Assembly: GCA_030737835.1 (NCBI GenBank)
Contig: CM060847.1
Span: 1,902,977 to 1,966,976 of the forward strand
From: Acorus gramineus
Lineage: Eukaryota; Streptophyta; Magnoliopsida; Acorales; Acoraceae
DNA length: 64,000 nucleotides
Direction: 5' to 3'
The notes below the pieces were generated by a model. That model was given only the letters and a program-made list of their open reading frames with translations, did no database searches and was not told where the DNA came from. The position numbers and the translations under genes are program-made. Of this stretch, positions 1 through 64,000 are shown piece after piece; position 1 is the first letter of the stretch, and each line of letters begins with the position of its first letter.

Positions 1-248
1 GCAATCCCCGTGAAAATTTTCCATACATATGTTATGATATGATTAATTTATGAAAACTAGTATGCAATTTTCTCATGCAACAGTATGCGGCATCTATCAT
101 TTGATTATTTATTTTTTATGTAACTGTTCATGTTTGTCATCTTTTATTAATATTATACATCTATGTGTAGAACCAGAAGTTCTCACAAATATCAATTAAT
201 TTGATATTTATATTTGATTTGAAATTCATTTTAATGTTACAATGTCAT

Positions 249-1010
249 GTGTCCCTATAGGATCATACAAAAATTGTAATTACATGGATCCCTGAAGGAC
301 CATGTAGAAGTTATGAATAATGTGTTCCAATAAGACCATGCAAATTTTATTCTATCCCTGAAGGACTACAAAAATTATTACATGGATCCTTGAAGAATCA
401 TGTAAAAGATATGATTAAAAATGTCCCTGAAGGACTATGATTATATTGTAAGGATCATACAAATTTTATTTTATTTTATCCCTGAAGGACTGTACAAAAA
501 TTATGATTATATGAATCTTTGAAGGATCATGTAAAATTTTATTTTGTTCTATTCCTGAAGGACTATACAAAAATCATGATTGTTCGTGTCCCTGTAGGAC
601 CAAACAAAAGTTATATGATATATTTTTCGGGTCCTTGAAGGACCAAATAATAAATAAAAAAAAGATCCATGTATCCCAGCAGGAACATGTAAAATTTTAT
701 TTTGTTCTATCCCTGAAGGACTATACAAAAATCATGATTGTTCGTGTCCCTGTAGGACCAAACAAAAGTTATATGATATATTTTTCGGGTCCTTGAAGGA
801 CCAAATAATAATATAAAAAAAATCCATGTATCCCAGCAGGAACATGTAAAATTTTATTTTGTTCTATCCCTGAAGGACTATACAAAAATCATGATTGTTC
901 GTGTCCCTGTAGGACCAAACAAAAGTTATATGATATATTTTTTGGGTCCTTGAAGGACCAAATAATAATAAAAAAAAAAGATCCATGTATCCCAGCAGGA
1001 ACATGTAAAT
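249..1010. repeat. Tandem repeat array inside the retrotransposon
   Basis: The short motif TCCCTGAAGGACTA and close variants such as TCCTTGAAGGACCA recur every few tens of bases. From about 526 onward the array becomes regular: three copies of a unit of about 158 bp begin near 551, 709 and 866, nearly identical apart from small A-run changes. The left part (249-525) is older and more diverged. It sits where the 5' half of gag would be expected, so it may have replaced or expanded from that region. Confidence 0.85.
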
Positions 1011-1091
1011 TATGATTAGATTTCACCATCATCATCATAATGAAGAGGATTTAAAGATTAATACCTCATTGACAAAGGTCCACCGGCCATT

Positions 1092-1457
1092 ATGCCTCAA
1101 ATATGCTCCAGTTGTAGCAATATTGAGAGCATTAATTTTATATATTCTCGTTGCCGAACAACGATTTTTTTAAAATATCATATAACTCAACTCAATGGCA
1201 TAGCATCATTACCCGAAGTAAATGCATTTTATTTTATGTTCGCCATGGAAGTTGTGGTCATGAATGATGAGATCATGATTTATATAGTTGAGAAAGCACA
1301 ACAATCATAAAGTTTGTAAAATATCTCAAATCACTAGAAGTGATTTGCTATTAAACAAAAGCATAATTGAAGGGAAAAGGGTTGCAGAACAAACCCCTAA
1401 CACAAGGAAAATGATTGTTATGTATTTGGTGCTTTAAAAATATGGTCACGTACCTGA
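1092..1457 (+). pseudogene. Degenerate gag C-terminus (copia)
   Basis: The frame starting at 1092 contains LPEVNA, which resembles the linker near the end of plant copia gag. In the same frame 1416-1457 reads CYVFGALKIWSRT followed by a stop. This lines up with the gag CCHC zinc knuckle, with the second Cys, the His and the last Cys all lost (Phe, Ile and a stop codon). A stop at 1308-1310 and others up to 1457 interrupt the frame. The assignment rests on position directly before protease and on the knuckle spacing; the 1092-1310 part alone would not be convincing. Confidence 0.6.
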
Positions 1458-4400
1458 TGTACGATCAGACTTTTATAATTTTTATAATTATAATTTTTCT
1501 TTGTTATCTAAAATCCATTTTTCTTATTTTTATATTTATCTTATTTATTTCATTTTTTTTTTTTACAAGAATGGCTATGGTTGGTGACATTTGTCTAGCA
1601 GACAGCGCTACAACACATACGATCCTACGAAATAAACAATATTTCTCGACATTGACATTAATCAATGCAAATGTTAATACCATTTCTGGTACTACGAAAT
1701 TAATTGAAGGCTCCGGAAGAGCAAATATAATATTACCAGGAGGTACAAAATTTTGTATTAATGATGCATTATATTCAGCAAGATCCAGAAGAAATCTGCT
1801 AAGTTTTAAGGATATCCGTCTTAATGGATATCATATTGAGACTATCAATGAAAACAATATGGAGTATTTATGCATTACTTCAATTGTTTCAGGCCAAAAA
1901 CATGTATTAGAGAAACTTCATGCTTTCTCATCTGGGTTGTATTATACAACCATAAAAACAATCGAATCATATGCTGTAATGAACCAGAAGTTCTATGATT
2001 CAGATATTTTTACACTTTGGCATGATCGTCTCGGGCATCCAGGATCTACAATGATGCGTCGAATAATTGATAATTCATTTGGGCATTCGTTAAAGAACCA
2101 GAAGATTCTTTTACCTAATCACTATCAATGCACTTCGTGCTCACAAGGAAAATTGATAGTTAGACCATCCCCTACAAAAGTCAATGTTGAGTCACCAACA
2201 TTTTTGCAAAGAATCCAAGGGGATATATGTGGCCCAATCCACTATTGATAGACGCATCTGCTAGATGGTCGCATGTTTGTCTATTATCCACTCGGAATGC
2301 TGCATTTGCAAGACTACTTGCTCAGATAATCCGATTACAGTCGCATTTTTCGGATTATCATATAAAGTCAATACGTCTTGATGGAGCTGGTGAATTCACA
2401 TCGAAAACTTTTAACGACTATTGTATGTCGCATGGCATCGATGTTGAACACCCTGTTGCTCATGTGCACACCCAAAATGGATTAGCTGAATCATTTATTA
2501 AGCATCTTCAGCTAATTGCACGTCCTATGCTTTTGAGGACAAAATTACCCGTTTCAGCTTGGGGTCATGCTATATTGCATGCAGCAGCATTAGTTCGCCT
2601 TCGGCCAACTGCTTATCATCAATATTCCCCTTTACAGCTCGTACTGGGTCATCAACCAAATATTTCACATCTTCGAATTTTTGGTTGTGCTGTACAAGTT
2701 CCTATTGCCCCTACACAACGAACTAAAATGGGCCCTCAACGTCGATTGGGAATTTATGTAGGCTTTGATTCTCCCTCTATTATAAGATATCTTGAACCAT
2801 TGACAGGGGATGTTTTTACCGCTCGATTTGCGGATTGTCATTTTGATGAGACAATATTCCCGTCATTAGGGGGAGAAAATCCGTCGCCAGAAGAACGACG
2901 TGAACTTATATGGAAAACTCCATCTTTGTCTCATCTTGATCCTCGCACTAATCAATGTGAAACTGAAGTGCAAAGAATCACTCATCTTCAAAGAATTGCG
3001 CATCAATTGCCAGATGCATTCAATGATGCAGCAAAAGTGATGAAATCACATATTCCAGCTGCTAATACTCCAGCTCGAATTAATGTTCCAATAGGAAAAA
3101 CTGCTAATATGCCGGCTAATGAATCAACAAAAACACGCCTGAAGCGTGGAAGACCTATAGGCTCAAAAGATTCAGCTCCCCGAAGGAGAAAAACAATGAA
3201 GAATAATTCTCTAGAAGAGTATGAAACACTTGAAAGACCCACAATAATAACTCCTATAGAGGAAGAAGTCCCTGAAGTGACACAAGTCCCTGAAGAGACT
3301 GACGTCCCTGAAGTGACGCCCGTGCATGAAGAACAAGTACATGGAAATGAAGAAATTTCCATAAATTATGCAAATTCACAAATATTGTGGGATCGAAAGC
3401 AAGTGCTTGTTGATGATATATTCTCATTTGCAGTAGCTACAGAAATCATTTCAGATAATGATTTAGAACCACGTTCAGTGGATGAATGCAGACGAAAAAA
3501 TTGTTGGCCACAATGGAAAGCTGCTATTCAAACAGAATTGGATTCACTTGCAAAACACCAAGTATTTGGACCAGTAGTCCTAACCCCTGAAGGTGTTAAA
3601 CCAGTAGGATGTAAATGGGTGTTTGCGAGAAAACGAAATGAAAGAAACGAGATTGTTAGATACAAAGCTCGTCTTGTGGCACAGGGTTTCCTGCAGAGAC
3701 CTGGGATAGATTTTGAAGAGACATATTCTCCTGTGATGGACACAATCACATTTCGGTATTTAATTAGTCTTGTAGTCTCAGAAGGACTTGACATGCAGCT
3801 AATGGATGTGGTTACTGCATATTTATATGGAAAATTAGATACCGACATTTATATGAAAGTTCCTGAAGGACTAAAATTGCCTGAAGCAAAACCACGAAAT
3901 ATGTACTCAATAAAGTTAAGACGATCCTTGTATGGATTAAAGCAATCTGGACGAATGTGGTATAACCGTCTTAGTGAGTACTTAATAAAAGAAGGATATG
4001 TCAATGATCCAATATGCCCCTGTGTATTTATTAAGAAAATGGAACTCGGATTTACCATTATTGCAGTATATGTTGATGATATTAATCTAATTGGGACTCC
4101 TGAAGAGCTCAAAAAGGCTTCCGAATATCTGAAAAAGGAGTTTGAAATGAAAGATCTTGGAAAAACAAGATATTGTCTCGGCTTGCAAATTGAGCAAAGT
4201 TCAAATGGGATACTTGTTCATCAAACAGCATATGTTGAAAAAATCCTGAAGCGTTTTAATATGGACAAATGTCATCCATTAAGTACTCCAATGGTAGTAA
4301 GGTTACTTGACCCCAAAAAGGATCCTTTTCGTCCAAAAGAAGATACTGAAAATCTTCTTGGTCCTGAAGTACCATATCTTAGTGCAATTGGTGCCTTATT

Positions 4401-5079
4401 ATATTTGGCCCAATGCACTAGACCTGACATTGCATTTTCAGTTAATTTATTGGCCAGATTTAGCTCTGCACCAACTCGAAGGCATTGGAATGGTGTGAAG
4501 CACATTTTTCGTTATCTTCGTGGAACGTCAGACATGGGTCTATTCTATGCAAAGGATTCCAATAATGGTGCACAACTAAAGGGTTATGCAGATTCAGGAT
4601 ATCTTTCAGATCCTCACAAGGCTCGCTCACAAACAGGCTATGTATTCACTTGCGGTGGCACAGCAATCTCTTGGCGATCTACGAAACAGACTTTGGTCGC
4701 CACGTCTTCTAACCACTCTGAGATTCTTGCACTCCACGAAGCAAGCCGGGAATGCGTGTGGATAAGGTCTTTGGTTCATCATATTCGTACTGCATGCGGA
4801 CTATCTCTCATTACAGATGTTCCAACAACTATATATGAAGACAATGCAGCATGCATTGCTCAAATCAAAGGGGGATATATCAAGGGTGATAGAACAAAGC
4901 ATATTTCTCCAAAATTCTTTTACACTCATGAGCTCCAGCAGAGACATGAAATTGATGTTCAACAAATTCAGTCAAAGGACAATCTTGCAGATTTGTTTAC
5001 TAAAGCTTTGTCGACATCAACATTCAAGAAGCTGGTGTATGAAATCGGGATGCGACGAGTTTGCGACCAAAATTCTTGA
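1415..5079 (+). pseudogene. Copia pol polyprotein, frameshifted
   Basis: The first frame (1415-2248) holds the aspartic protease signature ADSATTH near 1600 and the GAG-pre-integrase HHCC finger (LWHDRLGHPG and CTSCSQGK, about 2017-2150). It ends in integrase after GDICGPIHY. The second frame (2227-5079) resumes at LLIDASARW, carries the later integrase acidic residues (LDGAGEF and NGLAESF), then reverse transcriptase with the active-site box YVDD at 4068-4079, and RNase H with ADSGYLSD and EDNAACIAQ. The switch at 2227-2248 is a frameshift plus loss of about a dozen integrase residues, so integrase is inactivated. The RT and RNase H frames are intact, which suggests a moderately young copy. 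Confidence 0.9.
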
Positions 5080-5127
5080 AATCTTGTACTTATGAGGGGG
5101 AGTAATTTTTGATGACATTTTGCGAAC

Positions 5128-5296
5128 TGTACTCTTTTTCCTTCGCCTAGGTTTTGTCCCATTGGGTTTTCCTGGCAAGGTTTTAATGAGGCAGTGTCAA
5201 ACGCATACACTATTATACGATTAAGTTACATTGTACTCTTTTTCCTTCGCTTTGGTTTTTTCCCATTGGGTTTTCCAAGCAAGGTTTTAATGAGGC
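5128..5296. repeat. Direct duplication before the 3' LTR
   Basis: A segment of about 66 bp beginning TGTACTCTTTTTCCTTCGC and ending in TTTTAATGAGGCA occurs at 5128-5193 and again at 5232-5296, 104 bp apart. It belongs to the untranslated tail between pol and the polypurine tract. A purine-rich stretch GAGGGGGAG also occurs twice, at about 5093-5101 and 5322-5330; only the second abuts the LTR. Confidence 0.8.
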
Positions 5297-5330
5297 AATT
5301 TTCTTAGCGTGGTGGTCATCCAAGGGGGAG

Positions 5331-5637
5331 TGTTGTGAATATGGTGGATAACCACCACTTCTCTAACCTATAACCTCCCCCACTCTTCAACTCCATAACC
5401 TCCCCCACTCTTCTATTCCATAACACTCCCATTATGCCCCACTATCTCCCCCTCACCTCTATAGACTTGTAACTCTCCACCTTTGGGATTCCTCTATGCA
5501 CCCTATAAATAGAGGGGTTCTCTCTTGTATTCAACCAACAAATAGTGAATAAGAATCTCTCTCTACTTCTCTTCTCTATATGCTTGTGTGGTTTGTTTAT
5601 ATACTCTTATATATCATATTCTATTTAGTTTACAACA
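5331..5637 (+). repeat. 3' LTR with polypurine tract upstream
   Basis: The LTR starts TGTTGT and ends ACAACA, giving a perfect 6-bp terminal inversion and the TG...CA rule. It is immediately preceded by the polypurine tract AAGGGGGAG (5322-5330). Length is 307 bp, short as is common for copia. Inside are a TATA box (TATAAATA at 5504-5511) and downstream A/T-rich polyadenylation-like sequence around 5545-5560. The five bases after the end, AATTT, are the expected target-site duplication, which cannot be tested because the left end is missing. Confidence 0.85.
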
Positions 5638-6678
5638 AATTTATGTTATTGTTTTCATTTGTAGTACGGCGGTTGTTCTATTAAAATATTTGTACTGAAG
5701 AATGATCATATGAATATTAGGCATCGTTTTCTTCGTGTTTTTTTGTTAATAGAATTATTTTATCATTATTTATTTTATAAGAAATTATTTTATCACAAAT
5801 CATTATTTCATTGGACTAATTATTTCTCTAGTGAATTTTTTCAAAGAATCATTTTTCAGTGTCTAGCTCATAAATAGAAAATGATAAAAATTTTGATTTA
5901 AATGTTTAAAATACTCTTACTATTATACATATACTTACAAAATTTATTTCTTTACTCATATCACAATAATAAAAAATAAATTTTTTTATAAATATTTAAC
6001 GAACGCAATGATATGGACAAGGTTATATCACAAGCATATTAGTTGTACATTGTTTTTAATAATCAACTATTGGACGTTTATAATAACCGATTATTGCACA
6101 ATTCAATAGTCAATCGTGAATACAATAATATGTATATGGTTATATCACAAACATATTAGTTATACATTATTTATAATAAACTATTATTGCATGTTCAATA
6201 TATTATTTATAATATTAGTTACAATAAAATCACATATATACCCATTATAACAAAAAAATTTAGTTATAAAATTAAAACAACCATATACACCCGTTATATA
6301 GACCATGGTAATAAAAGAGTAGACTATTTATTTTAGAAGGAATATAGAAAGTAATTTGATCAATTTACAAATGGTAGAATGCTTAATTAATTTAAGATTC
6401 TTGGTAGAATCTAAGATTCCCACAAAAAATTATGAGAATGGGATTCCAACATATTTTCTCACATGTTTTGATTTTAATTTCAGTGAGGCTTACTGTTACC
6501 ATCAAGATTATCATTAACTAAATACTGGATTTTACATATTTTTTGATAATCTCATATGAAATCAAATTTCATCCCAAAATGACACGAATCAAAAAATGCC
6601 TTAAGAATGAATCATAACAGTTGAGAATAGCGTAGAGGGGTTCGATAAATCATTTTCCAAAAAATAATAATAATAAAT
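5638..6678. other. AT-rich intergenic DNA
   Basis: No gene seen. Around 6005-6190 short related phrases with TATGGACAAGGTTATATCAC and TATGGTTATATCAC repeat, a weak degenerate duplication. Confidence 0.6.
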
Positions 6679-6954
6679 GGATAATGCTACATCCAGCTCC
6701 ATTTTCAGCTTCAATTCCAGTCTACATGTATTTAAATTTTTTTAAAAATAGCATACCTTATCTAATGAGGTGCATGGTTTTATAAAAAAATAAAATATAT
6801 ACACTCAAATAAATTGCATGAATGCATTATTAAAAATATCAAAAAAAAATTTTAAAGCATAAATTTTATTAATATGAATATATATGTCGTTGATTTTCTA
6901 TCGGTACATAGGATTGAAATTTGAAGCTGAAAATGAATCTGGGTGAAACACTGC
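6679..6954. mobile_element. MITE, family A, in the LPA1 promoter
   Basis: Inverted ends are visible: the left end contains CATTTTCAGCTTCAATTCC (about 6700) and the right end contains TTTGAAGCTGAAAATGAATC (about 6920), its reverse complement with small changes. The outermost parts read ATGCTACATCCAG on the left and, reverse-complemented, GTGTTTCACCCAG on the right. The interior ACCTTATCTAATGAGGTGCA matches the copy at 50480-50715. It ends about 180 bp before the LPA1 start codon. Boundaries are approximate. Confidence 0.75.
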
Positions 6955-7132
6955 CAGAAAAAAATTGGATGTTTGTTAAGGAAGATAAGATGGATTATTA
7001 TCCAATTCAGATAAAAAGTGCGTCACATAAACATCTACACTCGAATGTATCCGGTTTCTGCAAGAGAGAGAGAGCATAAAAAGGAGTCTGCCCGTTGTTC
7101 AAAGAGCTTCTTTGAAGATAAAACATCAACAA

Positions 7133-10100
7133 ATGGCCGTAACAGCAACAGCAGCGTCCATGGCTCTCCAGCAGCGGCTGCTCTTCAACACCCCCAAATC
7201 CAAAGCATTGCATCCACATAGAAGGACCCATTTGAGCCCTCAAACGCCTCGCACAGTCTCCATGGTCTCCTCTTCACCCTCTCCTCCTTCTCCGTCGCCG
7301 GACACGAAGGAAGACACCGCCGAGTCATGCGTCAACACGGGTCTCTCCCTCTTCTCCAAAGGACGGGTGATTTGGCCTAAACCACGCATTTCTTTATATG
7401 GGTTTTCATTTCTTTTGCGCTTTATGAGTTTCTCCATGACGTCTTGCCATTTCCATTGCTTCACTTGTGAACTGGCTTGAAATTTTGATGCATTTGTTGA
7501 ACGGAGGGCCCATTTGAAGCATTCATCTGCGAGTCTGTTGTTGAAATTTAGGTGGCTCGAAGAATTCATTCTTCATCCTCCCATTTGGGGTGTCACATAG
7601 AGTTATTTTCCCCTTATAGCTGTGTCTGGATAGATAACTATCAGCAGAATAAATGATGTTATGTTTGGTTGAATTTTTTTTTATTTTTATTGGGAATGGG
7701 AAAAGGAAAAGTGACATTTTTGTTGTCTCTCCTTGGATAAAGTGAGGATGTGTGTTGGATGAAAGATGGATAGAGTTTATGACTTTTTATATGATAATTA
7801 TACTCTTTCATAAATTGTTTATGTTTGGGAATAAGTGTGAGAGATACGCGTATGATATAAAAGATTTAAATTGTTTTTAGGATGTGTGTGAGAGTGTTAG
7901 GTATTTTTATCCATTGGTATAGATTAGCAAGCAATTCCAACCCTCCTAGAATAGTTATCAGGCCCTTTCTTACCTTATATAGGCACAGTTATCAGGTTTT
8001 ATTCTCCGAAGCAAACAACATTAATTCCTTATTCTCTCTTATTCTTCTGTTATGTTACACCCCTAACGGGGGTATATTTCCTAAAAAGCTTCCTTTTTTA
8101 AAAGATTATAACTATAAGTTCCAACCAATCCATTTGGGGTGTTTGGAAACACTTTTGGGTTAAGTTCAATTTCCTGCGAAAGCAAAATCATTTTTCAAGC
8201 ACTACCTTTAGCTACAAATATGCAGTATTGGGGAAGTTTTAGATTGAATCAAGAGCATCTTTTATTACTGGAACTCTTGGTATTGGGTTTGATGTATGCT
8301 TTACGGAATTAATTTGGTTTCAAATAGGTGATCTTTACGCACTTCAAGGGACTAGTCCACCATACGATATGATTATGAGATATACGAATGCATTTTGAAA
8401 AATCATTGTAAATATCGTTTAGGCACCGTTTTATGGTATTCTTTATTTCTTTCAATAGGTGGATGTTCGCCATATATGTTTTCATCTTCTTGTTTTTCTT
8501 TTTTAATATTTTTGTATTTGTTGATTTTTGTTTTGTCATATCATCTTTTATAGTGTTTATTGCAGTTGTTTATACGGTCCGCGCCATATCGGTCTTATTC
8601 TCACAGTCATTTGGGGGTCAATGTATATACCAGGTTAAAGATGCTCTTGCACAATTTGAGAATGCACTTACTCTGAATCCAAATCCAGTGGAAGCTCAAG
8701 CTGCATTGTACAATAAAGCATGCTGTCATGCATACCGGTATGTGACCCTCCAACTCATGCAACAAAAAAAAAAGCACAGAAACACTGTTCATGTTTTTTT
8801 TTATTGATTCCATGATTTAGCCTTGGAGTTGTATAAATTTTCTTCACCAGAGTCAGACTGTATTTCTGGTCTTCTCAAAAATGCATGTTTGAGGTTAGCT
8901 TGCTTTTCATATTTTCTGGGTTGGCTAGATAAATCAGGGAACATTCATTTTTGTCTATTGATATTTGAATGGATTTGTCATGTGTCAAACAGGGGCAAAA
9001 TTAAGATTTACATCCCAATCTCCTGTTATTATTAACATCAGTAGTAATATTTTCTAAAACTTGGTGAGTTTTTTTTTGTCTTATAACCTTTTAATATTTT
9101 GAAACTGAAACCAGAAAGTTATATCTTGTAGAATATGAGTTGCACTGTTTTTCTATTATTTGTACCAAAAGTTTGCAAAATTAAGCATGAAAAATTTTAT
9201 AATGGTTTGTCACAGCTTACCGACAGGGGCGGAACCAGGAATTTGGGGGGGGGAGGGGGCAGAAGGCCAAGAGACTTAGAGTGAATCTCATTATTCTCAT
9301 CGCAAAAAATAAAAATAAAAAATGAAATTTCAAAATTGCAAAAATGAATATGAAGAAGATAACTGATACAAAAAACATACTAGGATATCTTTTAAGCTTA
9401 TATTTTGGGGAGAGAGTTTAAACCTAACTTCCAAAAAAATTGAGAGACTCGATATAACCATCATGAAAAATTCACTAAAAAAGTCAAATTAATGATTTTT
9501 CAACCCTCCAAAATCAGATACAGGTATTCCCTTCAAAACAAAGCTTTCACATATTTTTTTAAAAAAAACCATGCCTCCAAATCTCAAATATTTAATGGGC
9601 ACTAATATACTAAGTCCAATTTGTAGCCTTCTTTATGGCTACACATTAACACAATATATAAAATTGGCTAACTCAGTATCTTCATATACACTATAAATTA
9701 AATAAATGCATTTATTCATAAGAGCATGTATTTCATTTCTATTAAAAAAAATCAAATGTACTTCATTTATAAACATACGTCATTATATAGGTGTGCAATT
9801 AAAAAAAAAATCTAATGTATGCATGCTAACGGGGATTCAAGCATTGCTGAATATAACATTTTCCAATTTCAAACACAGTTAACTTTGTCCTATTTCTAAA
9901 TTTAGACATATTAAAATAATGACATAATAAACACAGTTAACTTGCATAAACCATATTTAAAGGTTCCTTCATTTGATGAGGAGGGGATGCATAGGAGGCA
10001 ATGGTTTCTCTCCCTTGCTCCGCACTACTTCAATATAATCTAACCATGTCAGAAAAACAAAAAAAATCAAATGAAATAAATTTTTGCATTTCTAGACTGC

Positions 10101-13100
10101 TATGCCAACCAGTATATATGCATTGACCCGTGGCTAGGGGGGGCCCGGGAACAGATAAATGATTAACCATTCTGCTTACTGAGCAACCAAATCTGCTTCA
10201 TAATCAGGATAACTGGATCCTAGTTCTCCTACATGTTTTCAACCGTGGAACAAATAAATGATAAACCATTCTTTTTCCCCAAATCTTGAATTCTTTTGTG
10301 GCAATCAGTAGTTTAACATTTATTAATCCGCCTTTTTTTTACTGTAATTACTGCTGGACAAAAGTATATTGAGGATTATGGGCAATGGTGTCATAGTAAA
10401 TGTTAATATATTTAATATCATTGAAGATCGTGTTTACATTTCGTTGTTTGGCATGATGAAATTTCTTAGATATGAATGCAGGCCTTTAATTAGGTGTGCT
10501 TCTCATACTCATCCATATTCTTTCCATGTCTAGAGGAATTAAATAATAGCTTCTTGGTTTTATGAGCTTCAACTTCCTGCCCCTTCCAATTGGTATAAAC
10601 CAATAAGCCCCTCTCCTACTAACCAACTTGCCTCCTAAGAATTTGGCATTTGTGCATGGGGAGTTGGTGTCAAGTTAAAAGCCATTCATATATAATAATA
10701 ATTATGAAATGATGATTGATCATACTTTGAAGTTTGATCCATGAATCTAACACGAATAGATAGATAATACTTTGTTGTTTGGTTTGGTATTATTGCAATC
10801 TATGCAAGAGGCAAAAACCAAGTCACTCATTGAATTGATGACTATGCCATTTGTTTAAACCCAAGTGCATGGCCACTTGTGTTAACAATCCTTCTTCCTT
10901 GCATTTTTGGGCAGAATCATGCTTGCATTCCATGTTGGGAATTTTCCCTGTGAAGTATTTGTTAGTGAACCATGTGATAAGTATATATTTTTTTTAATAA
11001 ATGAATTGAGGTTTCTGCTTGTTGATTCTAATTGCTCACATTTGCGTGTAAAATCTCATTTATGAACAAAGCTTTAGAGTTAGTGATTTTGTTTTCTTAT
11101 TTACATGTCTTACATTATTTTATTTATTATTTCAATCTCCATACCACAAATTGTATAATTTTCTAGGCTATTCTCGCTAGTTGGAAGCAGTGTATTTGTT
11201 GATGTACTCTTTGCCTCCAATGCAGAGGGGAAGGAAAGAAAGCTGCAGATTCCTTACGGATTGCTCTACGAGATTACAATCTTAAATTCACCACCATCCT
11301 TAATGACCCAGACCTTGCTTCATTCAGAACTCTGCCGGAGTTCAAGGAATTGCAAGAAGAGGTTGTTATTTAGATTCTTTTTTTTTTATCATGTTTTGGT
11401 TATGGAGTTGAGTTCAAAATTTTATTTAGTTTAAAAAGGTCATCAGGACTCATTTTTCCAAAAAGTTAGAGCGCACAATTTTTTTATCTGTACTAATACC
11501 GAGCAACTTAATTTAGATAATATTCTAATTTATTTCCTGCATTTCTCTTGATCATGTAACCTGTGCTTTGTAGTTTAGGCAAGGTTGGGTGGTGAGGACA
11601 TTGGATATGGTTTCAGGAGAGATCTCAAGCTCATCAGTGAAGTGCAGGCGCCATTCCGTGGTGTCAGAAGATTCTTCTATGTAGCTTTTACTGCAGCCGC
11701 TGGAATTTCTACTTTTTTCACTGTACCTAGACTCATACAAGCAATTAAAGGAGGTGATGGTGCTCCCGATATATGGGAGACTACTGGAAATGCGGCAATC
11801 AATATTGGAGGTAAATCTGAAGTTATTTGTTATTTGACCAATTTCCACTTAATTTTCAGTATAGAACTCGATTACCCATCTGAAATCATTTTGACTGTCA
11901 TGATTAAGTGATAGGTCAAGTAATTTTCTTATAGCTGCATGACGACATATATATGTGTTGCTTGAACAATTTCCCCCCTCCAAAAACCTATGTGGATAAC
12001 TTGTATCACCATGGTATCTGTTTGTAGATCTCTGGTCATGCTTGATGTTTTTCCCCTTAAGTCTTTGCGCTACAACAATGCTGGTCCAAGTGATAGATGG
12101 ATGCAGAAGATTGAGGATCATAGGGTCCTCTTGAAGGATAGTGTTATAAGTGAAATATGATGAATTTTTAAGAAATTGATGCATGCGAATATTGATAGAA
12201 CTTTAGATTTGTGTGATTCCTTGCACATCATGTGCCATTGACATTCGTCGGAGAACTAGAGTTGTAAAAGTGAGACATCAGGTATCCACGGTATATAAAT
12301 ATGCAACGAGTGTGGAAATCAGACAAAAAGGCGTAATATGGTTAACAATTAGATTTAATAGGATATTCTTAACAAGAAAAATCAGGGACCAAGGAGGAAA
12401 AGTACTATGATAGCAGTATTCAATAATAAAGGTGATGAGTGGCAAGGTGCTAACTATCGAGGGACATCATGGGATGAGTGATGGAACAAAGATTGCGGAA
12501 AAGTACATGACTATCAGAAAATTAATTGGGCTTCCAACCAGGGAGGTCAACCATGGAACCCATTTAGTTTAAAATCAATGGAGAAGTTTAGAGAAGCCAA
12601 GGTAAAAAAGTCTAAAGGGTGTTAATACGACTTAAAAATAATTATTACATATTTCCTCTAGAATTGATTTGGCACAGGTGTTGAAGAGGACAGGGTCCGA
12701 TCATGGTTATATTGATGTTAGTAAATATATGCATGAAGGTTCTTGCCATCTTTCCAAAGATTAGTGAATTCTATTTGGTGTAGGCTTTCATGAATGGTTT
12801 TCTTCGATTTTTCATATATCTGCTCTTGTTATGGCTGAATTGACTGCCAAATTATAATATGATTTCCCTGGTGCGCGCTCTTTGCAGATGCTATATGGTG
12901 AATGATAAATTGGGAAATGAATTAAAGTTTATTTATTAATTTATTTACTAAAGGGATTGGAAGTTAATGGATATAAAACAGAAATCTGGAATGTAACTTA
13001 GTGGTTGGGGGTAGGGGGTTTTAATTAGCACTGATGGTCAGGAATTAACCAAAATGCAAAAAATGTTGAGGATATGCTGAAGAAGATTGAATCCGGTGGT

Positions 13101-15459
13101 AGTGCTTCAGAGTTTTGTGTTCAGAGTACCAGAAAACTAAAAGGAAAACTTTAGACACTGCTACTAAGTCAGCCATGTTTTGTGGATCAGAATGTTTGGT
13201 AGCAACAAGTGAATCGATTTTGCATATGGTGGAAGTAAGGATGCTGAGATGAATAAATAATAAATTTTAAAATTAGAAAAATTATGATTAGAAATGCGAA
13301 TATTAGAGGATTAATCTTTACAGGAGATAAATTCATCTATTATAATATTGGTTTATTTGCACTTGCACCATGTACTATATAATACACATGTAAGGAGTTG
13401 GCAGGCTATGGTAACTGGTATTGAAAAGGGGGTATATGGGAAGGATTTGAAGGGCAATAAAACTTTGTTAATGACCTCAGATAGGAAATTGTGGAATTCT
13501 TGGATTCATAAAGCTGAAACCATAACCTTTGGAGAGTAGGTTATGTTATTGTTGGTGACGAGGAACCCCAATACTAGTTGGGAAAACCATGGATGCACAC
13601 AATCACCCACAGACTATGTGCATCGATTAAGCCTGGGGGAATTTAAACTCGAGATCTATCTGGAGCAAATTCATGGCTCTAGCCAAAGGGCCAATTTTAT
13701 GTGGAGAGTAGATACGTTGATGCTGATGTGGGTATTTCATGCTTTTGTCAGGTGTTTTAACTCATGATCTTTATAATGTTTTCTATAGTCATTTGAAAGC
13801 TGTTTTATACTCTCTTCTTTTATCATGTCCCATCCCTGATGTCTAATTTGACTTTTTAGTAGATCAAGTATAAAAGAAATGCTTTTTTTGCATAGAATGG
13901 TCTCACATTGACTCAAAGATCTGCATTTGAAAGATGCATTTTAAAATTTGAATAAGCCTTCATCTTAACTGTAATCTGCAATTCTTTTTCCCTAAATCAG
14001 CAAGCTTGTACCTTATTAAAAATTGACTAAGCCCTTTGAATCAGCAATGTACAGGCATTATTGTTCTTGTGGCATTGTTTATTTGGGACAACAAGAAGGA
14101 AGAGGAACAACTTGCGCAGATTACGCGGGATGAAACTCTTTCAAGGTTGCCTTTGCGCATTTCAACTAATCGGATCATTGAACTAGTACAGTTGCGAGAG
14201 ACGGCTAGGCCAGTTAGTACCATTCTTTCTTCTTTCTCTGATTTTTTATTTAATTCTTTCCCATACTAGATTCGAGAAAAAAATACCACACACTTAATGT
14301 GGTCCAATCTGTGCAAATATTTTCCTTGCTTGTTCTAAGAGAACTTTTGTTAGGTGATTTTGGCAGGGAAAAAGGAAACTGTTTCTGCAGCAATTCAGAA
14401 GGCCGAGAGATTTCGAACTGACCTTGTAAGAAGGGGTGTCCTTTTAGTTCCTGTTATCTGGGGTGAGAAAAGGACTTCTGTTGAGAAAAAAGGCTTTGGT
14501 GTTCCTGCAAAAGCAGCTATATCTCTTCCGAATATCGGGGTAACATATCAGTTTTCCTCTTCATGATTATTAACATTAAAACATCAACACCCATCAAGTT
14601 CCTGACAACACCTTCCATAATCTAATAAATTTTGGGCACTCATACACTCAGTCCGTCTTAGTCCGTTTTACAGCCCCATTTTTAGTCGCCATGTCACTAA
14701 CACAACATATGAGATTGCCTAACAGTCATTATGTCGGTGTATACTCAATCACAATAAACTGAAAAATATATGCGTTCAATTTATACAAGTATATATTCAT
14801 TTTTTTATATAAAAAAGAACGTATAGTTTAGTTCTCAAATATATACTTCTAAAAAACAAATGAAGTGCATGCGGGCTGAAAACGGGGATGCAAAAAGGAC
14901 TGTGCGTAACATTTTCCATCAACTATATGTTGTCACTAGTGACTGGATGTCATCATCCCCTTGAAACTAATTCATGCTGTGATGTAATAATAGGAAGATT
15001 TTGAGAAGCGCACGCAATCAATCACCGCCAAGTCACGTTTGAAAGCAGAGGTCCAGCTTAAGGCAGAGGTTGTGTCACCTGAAGAATGGGAAAGGTCAAT
15101 TGCCATTTCATCTGAAATTTTATTACGCCCTCATCAAATCGCATGATTTTTCAGGTTTCATTTTCTCCTGTTTAGGTGGATACGTGACCAACAGAAGTCT
15201 GAAGGCGTAGAGCCTGGTGAGGACGTGTACATAATATTACGTCTTGATGGCCGTGTCCGAAGATCAGGAAAGGTACGCAACTGAATCCTGATATCCATAA
15301 TTGGAAATCATGAAAGGCCAGGAAGTCTCAGATGAGTTTGTCAGCATAAATGACTTGTACAATCTATCAATCCATATTATGCAGGGCATGCCTGACTGGC
15401 AACAGATAGTGAAGGAGCTTCCCCCAATGGATGCTTTCCTTAGCAAGCTAGAAAGATGA
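7133..15459 (+). CDS. LPA1: LPA1-like TPR protein, PSII assembly, chloroplast
   Basis: Nine exons: 7133-7376 region ending at 7366, then 8634-8737, 11226-11361, 11579-11810, 14055-14212, 14354-14539, 14994-15094, 15176-15272, 15385-15459. All junctions are GT-AG and phases join without error to give 440 residues, close to known LPA1 proteins (about 450). Residues 1-60 are Ser/Thr/Pro/Arg-rich with few acids, a chloroplast transit peptide. Residues about 66-135 form TPR helices (SLFSKGR, VKDALAQFENALTLNPNP, ALYNKACCHAYR). Two membrane spans lie at about 189-208 (FFYVAFTAAAGISTFFTVP) and 230-246 (IIVLVALFIW). The C-terminal half matches the DUF3493-type region, with VSPEEWERWIRDQQ near the end. 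The family is a thylakoid membrane factor for D1/PSII assembly. Introns 2 and 4 exceed 2 kb and carry transposon debris. The start at 7133 is the first ATG giving a transit peptide. Confidence 0.85.
9597..9864. mobile_element. MITE, family A, in LPA1 intron 2
   Basis: The left end GGGCACTAATATACTAAGTCC and right end AACGGGGATTCAAGC then TATAACATTTTCC match the element at 14634-14917 in the same order. Between them is AT-rich filler with ATGTACTTCATTTATAAACA. It is a diverged copy with boundaries set by that comparison. Confidence 0.6.
13566..13695 (-). mobile_element. tRNA-derived SINE-like element, copy 1
   Basis: Read on the minus strand it begins CCCTTTGGCTAGAGCCATG (box-A-like), continues with CTCGAGTTTAAAT (box-B-like), then GTGGGTGATTGTGTGCATC and TTTTCCCAAC. 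The same order of blocks occurs on the plus strand at 50836-50972 with strong similarity. Two dispersed copies with pol III box-like spacing suggest a SINE family. The element lies antisense in LPA1 intron 4. No clear target duplication was found. Confidence 0.65.
14634..14917. mobile_element. MITE, family A, in LPA1 intron 6
   Basis: The left end reads GGGCACTCATACACTCAGTCC and then CCGTTTTACAGCCCC. The reverse complement of the right end reads GGAAAATGTTACGCACAGTCC and then CCCCGTTTTCAGCCC. This is an imperfect inverted repeat of roughly 40 bp around an AT-rich core. It fills most of the 454-bp intron 6. Confidence 0.7.
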
Positions 15460-17065
15460 AGCGCGCATGTCTTCGCAATTCAATCTATGGATGAATATAT
15501 GGCAGATATTGAAGAATGTATAACTTACACTGTGGTGGCATCAAGGTTCATTTAAGAGATCTTCAACAAATCTATTCTTTTTATATAAAATCTTTGGTTT
15601 GCATGCATAATTAATTGCAGATATGCAGGTATATTTTGTGAGTTTCCGAGCATTTGATACAGGTCAGCGGCTGACATGAACTTAGACAACATACTATGGG
15701 GGCATCTTGTATTTTGGTGAATTTGAGAAATAATTTTTTTGGAAATGAAATTGGCTTTTGCAGGTATCATGTGTTTTGTGTAGTGCTATCTGCCAATGCA
15801 GTGATGGGGAATGCACCATCAGCATCTGAAGGATAGACTGGTTCAATGTTTAGTGGTGATATTGTACCTCTATTTTCTACTGGTGCTATGACACAGTTCT
15901 ATTTACAACCTCACTTGCAGTCTTATATATCTAAACAACTGTCAAATAACAATGTATATGTCTAATTGAAATTTTTTTACTTTTGTCAAAAAATAAGTTC
16001 ATACAATTTGTTAGAGAATGTGACACGACCAGTACCCAATGGATCTATGTGCAACGACCAGTAGTAGGATGTATGAGTCAGTAATGTTCAATTTTGAAGC
16101 CTATATAGCCTCACCAAGCCCTTATACTAATAAGGGTGCATTTGGGAACAAAGATTGATTCCCAAAAATGATACCGTTCTTTCTTTTGAAGATTGATTTT
16201 CATTGTTCTTTTTTATCTTTTGAAAATCTGTTTTCAAATAATGTTTATAATTGAAAAGCTGAATCACACTTTCCAATTAATTATTCAAAGTTTTGGGTGT
16301 TAGAAAAACAATTTTGGTATTTTTGACTTCATGTAAAAGAAAAAAATCATCAAAACTGTATTCTCAAATGCCCCCCTAAAAATTGAGAATTAAATAGGTC
16401 AAGAGCAGGTTTGTCTGATGGCACTCTATTTTGGTTTCTAATGTTATATTCTCTCATCATTATCCACAGCTGGACTGCAATGTTGATTAAATTTTTTTGT
16501 GTCATAACGCGTTTGCTTCTTGGTTTGAACTTGCATGGACAATGATTGGCCGCCTCAAATCTTGGTCACACAATCATTTTCTAGCTTATCATATTAACTA
16601 ATGCAGTTGGTTTGTTTGAAATAGAAACAATGAGTTATGAAGTTTAAATAATTTCCAATACAATATAATACTATATATTTTATGTTAAATTCAATATTAT
16701 TGTTCTCTTTGTAAGATATCCAAAGGAAGTCTTGGTTTCAACATTTGATTGTACAACAATCTCCCAATCCTATTACATCACGGGTTCACTCCAACTAATA
16801 TTTATACTTAAACAATCTATTGCCCAAAAAATATGTGTACGTGGAGAACATTTAGGAGGAGTTGTTAGGTACATTCAAGATTGAGAGGTTTTAGTTTGAT
16901 CTTGTAAATCATATGGGAGTTTCCTGATCCAAGAATAGCCAGCTAGCTAGCTAGGGATCTTTTGCTTCTTTAGTAGAATTCTCTCTACTGGGGTTTTTTT
17001 TTTCTTTATTGTTATGTTTTCCCCCGCTTTAGACTTTCTCTTTTATATCAATAAAAAGCATTGGT
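15460..17065. other. LPA1 3' flank and intergenic DNA
   Basis: This holds the LPA1 3' UTR and about 1.5 kb of AT-rich sequence. No further gene is seen. At 16947-16961 there is a short GCTA tandem run. Confidence 0.6.
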
Positions 17066-17560
17066 ACGCTCAGTTCGTTTTGCAGTCACATATATATAAT
17101 GTATAAGTTTTATCGTAGTATACGGGGTTACAATTTTTCATTTTTTTAAAAAGGAAATACATTAATATATCTCAGTGTATACTTTAATTCGTATAACAAT
17201 GTAGGGACCAATTTAGGTCCAACACGCGTTGGATAATTTGATTGTCCAACGCTATCGTGACCGTCCAATCTTATCACTTTGAGATACAAAATTTAATTGA
17301 ATCCTAAAAATGAAATGTTAGAATTTAATTAATCTTAATTTTAATTTTAAAATCTGACAGAATATCTCAGTCATAATAACTCAATAAGATCGGATGATCA
17401 GGATTGCGTTAGACCATTAAATTATTCAACACATGTTGGACCTAACCCAGTTCCAACAAAGTGTATTTCAATATGCGAGTATATTTTTTTTCTAAAAAAG
17501 AAAACCGATGATAAATGTGGAGACTGCACACAAGATTGAACATGTTATTTTGTATTAATA
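17066..17560. mobile_element. Family A MITE split by a second MITE
   Basis: Outer element: the left end CTCAGTTCGTTTTGCAGTCAC (about 17088) and the block TTAATATATCTCAGTGTATAC (about 17162) match family A in reverse orientation; the right end lies near 17530 (GTGGAGACTGCACAC). Inner element, about 17206-17455: the left end TAGGTCCAACACGCGTTGGA and the reverse complement of the right end, TAGGTCCAACATGTGTTGAA, form a TIR of about 75 bp. The inner element interrupts the outer core, so it inserted later. Confidence 0.65.
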
Positions 17561-17983
17561 AAATAAGGGGTGATTGCAAAGTATTTCATTGGTATTCCAT
17601 TTGTTGAAGGAATTGATTAATTTAGCTCTATCTTTTTTTTATTTTTATGTGTGGTTAGGTGTTGAAAGGGTCAACCGTCAAACTAACAGTTTCTGAAACA
17701 TCTGTTCCAATCTAAAGTTGTTTAACAACAATTTGTAAAATATATATTAATAAATAAAAAGAGTAAAAGCAGCACATGTTGTGGGGACCTAAGATTGAAT
17801 GGCAATTTAATAGTTTATGAAAGTAACCTAGGGAGGGGTATAACGGACAATTGAATGAGAAGAATGTCTTTTCGTGGGAATTGCCAGCTTAGCTGGCGGT
17901 GACGAGAGACTACTTTTAGACGCGGAGGCACCGTTCCTTCTTTGGGACCTCAGGTGGGCCCTCACGTCTCTTCCACGTATAAT

Positions 17984-18325
17984 TTGATTTTTTTTAAAAG
18001 AATTTTTTTATTTTTAAGTCCTCGTAAATGATTTTGATTTTTTTTAAAAGAATTTTTTTATTTTTAAGTCCTCGTAAATGATTTAGTGATCCATCCCTCA
18101 CTTTTTCATATTTTGATATAAATTATCAGATTTAAAAGATATGTTTTTTTTTAGTCCCTCATAGAGACTACAAAGGAAACAAAATAATTTAGGGATAAAT
18201 CCCTCCCAGAGACTAATAAGAAATATAGCCTTTAAATCTAGGGATTTAAACTGAAATATGAAGAATTGAGGGATCGATCACTAAATCATATAGTTTACAG
18301 GGTCTAAAAAATAAAAAAAACCATT
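17984..18325. mobile_element. Palindromic MITE (family D short form) with 50-bp duplication
   Basis: A 50-bp unit is repeated perfectly in tandem (17984-18083), differing by nothing I can see. From about 18040 to 18325 the sequence is a long imperfect palindrome: the left arm has GATTTAGTGATCCATCCCTC and the right arm, reverse-complemented, GATTTAGTGATCGATCCCTC. Each arm is about 120 bp. The arms match the subrepeats of the larger family D elements at 19345 and 23523. Confidence 0.7.
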
Positions 18326-18479
18326 TTTAAAAATAATACATGAAATATGCTTTTTTAAATAAATTAAGTATATATTTTATAAAAAGTTTTTTTAATGAGA
18401 ATAGCCCTTGGGAATGAGTGATAATAAAGCAGGATATATGTTTTTTTGTTGTTTGGATGCAGGGAATACCCATGGATAA

Positions 18480-18840
18480 ATTATGTCGGAATGAACTGGT
18501 ATAAAGTGGTATATGGATTCCAACCAACCCCTGGAATTAAAGTTATTCTATGTTATTTTACCTAAAGAATATGTGGATCCACTGTCAAATTAACTGTCAT
18601 CACCTCTAATAAATTATCTATCAAATCAGCTATCATTATTTTTCACCTTTTTATAACTCATTATCCACACTTTATTTACATTTTATTCAAATAACAAATT
18701 TTTTTATTATCATGTTTTCCAATGAGAATAATTCAAAACACAACCAAACACACAATTATTTTATCATTATTTATACTCACTTATGCCAGAATAATTGTAT
18801 ACTCAAGAATAAGTCTTATTCTGAATCCAAACAGAGTTAA
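18480..18840. mobile_element. hAT-like non-autonomous element, family F, reverse copy
   Basis: The reverse complement contains GTGTTTGGTTGTGTTTTGAA, then TTATTCTCATTGG, then TAATAATAAA-like sequence, matching 46319-46420 in the same order (GTGTTTGGTTATGATTTCAG, TTATTCTCATTGG). The right end reads ATTCTGAATCCAAACAGAG, typical of plant repeats whose ends carry CCAAACA. Boundaries are approximate. Confidence 0.5.
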
Positions 18841-19165
18841 GTGTATGAGATTGGCATTGAGTTTAAAAAAAAGTCAGTGTATAAAGGGCTCACTTTTTGT
18901 TGTCCATCCATGTGTGCAACTCCATTCATCCCTCAGTCATCTTTTTTTTTTTAATACACATTTATCTATTGAAATATAAAATGTTATAAAAAGTAAAATA
19001 TATACTGAGATATATATTAATATATTTTAAAAAAAAATTAAAAAAACAAATTTCTTAGTATTGCACATATATTGCAGTAGCACAATATATACTATATTAT
19101 CAAAGTGTACATACACGTGAGAGAATTTTTTTGGACTACAGATGGTTTACAATACGGATAAAAAA
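18841..19165. mobile_element. MITE, family A
   Basis: The core GTTATAAAAAGTAAAATATA then CTGAGATATATATTAATATA (about 18980-19025) is shared with copies at 34290, 35025 and 58828. The right end GGACTACAGATGGTTTACAA mirrors the family end (reverse complement TTGTAAACCATCTGTAG). Confidence 0.55.
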
Positions 19166-19344
19166 ATCATCAAAATTTTATCAAAACTATATATAAAAAA
19201 ATTGATAGAATAACATGTGATTTTCTTATTGATTTAAAATGAATTTGATTAAAATTGGATCATAAATTGTATTACAAGATCAACACTTTTTGGCCACAGC
19301 ATCCAATCGGTGTAGGATACTAACACTTTTTGGCCATAGAATTT

Positions 19345-22300
19345 TTAAGGATTTTTATTTTTAAATTCGTGTAAACTATATTATTTAGTTATCAATCTCT
19401 TCCTTCTTTATATATCTTTTTAAGTCTTCAACTTTGTATGCCTATTTTGTTATTAGACCATATGCCAAACGTCCGTCTGAATACCATTAGTTTGTGAAAT
19501 GAGATTTTTATTTTTATGTTTATGTAAACTATGTTATTTAGTGATCATTCTCTCCCTTCTTCATATTTTTTTTAAACCCCCAACTTCAAAGGCATTTTTC
19601 ATATTAGCCTATGGAAAAAATGTCTGTATGATTTTGTAATTATTTTGATATTTGAAATTTGTATACAAAATGTTTGGTGAAATATCTAAACAAATTGTAT
19701 TTGTATTGTTAAGTGTTCAATAACAATTCAGTGTTATTTAATACTGCATATGCCCACCCAATCAGCTCGCATGAATATCCACCACACATATTATCCCCTC
19801 AAATCTCTCTCCCCTTAGGGGAGGTAGTCAATGTAGACTTTAAAGGATTTGTGAACATTATTTAAGTGATTGACTTTTGTAGACTTTAACATACTTTTAT
19901 AGACTTTCACAGATTGACTCTCATAGATTTTCACAGGCTTCTGTAGATTTTCATAGATTTTTATAGATTTTCAGATATTTACTCTCACAGACTTTCACAT
20001 ATTGGCTCTCACAGGATTTTACAAACTTTCACAGATTAACTCTCACATACTTTTACAAACTTTTATAGATTTTTACAGACTTTTATAGATTGACTCTCAT
20101 GAACTTTCACAAACTTTTGTAGCCTTTCAGATTTCACATATGACTTTGAATTATGTTGCAATATTTTTTTAGGGAGTGTATTTGTTAATTTGTGGATGTT
20201 TGTGAATAGATATATTTAAATATTTGTAAACAATATATTTTTATGCAATTTTGTTTGGAAAAGATGAACAAGCCGAAGCGCTTGTTAGTCGTAAAATGGT
20301 GGGCCTACTCACCTATTTGATCGCCTTCGGTCTCATTAAAAAGAAGATGTTATAGCTACCTCAATAATGTAGGTAGATAAGTGTAACTTTACATCATTGT
20401 CTGTTTCATAAATGTGAATGAATAGAGAGAAAAATATACTTAATCATGAAAATTACATGTTTTTAATTATGAATAAACTATAATAGTAATACTGTCGTAG
20501 TTAAAAATAATTTTATTCTATTATTTTATGTGGAAGAAAAAAAATCAAGATAATTATGAATTCTTCATTTTTAAATTTTTGTTATAAGAATAAAGAAACT
20601 TGAACCCAAAATTCATCACTTACTTTGAATTATCTTCATAATAATCATGATAAAACAAATCTATATTTTAGAAAATAATTGTGGATAATGTAGACATATA
20701 TTAAATAATATACAATAATGAAAATGATTGATTGCAATACAAGCAAATCCATCATTATTAGATATTCATTAAATATATAAAAAAAAAGATGATAAATAGA
20801 AAAATTAAAAACTGGATCAAATATGAAAGACATGAGATAATCAACAACCATAAAAAACAGCATAAAAATAAATAAAAAAAAAGTAGAAAAGAAAGGAGTT
20901 TTGTAAATGAAAAAAAGAATAAATTCACAATACTAGAATAGAAGTATATAAGAATCCCACCCATTTAGGTGGGATTTTGAAATGATATTTTCCTTTGTAT
21001 TTTCTCTTTAAAGTCCATAAAAGTCCATCAATTATGAAAATCTTCACAAATCATGTTTAAATTGAATAACACATGACAATATGTCTATTATGAGAAGCCC
21101 CAATCAAATAACGGTTGATTTTTTATCCACAAAACAATGTCTCAATCGAATAACACACGAATTTTTTGTCTACAAAATAATGTCTCAATCAAATAATGCG
21201 GGACTTTTTATTCACAAAATAATATCTCAATCAAATAACGCTTGACTTTTTGTCTATTAAATAATGTCTTAATTTTATAACACTAGATTTTTTGTCTATA
21301 AAATAATGTCTCAATTGAATAACATTATTTTTTGTCAAGAATTAATGTTTTGATTAAATAATACAAGATTTACAAATCCATGAAAATGAACATTTTATCC
21401 ATGAAAATTCTAACATGAGACTGTTTTAGTCTCATGTTGATAATAGCTCCCTATCCCCTGTCTCCCAACCGAATTAAAAACCATGATTTTAGAAATCCAA
21501 CTCTTTTTCTCCCCCCCTCGTGGCATTACTCTGTTTTTTATCCCCATACAAAGGTAAAGTTTTTTATTTCAGAAATCTTGAAGTTCTTAAATAAAATATT
21601 TTTTATACCTTTCTCTTCGGTTGTAAATTTTTTCATTCCCCAAGTAGCGATGTTTTGTATATACTAATGTCTTTTATTTGTTTTTGTTTTGTTGTTTGGT
21701 TATATAATTTTTATTATAAAAATATGTTGATTGATGTTGTAATTTAAGTATAGATATAAAAAAGTGAATTTTCGGACATATCTGTTTATTATAGTTTTGA
21801 TTATTTAAGTAGAGATATTTAAAAATTAATATTTTTTATATAAAATATAAAATACAAAATTTACTATAAAAATTTCCTTCAGCCCACTCCAAAATAAAAT
21901 CCAGGATGCACCCCTGGCCTTAGTTACCTAATTACGATTGATTACATAAGCAGAAGAAGAATGATTACATAAACAAATTTAAAGATTTTTTATTATTAAA
22001 TTTTGATTTAAATAATTCTTTCTTAGTTGAAAATTGGGAAATATCAAGTTAGATATTTTGAGGGTTTATTTCACTTAGGCAATGAGTAGTTTAAGAATTT
22101 CAGCTATTCATTAGCCCCAAGTATACGGACTTTTCGTGGAGGGACTAATAATGAAAAAGTCGTCTGAAGTTGAAAACTTAAAATACAATATGAAGAAGGG
22201 AGAGACCGATCACTACATAACATAATTTAGATGGACTTAAAAATATAGTTTACGAATTTTAACTATCCATCAGCCCAAACAGACAAACATTTGACAGAAA

Positions 22301-22430
22301 GACTAATAACAAAATAGCGTTTAAAGTTAGAGACTTAAAAAAAAATATGAAGAAGGAAGGGATCAATTACTAGATAAGATAGTTTTCAAAGACTTAAAAA
22401 TAAAATCTCTAAATTTTACTATGTGAGTTT
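19345..22430. mobile_element. Family D TIR element, about 3.1 kb
   Basis: Both ends carry about 330 bp made of two related subrepeats. Left: 19345-19495 and 19500-19650 (phrases GTAAACTATGTTATTTAGTG, CCCTTCTTCATATTT). Right: 22080-22250 and 22250-22425, the same phrases inverted (ATATGAAGAAGG, GATCACTACATAACATAATT). Long TIRs built of internal direct repeats and no coding capacity suggest a non-autonomous DNA transposon, perhaps Mutator-like; no target duplication was identified. Inside it sits a family B element (19814-21425). Confidence 0.55.
19814..21425. mobile_element. Family B repeat-rich element, copy 1
   Basis: The left end GGAGGTAGTCAATGTAGAC is followed by an array of ACTTTCACAGATTGACTCTC-like units (about 19850-20140). 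A middle region contains ATCTATATTTTAGAAAATAA (about 20660). Then comes a second array, about 21100-21345, of 40-60-bp units with AATAATGTCTCAATCAAATA and ACTTTTTGTCTACAAA. The same order of blocks recurs at 40724-42095. No open frame of note; non-autonomous transposon is the likely class. The right end is degenerate. Confidence 0.65.
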
Positions 22431-22562
22431 TATAATACATGGAGACACAAGCAGTTGCTAATTGGCGACTGATATTTATTGATGGGGTCAAGAACTGATT
22501 CAATTGCATATTCTGGATTGTGAGGGGATATAGTTAGAGCTGAATCCCATCATTTTTTAGCT

Positions 22563-23325
22563 TCTTAAAAACTTATGAAAATAACAAATGTTCATGTAAA
22601 ATCGATAAATCTTTTTAGGTCTCTTTCTTATTAAACAATACCTATTTTAGTCTCTACCGTAACTAAAATTAACCAAATCTATAGATAATGATAGTCATAC
22701 ATGATAAATTATTGTAATATCCTTTTAAAACTTTATTTTCTTTCTTGAAAAAAATTGATATAACTCCCTGAAAAGTTACTAAAATTGGAAAAGGTTTCCT
22801 TTGTTATCCTAAATAATTTTTCTTCTCTTAATCTTTTCTTAATATTTAAATAAATAATATATTTTATAAATTTTATATAAAATCACATTTTCTAACAAAT
22901 TAATTAAAATTAATTAAAAAATCTATATTACATATTCACCTAACTACATTACATTTTAAATTCTTTTATTGTTTTTAATGCACTTATAAATAATTTTTTA
23001 GATGTCATTTTAAATATGTTTTTATAATGAAAATACACAATTTTCTGACCATAGGAGACTTCTCAGTATAGGTGATGAGGGCATTCTCGATGTTTCTGCA
23101 TGTGAAGGATATTTCAGTCATAAAAAAGACTGATTTATATTTTATTAGTTTTTGAGAGACTTATTTGAATATTATTTTTAGATATTCCTTTAACTAAACA
23201 GAATATTCCTAGCATATACTCTTTGCACCGACTAAAACTTTTAACCATGACAAAAGAAAGAGACCTAAGAGGATTTATAGATTTTGCAAGAATATTTTCT
23301 AATTTTCATAAGTTTTCATGTAGTT
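22563..23325. mobile_element. TIR element, family E
   Basis: The left end has AAAACTTATGAAAATAAC and TTTTTAGGTCTCTTTCTT. The reverse complement of the right end has AAAACTTATGAAAATTAG and CTCTTAGGTCTCTTTCTT at the same spacing, giving a TIR of about 65 bp. The 760-bp element has no coding potential that I can see. It lies between the two large family D elements. Confidence 0.65.
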
Positions 23326-23522
23326 ATATCAATTTTTCCCTTTTTCGTAATTTATCAATAATGGACTAACATGTGTCACTTGACTCACTTCACATGTTTA
23401 AACATGTAAGTTTTATGATAATTTTAAACATGTATCAGCGACTAACAAACATTGATGGGACTACCATGATCCGGTATTTGGGTATTTTCTTGTCCTTGTG
23501 TGTTAAATGTTGTTTATTTGAA

Positions 23523-25100
23523 GGGAATTTTATTTTTAAGTCTATATAAACCATGTTATTAAGTGATTAATCTGTCAATTCTTCATATTTCTTTTTAAGC
23601 TCCAGCTTCAAATGCCTATTTTATTATTAATCCCTCTGCCAAATATCCTACTAAATATTCGAAGAATATTTCATATACTATTAGTTTGTGAAATGTGATT
23701 TTTTTTAAGTCTTTCTAAACTATGTTATTTTGTGATCAGTTCCTCCATTCTTCATATTTCATTTTAAGTTCCAATTTCAAACACATTTTCTTGTTAGTCT
23801 CTAGATAAAAAGATCTGTATGAATTTGTAAGTATTTCGATATTTGAAACTTGTATACAAAATATTTAGAATTGTAAATCTAAAAATTTAAAAGCCATTAA
23901 AAAATTTGTACACAGTCAATGAAATTTTTTTGTTTTGCATGGTTCTAAAATTTTATTTATTTAGAGATTTAGTTATTTTATAGGAATCGAACATATTTAT
24001 ATTATTTATTTTTTTACATTTAAGCTACTATTATTTTAATTTTAATTTATTTATATCTAAAATCTTATTCATGAAGGATCTAAGATTTCTCTTCATTATT
24101 ACATAATCTTGACTACGTTATTACACACTATCATTGATTTGAAATATCAAATGATGGAAGTTGAATATAGGCTGAACGAGAAAATCTATATCTTGATTAT
24201 ATAAATGTTAAAAATGGTTTCATTGGGTGTTTCTTTCATTTAGGGTAAGTATGTCAATTATCCAAAAAAATATCTGTATCCGATCCGAATTCATATCGAA
24301 AAATTCAAAAAATATTGGATATCCAAAAAAAATATTTATGTTCAAAAATTTTCGGATCGGATATGGATATGCCTATATCCGATCCAAAAATATGCGTATA
24401 TGAAAATATTATTATATTATTATTTATTTAATCATATATTTATATTTTTAGGATTAATATGGGTTTTTATTTTAACTTTAAAAAATGTAATGTTTTATGT
24501 ATATACTTAAAATTTTATGTTTTATATTAGATAATTATTATATTTTTTTACATATTTCAAATATTAGATATATAATTTTTATTTTTGGATATTGAATATT
24601 TGGATATTTTAATTATTCCATGTTCATTTTGAATTTTCGGATATTATTTGTATCCTAATCGGATTTTCGAATGAGATACGGATACTTACTTTCAATATCT
24701 GTTGGACATTGGATACAAATATTTTTGGATATTTAGTTCAAATACGGATTTCTGCATATCCGATCTGTAACCGTCCGATTGACATGCAAAATTTAAAGGA
24801 TGAGTAGTTTGAGAATTTAAGAATTTTAACTATCCATTAGTCCCAATAGAAGAACATTTTGCGCATAGAATAATAATGTAAAAGTGGTTTGAAGTTTGGG
24901 ATTTATACAATGCAATGTGAAGAAGAAAGGGCTCAATCATATATCATTAAATAACATAGTTTATAACTTTACATGAACTTAAAAATAAAAATTTCAAATG
25001 AGAGTTTAGATATTTCAATTATCTGTGAGTCCAAGCAGACAAATGTTTGATGAAGGAAACAATAACGAAGAAGATGTTTAAAGTTGAGAACTTAAAAAAA
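23523..25100. mobile_element. Family D TIR element, about 1.6 kb, with inner insertion
   Basis: The left end (23523-23890) again consists of two subrepeats and matches 19345-19700, including ATACTATTAGTTTGTGAAAT and ATTTGAAACTTGTATACAAA. The inverted right end occupies about 24800-25100 (CATTAGTCCCAATAGAAGAA; ATGTGAAGAAGAAAGG). At about 24240-24790 a separate inverted-repeat element with TATGTCAATTATCC and CCGATTGACATG ends and many GGATATCCGATCC-like phrases is nested, resembling hAT MITEs. Confidence 0.55.
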
Positions 25101-25739
25101 TATATATAAAAAAAATTCCTTAAAACAAAAACCCTTTGTTTGAAAAATAATACTTGCATGAATCATAGTTTTATTTTTATTTTTTATTTTATATCATTCA
25201 AATAAAGATAAGTGAATACCATATATAGGTATACGCGTGGATGTCATATCTCTGACTTCACTGCCTTATTTTAATTTTAGTTTTAATTTTAATTTTAATT
25301 TTAATTTTTAGCCGTTGTTGACCCCCCTGTCAGGCCTTAATAAAAAAAAAGCATCAAATTATTAACTCGTCGAGGGTCCCAATAAATGAGAGACGCTGCA
25401 GCGATAAAAACATGTGGGGGGTGCAATGCCGTCCCCATTTTTATAATCATCAAAACCATATAATATATCATTTAATAAACCTAACCATCAATCCCCATTT
25501 AATTATCTCCAACTAGTCATAAAAATTTATTTCCCAAACTCACAATTACGATCCTATCCTCCTCCTCCCACTTCAAACCAAACCAGTCCAAAAAAAACCG
25601 GCTATAACAGGTTGAATGGCATTTCCGTAAATAAATCAAACTCCAAGCCCAAAAACTTCATTCCCATCCACCATATATTCAACACAATATCACAGTCTCC
25701 ATTGAAAGAGAGAGAACCAAAAAAAAAAAAAACCCAACA
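25101..25739. promoter_or_regulatory. RALF upstream region
   Basis: AT-rich flank with a TTTTAATT hexamer-type microsatellite at about 25270-25312. The 60 bp before the start codon carry GAAAGAGAGAGAACC and an A-run, a normal plant leader. A weak TATA-like CATATATTC lies near 25672. Confidence 0.4.
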
Positions 25740-26105
25740 ATGGCGGCCATCGCAGCTCGGCCTCTCCTCCTCCTCGCCCTGATCGCGGTCGCCGCCATCT
25801 TCGCTTCCACCGTCACCGTCGAAGCCGGAGAGGACTACCGGATGGGGTGGATCCCGGCCGTCCGCCGGTCGGGATGTCAGGGTGGGACCATTGGAGGGTG
25901 TTTCGAAGGGGAGGAGTTTGAGATGGAGAACGAGATCAACCGTCGGATCCTCGCCACGTCGCAGTACATAAGCTACGGCGCGTTGAAGAGGGACAGCACG
26001 CCCTGCTCGAGACGCGGCGCCTCCTACTACAACTGTCGGCCCGGGGCCCAGGCCAACCCTTACTCGAGGGGTTGCTCTGCCATCACCAGGTGTCGGCCGG
26101 CCTGA
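25740..26105 (+). CDS. RALF-like preproprotein (secreted peptide)
   Basis: Intronless, 121 residues. Signal peptide at residues 1-29 (LLLLALIAVAAIFASTV). A propeptide follows, ending at the subtilase S1P site RRILA (68-72). The mature peptide has the YISYGAL motif (76-82) needed for FERONIA-type receptor binding, four cysteines (89, 99, 112, 118) in the conserved pattern, and NPYSRGC with the C-terminal Arg-rich tail. The family is secreted and signals through CrRLK1L receptors with LLG/LRX partners, causing apoplast alkalinisation and growth control. It resembles the RALF1/22/23/33 group, but which paralogue it is cannot be told. The gene is strongly GC-rich against its surroundings. Confidence 0.95.
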   Translation: MAAIAARPLLLLALIAVAAIFASTVTVEAGEDYRMGWIPAVRRSGCQGGTIGGCFEGEEFEMENEINRRILATSQYISYGALKRDSTPCSRRGASYYNCRPGAQANPYSRGCSAITRCRPA

Positions 26106-27169
26106 AAATGAATTAAAGGTTGTGATTTGATGGGTTCTTGAGGTACCCTTTTAAAAGTTGTTTATGGGTTTTTGTTTGTTCTGTGATTTGGTTGTGATTG
26201 TTATTAATATTTATTGTTGTTGTTGTTCTTTTTGTTGTTGTTGTTGTTATACATTGATGATGGGATTTGGTGATGGGAGTGTTTGTGTAACTGATATTAA
26301 TTCTTTCTAAAGTATCGATTTTTTTTTCTGGGTTTTTGTTCTAATTTTGGAGGATTTTTTTTTTTTGGTGGGGGGGGGGGGGGGGAGTTGAAATTAGGGT
26401 TTGTGGAGGTAGATTTGTGTTTGTCTGAAATGGGTTTCTTATTTTTTGGGGTTTTTGTTGATTGATTAACTTGACATTACATGTTTGTTTCATATTTTCC
26501 CTGTTTGTGTTGGTGATCATGGTTTTGCATAGTTATTCCCCCAAAAAAAGCATGAATTTTTCACAGTTGATTATGTGGATTTAAATTGGGCATTCTGAAG
26601 TATTTTTTGTGGACTTTTTTTGGGACTCAATAAATAATTGTTGAAGATTTGAAATTTTGCACACTTATATAATTGGTTATATATGTAGGTTTGATTGAAC
26701 TGGACATTCTGAATTCTTGAAGTATTTTTTGACTCAATAATGAATTATTTGATATAAGATATCTAAATCTATGCAAAATCATCATGTATCTTGCCAATCA
26801 CAAAAGTATAAAATTTAAATTAAAATCCAACACCACATTGATTATTGGGTGGTGGTGGTTTCTTCAAGGAAGGGAGGGGGGGTTGTCTTGGATCCTTCCC
26901 TTTCTCCCAAATTCAAATCTACTCACCTTTCCCAACCCTCCCTTTATTTCTTCCTTCTCCATTCAATATTCATGAAGGGACACAAGCAAAGCAAGGAATT
27001 TATTATTATTTCTACAACCCCAAGTTTTTTTTACTTATATTAAATGGGTACACATCCCCACCAACCCCTTCTTGATTAGTGGATTTCGTATCATATGAGC
27101 TGTTCTTTCATAAATATATATATATATATATATATTTATATTTTTTAAAAAATATTTTATAAGGCCATC
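26106..27169. other. RALF 3' region with microsatellites
   Basis: Holds the RALF 3' UTR, TTG repeats (26216-26250), a run of about 15 G near 26371-26386 and an AT dinucleotide run at about 27114-27136. No further gene seen. Confidence 0.6.
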
Positions 27170-27171
27170 TC

Positions 27172-27768
27172 CCACCCTTACTTAAACCTGTACTCAAATT
27201 TCACTTGAAATTTAAGTAAAAACTTGATCTGATATGATGTGTCTCCAACCATCACTTTGTGTTTTACTCAAATCTTTTAAAAATTTCATATCTTCTTATA
27301 ATTATTTTCTATAAATATTTTTAAAGTCATTTTCTCATATTACTACTCAATTTTTCTTTTCTTCAAAATATTTAAATTTAAAAATTATTATCATTCGATT
27401 TAAAAAAAAAAAGTAAAAATAAGAAGTTAAAAAACAAAGATGAAAACTTAAAAAACAATATATATATATTTTTTTTGGATTTCAAGAGACGGTAAAAATT
27501 TTGGGAGGTGAAAAAACATCTAATATAATTAAACTAAAAGTGTAATTGAAGAAAAAAAATATTACATTGGAAGAAAATGTAAAGATAAAGGAAAAAAAAA
27601 ATGTTGAAATTTGGGTAAAGATTTGAGTCTCCCTTGATTTGGATAAATACTTGAGTAAAAATTTGATTTGGTATAGATACGGGTAAATAGGTGGAGAGGG
27701 TTTTGAGTGAATTTTTATTTAAATTTAAATTTGAGTAAAAGTTTGAGTATAGGAGTGGAGATGCTTTA
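27172..27768. mobile_element. 590-bp TIR element, family C, copy 1
   Basis: The left end GGCCATCTCCCACCCTTACT then AACCTGTACTCAAATTTCAC. The right end, reverse-complemented, reads AGCATCTCCACTCCTATACT then CAAACTTTTACTCAAATTT. The whole element is matched in reverse orientation by 45174-45757, including GGTTGGAGACACATCAT versus ATGTGTCTCCAACCATC. Non-coding; superfamily not established. Confidence 0.75.
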
Positions 27769-27770
27769 AA

Positions 27771-29843
27771 CTCGAGCACCACAGGCAAAACCAACAGTTT
27801 AAATTATCATCATTAACAGTGAAATTTATTATTCTTTAATGGGTTGCACGTGCATCGGGTGACTTTGGTGGGAGGAGATGAGCTTCGAGGGCTATGGCTC
27901 TCTTCATTCATGAAAAAAGCTTTTGAGGCCTGAATCATAATGTTTAGAAACTTTTCATGTGCTTTAATGGTCTCTTCTTTTATGGTTTTTTTTTTTTTAA
28001 TAAATGTGTTTTCATCTTGGTTGTTGGTTTTGATTTTTATGATTGAGACTTCACACCAAACAAACCAGAGCAAATTTAGCTCAAATGGACCCCATATGTT
28101 CCCATTCACCTTTAGACAAGAATAAATATAAAATAAAAGAGGCTTTTTTTACAACCCTCCTAAAAGAATCCGCTATATCCGGAAAATCCTATTTGACAAA
28201 GGAAACTGATATACTTGATTATATTTTTTGATGTTTTTTTGTGTAATAAAATATATATACTGATATAGTGTATTATACATTGTATTAGTGATTTCATATA
28301 TTATGTTAGATGATACAAGAATGATCATAAAAGTGCGTGTAACAATGTATGATAGAATTCGGTGAAAACTAGGATGTCATTGTGACGGGTTGAACACAAC
28401 TAAACCCAGACCAATTCGACCCGTGATTTAGGCTGGTTAAGGAGACCCCAAATCTCGTCATGATGTTTAAATTGAGGGTGAAAAGAATAGAAAAAGAAAA
28501 AAAAAGCAAAGTACAAACTAGACAAGTTAGCAAAAAGACAAGCAAAGCATGAGATCCGGTGGATAAGATATCTACCTAGAGTACCCAGTGCGCTCAATCC
28601 ATTCGCATGGCATCCACGCCTAAGTGAATGCGGGTCGCCCCTGCCAACCCAATACCCCACTCAGTGATACTTTGACGAACCAATTCCCACTCGGTGATAC
28701 ATCAGGGGAACTTGATCCAACCTAAATCAAACTTGAGCCCAACGCAAATTGGAACCAAATCTAACAGGTTTGGTTTAGACTAACATCATTTAATATGACG
28801 ACTAGGGGTTTTTGAGTTGGACTTAGGTTAGTCTCCTCCAACTAGAGGTAATGCTCCGCTCTAACCCGTCCAAGTTGTAGCCGTAGCATTGTTTCTAAAA
28901 AATGTTAAATACCAGTTGTATTGTCATTTATGGCATAAGAATTATTTGACTAGTGGGGATTAAACAAACATATCTGACTTTTTTTAAAATTTAATAATAA
29001 ACATTTAATACACACATATGATGTATGTATATTTACATGTGTGTGTATATCATAATTGAATATGTAAAATAAATGTAAGAAAGAAATAAGATTAATAAAA
29101 TTAATCCCCACATAATTTTGCATATTCATGTTTAACCGTTTAATCCCCTGGATGTCTGATTAATCCTCGCTTAATCACGTTTTTTTAGAACACTAAATAT
29201 ACAATATGGAGTGAGGGAAGGAGGTGTTGGACCATATATCATATTTTTGTATTCTATAACAGGGGAGATTCTTTCAGCAAAGTAAATAAATAAATAACCA
29301 TGCAATACTAACCTTCTCTTTATGTACATTGTCCAAGAAAAGTTTAACCTTCCCCTCAACTAGGTTTCTTCCACTCATGCTTCTATTTTGTTCTTTTATG
29401 GATGAATTGATTATTTGGCCACACATTTTGATTATTTTGCCACATCTGCCAGTTCAAACAGACCAAAACTTTGCCAAACTTTGTTTGTGTATGGTTTGCC
29501 AGAAAACTGACATGGTTTGGGAATTGTAGTAACAATTAGATTGATATGACCATTTCCAAACACAAAAACCTTATTAGATCTCATATAGTAAAACATCAGA
29601 CTATGTCCAACTGTTATGGGTCTCATAATTATTTGTGGGGAGCACTAATAATGCAATGTATCCAGAGTACAAAACAAGCCAGATCTTATGAGTGGATACA
29701 TGAGGATGGCTGAATTTGATACCCTTCAAACAATGCCTTCACAAATAGGTCACCCACATCAACCTCAACTGTGTTTCTGAGAAAATGGGGACCTTCCTTC
29801 ACTTGTCTGACCACTATGACCGACATAACAGAACCTCACATAA
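27771..29843. other. Intergenic DNA
   Basis: No gene supported. At 28240-28310 a few family-A-like phrases (ATATATATACTGATATAGTG) occur. At 28370-28880 a less AT-rich block holds two near copies of ACTCAGTGATAC / ACTCGGTGATAC; it looks like old repeat DNA but I could not assign it. Confidence 0.5.
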
Positions 29844-30125
29844 GGGACCAGTATCGAACTGGACGAAGTGAAAATCGAACTGCACCACTTATAAATTGAA
29901 TTACATAACTAATTATTGGGTATATATTTCACTTTCCTATTGGATACTGATGATACTTAGGAATTCATATTTTTTTCAATAGTTGATTGAATCCAATAAG
30001 AGAGTGAAATATGTACCCAACAATTGGTTGTGCAGTTCGATTTATAAGTAGTGTAGTTCAATTTTCACGTTATCTAGTTCAGTATTGACTGAACTGACCG
30101 GATCCAGTCCTGACTGGATCCGGTC
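29844..30125. mobile_element. Hairpin MITE, family G
   Basis: An almost complete palindrome. The left arm (GTGAAAATCGAACTGCAC, ATTATTGGGTATATATTTC) is matched by the reverse complement of the right arm (GTGAAAATTGAACTACAC, ATTGTTGGGTACATATTTC). Arms are about 105 bp. The outer right end contains two overlapping GGATCCAGT/GGATCCGGT motifs. The same interior occurs at 33117-33311. Confidence 0.75.
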
Positions 30126-30683
30126 TCATCACATAACTGCATGAATAAATATCCATGAAACTCTTGTTTATCTTTACATGGATTTAAATAAGTTATTCTA
30201 ATTTTAAAAAATAAAAAAATTATCAATTTAATTATTTGTTATTCACATTTATCAAAAGCTAGACAAAATAAGATGATAAATGCTATTTTAACCTTTACGA
30301 GGAATAATTTTTTTTTTTATTCAAAATTAAAATAATTATATGTAAGTTATCCTGATTTTTTAATAACAAAATGAATTGTTCTCTTATCACTATTCCATCA
30401 TTTATTTTTTTATCCCATCATTTATCTTCTTATCAATGAAATTAGTTTAATCCTCTTTGGTGATCTGTTGTGATGCATTGTGAACGTATGGATATTATAT
30501 TCACATTGGCAAATCCACAGTCCCCATAGTATAGTCAGACGAGTAAAGAGAAATGCAAGAGATGAGTAGAGGTTTGAGAGGGGGATGTTACCCTCAAATC
30601 TCCACATTGAAAACAAAATCACCATTCAAAGATGATAATAAAAGGAATAAGATTCAGTGCAGGAAAGAGAATTTCTAAAAGAA

Positions 30684-32337
30684 TTTTTTTTTTTTTTTGG
30701 AAGAAACGGTAGGCAATCGGTCTCCAGAATTATATAAATTGTAGAGTGAAGCCCAAATACAGAGAAACAAAATTAGAAGAAAGCTATAAAACAAGAACGA
30801 CAATAAATGCACCCGATCTCTTCTCAGCCACCTGTAACAACTCTTAACAGAAAAACTCTCCCGAGGCCATGACTTCTGCTCCAATCTGTCATGTGCATCG
30901 GATAAGAGCACCCGCCCCTAAAGTTTCCCAAGAATACACGCTAAAATACCCGACTCAGCCTCGGATGGGGGTGACCGACCCGGATCACCGAGTGATCAGC
31001 CTCAGTCCACATTCCCATTATTGACTCACAATGCCATTCTGGTGGATCACCAAGTTCACAATATTTGAAAATATATCATGCAGGGGGGGATCACCCGTCC
31101 AAATATCATGCCAGAAGTTCACCCGAAAACCGTCGCCCACCACCCACCTAAGCGCCCTTTGGAACTCACCCGAGCCCTCTAGGATTCCTTTCCAGATCTT
31201 TAATGAGCGGTAGGAAACTTGAGGGAACCGCTCACGAGGCTCACCACTGCATCTATATCTAGCATGAACAACCAGACACCAAATCAGATGGGGAAGAGAC
31301 ACTCATCTCCACAACCATTTACAAGCTTTATTCTTGTCTAGGAGATTCAGCACGCCAACCCCACCCTCCTTTTTGTTACTACACACCACATCCCATTTAA
31401 CTAAATGGATACAATGACAATATTCTGAAGTACCATTCCACAAAAATCTCCTTGTATATCCTCCAACCAATCTAGAATCCCCAGTGGAATCTTAAACAAA
31501 GATAGATAAAAGATAGAAATGTTAAACAATACCGCTTGAAGAAGAGTGAGTCTACCACCAAAGCTAAGAAATCTACCCTTCCAACTCACCAGTCTTTGCT
31601 CAAAACAATCAATCAGAGGAGACCAAGCAGATTTTGTCAAATCCCCGACATGCAAAGGTAAACCAAGATGGCGGGAAGGGAATTGTTGGATTTGGTAGGA
31701 GAATATATATGCATAAAACTCAAGATCAAGAACAGCAACATATATTAAACCCCAACATCGAGCTTTTCTGAAAGTTAATCTTCAACCCAGATAGAATTTT
31801 GAAGACTCGATAGACGAACTTGACTCCTCGGATGGACTCTTCAGCCTCGCACATAAGGGCAATGTCATCGGCGTACTACACATGCAAAATAGAAGGGCCA
31901 CCAACACAGCAAGCCAAACCCTTCACCCATACACCCACAACAGCCTTCTTCATCATTCTACTAAAAACGTGAGCAACAATAACGAAAAGGAGTAGGGAAA
32001 GCGGATCACCTTGTCGTAGCCCCTTGTTCATATGAAAGAAACTGCAAGGCTTTCCATTAACAAGAACCAAGGCCTTTGACAACCCCACACAGCTCCTAAT
32101 CATATGGAGCCAGATAGGCTCAAAATCATGACAATGGAGAAGATGAAACAGGAATTCCCAGTTTACGTTATCATAAACTGGGAATTCCCAGCTTCGAGAT
32201 CTGGAGAGGGATGAGAGAAGTAGACTGAAGCTGGAATGGGCAGAAATTATTCGTATGGAAGAGTTGGAATGACGTCAACACTCTCATGCAGTGTGGTTAA
32301 AAGAAGGTGACAATAATTTTAAATTTTTTCATACTGT
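30684..32337 (-). mobile_element. LINE (L1-type) fragment with inverted 5' end
   Basis: On the minus strand, 32190 down to 30700 encodes broken pieces of a non-LTR reverse transcriptase: YDNVNWEFLF (motif A region), GLRQGDPLS (motif B, about 32020), YADDIAL (motif C, YADD at 31864-31875), then [20 protein letters not shown] and FWHDIWTGD. The 3' end has an A-run on this strand, seen as T's at 30684-30699. From about 32190 to 32337 the plus strand instead encodes the upstream LINE linker, with WLKEGDNNFKFFH at 32294-32332. This part is therefore inverted. Several stops and shifts; inactive. Confidence 0.85.
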
Positions 32338-32344
32338 ATAAGAG

Positions 32345-32715
32345 CGTAATATCTACACAATTAAATAATAAATAAATTATATTATTTTATTTTATGATTG
32401 TTTATAAAGACCATAATGCTTACACAATTAAATGTAAAAAATTTTTAAGGGTATTTTTATCTTTTACAAGGATCAATTTGTCTTTACGATTGTTTATAAG
32501 GACTGTCATGTCTATCTAATTAAATGTAAAAGTATTTCAGGAACAATTTTATATTTTGCGGTGGCTAATTTGTTTTTATGATTGTTTATAGGGACTGCAA
32601 TGTGTACACAATTTAATGTAAAAGTCTTTCAGGGACAATTTTATCTTTTGCAGCGACTAATTTGTCTTTATGACTGTTTATAAGGACTTCAATGTCTACA
32701 CGGTTATTGTGATGG
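32345..32715. repeat. 92-bp tandem repeat, about four copies
   Basis: Units start TTTATGATTGTTTATAARGAC at about 32391, 32483, 32575 and 32667, a steady 92-bp period. Each also contains AATTAAATGTAAAA and TTTTATCTTTTGC phrases. Moderately diverged. After it, 32716-33116 is AT-rich intergenic DNA without a gene. Confidence 0.85.
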
Positions 32716-33116
32716 AATATTATGAGAATATTCTAAGAATATTCCGTTAAGTTTGGATGAAAATTTAACTCAGCGATGATAATTAGGTTTTTCTGAGTTT
32801 TGAGGGACTCATACGTCTATCACAATTTTAGTAGGGACTTATATGGAATTTTTCCATGTTTGTAGGGACTTAAATATCTTTAACCCATATTCATAATTAT
32901 ATATTGAGGCATTGCATGTTGTATTTTTTATTTAAAATTATAAAAAAATTAATTTTTATATACTGTGATAGTACAATATACCGTATTATATATTGTACTA
33001 TCACAATATATAAGTAGTTTGAGGATTGTTTGAGTATATCCCTTTCAGCAGTTCCTCCACTCGTGGCACACACATTCAGTTTATCAAGGTGCAAGCGTGC
33101 ACACACACACAAAAAG

Positions 33117-33311
33117 GGATCCAGTTAAGCCTGGATACTATCAGTATCATCAGTATTAAACTGCATAGTTTATGAATCAAACTATACACTCTATAAATTG
33201 AATTGCACAGTCAATTGTTGAGGACAATGTCATTCTCTGCAATTCGATTCATAAACTACACAATTCGATATTGATGGTACTGATAATATCAGACTTAACT
33301 GGATCCAGACT
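33117..33311. mobile_element. Hairpin MITE, family G, in the TSPO promoter
   Basis: The left arm GGATCCAGTTAAGCC ... TAGTTTATGAATCAAACT and the reverse complement of the right arm GGATCCAGTTAAGTC ... TAGTTTATGAATCGAATT are inverted copies of about 75 bp. The interior TATAAATTGAATTGCAC links it to the element at 29844. It ends about 250 bp before the TSPO start. Confidence 0.75.
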
Positions 33312-33561
33312 CCGGCAAAACCTCATCCACGCATCCAAACAGCAATCTTATCTCACACATCCAATCCCCTTGGACCAAATCCATGTCATGCATGCGTCGC
33401 TGCAAACCTCATTCTTCCACGTACCCCTCTCTCTTTCCCCTCCTCCCTCCAACACGTATCCCCCCCCTCCAGAACCAACCCACCTGTCATTCACATCAAC
33501 ATTATTCAATCTCATCCCTATATCATCAATCAAACAAACCCAAATCCCCTCTCTCTCAAAA

Positions 33562-34104
33562 ATGGCCTCCCAAGATCTCAGACAACGCTCCAAAGATGAA
33601 CCCACCACCACCACCACCACCAACAGGCGCGCAAAGAAGCTCGCAATGGCTCGCCGAGGCCTCAAATCACTGTCCATCGCCGTCGCCGTCCCATTCACTC
33701 TGACCCTCCTCACCATATACCTCTCCGGCTCCTCCTCCTCCTCCATCGCCACCGCCAAGCCCATCTGGCACCCACCAGTCTGGGCCTTCCACGTGGCGTC
33801 ACTCTCGTCGTCCTCCATCATGGGCCTCTCTGCCTGGCTCGTGTGGGCCGAGGGGGGGTTCCGACGGAGGCCGGTCATGGCGGGGCTGTATTTGGCCCAG
33901 CTCGTTCTCGGGCTGTTGTGGGGTCCGGTTGTGTTCGGGCTCGGGGCGGTGAGGGTCGGGCTCGGGGTGTGCGTGGGGCTGTTCGTGGCGCTCTTGGGGT
34001 GCGCGCAGGGGTTTAGGGAGGTGAACCCGATCGCGGGTGATCTGGTCAAGCCTTGCTTGGCTTGGGTTTCGTTTCTCGCGCTCTTGAATTACAAGCTTGT
34101 TTGA
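33562..34104 (+). CDS. TSPO: TSPO/MBR family membrane protein
   Basis: Intronless, 180 residues. A hydrophilic N-terminal extension (1-35, Thr run and Arg/Lys) as in plant TSPOs is followed by five hydrophobic helices at about 37-54, 74-95, 106-124, 127-147 and 160-177. Signature parts are KPIWHPPVWAF (66-76), MGLSAWLVW (87-95), YLAQLVLGLLWGPVVFG (110-126) and the C-terminal WVSFLALLNY. The family binds haem and other porphyrins or tetrapyrroles; plant members are ABA- and stress-induced, sit in ER/Golgi membranes and are removed by autophagy. The start is the ATG at 33562; an upstream in-frame ATG at 33271 would extend into the MITE and is unlikely. Confidence 0.9.
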   Translation: MASQDLRQRSKDEPTTTTTTNRRAKKLAMARRGLKSLSIAVAVPFTLTLLTIYLSGSSSSSIATAKPIWHPPVWAFHVASLSSSSIMGLSAWLVWAEGGFRRRPVMAGLYLAQLVLGLLWGPVVFGLGAVRVGLGVCVGLFVALLGCAQGFREVNPIAGDLVKPCLAWVSFLALLNYKLV

Positions 34105-34254
34105 GTGTGTGTGTGTGTGGATCTGTGGGTCGTTGTTGTTGTTGTTATGGTGGTGGTTGTTATTGTTGTTGATGATGATGATATAAGCATTTACGTTTCT
34201 TTATATGAAAAAGATACACAGCATTTATTACAGTTTGAATCACAGTTGTTCCGT

Positions 34255-34460
34255 TTTTCTTATTTCTTTTTAAATCATACACTTATCTATATAAAATGAA
34301 ATATATATTGAGATATATTAGTGTATTTTTTTTTTCATAATAAAAAAAAATAAAAAAATTAGTCATATATTATGTAGTATATAGCGTAGTATATACTACG
34401 TTATATAACATAGTGTATGAGACTGTAAAAATAACTGCGTGTATCAGCACTCTTCTTTAT
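34255..34460. mobile_element. MITE, family A
   Basis: The core GAAATATATATTGAGATATA then TTAGTGTATTTTTTTTT. The right end, reverse-complemented, reads GATACACGCAGTTATTTTTA then CAGTCTCAT, the family end. It lies just downstream of TSPO. Confidence 0.6.
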
Positions 34461-34959
34461 ATGATTCGTTTGAATATAAGTTTAAATAGATTTTGTATTT
34501 AAAAAATTAAAAATTTTCAAACTCAAGTTTAAATATTTTTTTTAATTTAAACTATTATCTTTTTAGAAATCTTGTGATTAAAAAACTAATAAAATAAAAT
34601 TTTAAAAACTGAGTTTAAAATGCAGCCATATAAAGTATTGATGGTGTTGCGTTTTGTTTGGTGTGGTGTGGTCCCGCATTTGGAGGGTTGTAGATATATA
34701 TATATTTTTTTCATTGGTACCAGCGTGGGTGATTCTAGAGCCACCTTTTAGGTAGTGGAGTTTTAGGTAGTGGAATATGGGGGATAATAGAGTGGAAATG
34801 TATAATATTCGAGTTTTTTTTAAAACTGTGGTAATTCATTCAATATAATAAAATGATAAAATAAGTTCACATATCAAATCACTAATCACTTATAAAAGTT
34901 ACATACATATTCTTAAAAAAAAATACTCAAAAGTTAATTTTGGCTTCAAAATGGGTTGT

Positions 34960-35195
34960 ATGTAACATGTTTTTTAAAAATACATTCAATGTATGTCTTG
35001 TCCATTACAAGACATTCTGTTATAAAAATTAAAGTATATATACTGAGCTACATTAATATATTTTGAAAAAATGATTTTTTTTTTATTTTTATACTGTAAT
35101 ATAAGTATCGTAGTGCTTGTGACTAAGGGATTCCTTTTGGGCTACAAATGGGATTACAAAATAGATTGAGTGTGTTCTAAATTCATTTGATGAAT
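34960..35195. mobile_element. MITE, family A
   Basis: The core GTTATAAAAATTAAAGTATA then CTGAGCTACATTAATATATT (35021-35063). The right end, reverse-complemented, reads GAACACACTCAATCTATTTT then GTAATCCCATTTGTAG, the family end. Confidence 0.6.
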
Positions 35196-36829
35196 TTAAA
35201 GCCCTCCAAGAAAAGCGTTGATACACTGATTCTATTTTGCAAACTTGTTTTCCAACTCATAGAAGCATATGAGTTCTATCATTGTGTAGACAATAGAAAA
35301 AAATATTTTTAAAAATAAAAAAAATATACTATAATAATATGCATTTCAATGAAATATCGTATAATTGAAAAAAAAAAGTGTGAACCGTAAATGAGATTGG
35401 ATGTGATGCTAGATGTGGGGTCCATTTTCCTAGCCCACCAAAGCAGGTTGGGTTCTGGAGGCCCATAACCCGAATGTGCAGTCCACAGCCCATGCAATCC
35501 GAATTTGGTAAGACCCGGCCCATCGGCCGGCCCAGATCCGGCGATAACATCAAGCCAAGTCAATATATTTCATGAAATATTTATGAAGGATCATTAACAG
35601 AAGATTTGCTTAATATCAGTTAGTATATTTGTGTGATTTTGAGTCATTATTGACTGATTCTCCAAATCACAAGGAGATGTCTTGTATTCGAAATCTTTAT
35701 TTCTTGATCCTTGATATCTCTACAAAACATATATTTTTGACCAGAGGAAATCAGTGATTCACTAGCAAATATCCCCAAAGATATGAATTATGTATCCCTA
35801 AAAATCATGGATCTCTCCCATCCGTTCGGTGGGAATAATATTAACCATTGATCCCAAAACCATTGATCCGTTCGGTGGGTACATGAGGCGAAGAAGAATG
35901 TATGTATTATGCTAGGTGGAAATTCCTTTTTGGCTTCCTATAGGAGTGCATAATATGGTGAAGTCTCTAAACATATCCTTCCATGGTGAAAAATAAGAAT
36001 TCAAGAGAAAAAGGTGCCTCTCCACCCTTGTCTCTTTCCACTTTTCACAAGCATTCTGTGTTTTGATAGAGTAGTCTCTGGAAACTCCGTGTAACCTAAT
36101 TTGGCAAAACAACCCACATGCGACTTTGTCTAAGACATCAATAATGGGGTTTCCCAGTAAGAAGATTGCATGCTGCCTTCCTTAATGTAATTGTTTTTAT
36201 TTAAAGCAGGAAGCAGATTCAAGAACAATTACAATTTGACCTCCTGAAAGTAGAGGAATAGTGTTTCTGTTTATTTATATTGAATGGATGCATACAATGA
36301 AATTATTTGTATATGTTGTTGATGTGAAGATAGATCCTCACCTGTCATCTCCTCACAAATAACACTTCATATTTTTTGGTAAAATGTCTGTTTCACCATA
36401 AACTTTTTTTTCTTCTTGCAACTGCAAGGCATAAGAACTGCAATCATATGCCTGGACTTAATGTGATGCTGATACCATATCACACAGTTTCAGGTGAAAT
36501 TTTTAAGCTGTCACGTGCAGTAATGTTGCATTATATCCCACCATCTGCAATAGCTTATAGCTTGACCTTAATACCTCTACATACCTTTTGTTGGTGTTAT
36601 GTGCTTATGCATTGATTGGGGTTTATAATGTAATGCATGAAACTAAATTGTTGTCACCAACTTTATAACATGTTTTTAAATCTCTATTGAGATATCAAGG
36701 TGTGCATTACTGGATGTTGAACACCATTAAATCTTGTGAGGCTCCATTTTATAAATTTCATCTAATTCCAGAGTTTATTCCTGAATATGAGATTTGTAGA
36801 TAAGGTTCTTCCATTGTGCTGTCATTTTC
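35196..36829. other. Intergenic DNA
   Basis: No gene supported. A phrase CCGTTCGGTGGG occurs twice (about 35821 and 35868). 35395-35545 is a less AT-rich patch with no convincing frame. Confidence 0.5.
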
Positions 36830-37740
36830 CAGGGGGTCTGTTTGGAAGAGGGATCGGTTTCAACACTTATAAGGAAGTTTGATAATAAAAAGAGGCTTCT
36901 TCTGCAAAAATGTATTTTCATTACTATGGGCAGCTGCTACATAGCAAAATATGTTACAGTATTATGTGAGAGCAGGTTATATTAGCCGACTGTTTAGATG
37001 GTAATACTGATGCTTTTGGATTTATATTATGGTATGATAGCAACATTCTCTGTCTTTAGGTGCCTATTATGCTGCTGTCATTGAGAATTGTGTAGATCTT
37101 AATGTCATGTTGTAGTTGATGTTGGTGCTGGTAGTGACATTCTATCATTATTTGCTTCTCAAGTATTCTGAGATACAAAAAGAGCAATCATATGCTCTGC
37201 AAGCAGTGCAATTTTCCCCATATAATATGTATAATTTCATTGCCTTTTCAAAATATTACTGACCTCTTATAAGCATGTTTATGCTGTGAAGATATCTGAA
37301 ATGGCTGAACATGCACGCAGACTCATTGCTGGAAATCCATCCCTTGGGCAACGGATTTCGGTCTGTATACATTAATTTCATTGTTTTATATGTATGGCTG
37401 CTATATTCCTCCAGTTATAGGCTTTATAGCATGCAATTGCTAGTTTTGTATACACTGTAAACTACAGGTGATCAGAGGTAAGGTTGAGGAGGTTGAATTC
37501 CCTGAAAAAGGCGATATTCTGATATCTGAACCAATGGGTAAGCTTCTTCCTACTTGTTAATATCAATGGAGCTTGTTTCTTTAATAATTTATTGTTAATG
37601 AATATTGAAAGGTGGGATGTTTTTGTTATATCAATTAAATTTGTATATTTGCTATTTTTCTCTTTTTCATGGTACAGCTCCTTGTCTTGTTCTTTATGAT
37701 GCCTTTAATGGAAAACATTGTATGTATCATTATTCCTGAC
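36830..37740 (+). pseudogene. PRMT4/CARM1-like arginine methyltransferase fragment
   Basis: Pieces in family order: KMYFHYYGQLLH (36907-36942), YYAAVIENCVDL (about 37070-37105), the SAM-binding motif VVDVGAGSD (37112-37138; the usual Gly at the last place is Asp), HVYAVKISEMAEHARRLIAG (about 37273), then across a GT-AG intron VIRGKVEEVEFPEKGDILIS and EPMG (37470-37538). After that the match fades. Frames shift repeatedly, with a stop after YGQLLHSKICYSIM. Introns are retained, so it is a duplicated or captured genomic segment, not a retrocopy. The N-terminal exons and the C-terminal half are absent. Confidence 0.75.
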
Positions 37741-38539
37741 TAGAAGGATGATGTTCTTTATATGCCACTAGAACAAAACATATAACTTTAATCATTTGAT
37801 GGAAATTCATGTCCCTTCAATTTTTTTATGCTATTTATTTTGTGCTATTTTACTTCTGACATTATGTTACTGTGCTATCTGAATAATTCCCATAATTGGT
37901 AAATAAAAAGGGGATTTCTAATGATTAATGGTGACCACCATGTGTATGGTTTCAATGGAATCTCCTGAAAGAGAAAAGAAAGCAGAACCATATAAATTGT
38001 ACTCATGGCCTATTCAATGAAAAATTCCTGCTCCTATTGATAAATGATATGGAGGAACACACATCATGTCTTGCCTTTGTACCCTGTCAGTTCTTGGTTA
38101 ACAATTCATCATTAACATAATCGACTCAACAAGCTTAGCTTTGGTCCACTCTTGGCATGGTTCTCTTTTCTGCTTTCCATTGAACGGAACAATATTTTCT
38201 TTGTTTCTGAGTAGGTTCATCGATCTCATATAACAAGAGCAGTCAAATAATCAATCCATTTTGTGACAAATTTGTCATGTTGCAGGTATGCGTAAAAATT
38301 TAGCTTGAACAAACTTCAATGAGATTAGTAGATAAGGAGTAATTTTTTTTTTCTGCTATTGTTGTATTACTTTATTATTTAATATTTAACCGAGTTACTT
38401 ATGCTTACTAGTCTATTATCCCATCGATTGGCATACTGTTATATCATTGTGAGGCCCAGCAGATCAAGCCCCCAATCCATAACAAGCTTACATTTTCTTC
38501 GAAGTGAAGTATATTTTTATTGTTGTGATAGCCTGTTGA

Positions 38540-39960
38540 CTGACTGATCTGCCATCCTCCCATACCAAATTACCCACCAAAGAAAAGCATTCAACAAATA
38601 CAACAAATCCTTCCCTTTATCAGGTGTCTCTCCCCGACTCTTATTTAATCTTGCTTTTTATTAATCAAGACCTTGTCTGGAGAAGGCACTAAATATTTGT
38701 TGACATGTTTAACTTTGATAAGGCAATGATCAATAGAGAAAGAGAATGAATATAATGACTTCTGGAGGTTATGACAAGAATCAACCATAGGTCCCACATC
38801 CCAGCCTGATCATGATATATTTCGAGAAAGAGAAGACATATAATGACTTATTACTGACTCCATCACATTCTATTGTTATTTTCTGCTGTAGAGAAAGAGA
38901 AGACATATAATGACTTATTACTGACTCCCATCACATTCTATTGTTATTTTATGCTGTAGAGAAAGAGAAGACATATAATGACTTATTCATGACTCCATCG
39001 TTCTAATGTTATTTTCTGCTGTAGAGAAAGAGAAGACATATAACAACTTCTAAAGGTTATGACATGAATCATCCTACATCCCAGCCTGATCATGATATAT
39101 TTCATGACTTTATCATATTCTCTTGTTATTTTCCTCAGTGGTCTGATGATGTCACAGACAAGGTTTACCATATTACGGAGTTTACTTGATTTCTTTCTAT
39201 TCACTGAGATCTCACTTTCAGTGTGCAATCTACTCAAGTCAGGCCTGTTATGATGTACTGTAGCTCAAGTATATTTGATGATGCTATCTTGCGAATACTT
39301 GGCATTCCCCCCCAGGTTATGAACAGTGAACCACCACTTCAATAACCAGAAATCTACCCAAGTCATGCCTGTTAGAATTGCCATCCTCCCTGTCAAAAAC
39401 ATCAACCAATGAAATATAATAAAGACATGAAAACATACAACAAATACAAAGACATAACGTGTCCCTCCCTTGCTCTTATTTAAAAACACCTTTTATGAAT
39501 CAATGTCTAGAAAAGACACTAAACATTTGTTGACATGTTCAACAATGATTAAGCAATCAGCAATTGAGGAAAGACGATGTATAAACGTGTAGAAGTGATG
39601 ACATGAATCAACCATAGGTCCCACTTCCCAGCCTGATCTTGATATATTTTATGACTCCATTACATTCTCTTGTAATGTTCTTCACTATAGACAGAGAAGA
39701 CATATGTTGACTTGTGGAGGTTATGAATTAACCATAGGTCCCACACCCCAGCCTAATCAATATATATTTCAGTCAATGTTTATCCATTAGTTTAATTAAT
39801 TTCATTCTCTTCAACGAAATCCTCACTTGTAACATGGTATCCAGCGAAATCACACCTGTTATGATGTACTGTGGCCCCAAGTATAGTTGGTATAGTTGGT
39901 GATACAATCTTGCTAAGTGCTTGTGAACACTTCACTTGACCACTATTTCAATAATTACTA
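38540..39960. repeat. Large direct duplication with inner 67-bp tandem repeat
   Basis: Landmarks recur in order: GCCATCCTCC (38549 and 39376), AACATTTGTTGACATG or close (about 38690 and 39520), AACCATAGGTCCCAC (about 38784 and 39609), GTTATGATGTACTGT (about 39246 and 39859). The spacing drops from about 827 to 613 bp because copy 1 contains three extra units of a 65-68-bp repeat (starts at 38824, 38891, 38959, 39024; GAGAAAGAGAAGACATATAA). No coding capacity recognised. Confidence 0.75.
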
Positions 39961-40723
39961 GCATGGTTTTCTGACTGTTGATCTTGCTGTGACATCAGCA
40001 AATGGTGGCCCAAAACAGCTTCCGGTGACCCCACAACAACCCACTGGTAACAGTTTTGCTGTGTGCTCTCTCAGCCAATATATATAATGGCTGGACAAGA
40101 AACAACTAGTCGTCTCCCAGAGCTACACAGTCTACTTGACAATGTCAGGTCAGTATTTCCACTAGTGCAATGTATTGCTCAATAGCATTGAAATCAAAAT
40201 CACAACACTATAAATGCATTTACGGGGATTGGATCCAGTCAGTGTAGATTCCATTAGTGTTTGTTTGTTGACCTCCATTGAAATACTAATGCATGTCAAC
40301 CGCTCTAGATCCTAACCCAATTTATGGGTTGGATTAAGATTTTAAAAATAAATTGTTTTAATTTTATAGGATAAAAACTCTTCAATTTTGTCCTTATATA
40401 CATTTGTTAAAATTTGAACAAAAAATTTTCTATTTGCATATCAAAATTGCCACAATTGTCCTCTTTTTATTCTACTTATTTTTTATACCAAACAAAATAA
40501 ATTCTTCTTACACATTTATCTCCCCAATTACCCCTCATCAAACCACTTATCCCACACTTGTCCCTTACATGGTTCTTCCTCGTCAAACCCACGAAACCAC
40601 CCCTCCATCCAACAATTTTCCAGGACCCAACAGTCACCTCCGGACAGAGATCTCTTATTAAATCCATGCAAAACAAGTCATTATTGCTGTTAAGTGACAT
40701 TTTACTCATGTTAGTTACCAATT

Positions 40724-42095
40724 AAGGGGGGTAGTTACCGACTTTGATGGATTTCTGTTGATATTTTTTAAGTGATGGATTTTTGTAGATTTTTCAGACT
40801 TTTACAGACTTTTACAAATTGACTCTCACGTACTTTTGCAGATTTTTATAGACTTTTGCAGACTTTCAGATATATTTGCAGACTTTCACAGATTGACTCT
40901 CATGGACTTTCACAAATCACTCTCATGAACTTTCACAGACTTTCAGATATTGATTCTTTTCACATGTGGATTTCTATTAATAAACACAATAATGTTTTTG
41001 AAATTTTAAAATAACACATAAAGAACTTCAATATTCAAATTCAACATGATTATTGATACCCAACATAAAATGTAATTTAATATAGTAAATATCAATTTTC
41101 ACATATCTGAAATACATATTTCTAGAATGTTATGATAAAGACACCATTTTTAATTAGATAATATTACATTAGTTCACCATGAATATTGATGTCATGGTTA
41201 TCCCACATACATTTAGCTATATTTAATCGTCAATTATTGACATCTCGACATTGTTGCTCTTGAGTTTAAATTTTCAGAGGGTCTTCATTGTTCTCTCGTT
41301 GTTGCTCATCAGTTAAAACATTTAAAATATATATATATATACATCTCTATTATACAATAATAGAAACATCTTCAAGGAAAATTAAATCAAACATTATACA
41401 TATAATCAAATATATGATAAATCTATATTTTAGAAAATAATTATAGATAATCTAGGCATAGATTATATAAAATAATTTATCATTCTCATATATTCATCAA
41501 ACATATAAGGTAATAAGAATATTTTATACATATGGACATTCATAAAAAAAAATGATAAATAAAGAAAAAAATGTGAATAAAAATATAAAAGGCATGGATA
41601 AAAATCATAAAGGAGATTTGTTAAAAGAAAAAAAAATATTCACGGTGTTGGAATAAAAATCTATGAGAATCCCACACATTTGGATGGAATTTTAAAATGA
41701 TTTTTTCATTTATATTTCTCTCAAAAATCCATAAGAATCCATCACTTATGAAAATCTTCACAGATCCTATTTAAATTGAATATCACATGATAAAATGTTT
41801 ACCATCAAGAGTCTCAATCAAATAACACTGGACTTTTTTTCTACAAAATAATGTCTCAATTAAATAACACTAAACTTTATGTCTACGAAATAATGTATCA
41901 ATCAAATAACACTAGACTTTATCCATGAAATAATGTCTCAATCGAATAACGTTAAAATTTTTGTCTATAAAATAATGTTTCAATTGAATAACGGTGAATT
42001 TTTTATCCATGAACTAAAATCCTGATTGAAAAATACCATATTTACAAATGCATGGACATGAATATTTTGTCTATGAAAATTCTAATTGACTACCC
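40724..42095. mobile_element. Family B repeat-rich element, copy 2
   Basis: The left end GGGGGGTAGTTACCGACTTTG and right end ATTCTAATTGACTACCCT; the reverse complement of the latter begins AGGGTAGTCAATTAG, giving a short TIR. Next to the left end is an array of ACTTTTACAGACTTTTACA / TTGACTCTCA units (40770-40960). Near the right end is an array of ACTTTATGTCTACGAAATAA / TGTCTCAATCAAATAAC units (41810-42030). The middle block ATCTATATTTTAGAAAATAA (41420) matches copy 1 at 19814-21425. Confidence 0.7.
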
Positions 42096-42345
42096 TGTAA
42101 GAACACTAACGTAGCATCTAATAATAACATAAAACCAAAGATAACTGGATTCATAACCACGCATCTTGATATAGAAAGGATGATTATCATATGCTTTTCA
42201 TGTTCTTATCATTGTCAAACACTTGGCCAGTCATGTTACATCCATAAAAAAGAACCAAACAAATTTACAAAAAAAAAAAAAAAAAAAACCAACATCATAA
42301 AACACTACTACCAACAGTCCAACACCAAGAAACCAACCCAAACCT

Positions 42346-43035
42346 TCATTCAGCCGTCGCAGGGACCGTCGACCCCTCCTCCCCTGCGCCGTCGCCAAAC
42401 ACCTTCGCAATCCGCTTCGTCGGTATGAGCGGTAGATAAACAGCCACCGCGTACCCCTTCTCCGCCGAGTACCCGACAATCCGATTATACTTCTCCGCCA
42501 AAAACGCCGCCGTCGGCACCACCACCTGCGGCACGAGCGGGACACGTCTGAGCGTCTTCCACGCCGACACGGCGTACCCCTCCGCGACCGGCTCGTACTT
42601 CGCGACGGCCGACTTCGCCGTCCCCACCACGCCCGCCCTCTTCACCTCCGTCGCGACCGATTTCGCCGCCTCCGGCACGTGCCTCTGGATCTCGATGAGC
42701 GTCTCGCCGACTTTCCGGTCGACGAAGGAGAGGAGCTCGTACGGGACGTCGTGGAGCTTCTCGTAGACGGGGCCGATGACGGTCTTGACGGCGCTTTCGA
42801 CGGTCTGGACGCCGGGCTTCAACGGCCCGGCGTTCTCTTTCGCGTACTCGTAGACGCTGGTGAGGTAGACGACGGCGTTGATCGCCGCCACGCGGACGAA
42901 ATCCAGGTACTTCAGCCTCTTCTCCTCCTCCACATCCTGCAACCCCCAAAAAATTAGGACCAGAAAACGAAAAATAGAAACCCTAACCCTAAGAAATCAA
43001 CTTACGATTTCGATGGTCTGATTCTCTTCCGCCAT
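42346..43035 (-). CDS. REF/SRPP small rubber particle-like stress protein
   Basis: Two exons: 43006-43035 encodes MAEENQTIEI, then GT-AG intron 42937-43005, then 42346-42936; total 206 residues. The REF domain spans about 20-180: YLDFVRVAAINAVVYLTSVY, YAKENAGPLKPGVQTVESAV, KTVIGPVYEKLHDVPYELL, VDRKVGETLIEIQRHVPEAA, and PLVPQVVVPTAAFLAEKYN. The family coats lipid droplets or rubber particles. In non-rubber plants, members (SRP/LDAP) support lipid-droplet growth, drought tolerance and vegetative growth. Codons are strongly GC-rich. A TATA-like box lies about 85 bp upstream. Exon 1 and flanks have a broken relative at 51650-51690. Confidence 0.9.
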
Positions 43036-43118
43036 GGTTGATGATGAAAAGGAACCCTAAATTTCGATTTGGGAAAAAAAAATTGAATCGATGTTCGGAT
43101 GTTATAACAGACGCGTCA

Positions 43119-43127
43119 CTATTTATG
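43119..43127 (-). promoter_or_regulatory. TATA-like box of the SRPP gene
   Basis: CATAAATAG on the minus strand, about 85 bp upstream of the start codon. This spacing fits a core promoter with a leader of about 50 bases. Confidence 0.5.
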
Positions 43128-45169
43128 GGGGGTGACGTTTAAGTTTAGCGTCTCTTTGACGTATTGTACCCGCGGTGGGTTTAAGGTTTCGTTTACCTTC
43201 TCTCGTTCGGTTATGAATCCGTGATTTGAGGGTAGGGTGCAATTTGAATGATTAAATTTGATCCGATTCAAAATTTGAGTAAATTTGGGTTGAGGGTTTT
43301 AACGTTTGAGTTCCTCTTGAGTCCAGAACTAAGCAACTCAGATTTTATTTAAATTGGATTTGGATTGATAATTCTATATCTAAGTAAAATATTTAAAATA
43401 AATTTATAATTTTTTTATTTGTATGATAAAATTTGAATTGTACACACTTCAATAGTTTTCATATCTTAATTGTACACATTTCAATAAAAATGATTTTTAT
43501 TTTAATCTTTTTTTATTTTTGTTGTTTAAAATAATAATAAATCTTTCAAGTCAATCTTAATCCAACCTAATCTAAACCCTAATCAAACCGAATCAAACTT
43601 GAACACAACCCGAATCAATTCTAAACTTTAGTCTGTTTGGAAACACATAATGAAAAATAGCTTTTGCAATAAGCTGTTTTTTAAGATGATTTTAGACCTG
43701 GACTTTTTTTGGATGTTTTTTTTTAATTCAGGAATCAATATTTAAAAAGAGTTTATGTTTACAGATAAAGCTATTTTTTAATTCAAAAAATTGATTCCCA
43801 TCAAAAAGGGTTGTTTTTGAACTTTTTTAAAACACAGATTTCGAGAAAAAAATTAAAAGGAACTCAGCTTTTGATTTTGTAAAAATATGTTATATTTAAC
43901 TATACAATTTTAATTTTTTAAAAAATAAAAGTGTACTCAAACACGTAATCAAACGGAGCTGTCAAACTCGAATAAATCCCGATTGGTTGGACTCCGATTA
44001 AGCTCTAATATGAGTATCTGACCCAACCCGTCTAGTTGAAGTTGCATCCATGATTGAAAGGAGTTGATAATGGGAGGTGTAAAGTGGGTGGAACGTAAAG
44101 AGGCGGGTGGTACCGGTAGAGGTAATAGATTTCTGTGGGTGGGGGAGGGGGGGAGAAGAATCCAGATCTGTGGTGTGACATCGACACGTGTAAAGGACGA
44201 ACTGGGATGCGCCACGTCGGATAACACGGCGGCAGATGTGGCACGGTGAACGAGGTTCGCACGTGGGAATGCAGAGTCTTTATTTCTTGGTCTGTGACTT
44301 ATGGTCCTGGTCTGACTGCGCACACGTGTTGGGACCTTGCTTTCTGACGCCAGCGAGTAATTTAAAAAATAAAAATAAATAAATGTTTGTTATCTGGTTT
44401 CATATTTTAAATTATAAATTTTAGATGATTAAGTAGTAATAAAGGAATCAAATAAAATAAACCTTTTGGCTCTCTGAGATTAGAAGACATCTAACTCGAA
44501 AGGAAGGAGCAAACAGGGGTGGGGGTGTACTCCCCATGACACATATCCTCCCGTCTATGAAGTCCACCTCCTCCATCTTTTTAATGAAGCGTCCTCAATC
44601 TCTGATGCATCCTTAAATCATGTCTCACATGTTTACTTTGAACACTTTCGCACCTTGAAAGATAGCTTCATTTCAGGTCTGTCAAATAATCCACAACACC
44701 GTTGTAATGATAAAAATTCTGGATAAAGATAACCTCATTCCAAATCCGTCAAGGAGAGAGCTATAAAATGAAGGTTCTGGATAAAGATTGCTTGCGTTGA
44801 TTTATTTTTTTAAGACTGAATAATTAATATTTTATTTTAAAGTCCCGGTTTGAATGTGTGGTGGGTTTTTGAAAATCCAGTCCCTTTTTTGAGAAACACG
44901 TTATGAGAAATTTTAAAAGTTTAACAAATAAAACGCGAAAATAACAAATTCTTCATGAAAAATCATTTAGATTCGCGTTTGACGTTTCTATGTAAACTCT
45001 GTTCAAATGTAAATTTAAGTGGAGTTTTTACTTTTTGAGGTTTATGCCTTCGTTTGAATGGATTTTATTGATATGCATAAAATTTTCAAACATGAATTTA
45101 AACACATTTTCAAGTTTATCTTTTCAACCCCCTTTCTTGTTTTTTCAAATAAAAAAAATGGAATAATTG
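43128..45169. other. SRPP upstream region; intergenic
   Basis: AT-rich with a GC-richer island at 44060-44340. The island has four ACGT-core motifs: CACGTG at 44185-44190, CACGTC at 44213-44218, CACGTGG at 44260-44266 and CACGTG at 44323-44328. These resemble ABA response elements and lie 1.1-1.3 kb upstream of SRPP. No gene supported; the frames here lack family resemblance. Confidence 0.4.
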
Positions 45170-45173
45170 AAAT

Positions 45174-45757
45174 GCTAGGAGTATCTTCAATCTTATACTC
45201 AAACTATTATTTAAATTTGAGTAAAAATCATCAAAACCATTTATCCATACCAAATCAAGTTTTTACTAAAATCTTTATCTAAGTTAAGTCGAACTCAAAT
45301 CTTTACCCAAATTAAGTTAGACTCAAATCTTTATCCAAATTTTAAACTTCTCTTTCTTTTTTCCCTTTGTTTTCACATTTTCTTTCAATGTAACATTTTT
45401 TTTCTTTCAACTCTGTCTTTAGTAAAAAAAAAAAAAAGTTCTCTTTCTTAAATCTTCATCTTTTTTTTACTCCAATACAAAAAACATTATTTTTACTCTT
45501 TTTTTTTAAAAAAATTGAATGATTATAATTTTAAAATTTGAATATTTTGAAAGAAAAAAAAATGAGTAGTAAAATTTTTTGGAAAAAAAATTTTGAAAAT
45601 GTTTATAGGAAATAACTAGAAGAAAATGTAAATTTTTTAAAAAATTTGAGTAAAACACAAAATAATGGTTGGAGACACATCATATCGAATCAAGCTTTTA
45701 CTTAAATTTTAAGTGAAATTTGAGTATAGGTTTAAGTAAGAGTTGGAGATGACCTAA
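45174..45757. mobile_element. 590-bp TIR element, family C, copy 2 (inverted)
   Basis: Matches 27172-27768 on the opposite strand end to end: the left end AGGAGTATCTTCAATCTTAT then ACTCAAACTATTATTTAAAT; the right end GTGAAATTTGAGTATAGG then AGTTGGAGATGACCT. An internal direct repeat AACTCAAATCTTTACCCAAA / GACTCAAATCTTTATCCAAA is seen near 45290-45340. Confidence 0.7.
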
Positions 45758-46019
45758 CAAAAAACATTTTTTGAAAAATTAAATTTAAAATGTAAGGTTT
45801 TAAGAATATCAATGTTTCAATCGCGTATCTAAATGTAGCCTCAATGAAATACATGTGTTTACAATGACCGTATGCTATTCATGTATATTTCTAGATGCGC
45901 ATATTAAGTAAGAAAAAAGGACTTGAAAATAAACTGGTTTTGGCAAAGCTCATTGTTAATACTGCTTATCTTGGGTGTAGATTCTGATAACTGATTGGGT
46001 TTAGATTTGGTGCGCAGGA

Positions 46020-46910
46020 AGGGTGAATATCTGTGACTCGTTTGGCCACGAATAAAGGGAAGAATAAAGTTCTATTTTATTCTATGCTGCCACATCCACG
46101 GATTCTCATGCTTTGTAAGTGCTTATACGAAATGTATATATCTTCATAAAACAAAAAAAAAAATTGAAGTTTGTATTGTAAGGCCCTTGTAATAGAGGAT
46201 GGGAGAACAGGATAGAAATAATAGTAAAAAATAGGATCCGGTTGAATAGAGGCATAGGTTATTTTGGGCTTTATACCTATTCTAAGAATTGTTACCTTTA
46301 TCAATGGAATGAGTGATTTTGTGTTTGGTTATGATTTCAGTTATTCTCATTGGGAAATGTAATAATAAAGGTTAGAGTGTTTGGTTGATGACTAATAAAA
46401 TGTGAATAAGGTATAAAAAGTTGATTTGACATGTGAGTCTCATTGATGTACAAGAGGTGATAACAAGTGATTTGATGTGATGACATGTGATTTAATAGAT
46501 GAGTTCCTTTATATCGGTGGAAGAATAACACAATTCAATTGTGAGACTTGAAATACAAATATCAACTTATTCTCACATAATTCTACATAGCTATTCATTT
46601 TTATTATCTTTACCCAAACACCTTTTTTTCCCTTATTCTCCTCTATTCCTCTTATTCCTCTAGCCAAACAGATCCATGAAAGAATAAGAGGGTATAACAA
46701 TGTCAGAATATGTGATAATAAGTTAGTATTAATATTCTAAATCCCCTTTAAAATTATGTTATTCTACTCAATCTATCATACTGTATATATATATATATAT
46801 ATATTCAATTCAATCTATTACATTGGTTGAGGGGATTCACACTTTTTCAACATATACTGGAATAGATATCTATCACAGAATAATTTATGTCATTACCCAA
46901 ATGGAGGCTA
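46020..46910. mobile_element. hAT-like element(s), family F, forward copy
   Basis: 46319-46420 matches the reverse of 18560-18750. Inner ends GTGTTTGGTTATGATTTCAG (46320) and, reverse-complemented, GATCTGTTTGGCTAGAGG (about 46673) look like a TIR pair. Outer sequence has ACTCGTTTGGCCACGAATAA (46036) and CCCAAATGGAGGC (46896). It may be one element nested in another. An AT dinucleotide run sits at 46783-46803. Confidence 0.4.
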
Positions 46911-48940
46911 AAACCTCCCTTGGGGTGCGAAAAAAGAAGAGAAAGTAAATGTAAAAAATTGTTTGTTTTATAAGAATTAAACCTATTAAACCTAATAGTT
47001 ATGCTTGAATAACTAACACACAGTTCTAATAATTATTTTAAAAGTGTTGAAATTGTTTCTTAAAGTTTACCTATACTAATAAATAAAAATTATTTTTTGT
47101 TATTTATTTATTTATTTATTTATCTCACATGATAGTTTCACAACTTTTGCATCTTTATATAACGTCGATTTGAAATCTTTATGACAAATGATAATATATT
47201 TTTATATATAAACAATCTGATTTCAAAACCATATAAAATGGTTCCTGTTTATTATTACATTTTGATGCTGAATCTGATCCAATAGCAGAGCAGTTATAAA
47301 TTATTCAAAAACCATATAAAATGGTTCAACCGTCCAAACTCGCCGATTGGTTTGATTAATAAAAGGGTAGCTCAACCTCCCTCTCACCTATCACCATCCT
47401 CAAACCGTTTCGTGACCAATGTTTATGACCGACAATAACAACATAAACCTAGATCTTATAAAATAATAATTATATATTAAAGATATTTAGATGACCTTTA
47501 AAAAAATATTAGAAAAAATTATATATAATCCTTGGAAGTTTATTAGGTAAGACTTTAATAAAACATTTCACTTTTATTTATTTCTACGTCAAGTGTGACA
47601 GGTGATCAATTCTTTATTATGGCCGGCTTTGAGCATATATAGAGGTGTAAAACATACAACATATTAAGGGTATATGGGCTGTGCTGGGTCAGTCATGCGA
47701 CACGTTGGGCCGTTCCAACACGGTATATTAGTGAGTACATCATGACACGGTAATTTACATCGCCATATAAACGTTAATTAAGTGTATTTTCTCATTGTGT
47801 GCATATATTAAATATATATAATATGTTTGTGTGAGAATTATTTTATATTTTAGAAAGAAAAAAAAACATAAAAAAATCTGTTTTAAAAAATAATAATAAT
47901 CATCAAATCATTATTAAATAAAAACAAAAAGGATAATGTGAAGGCAGCATGCATGTAATCTCATGTGATTTTTTTAAAGATACACAAGTCATGAGATAAA
48001 AAAAAAATTATGTGTCTTCTTATGGAGAATATGAGTCTGGGGCTGCAACTAAAGACTAACAATTCCCAAACCAATTACATACTTATTACTGTCATCCCAA
48101 AAGTTTAGCCTTTCTCGCATCAATTTCAGCAACCAAAAACATATATAACCAACAATGGCAGTTCCTATATAGCACAATTCCAATGTAGAACAAGGATTGC
48201 AAATAATTCACTCAACAGAAAACCAAAACTTGAACTCAACCCAAGTTCCCATTCAACCCCCCAAAACAGAAAGTTTGGGACCACGAGGCATTCAAATCAA
48301 AGGACTAAAACTGGAAGACAAACCCACTGGTGCAAAATAAATAAAAATCTTGATTACAAAAACGAGCATGTGCTAAACCAATAGTGTAAATGTAAAGCGA
48401 GATTACATTGTGCAAACTGAACCACCTTTGGGCAAGTTAGTAGAGGTATCCCTCTTCACCGATGAGTCTTGGATGGAGTCTCATTGCCACTAATAGAAGA
48501 TTTAATGAGGAAAAAAACACTTACCAACCAAAAAAAGACGCAAAAAAAAATGCAACAGTATAGATTTTGTTGTCCCATTGCCCACGCAAACATTTTTTTT
48601 CTGATGGGTAAACCATTGACCACTCACCATGCAAATACAATCTAATTTCTGTTATATGTCAATACATCTTGCAAAACCTCTAACTTCGCAACCATGATTA
48701 TTTGGACATCCATGGGGGGCAGTCATCCGAAACAACTTCTTCTCCTCCACCGAAATTTCCAGCAATTCTTCTCAATTCACTGCACTGATCAGAAGCTCAC
48801 CACCATTTGAGGGGATTCTCTTGTCGGGATTCTCTTGTCAATCTTTCTTTGCAACCCATTGCAGATCAATCAAATCTTCCTCACAAACACATAATGGCAA
48901 CCCAAGACATCCTTGTATTTAATTATTTACCGCCAAAAAT
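46911..48940. other. Intergenic DNA and CNX3 3' flank
   Basis: AT-rich; the phrase AACCATATAAAATGGTTC occurs twice (about 47227 and 47302). A TTTA run lies at 47100-47123. No gene supported. The last few hundred bases are probably the CNX3 3' UTR. Confidence 0.5.
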
Positions 48941-51173
48941 CTACTTCTTTCTGGACCAATCCCCACTCTTGCCGCCGGTCTTGCGCTCCAAATAAACATC
49001 TGTTATCTTCAAGTCCTTGGAAGCCGCTTTACACATGTCGTACACAGTAAGCCCAGCTACAGTCACAGCAGTCAGTGCCTCCATCTCCACGCCTGTCTTT
49101 CCTGTCGTCGCAGCCTCTCCTTCAATCTCTACACTGAAGTCCTCCTCGTTTAATGTTAAATTCATGTTGATGTGCGTGAGGCCAATGTTATGGCATAGAG
49201 GGATGAGTTGGCTCGTCTGCTTCGCTCCGCTGATTCCGGCAATCTTTGCAACATTGAGGACATCTCCTTTGGCAATCTGGTTGGCTGCAACTAAATTGTA
49301 CACCTTCTCACCAAGTAAGACTCTGCATCTGGCAGAGGCAACTCGCCTGCTGTCCTTCTTAGAAGATATATCAACCATGTTGGCTTCCCCATGGGTGTTC
49401 ACATGGGTCAGTCTGGGTTCACTTTGGTTGGATTCAACGGAAATGTGAGGTGACTCTTCAGCATTCAGAAAGCCTGGAGTGACGTGACCAACAGAAGGAG
49501 ATTCACCGGTAATAAATTCCATCTCCTGAAAATATTATGACGGGGAGGAGATGAGGCATGAGTATAAAAAGGATGTGTGTACATCGTTTCTTCAAAAGAT
49601 TTAGAGGGATGATTCCATTAACATAGCAATTCAAGGAAAAGATAATGAAACAGAAACTTCATGACATAGAAGAATCTGTGCTTAATGTAAATAAACCAAA
49701 AACTGTTCTCACAATCAGCAAAATATGAGAGAAAACAATATTCTTGAGGATCAGAACAGCAGAGTCACCAACTCTAATAAATGAGGGAGGTGCATACCAT
49801 TTTGAATGCATCAATAGTATTGTCAAACATGCTGCACAAAATCTAGCAAAGCTTTCGTGTCTACAAGTGCCCAGTGAACAAAATGTTCTAAGTCAGTGTG
49901 CCTAATGTTCATTATATGCATGATGTCTGAACAATGAGCATACAAACAATTATCATGAATAAAGATGGTGATGAAATGAACCATCTGGCTGTTGGGAATC
50001 ATTGTTGATGAAGAATGAAAACTGAAGAGAGTAGAGATATTTGATTGGAAACTTCTACAATCTACGATAAAGACAGGCACAGATGGTTATAAATCTTATT
50101 TCCAATGCCAATTACCAGATAAGTATTCTCTTCACAGCATAGTAGAAAAATATAACTTATAACCTATGCTAAACAAAGCAAGATTATTATCCCTATAATT
50201 GCTGCCATATTCTCAATTTCTAGACAGTTTGACACAATTCCAAGGACACATCGTTTTAATAAGTTATGACACCTTGAGTTAAATTAAATCTAGCAAGACC
50301 ATCAATTGTGTATCAAGCCCAAGACCACAAAGATCAGTAGACACAAAAAAAAAAAAAAAAAACATAGTCCATCTTTTCTAAAAGCGTTTACCTGCTCTTA
50401 CTCACAAAATATCTGCATATGCTTGACCTCAAATGATATAAATAGCCTCCCAAAAAAAACTGAAAATGTTAGAATTATCCCCATTTCCAACCCCAAATGC
50501 AGTCCGCATCTTTTTTTATTTTTAAAAAAAATAACATACCTCATCTCATGAGGTATGTACTTTTGTAAAAAGTAAATATATACTCCAATGAATTGTATAA
50601 ACTCATTTATAGAATGTGTAAAAAAAACTCTAACGAGATATATATACCTCATTACAGTGAGTGCAGGTGGCTAACGAGGTATATGTGGCTGTAAAATAGG
50701 TTGAATGTAGTGTTCAGGAAAGAAAGAAAAAAAAAACAGCACAAAATCCTCTAGTTTAGCCACAAACTTTTTAAATTATCAAAAGATGCACAATATTGAA
50801 ACATATAAAACAAAACCCAAATCAAGTAATTTACATGGGGTTGGCACTTTGGCTAGAGCCATGGGTTTGCTCCCCATAGGCCTTGAGCTCAAATCGTCCG
50901 GCTTACCTGATGCACAAGGTTTGTGGGTGATTTTGTGCATCTGGGGTTTCCCCAACATAAGAAAAAATTAATAATATAATGTTTCTCATCACCCAAAATA
51001 AAATTAAAAAAAACAAAACCAAGCTACAAAAAAAGATCAATTACGATACATAAGCGATTGTGGTCGATGATTACCTTATTGTACTCATTGATTGCAGCAC
51101 TAATATCAGATTGAGTGCTGACACATCTCCTCAAAGAAGGGAGGCGCGCCACCGCGTAGCGCCTGAGAAACAT
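48941..51173 (-). CDS. CNX3: CNX3, MoaC-type cPMP synthase, mitochondrial
   Basis: Two exons: 51075-51173 (33 codons, MFLRRYAVARLPSLRR...) and 48941-49525, joined by a 1.55-kb GT-AG intron in phase 0; 227 residues. Exon 1 is Arg-rich without acids at its start, a mitochondrial presequence. The MoaC domain begins at MVDISSKKDSRRVASA and includes QLIPLCHNIGLTHINMNL, TGKTGVEMEALTAVTVAG and the C-terminal KTGGKSGDW. The enzyme acts after the radical SAM protein CNX2, closing the pyran ring of cPMP, the first molybdenum-cofactor intermediate, in the mitochondrial matrix. The intron contains a family A MITE and a SINE. Confidence 0.93.
50480..50715. mobile_element. MITE, family A, in the CNX3 intron
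   Basis: The interior ACATACCTCATCTCATGAGG then GTAAATATATACTCCAATGA matches 6745-6830. The right end, reverse-complemented, reads CACTACATTCAACCTATTTT then ACAGCCACAT, the family end. Confidence 0.65.
50836..50972 (+). mobile_element. tRNA-derived SINE-like element, copy 2
   Basis: Blocks in order: CACTTTGGCTAGAGCCATGG (box-A-like), TTGAGCTCAAATCGTCC (box-B-like), GTGGGTGATTTTGTGCATC, GGGGTTTCCCCAAC, then an A-rich tail. The reverse complement of 13566-13695 has the same series. It lies antisense in the CNX3 intron. Confidence 0.65.
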
Positions 51174-51649
51174 CGCACCTCTACAAAGAGAAAAAAAAAA
51201 AAAAACACAAATAAAGACTTTATTATATATTCACAACATAAAATCTTCAAAAGTGCTTTATTTTCTATTTTTATTTTTTGTAGTTCTACCAGATGAATCA
51301 ATGATAGACTGATACACCAAACGAATGCAAGTCACAAACAAGTTCTCATCAGATCATCATAAACTGGTAGTGATATTGATTTTAGTGATATTATTTTTTC
51401 TTGAAATTGAATGCTCAACTAAAAATACAAGAAAAAACAAACCTGAGTTTTCCAAGGTTTTGACTTTAATGGAGCCCCTCCCACAGAGAAATACTGAAAC
51501 CACTTTGAATTCAATCAGATTTTGTTCTGGCACAGAATTACTGAAAAGGGGTTTCCTTGAGAATTGTCGTAAGAGGGTGTGTTTTGAGTGCTGATACACT
51601 CAAATCAACTATACCCTAACAAATCAAAGAACATGAATCCATCGAAACT

Positions 51650-51690
51650 TACGATTTCGACAGTCTCTGATTCTCTTCTGCCATGGATGA
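51650..51690 (-). pseudogene. Broken duplicate of SRPP exon 1
   Basis: The minus strand reads ATGGCAGAAGAGAATCAG, then CTGTCGAAATCGTAAG. The SRPP gene has ATGGCGGAAGAGAATCAG and ACCATCGAAATCGTAAG. A 2-bp insertion shifts the frame before the splice donor. Upstream TTCTCATCATCCATGG and downstream GATTTGTTAGGGTA also match the SRPP leader and intron. The rest of the REF domain is absent nearby. Confidence 0.8.
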
Positions 51691-51799
51691 TGAGAAAAAA
51701 AAAGGGCACATCTATTCCCACCCGTCTATTTGCTTATTCCCCCCACCCAGAAACAACAAAAACCCAATTTTTTTTTTTTTATCTCGGAAACCATTAACC

Positions 51800-52245
51800 C
51801 TACCAAAATAAACAGAACGATCTCATCGACGGCCTCCTCTCCAACGAGATCGCCTCCTCCACCGCCGAATCCAAAGCCGAAGCGCAATTAGAGATCGATT
51901 TGAAGCTCGTCAACGCCAAGCTTGAGAAGGTCCTTCTCGCGGAACCGCCCAAAGACGAGGCGGCCGTCGATGTTGAATCGGACAGTGGGCCTGTCACGGT
52001 GTGTCCGCTGCAGGGATACCTCTTCGGGTCGCCTGTAGAGATGGCGGAGACGAGGACGGCGAAGAAGGAGGAGCTGTTTATGAGGGCGAAGGAGGAGGAG
52101 CCGATGAGAAAGGTCGATGAAGTGGAGGCGAAGAGGTGGCGGCGGAGGAGAAATCGACGGCGGAATCGATCTCGGAGGGGTCGCGGAGGCGCGGGCAGTG
52201 AAGAAGAGGGAATGAGAATGGGTTTAGGGTTTGGTCTGTTGTGAA
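51800..52245 (+). pseudogene. LAZY1-like gene fragment
   Basis: The frame 51811-52241 lacks an ATG at its head and follows an acceptor-like AACAG. It encodes LEIDLKLVNAKLEKVLLAEP, then TVCPLQGYLFGSPVEMAET and KKEELFMRAKEEE. The VCPLQGYLFGS box and the preceding helix resemble the conserved middle of LAZY1 gravitropism proteins. After that the frame degenerates into an Arg-rich tail, while the neighbouring frame reads AAEEKSTAESISEGS. N-terminal and C-terminal LAZY1 parts are missing. It is GC-rich in AT-rich surroundings, as expected for a captured exon. The family call is from memory of the motif. Confidence 0.55.
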
Positions 52246-52357
52246 TATATACGGTGGTGTGTTAAAGAATAACAAAACAAAAATGAATGGTGGGTTAAGT
52301 TGTATGGTGGGATCAGTTATTAAGATGGTGGGTCTAGACCTTCCCGATTTTATATAG

Positions 52358-52926
52358 GGAAAATTCATATAACCCCACGAATATACAAAAATCTAGATAA
52401 TCCCCTGCATTTTTTAATAAATCCAAATAACATAACATAATTGAAAGTTAAATCAACCCTTTTGTCAGTCAATTTAACCTTGGGATTAGCTGATTTTAAC
52501 TCAATGTGTAAAGTTACATTTATATCTTCTCTTAACAAACTTAAACTTAACATCTCTTCATCACCTTCATCTGGCTCTCCCTCCTGACTCCCTCCTTGAT
52601 ACTTGCTATTTTTCATCCCTCTCCGATGTTTTTATTGTATATCTCTGTTCGCTGTACAATCTGTTAAAAAGAAGAGGCAAAAACATAATTGGCAAGGGAT
52701 TATTTATGTTTTTTATAGTTTACATGGACTTATATGTATTATTTCAGTCTGTCTGTTTAGGATAACAGAATGTTTTAAAAATATTCTAATTCTATCACTA
52801 GTTATTTAACTTAGAAGGTTGATTTGGCTTTTAGTTATGCTTGCTAGGATTATTTAGATTTACCAAAATGATAGAGAGTTATCTAGATTTTCGTGTGTTT
52901 GTGGGGGGTTATGTAGATTATATCCC
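52358..52926. mobile_element. MITE with long TIR in the ClpR3 promoter
   Basis: The left end GGGAAAATTCATATAACCCC then CAAAAATCTAGATAATC. The reverse complement of the right end reads GGGATATAATCTACATAACC then GAAAATCTAGATAACTC. TIR about 70 bp; total about 570 bp. The right end is 112 bp before the ClpR3 start codon. No unambiguous target duplication. Confidence 0.75.
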
Positions 52927-53037
52927 TTTTATTATATATAAAATTTATGAGGGGTTATTATAAAAAACTGAACTACTGGCTACTGAAGCCCAGTTTTGTT
53001 GTTTCGGATTGGCTTTTTCATTCACAGAGAGAGAGCC

Positions 53038-56000
53038 ATGGCGAACGCGAACTTGTGCTTCCGATGTTCGTCGATGACGGCGGAGACGGCGGCGGCGTAT
53101 TCCGGTGCTCCGCGGGGAAGTATAAGGTGCTCCGGACTCGGTCCGAAGAAGGTCCCGATGCCCCCACTGAACCCAAAGGACCCCTTCCTTTCAAGGCTCT
53201 CCTCCCTCGCCGCCTCGGCCCCTCCGGATGCCCTCTCTCGTCCCTCCGCCTCGGACACACCGCCCTACCTCGACCTCTTCGATAATCCCATACTCATGGC
53301 GACTCCCGGCCAGGTTTCATTAAAAAAAATATATATCAAAATCATGTTTTTGACATGTTTTTATTGTTGTTTGGGAGGGGATTTGAAGTGGGTGTGTTTG
53401 AATTGTTCGAAAAAATTTGATTGTTTTGGTGGGTTTTTGTTGCAAACTTGCAATTCATGGATAAGATGGAGAGGTCAGTGTTCTATAATTGCGAATCCCG
53501 CTCAGGTTTCTATAAAAAAAATCAAAATCATGTTTTGACATGTTTTTATTGTTGTTTGGGCGGGGAATTGAAGTGGGTATGTTTCAATTGTTTCAAAAAA
53601 TCTGATTTTTTTGGTGGGTTTTGTTGGAATTCATGGATAGTAGTGTCCTACAATTGCTACTCCCGCCAGGTTTACATAAAAAATCAAAATCATGTTTTGA
53701 CATGTTCTTATTGTTGTTTGTGAGGGGGTTTGAAGTGGGCGTGTTTGAATTGTTTGAAAAAATCTGACTTTTTTGGTGGTTTTTGTTGGAAATCATTGAT
53801 AAGGCGGAGAGGTCAGTGTCCTACAATGAGCACAGGCCGAGGAGGCCTCCGCCTGATCTTCCATCGCTGCTTCTGCATGGCCGAATCGTCTACATTGGCA
53901 TGCCTGTAAATCCCTTTTGTTTTTTTGATATGTGTTTGCAACACATGGTGTTCTATTTGGATTACTAGTTTGATTGTTCTGATTCAGTTGGTGCCCGCTG
54001 TTACGGAGCTCGTTATTGCTGAATTAATGTACCTGCAATGGATGGATCCCAAGGATACAATCTACCTATATATCAATTCTACCGGAACCACTCGCGATGA
54101 TGGTGAAACTGTATGCCCCCCCCCCCCCCCCCCCCCTTCCAGTATGGATGGTTTTGTTACCTGGCTTAACCAGGGAAAAGTGATGAGCAATATGAAAATC
54201 TGGTTGAATATATGTTGAGTGACCAGTGTTTTCTTCTTATTCATAAATTTAGATTGGTCACAGAAAGAGTACGTGAAGTCCAATGTCTATACGTGTATTA
54301 CTCACGAGTCCAAGTGTCTATGTTCCTTGACGATCACAATAATTTTATTTCCCCCTTTCATTGAACACATTTCTCCATATTTCCAGTTTTTGGTGATTCA
54401 CCTTCTCGTGGACATATTTCACTCATCCAATACTTCATTGATAGAAATTGTAGTACATGTTCTTTATTGTCTTAAGTTGTAGTACATGTTCTCCTGCTAC
54501 AGAGCCTTATATGAAAAGGCTTATACATTCTTGTACAGTTTTATATCCTGACACTGTTCCCTCACATTTTATGGAAAAGCTTGTACAATAGTAAAATGTA
54601 TTATGTCTGATGTGCAGCAACGTATGTGTTAATATGTATGTTCAGAATATTTCTCCCCTTCCTTTTCTTTTTGGCTGACCAGTGTGTATAATTCTTTGGC
54701 CTTTACTCTGATCTTAATCGATCAGGATTTATAGTATATTTATATGAGTCAATCAATTAGTTGTTGCTGCATAAACTGTGACAATTTATGTGCTTTTGCC
54801 CCCGCCCCCTTAATTTTGGCTGTCCGTTTGTTTTATACCTTTGTCAATCATTGGCCATCACTTCTTGTTGGAATTTTCATCTCTAAAAAGTTCTTGTCCC
54901 TTTTTGAAACACTTGTATCGAACACTTGCTTGCTCTAAAGAGTGATAGCATGACTACTTAAATTAGAGGAATAGTTTTGTGCAAGTTATGGTTCATAAAA
55001 ATAGCATATTTTATCTACTATTCTTAATTTCTCCAGATGCATTTTTCGAGAAATGATAAAATCTACCAAGTTTCATTAAATGGACAAACGTAAGTACAAA
55101 AGGTAAAACCAAAAAAAATAAAAATGAAAGCAGGGGTGGGGGGAATAAGATATGTCCCACTCCAAAGCCCAGGATCCACACAGACCCTTACAGCCCTCTA
55201 ATCTCAACTTCACTCAACAAAAAACATACCCTCACTTCTAATAGACACTATTGGAATTGAGCACAGGATAATACCATTCTTTAAGGAAACAGACCATACT
55301 AGTCCAAGTGTTCTTGCAAGGAAATATCTGCTGTTAAACAACCTGCCATTTCTAGTGAGCCAGATGACCCAACACCCAGCATGAGAGCAAAGGTTGTAAG
55401 TTTTTACCCTTGGTTTCATCTTTTTTCTTCCTCTTACTCAACATAGCATAGACTGGATGGATGGAAAAGCTGCTTGGCTTGTCCCAATCTAAACTCTATT
55501 TTAACAAAATCATCTATTGAATTGGAATTGATGAACAAATGGTCAGCATCTTCATCAACAGCACCAGAGAGGTCACAATTAGTGTTCACATCCCCTTCCT
55601 TTTTAGTTAAAGCATTGCAACTTCAGAGGAGTTTCAACCATCCATGCCCTTTTGATCGTTCTAGCATCACTACCACTAACCATCCTCATTGGCTGCTGAT
55701 GGTTGGAGGGCAGGATTTTGTATCTAAGAGGCAAAATTATGTATTTATATTCCCGAATATACACGTTTTTCCATACAAGGGAACAAGATGCACAACAATT
55801 GACAGATATAAAGCATCCGTTTAATTTCCATGGTTTTATAGTTATTCCTTTTCGTGAAATGATCTTGTAGACTCACTTGGCGTTACATGGTTTCTGAATT
55901 TTTGTATTCAGGTTGGGATGGAGTCTGAAGGCTTTGCTATCTATGATGCCTTGATGCAACTGAAAAATGAGGTAGGTTTGTCTCTGCAGTCATTTTCTGT

Positions 56001-58611
56001 TTTTTTCCCTTTTTGTTAAAGGAAACTCTTTGCCTGTTAGTATGCTTGGATGTTTACCATATATCGTATTTGGTGGACATTCCACTTTTTTGCAAAAGAA
56101 AAGTTATGCTTACTGTCATTTGATGATTTTCTTTCTTGCTTTGGCCAAATAATAACAATCGGCAAAGTTAGTTTTTTCACAGTTTCTTTTCACATTTATT
56201 TATACTCTGCAGATTCAAACTGTCGCCGTTGGAGCAGCAATTGGCCATGCTTGTCTGCTACTTGCTTCTGGGAAGAAGGGTAGGCGATATATGATGCCAC
56301 ATGCAAAAGGTCTCGTTTCTCTGTTATTTTGTTTATAATCAAACCTTTATTAGGAAGTCACTTCTTTTTTAGTATAATGTAACAGAAAACCCTGTTTCAT
56401 ATACATTTCAGCCATGATTCAACAACCCCGTGTCCCATCATCTGGGCAAATGCCAGCAAGTGATGTTCTTATTCGTGCTAAAGAGGTATATGCTCGTTGT
56501 AACTAGAGGCTCTGATTATTTCCTGAAAATTACGATAAATGAGTACTTTCATTAGCTCAGCTTCTGTCTTTGCTATACTTATCAGTCATTAAAAAATTTA
56601 TTAATTTTTTTGGGTGTGTACCAAATCATGACTCACTGTAATTCTTGGTACAAAAATTTTAAATTTTTTCAACGTTCCATTAAATTGGTCAGTATACTTT
56701 TCCATGTCTAATTTTCAATCATTCAACTTGATGCCATGTTGATTCATTTAACATCATATCATTTACTGAATGCAAGATTGTGTCTACACTAACTTATTTA
56801 TGCCTCATATGAAGTTTTTCTTTAAGTTTGTCAGTCCATAATGAATCTATTATATTAGTGCCACAATTTCCTAGAAGGCCAAAATCTGGTTACTGGGTAG
56901 CTTATTAGAGTTTCCTGAAGTTCAGCAATTATTAACTCTAATACAGTGTGATGGTTATTACAAACAAGACAGTGCCTACTATGCGTACTGACCAGCAACA
57001 TACTGTTTACTATGCTTCTAAGAAATATCAACTCCAAGAAATGTAGAAGGAAACTAGAAATCATATTCTCATCACAGCAATCTGGCCATCACAGCAGGGC
57101 TTATGAATTTCTTTCATTGCCTACCACTTATTGGAGAAAGCCAACCATAATTTGGATGCTTTTCCCAAAAGCTCTTTAGGTCATCCTGCTCATAATCTCA
57201 TTTGAATGTGAATAGTGATCTGAGAAACATGTCTATATTATATGATAAACTATTCTGGTCTCCTGTCTATAGGGTTTTGGCAGCTATATGAAGCCAGTGA
57301 GTTATTTATAAAGTAACAAACAAATGGTGAGGCCAAGGCAATAAGACATGCCATTTTGGTGCCAGCCTCATATTTATTGATGAACTCCATTATTACCTAG
57401 TACCTACAAATAACATGAAAAGAATTGGAAGTATTCTATGATATAGTTGTTTAAGTTGACAGTTGATTGGTTTCACTCTCTCTCTCTCTCTCTTTAAATA
57501 ACGTGCATGCTGCAATCCGAGAATAAGACTCTTCATTATGTAAATTTTCTTCACTTTTTTTTAAAATTGGCGTCCTACCTGGCACAAGGCACAGATGGGA
57601 TTTGAACTTCAGACCCCCGGTTGGGTGGTGTGTGGTGCTCTCTGGCTAAGAAAATTGTTCCTATGTGATTGTCTTGGAAAATTGCTCATATTGTCATTGT
57701 GTATCCTATTCGTTTGTATATCCTCTAAACATTGATTGGATTGAATTTCTGAGTGATTTGAATCCTCTCTTTTATCTTCCCTTTTCTTGTAGTCTTCCTT
57801 TTTTTGGTAATAACGCTTGGAGACACCATATTCCACCATAAAAAAATGTTCTTGTTTCATGTACTGTTTGACCTTGCAGAGAAGAATACAGGAAAAGAAA
57901 TTTTGTGGGAATTGGGTAGTTTTATTTACATTTTTCCCCTTTCGTGACACATTGAGCCTCAGATAATAGGTTGCATTCCTCTCTTTCATTTGAATATGCT
58001 AGTGGAAGATCTCTTCCAAGACAACTAACCAGATTGGTTTGGTTTGGTACACTTTAATGCTAAATCAGTGAGGTCTCTGCTGCTTGTAACATTTCTGTTG
58101 CAATAAAATGTGTGTTTGTTTCATATTCTGATAAAACTGTCATCTTGCAGGTGATCAATAATAGGGACATACTAGTTAAACTTCTAGCAAGACACACTGG
58201 AAATGTGAGTGCATATAAATATTTGTTGCTTTAAAATGTTCACATTTGATAACGAGTTCTGATCAGTTTCTTGTTAATAGTCTGTAGAAAAAGTGTCCCA
58301 GGTGATGCGGAGGCCATTTTATATGGATTCAACAAAAGCCAAGGAATTTGGTGTGATTGATAAGGTATGCCATGCATTCACCATTGCTGTGGTTTTATTG
58401 CTTCAACTGATGTCATAGAATCGATCTTCTACAGTTTTTCTTTTCATTTTCTGAATTCCTACCTGTGGTATGTGATCCATTATGATTCATTTCAATTTTT
58501 TTGCTTGGGTCACAGATTCTCTGGCGTGGTCAAGAGAAAGTGATGACGGAGGTCGCCTCACCCGAAGAATGGGACAAGAAAGCAGGCATCAAAGTAGTTG
58601 ATGGAATGTGA
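53038..58611 (+). CDS. CLPR3: ClpR3, non-catalytic plastid Clp protease subunit
   Basis: Nine exons: 53038-53313, 53804-53905, 53988-54110, 55912-55971, 56213-56309, 56412-56485, 58151-58204, 58281-58364, 58516-58611. All are GT-AG and phase-consistent; 321 residues, near the family length. Residues 1-40 are a transit peptide; VPMPPLNPKDPFLS and YLDLFDNPILM mark ClpR3. The ClpP fold follows (GRIVYIGMPLVPAVTELV, INSTGTTRDDGETVGME). The catalytic triad is gone: Gly198 in VGAAIGHACLLL replaces Ser, Gln223 in MIQQP replaces His, and RRPFYM lacks the Asp. ClpR subunits form the R ring of the stromal ClpPR core with ClpP1. Junction repeats lie in intron 1. Confidence 0.93.
53299..53820. repeat. Triplicated exon1-intron1-exon2 junction of ClpR3
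   Basis: A unit running from the last 15 bases of exon 1 through intron 1 into the start of exon 2 occurs three times. The exon-1-end copies are GCGACTCCCGGCCAG (53299), GCGAATCCCGCTCAG (53491) and GCTACTCCCGCCAG (53656), each followed by a GTTT donor. The exon-2-start copies are GAGAGGTCAGTGTTCTA (53469), AGTGTCCTACAATTG (53642) and GAGAGGTCAGTGTCCTA (53807), each preceded by AG. Periods are 192 and 164 bp. Only the outer exon parts make a standard ClpR3. Confidence 0.9.
54116..54136 (+). repeat. Poly-C run at the intron 3 donor
   Basis: About 21 consecutive C's begin five bases after the exon 3 end (GTATG then C-run). This is unusually close to a splice donor and likely length-variable. 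Confidence 0.85.
57565..57655 (-). mobile_element. tRNA-like SINE head, different family
   Basis: The minus strand reads TTAGCCAGAGAGCACC (box-A-like) and GAAGTTCAAATCCCATC (a near-perfect box B), about 40 bp apart, followed by TGTGCCTTGTGCC. The spacing fits a tRNA-derived SINE promoter, but the flanks do not fold into an intact tRNA. Located in ClpR3 intron 6. A CT dinucleotide run lies nearby at about 57475-57493. Confidence 0.4.
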
Positions 58612-58720
58612 TTTTGTAGAGAAAGCAACCAGTCCAATCTTGTAATTTCTTCAGTTTAGCATCTCAGGCTCAAGCTCCAGGTTGTAAGGTAACACCGTGG
58701 TTCCCCTACACCTTTGATTT

Positions 58721-58772
58721 CTTTCGATTGGCGTGGTCAGGAGAAAATCCGTGTGCAGCCTCATCCGTAGTC
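58721..58772 (+). pseudogene. Partial duplicate of ClpR3 exon 9
   Basis: TTGGCGTGGTCAGGAGAAAA and GCAGCCTCATCCG match the start of exon 9 (CTGGCGTGGTCAAGAGAAAG and GTCGCCTCACCCG at 58516-58566) in the same order. It lies 110 bp after the stop codon, in the 3' UTR or just beyond, and runs into a family A MITE. Confidence 0.55.
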
Positions 58773-58985
58773 CATGGATTTTTTTAAAAAGAAAATACAC
58801 CTTGTCATTCAAGTACATAATGTTATAAAAAGTGAATATACATGAAGATATACTAGTGTTTTTAAAAAAAATGAAAAAAAAAATGTAATTTTCAAACACT
58901 GATAAAAATACACTGCAATAGCAGCGTATACTGCATCTTCACTTTCAGTATACACTGCAATAGCGCAGTGGGCTAACTGGTAATA
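58773..58985. mobile_element. MITE, family A
   Basis: The core ATGTTATAAAAAGTGAATAT then GAAGATATACTAGTG (58828-58858) matches the family. The right part repeats TATACTGCAT / TATACACTGCAATAGC. Confidence 0.5.
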
Positions 58986-60600
58986 TGAGTATTTCCGTGA
59001 TTAGTTTGGTAAATATTTATTTAATCATGATTAATTACGAGAAGCCGAAAATAACAATTTCAACTAAACATGATCATGCAATAAACTTACAAAGTGCAAG
59101 ATTCAATATTGATGTCCTTTTCTTTTCTTCTTTTTTTTCCAGGCATTGGTACTCATTGGGCTACTTCATGTTAGTTAGTAAACAAAAGGTTCTGTGACTT
59201 ACACATAAGTGAAACCTCAAAGATCCTCCTCGATGAACATCCACTAGCTTTCTCGATATAGTTTTAATGAAAGTATCAACAATATTTAATTTTGATTTCA
59301 CTTAGTTCAAATATGATATTTCATGGGTAAGCAAATGTATTATGAACTTTAATCTATTGAGTATATATGTCTCTTCATATTATCGTAAGAGCTCTTACTT
59401 TTTGTTCTGTAGTTCTAACTTAACAGTCACAATTTATCAAGACAACTAGTATATCTAGTAAGTCTTCTCACAACAAATGAAGTAGTAGTTTTAGTGCAAT
59501 TTTAAAGATGTATTACACCATGAATTTTCCAAAAAGAAAAGAAAAAAAACAGATACATTACACCATGAATGATTTGAATATATTTGTATGGTAAATATTC
59601 TTTCTTTATTTGATACTACAATCCAAAGGAGTACTCAGAAGTTGAATATCAGGAAATTAGCAATCGAGTTTTGGTTAAGTTCACAAGCAACTCCTCTCAC
59701 TCTCTGTGAAAGAGGTCAATTAATCAAATCTTGGGAATAATATTTTTCAAAAAAAAAAAAATGAAAAAATAGAATAACCTAAATAACTTTAACTAACTTT
59801 AAATCTAATATTTGTTTCATCTAGATCTTTTATGTGAAACATGCTGGATAAGCTACTGTTATGCATGTTTCTTCAAAAACCCACACAAACCTCAATTATT
59901 TTCGTGTGAAATCAAAATAACTACACATGAATACTAGGAAATTATCCAAAAAAATAAAAGCATAAATATTTTTAAACCAACCCCCCTTAAACTTAAAGAA
60001 ACAATAAAACAATAAAAAAAAATTGGGATTGAATAAGGAAAGAATGCATACACAATAAAAAAGATGATAACCAAGCACGTCCTGAAGTCGACTCCTTACA
60101 TCCCTACCAGGTTAACTCTATGGCCCCCGTTAAATTCAGTGTTGGGTGGTTAATGATAAGCTTGGGAGGAGTCTCACTGGAATCCAACTCCTCTAAATCT
60201 ACTGGTGAACCAAATAGTTTGATGGAATCTGGAATAGATAGTAGATTCAAGTAAAAAAAAAAAAAAGATAACTTAGTTTATAAGCTTCTTATATATTAAT
60301 CACATATTCAAACAATAAATAAGCTCCTCTCATATCAAACCCTATCCTCTCACCCTTAAAAGAGGCTTTGACTAATCGACTCCCTCTAGAAACCTGCTCT
60401 CGCCCATTCAACTTCTTATAAATGTATTTTTCTGATTATTATAATTTTCTCATTCCATTAAAATTTATTATTTTTATTGCTTTTTATGTACATATGATAG
60501 TGTAGAATATTATAATTTAAATGATTTTATTATATTGTGTATATATTTTATAATATTTATATTTTAAAATAAAATTATATGTAACATTTAAACAATCTAT
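58986..60600. other. Intergenic DNA
   Basis: AT-rich; no gene supported. 60085-60240 is less AT-rich but has no convincing frame. Confidence 0.5.
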
Positions 60601-60783
60601 ATGCTTTTAATAAAATATTTGAAACTTCGTCTCGGACCCAACCAAAAAAACTCATTTCTTAAGTCCGACCTTGCTGAGAAGATGTGGAAGGAGAGGTCGG
60701 AGGCGAAGGCCGATGAGATGAATGGGAAGCCAATGACATTTACGAGGCGCTTTGCTCGCACGACAGGACTCTCACGCTCCTGA
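60601..60783 (+). pseudogene. Unrecognised GC-richer coding-like fragment
   Basis: 60640-60783 encodes KSDLAEKMWKERSEAKADEM then NGKPMTFTRRFARTTGLSRS before a stop. Composition and charge pattern look like a real exon tail rather than chance, but I do not recognise the family. No start context or neighbouring exons are visible, so it is probably a captured or leftover exon. Confidence 0.3.
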
Positions 60784-60970
60784 CTCCTCCCTCAGCTTCA
60801 ACAACGCTTTGGTCTCTCTCTATTTTTTCTGGCGTGAAAATCATAAATTCAAAACATACGTAGACTAGAATAAAATAAAAACAGTAAAATGGGTTGAGTG
60901 TCTAAACAAAAAAGGCGTGCATACATATTTGAGGGGGTGCAGATAAGTATATATTTGAGGGGGTGCCAAC

Positions 60971-61520
60971 TAGGAGTGCGACTTGGGCGGGTTGAACCCA
61001 ACCCAACCCGGTTCATGGGTGAGTTTGAATTGAGGTTTTTCTCTGTCGGGTTCAACCCGACTCGAATTCGAACTAACCCGAACCCAATTCGGGTCGGGTT
61101 CAGGTTGGGGGGTCGGGTTATGCGGGCTCAACTTGAACCCGAATTGGTGAATGTTTTTTTTATATTTTTGTTGACAAACGATGAAGTTATGTTTAGGTTA
61201 ATTAAAATTTAGAATATGCATTCATATACTATTTGGATTTTGTAAGTTTTTTTTTGTGATGAACATACATTTAATTAATTAGAGTTTATTGTGTTGTTTA
61301 TTAAATATTTTTTTGATATTTTTAGTATTAAACCTGACCCGACCCAAGTCTAACCTGAGCTTGACCAGAGCCCGAACCCGACCAGAACCCGCGGGTTGAG
61401 GTCGGGTGTAGGTTTCGGATTGAACCCTTCGGGTTAAAGTCAGATTCTGGTTAGACTCTGTACAACGTGGGTTAAAATCGATCGACTCGAACACGATCCA
61501 ACCGTCCGAGTTGCACACTA
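60971..61520. mobile_element. hAT-type MITE with 8-bp target duplication
   Basis: The 8-bp direct repeat GTGCCAAC flanks the element exactly (60963-60970 and 61521-61528). The left end reads TAGGAGTGCGACTTGGGCGG and the reverse complement of the right end TAGTGTGCAACTCGGACGG. Subterminal GGGTTGAACCC / CGGGTTCAACCCGA phrases fill both ends around an AT-rich centre. This is a textbook hAT signature; 550 bp, non-coding. Confidence 0.92.
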
Positions 61521-61572
61521 GTGCCAACGTCCCTCACCCGTCTCACCTCCTCCCCGAAAATAAAAATAAAAA

Positions 61573-63799
61573 ATGAAAGCAGTCGTTGCAGTGGGAGATC
61601 CGCCATGGCCATCCATCGCTCCTTGCTCTCGAGCTCACACCACCAAAAAAACCCTTCCCTACCAAATCAGGCTCTCCTCCTCTCCAAACCCCCCCTCCAA
61701 GCGGCCGAACCGCCTCCGTCCGAAGCTCCTCCGAATCCTAACCCGTAAACCCTACCTCCCCCAACAAACCCTAGAAACCCATCCTTCCAACCTCCACTTC
61801 CAATCCCCGCCTCCACAGGAACCGGATTTCGAAACGGCGGAGGCGGTGGTGGGGACGGTCGCCGAGGCCTTCCCGACGGTCGTCGAAGGCCACGGCGGCG
61901 GCCTTGTCAGGTCGCTCGTCGAACTCTCCCCCCACTTCGTAGCCCTCTTCGTCTTGCAGACCATCTGCGCCGTCTGGCTCTTCGGCGTTCCTGCTGCCGA
62001 CGATCGGGCGGCGGCGGCGGAGGAGGAGGAGGCAAGTGAAGAGAGTGCCTTGCCTTCGTCGGAGGTGGAAGTGAGGGTTTCGGAGATCCGGACGATGGCG
62101 AGGGAGGCGAGGGAGAGGGAGAGGAAGGAGAGAAGCGGGAGAGAGCGGGAGGAGGAGATTGGAGTGTTGGGAGAGGTGGATAGAAAGTTGGTTGCTTTGC
62201 AGAAGAGATTTCGCTCGGGACGGGAAAATTCAATGCAGAATTCGGTTGTTGATGGGAAGGGGACGAAGGATTCGAGCGAGAAAGTGAAGGTAGTGAGGGG
62301 TTTGAGCGTTCCGAAGGGGTTTGGGAGATCAAAAGATTTAAATGCAGTTGGGGATAAGCGAGACGGGAAGATTGACTTGAATGGCAGTCTCAGTAGTGGT
62401 AAATAATATGAATGTTCTGCATTTGGTGTGTTTTGGTTTGTTGTTTGTTGAAGCTTTTTTTTTATATAGAATTGCTATCATTAGATGCAGAATTCTAGCT
62501 TACTCTGTCTCTACTAATAATAAATAGGACTATTGCATTTGTAGAACAATGTCATGTGAAACTTTATTTAATTGGTGGGGACATTGCTTCTGTTTGAGAT
62601 GCTTGAGGGTTGAGAATTATGCTTAGGTTCGGTTGAGCTGCTGGATTTTGCATGACTGCCCGTTTGATTGTAGTTGATTTTTCGCTCATTGTATTGCACT
62701 GATGTTTTTCTAGAATTTCAGGTTGTTCATAGATAAGGAAAATAAGGTGGCATAATTGAATATGTGTCGGCATGATTTAGTTCTCCCTTACATTAATTCT
62801 CTGCCACGTCGTCCACGGCTATGTTCTCTATTTAATGCATTGATTTCTTTAGAGAACTTATAGGTTGTTGTTTTGAATTGTTTTTCTGATGCCAATGTCC
62901 TATGATCCGGTATAGTGTGTACCATTTTATTCAATTTTCCATTTAACGGATAGATGATGAAAGCTATTTAAAGACTTTTCGCAGTGTATTTCAAATGATT
63001 CAACTGTTTGACATTTTGAAGGTCCTTCAAACATTGGATCACCATCAAGTTCACCGACAAAAGAAGTCTCTTCCGATTATGAGGGTGATGAAAGATCAAG
63101 CAGCAGCCTTGGTACATCTGCAGTGAATACTGATTATCATAGTGGCCATACAGAGGATTTGCGCAATGGTCCTACACTTGGAGGGGGTAGTTCCCACTCT
63201 ACAAGCGGTATGTCACAGTCTCCCTCAAATATAAGTGGAAAATCACTAACATCTGCCCAGTCCAAAATGTTGGACATGTTAGGTAAACCAAGAACCGTTG
63301 AAAAAAAGCAGGACATGTCCAAAATACTAAAAAATAGCAATAGCAGTGATGATTTGAGATCTCGAAACTCTGTTGGACCCAAAGTCAAATTTGATGGGCC
63401 TGATAATTGGTGGCAGAATCTTCCGTATGTCTACGTAAGTTTCACAAGCGAACTGCTGGTCTATGTTCTACTTATATCTCTTTTCTTTTATTGCAATGCA
63501 TTGCAATAACATATTTGATAAAACTTTCCTATGTAGAACCTGAAATATACTTGTCCTGAGTCATTGATCCATTGGTTGTGATGTATCAGGCTGTTCTTTT
63601 ACGGAGGAAGTCCGACCCAGAAGCACCGAAGGGACTTTATTGCCTGAAGATGGAATCTGATTCAGATGATAGGGGAGTTTCCTCTTTCACTGTCGCTTTT
63701 CAGGATCGTGGGGATGCTACTAATTTCTGTTACATACTGGAATCATTCTTTGAGGAATTAGGTGATCTCAATGCAGACATAGTCCCGCTGTCAATACAG
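61573..63799 (+). CDS. Plastid-type protein resembling DUF3110 family, 5' part
   Basis: Three exons visible: 61573-62398, 63022-63434, 63590-63799, joined by GT-AG introns with matching phases; it continues past the window. Exon 1 encodes a Ser/Pro/Arg-rich leader, LSPHFVALFVLQTICAVWLFG (a membrane or hydrophobic helix, about residues 118-137) and an acidic then Arg/Glu-rich coiled coil. Exon 2 is Ser-rich with DGPDNWWQNLPYVY. Exon 3 has VLLRRKSDPEAPKGLYCLKM and FTVAFQDRGDATNFCYILES, resembling DUF3110 proteins of cyanobacteria and plastids. The function is unknown. An alternative start at 61605 (CCGCCATGGCC) has better context and a plausible transit peptide but is in another frame, closing at 61748. 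The hAT element ends 53 bp before 61573. Confidence 0.7.
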
Positions 63800-64000
63800 G
63801 TAAGGAACTTGAATCTGGAAGCATAAACTATTGTTTCTCCTTTCCCATATAGAATAACTTTCATGCATTGTGCAACTATAAAGAACATCTATAAATTTTC
63901 TTCTAACACAGAAAATTGTGATGAATATTTATATGAAAAGGGCTTTTTTTTTCTAGATGCAAATAACATTGCAGACTGAGCTTCCCATCCTTTGTTTTTT

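Follow-up and report, generated by a model that had tools for sequence, protein, structure and literature searches.

In the window analysed here (the whole stretch of 64,000 nucleotides from Acorus gramineus, C1:1902977-1966976), a ClpR-type gene carries three diverged tandem copies of its first intron, and between these copies lie two short segments composed of exon edges. The question raised by this locus is whether such segments are spliced into the messenger RNA as small exons, or whether they are relics that leave the transcript together with the intron copies around them. The array can be viewed as a polarised natural experiment, in which three diverged intron copies would compete within one transcript, while contig C2 carries another copy of the gene, with a single first intron, as a control within the same genome. 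It thus bears on how the spliceosome chooses among near-equal sites and on how a gene survives an intron duplication that breaks its frame, and inclusion of both segments, if it occurs, would clearly exemplify the making of small exons from exon edges.

The ClpR-type gene and its collinear copy

The gene (53038-58611, forward strand) consists of nine exons (Table 1) and is complete, with an open frame of 966 nt, stop included, that encodes 321 residues. The predicted protein matches Pfam family PF00574 (CLP_protease; E 1.6e-42), which places it in the Clp protease fold family, and its nearest solved homologue is PDB chain 7eko_N, which represents the ClpR subunits in the core of the chloroplast Clp protease (residues 99-299, E 3.2e-54). 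Aligned with 8r04_A, the predicted protein has Gly opposite the Ser of AASM and Gln (MIQQP) opposite the His of MIHQP; we take this Ser and this His to be the catalytic residues of that chain, and the subunit is therefore assigned to the ClpR type. That it corresponds to ClpR3, rather than to ClpR1, R2 or R4, is an assumption, the number itself coming from an earlier, sequence-only reading of this DNA. The canonical protein looks ordinary, and the intron 1 array is the only departure noticed in the C1 gene. A run of 21 C (54116-54136) is located just within intron 3.

Table 1. Exons of the ClpR3 gene model and components of its intron 1 array (window positions)
Feature	Position	Strand	Remarks
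ClpR3 exon 1	53038-53313	+	92 codons; last 15-18 nt form the left edge of the repeat unit; open frame, PDB and Pfam matches
Composite intron 1	53314-53803	+	490 nt when spliced from the outermost donor to the outermost acceptor; a 128-nt single unit in the C2 copy
Intron unit 1	53314-53465	+	152 nt; from alignment of units
Exon-like segment 1	53466-53505	+	40 nt; 24 nt copied from the start of exon 2, then 16 nt copied from the end of exon 1
Intron unit 2	53506-53640	+	135 nt; from alignment of units
Exon-like segment 2	53641-53669	+	29 nt; fusion as in segment 1, 11 nt shorter
Intron unit 3	53670-53803	+	134 nt; bears the canonical exon 2 acceptor; CTGAC, a branch-like site, lies 40 nt before that acceptor
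ClpR3 exon 2	53804-53905	+	First 24 nt form the right edge of the repeat unit
ClpR3 exon 3	53988-54110	+	Gene model
ClpR3 exon 4	55912-55971	+	Gene model
ClpR3 exon 5	56213-56309	+	Gene model
ClpR3 exon 6	56412-56485	+	Gene model
ClpR3 exon 7	58151-58204	+	Gene model
ClpR3 exon 8	58281-58364	+	Gene model
ClpR3 exon 9	58516-58611	+	Gene model

A search of the genome by DNA (398.6 Mb in 137 contigs) identified copies of ClpR3 on C1 and C2 only. The C2 copy has nine exons of the same lengths as those on C1, exon 1 included, an intact frame, and a single intron 1; the single-copy state of this intron is thus found in one relative, within the same genome. Comparison with 80 kb of C2 revealed that matches at 25.7-26.3, 30.4-30.7, 36-38, 42.4-43.0 and 53-58.6 kb of the window have kept their order on C2, and further matches at 27-28 and 39-41 kb are also in order, while those at 5.5, 6.7, 7.6, 50.5, 52.4 and 58.8 kb are short, out of order, and taken for dispersed repeats. 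Since the two neighbourhoods are collinear, the block looks like the product of a segmental or whole-genome duplication. Between the two genes, Ks is 0.45 and Ka 0.075, with a Ka/Ks of about 0.08 for exons 2-9 and of about 0.57 for exon 1.

Other features of the window were recorded alongside the gene. A gene of the rubber elongation factor (REF) family at 42346-42996 has its collinear counterpart at C2 19982773-19983333. A MoaC-type frame at 48941-49534, presumably CNX3-like, has no match among those listed for the 80 kb of the collinear C2 block, suggesting that its C2 copy may have been lost or moved after the duplication. The coding region of a copia-type retrotransposon, with GAG-pre-integrase and RVT_2 domains in two overlapping frames, occupies 1415-5079, and a tandem repeat at 523-1009 holds some three (3.1) copies of 157 nt that match at 97%.

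Structure and age of the intron 1 array

Intron 1 of ClpR3 consists of three diverged tandem copies of one unit, which runs from the final codons of exon 1 across all of intron 1 and over the first 24 nt of exon 2 (up to codon 8). These copies are direct and adjacent, and each contains the complete parental intron with a portion of either flanking exon. The sequence-only reading had described a triplicated exon-intron junction, and the repeats on which it relied are real, with pairwise E-values of 1.6e-38, 1.5e-38 and 5e-43 that are well beyond chance, but it is the whole intron, and not the junctions alone, that has been triplicated. Tandem Repeats Finder places a repeat of period 162 at 53477-53801 (score 496). 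Exon 1 ends with CAG at 53313, followed by GT, and both segments are preceded by AG and followed by GT, precisely at the positions that had been proposed (53466-53505 and 53641-53669). Segment 2 also has a tandem acceptor, ATAGTAG, whose second AG would shift its start to 53644 and reduce its length to 26 nt. Unit 1 is longer than the two others, owing either to insertions of its own or to deletions in units 2 and 3. The intron units have a G+C content of 0.30-0.31, below that of the segments (0.47 and 0.52) and of exons 1 and 2 (0.64 and 0.59), and the two exon breakpoints of the repeat unit have two or three bases in common (AT/ATG).

Tandem near-repeats can be assembled wrongly, and a false expansion of such a repeat could in principle mimic the array. 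The units differ, however, at 9-12% of their aligned intron sites and by several indels, with 6, 5 and 9 changes private to a single unit (singletons). These differences far exceed read error or ordinary allelic difference, and the notion of an assembly artefact is therefore scarcely credible.

Divergence among the intron units (K2P of 0.095, 0.122 and 0.130) lies far below that between the units and intron 1 of the C2 copy (0.44-0.57). Because of this difference, and because the C2 intron is single, the array is most likely younger than the gene duplication, though old in itself. If rates were alike and the units had evolved without sequence exchange, it would be about one quarter the age of that duplication; exchange among the units could give it a falsely young look. 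Both inner junctions read AATTGC, as opposed to the ATGGC of exon 1, which suggests that the two descend from one copied junction. The K2P values and the numbers of singletons proved too even to place the three units in a clear branching order. The origin of the unit as a transposon was also rejected as far as tested: it bears both exon edges, and, apart from itself and units 1 and 3, unit 2 matches within the window only a pair of short, AT-rich stretches (E 1.5e-4 and 0.006, lengths 19 and 21 bases), with no match in the C2 stretches compared. In addition, a genome-wide DNA search spanning the array, in which only the best candidates were scored and very common words were skipped, showed no match to the array outside C1 among those listed.

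Multiplication of introns by tandem duplication has been described in plants, and the array is, to judge from its units, a further case of this known process. An account of intron gain through tandem duplication in potato (PMC4974935) cites the TOUCH3 gene of Arabidopsis (Knowles & McLysaght 2006), where tandem duplication took in a whole intron together with exon sequence on either side; it reports two such internal duplications there and speaks of the multiplication of a pre-existing intron. ClpR3 resembles TOUCH3, as outlined in that account, in being a plant gene with an internal tandem duplication of a whole existing intron and its exonic flanks; it differs in that the exon parts amount to only 40 nt per ancestral unit, were out of frame at the origin, and make up exons that are putative. 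The potato introns are likewise comparable in that a duplication runs across an exon-intron boundary and splice signals are inherited from the parent intron, but in the case reported there one intron-exon boundary was copied and the new intron was confirmed by RNA-seq, whereas in ClpR3 both boundaries and the whole intron are present three times, a description drawn from genomic sequence. What the array appears to add to this class is a start that breaks the frame, a later loss that restores it, and a control copy with a single intron in the same genome. Literature listings for ClpR3 with intron tandem duplication, alternative splicing, or the N-terminus and transit peptide held nothing on the array.

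Splice signals and open splice paths

Splice sites were scored with a position weight matrix (PWM) built from 15 control introns of the two gene copies, which serves as a coarse guide. The three donors of the array (CAG/GTTTCA, CAG/GTTTCT and CAG/GTTTAC) are similar to that of the C2 copy (CAG/GTTTCG) and pair equally well with U1 (-5.6 kcal/mol); by the 15-intron matrix the real donor scores 4.6, and the inner two 6.4 and 6.7. The acceptor of exon 2 scores 0.8, that of segment 1 -2.3 and that of the C2 copy -5.3, within a range of -5.3 to 9.4 for the controls, and all three end in AAG. In segment 2, the first AG is poor (-7.0), while the second, at 5.7, lies above the real acceptor and among ordinary controls. 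The consensus for branch sites used here is CTRAY: a CTGAC is found 40 nt before exon 2 and a CTGAT 39 nt before segment 2, while no CTRAY match precedes segment 1 (only TTGAT and TTCAT) or occurs in intron 1 of C2. Competition among the splice sites of the array is thus to be expected. With inner donors on a par with the real one, and with a weak real acceptor that is outscored by the second AG of segment 2, some splicing within the array is plausible, and a low level of use of the inner sites seems likely.

The three inner introns that would result (152, 135 and 134 nt) are of ordinary size, comparable to the 128-nt intron of the C2 copy. A naive model in which nearest pairs of sites are joined would consequently include both segments, given the competitive inner donors and second AG. 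A better-looking donor, GAG/GTCAGT (U1 -8.5 kcal/mol), is also present within exon 2 (53804-53819) and within its copy in segment 1 (53466-53481), and splicing from the latter to exon 2 would lead to an early stop.

It had been proposed that the two segments are cryptic mini-exons that keep the frame as a pair. Translation bears out the arithmetic: joined, they add 69 nt, or 23 codons, and the frame continues through exon 2 to the normal stop without interruption, while each alone breaks it, segment 1 leading to a stop at codon 114 and segment 2 to a TAG at codon 93. The pair is not the sole solution, however. When the three donors and the four acceptors were combined, with a minimum intron length of 70 nt and with full retention as one of the outcomes, twelve splice paths resulted, and five of them are open, namely the canonical path and those that add 66, 69, 192 or 204 nt; an open frame is thus not unique to the path that uses both segments. 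The 66-nt path is the pair with the second AG of ATAGTAG. The remaining seven meet an early stop, including every path with a single segment between removed introns (+40, +29 and +26 nt). Intron unit 1 and segment 1 (53314-53505) together are open in the frame of exon 1 over 192 nt, or 64 codons, and retention of unit 1 with use of the segment 1 donor would therefore give a full-length frame.

Any insert would follow residue 92. Residue 110 pairs with residue 18 of 1tyf_A, which we take to be ClpP of E. coli, and by counting back along this alignment the insert would sit at about the start of the mature bacterial protein. The proteins encoded on C1 and C2 differ at 18 of residues 1-38, at 8 of the 54 residues from 39 to 92 and at only 1 of the 20 from 93 to 112. 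By this pattern, the insertion site lies at the edge of a conserved stretch and probably some distance beyond the end of the transit peptide.

How the frame match may have arisen, and the probable fate of the segments

With the exon edges of both gene copies as a guide, each ancestral segment was probably 40 nt long, and the 29 nt of segment 2 would then be the outcome of a later net loss of 11 nt. Inclusion of one ancestral segment, so reconstructed, leads to an early stop, and inclusion of two (80 nt) shifts the frame, so that the present match of 69 nt would reflect the later loss and not the duplication itself. The coding frame of the gene has nevertheless been kept since the triplication, for which the chance in the absence of selection is 1.3e-3 or 9e-7 (at 0.1 or 0.25 indels per substitution, respectively), when any indel is counted as disabling and the intron singletons are taken as the mutation rate. 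As the ancestral inclusions stop or shift the frame and the coding frame yet survived, the simplest view is that the path that skips both segments has been the working one. A short non-functional spell, buffered by the C2 copy and ended by the restoring loss, may nevertheless have occurred.

These arguments point to an arrangement that we hold to be probable, if some way from assured: the outer sites would produce the main mRNA, and the inner segments would be relics with some unproductive splicing. In this scheme, the donor at 53313/53314 would be joined to the acceptor at 53803/53804, and the array removed as one intron of 490 nt, to yield the protein of 321 residues. The segments, as relics that still bear usable splice signals, would enter transcripts at a low level, mostly in stop-containing messages that decay, and a minor in-frame form with 22 or 23 additional residues may exist. 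Harm during fixation of the array would have been buffered by the intact C2 copy.

On a different reading, both segments would normally be spliced in as small exons, so that the product of this copy gains 22-23 residues (MERSVFYNCESRSVVSYNCYSRQ, or the same with one V less) ahead of the Clp fold; segment 2 would have lost its 11 nt as a compensation by which the frame was regained. The inner splice dinucleotides are indeed intact at all four sites, either choice at the tandem acceptor keeps the frame, the three introns produced are short and of ordinary size, and, as indicated above, the inner donors are as good as the real one and a weak real acceptor is surpassed by the second AG of segment 2. 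The frame match itself, however, needs no selection. Neutral simulations (three parameter settings, 60,000 runs each, with rough rates of 0.05-0.08 substitutions per site and 0.1-0.25 indels per substitution) retained all four dinucleotides in 0.43-0.64 of runs, and dinucleotides, frame and absence of stops jointly in 0.06-0.11; given surviving dinucleotides, the probability of a frame match is 0.10-0.20. The match is mildly lucky, not remarkable. With this joint chance, and with 4 of the 11 non-canonical paths open, retention of the frame was rejected as evidence of selection.

Rates of change in the segments also argue against normal inclusion. Expected numbers were taken from the intron singletons (20 in 3 x 132 sites), with the inferred ancestor as reference. 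Segment 1 has changed at 5 of its 40 sites, where 2.0 changes would be expected at the intron rate (P of at least 5: 0.05), and, by a reading of positions, four of the five changes alter the amino acid in the proposed frame. For both segments, 6 of 67 sites have changed against 3.4 expected (P 0.13), a count for which segment 2 was aligned by hand and which becomes 7 with another placement of the gap. Slower change than in the intron, as purifying selection on microexons would leave, was thus sought in the segments and none was found. Moreover, the conservation of residues 93-112 between the copies means that an insert of 23 residues immediately before them might be costly, and the reconstructed ancestral pair was out of frame. 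Normal inclusion is held to be unlikely, and as between relics and a 23-residue isoform the evidence slightly favours relics.

A more specific form of inclusion would be a working cassette of two microexons, in which each tiny exon alone ruins the message, the pair inserts 22-23 residues ahead of the Clp fold in the product of one of the two ClpR3 copies as an all-or-none event made possible by the 11-nt loss, and both kinds of ClpR3 subunit would occur in a single chloroplast. We consider this improbable.

The inner sites could alternatively be used singly, so that a sizeable share of the messages is degraded through early stops and the array damps the output of this copy. Seven of the twelve paths, those of +40, +29 and +26 nt among them, do end in early stops, the donors compete on equal terms, and there is a precedent in Drosophila, where, according to PMC2809761, new introns with weak sites are hidden from selection by nonsense-mediated decay. 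The frame of the C1 copy has been kept, however, and nothing points to selection on dosage; such damping is held to be unlikely.

Comparison with known microexons concerns the segments as hypothetical exons. With 40 and 29 or 26 nt, both fit the size of plant microexons, defined in PMC12409088 as at most 51 nt. The 45 conserved clusters of plant microexons of 1-15 nt treated in PMC8831610 tend to be flanked by introns with strong splice signals, and retention of microexons is reported there to be more frequent in plants, where animals often show skipping. Set beside these descriptions, the ClpR3 segments differ in that the donors and most acceptors of the array are weak, and in that the segments themselves are copies of exon edges.
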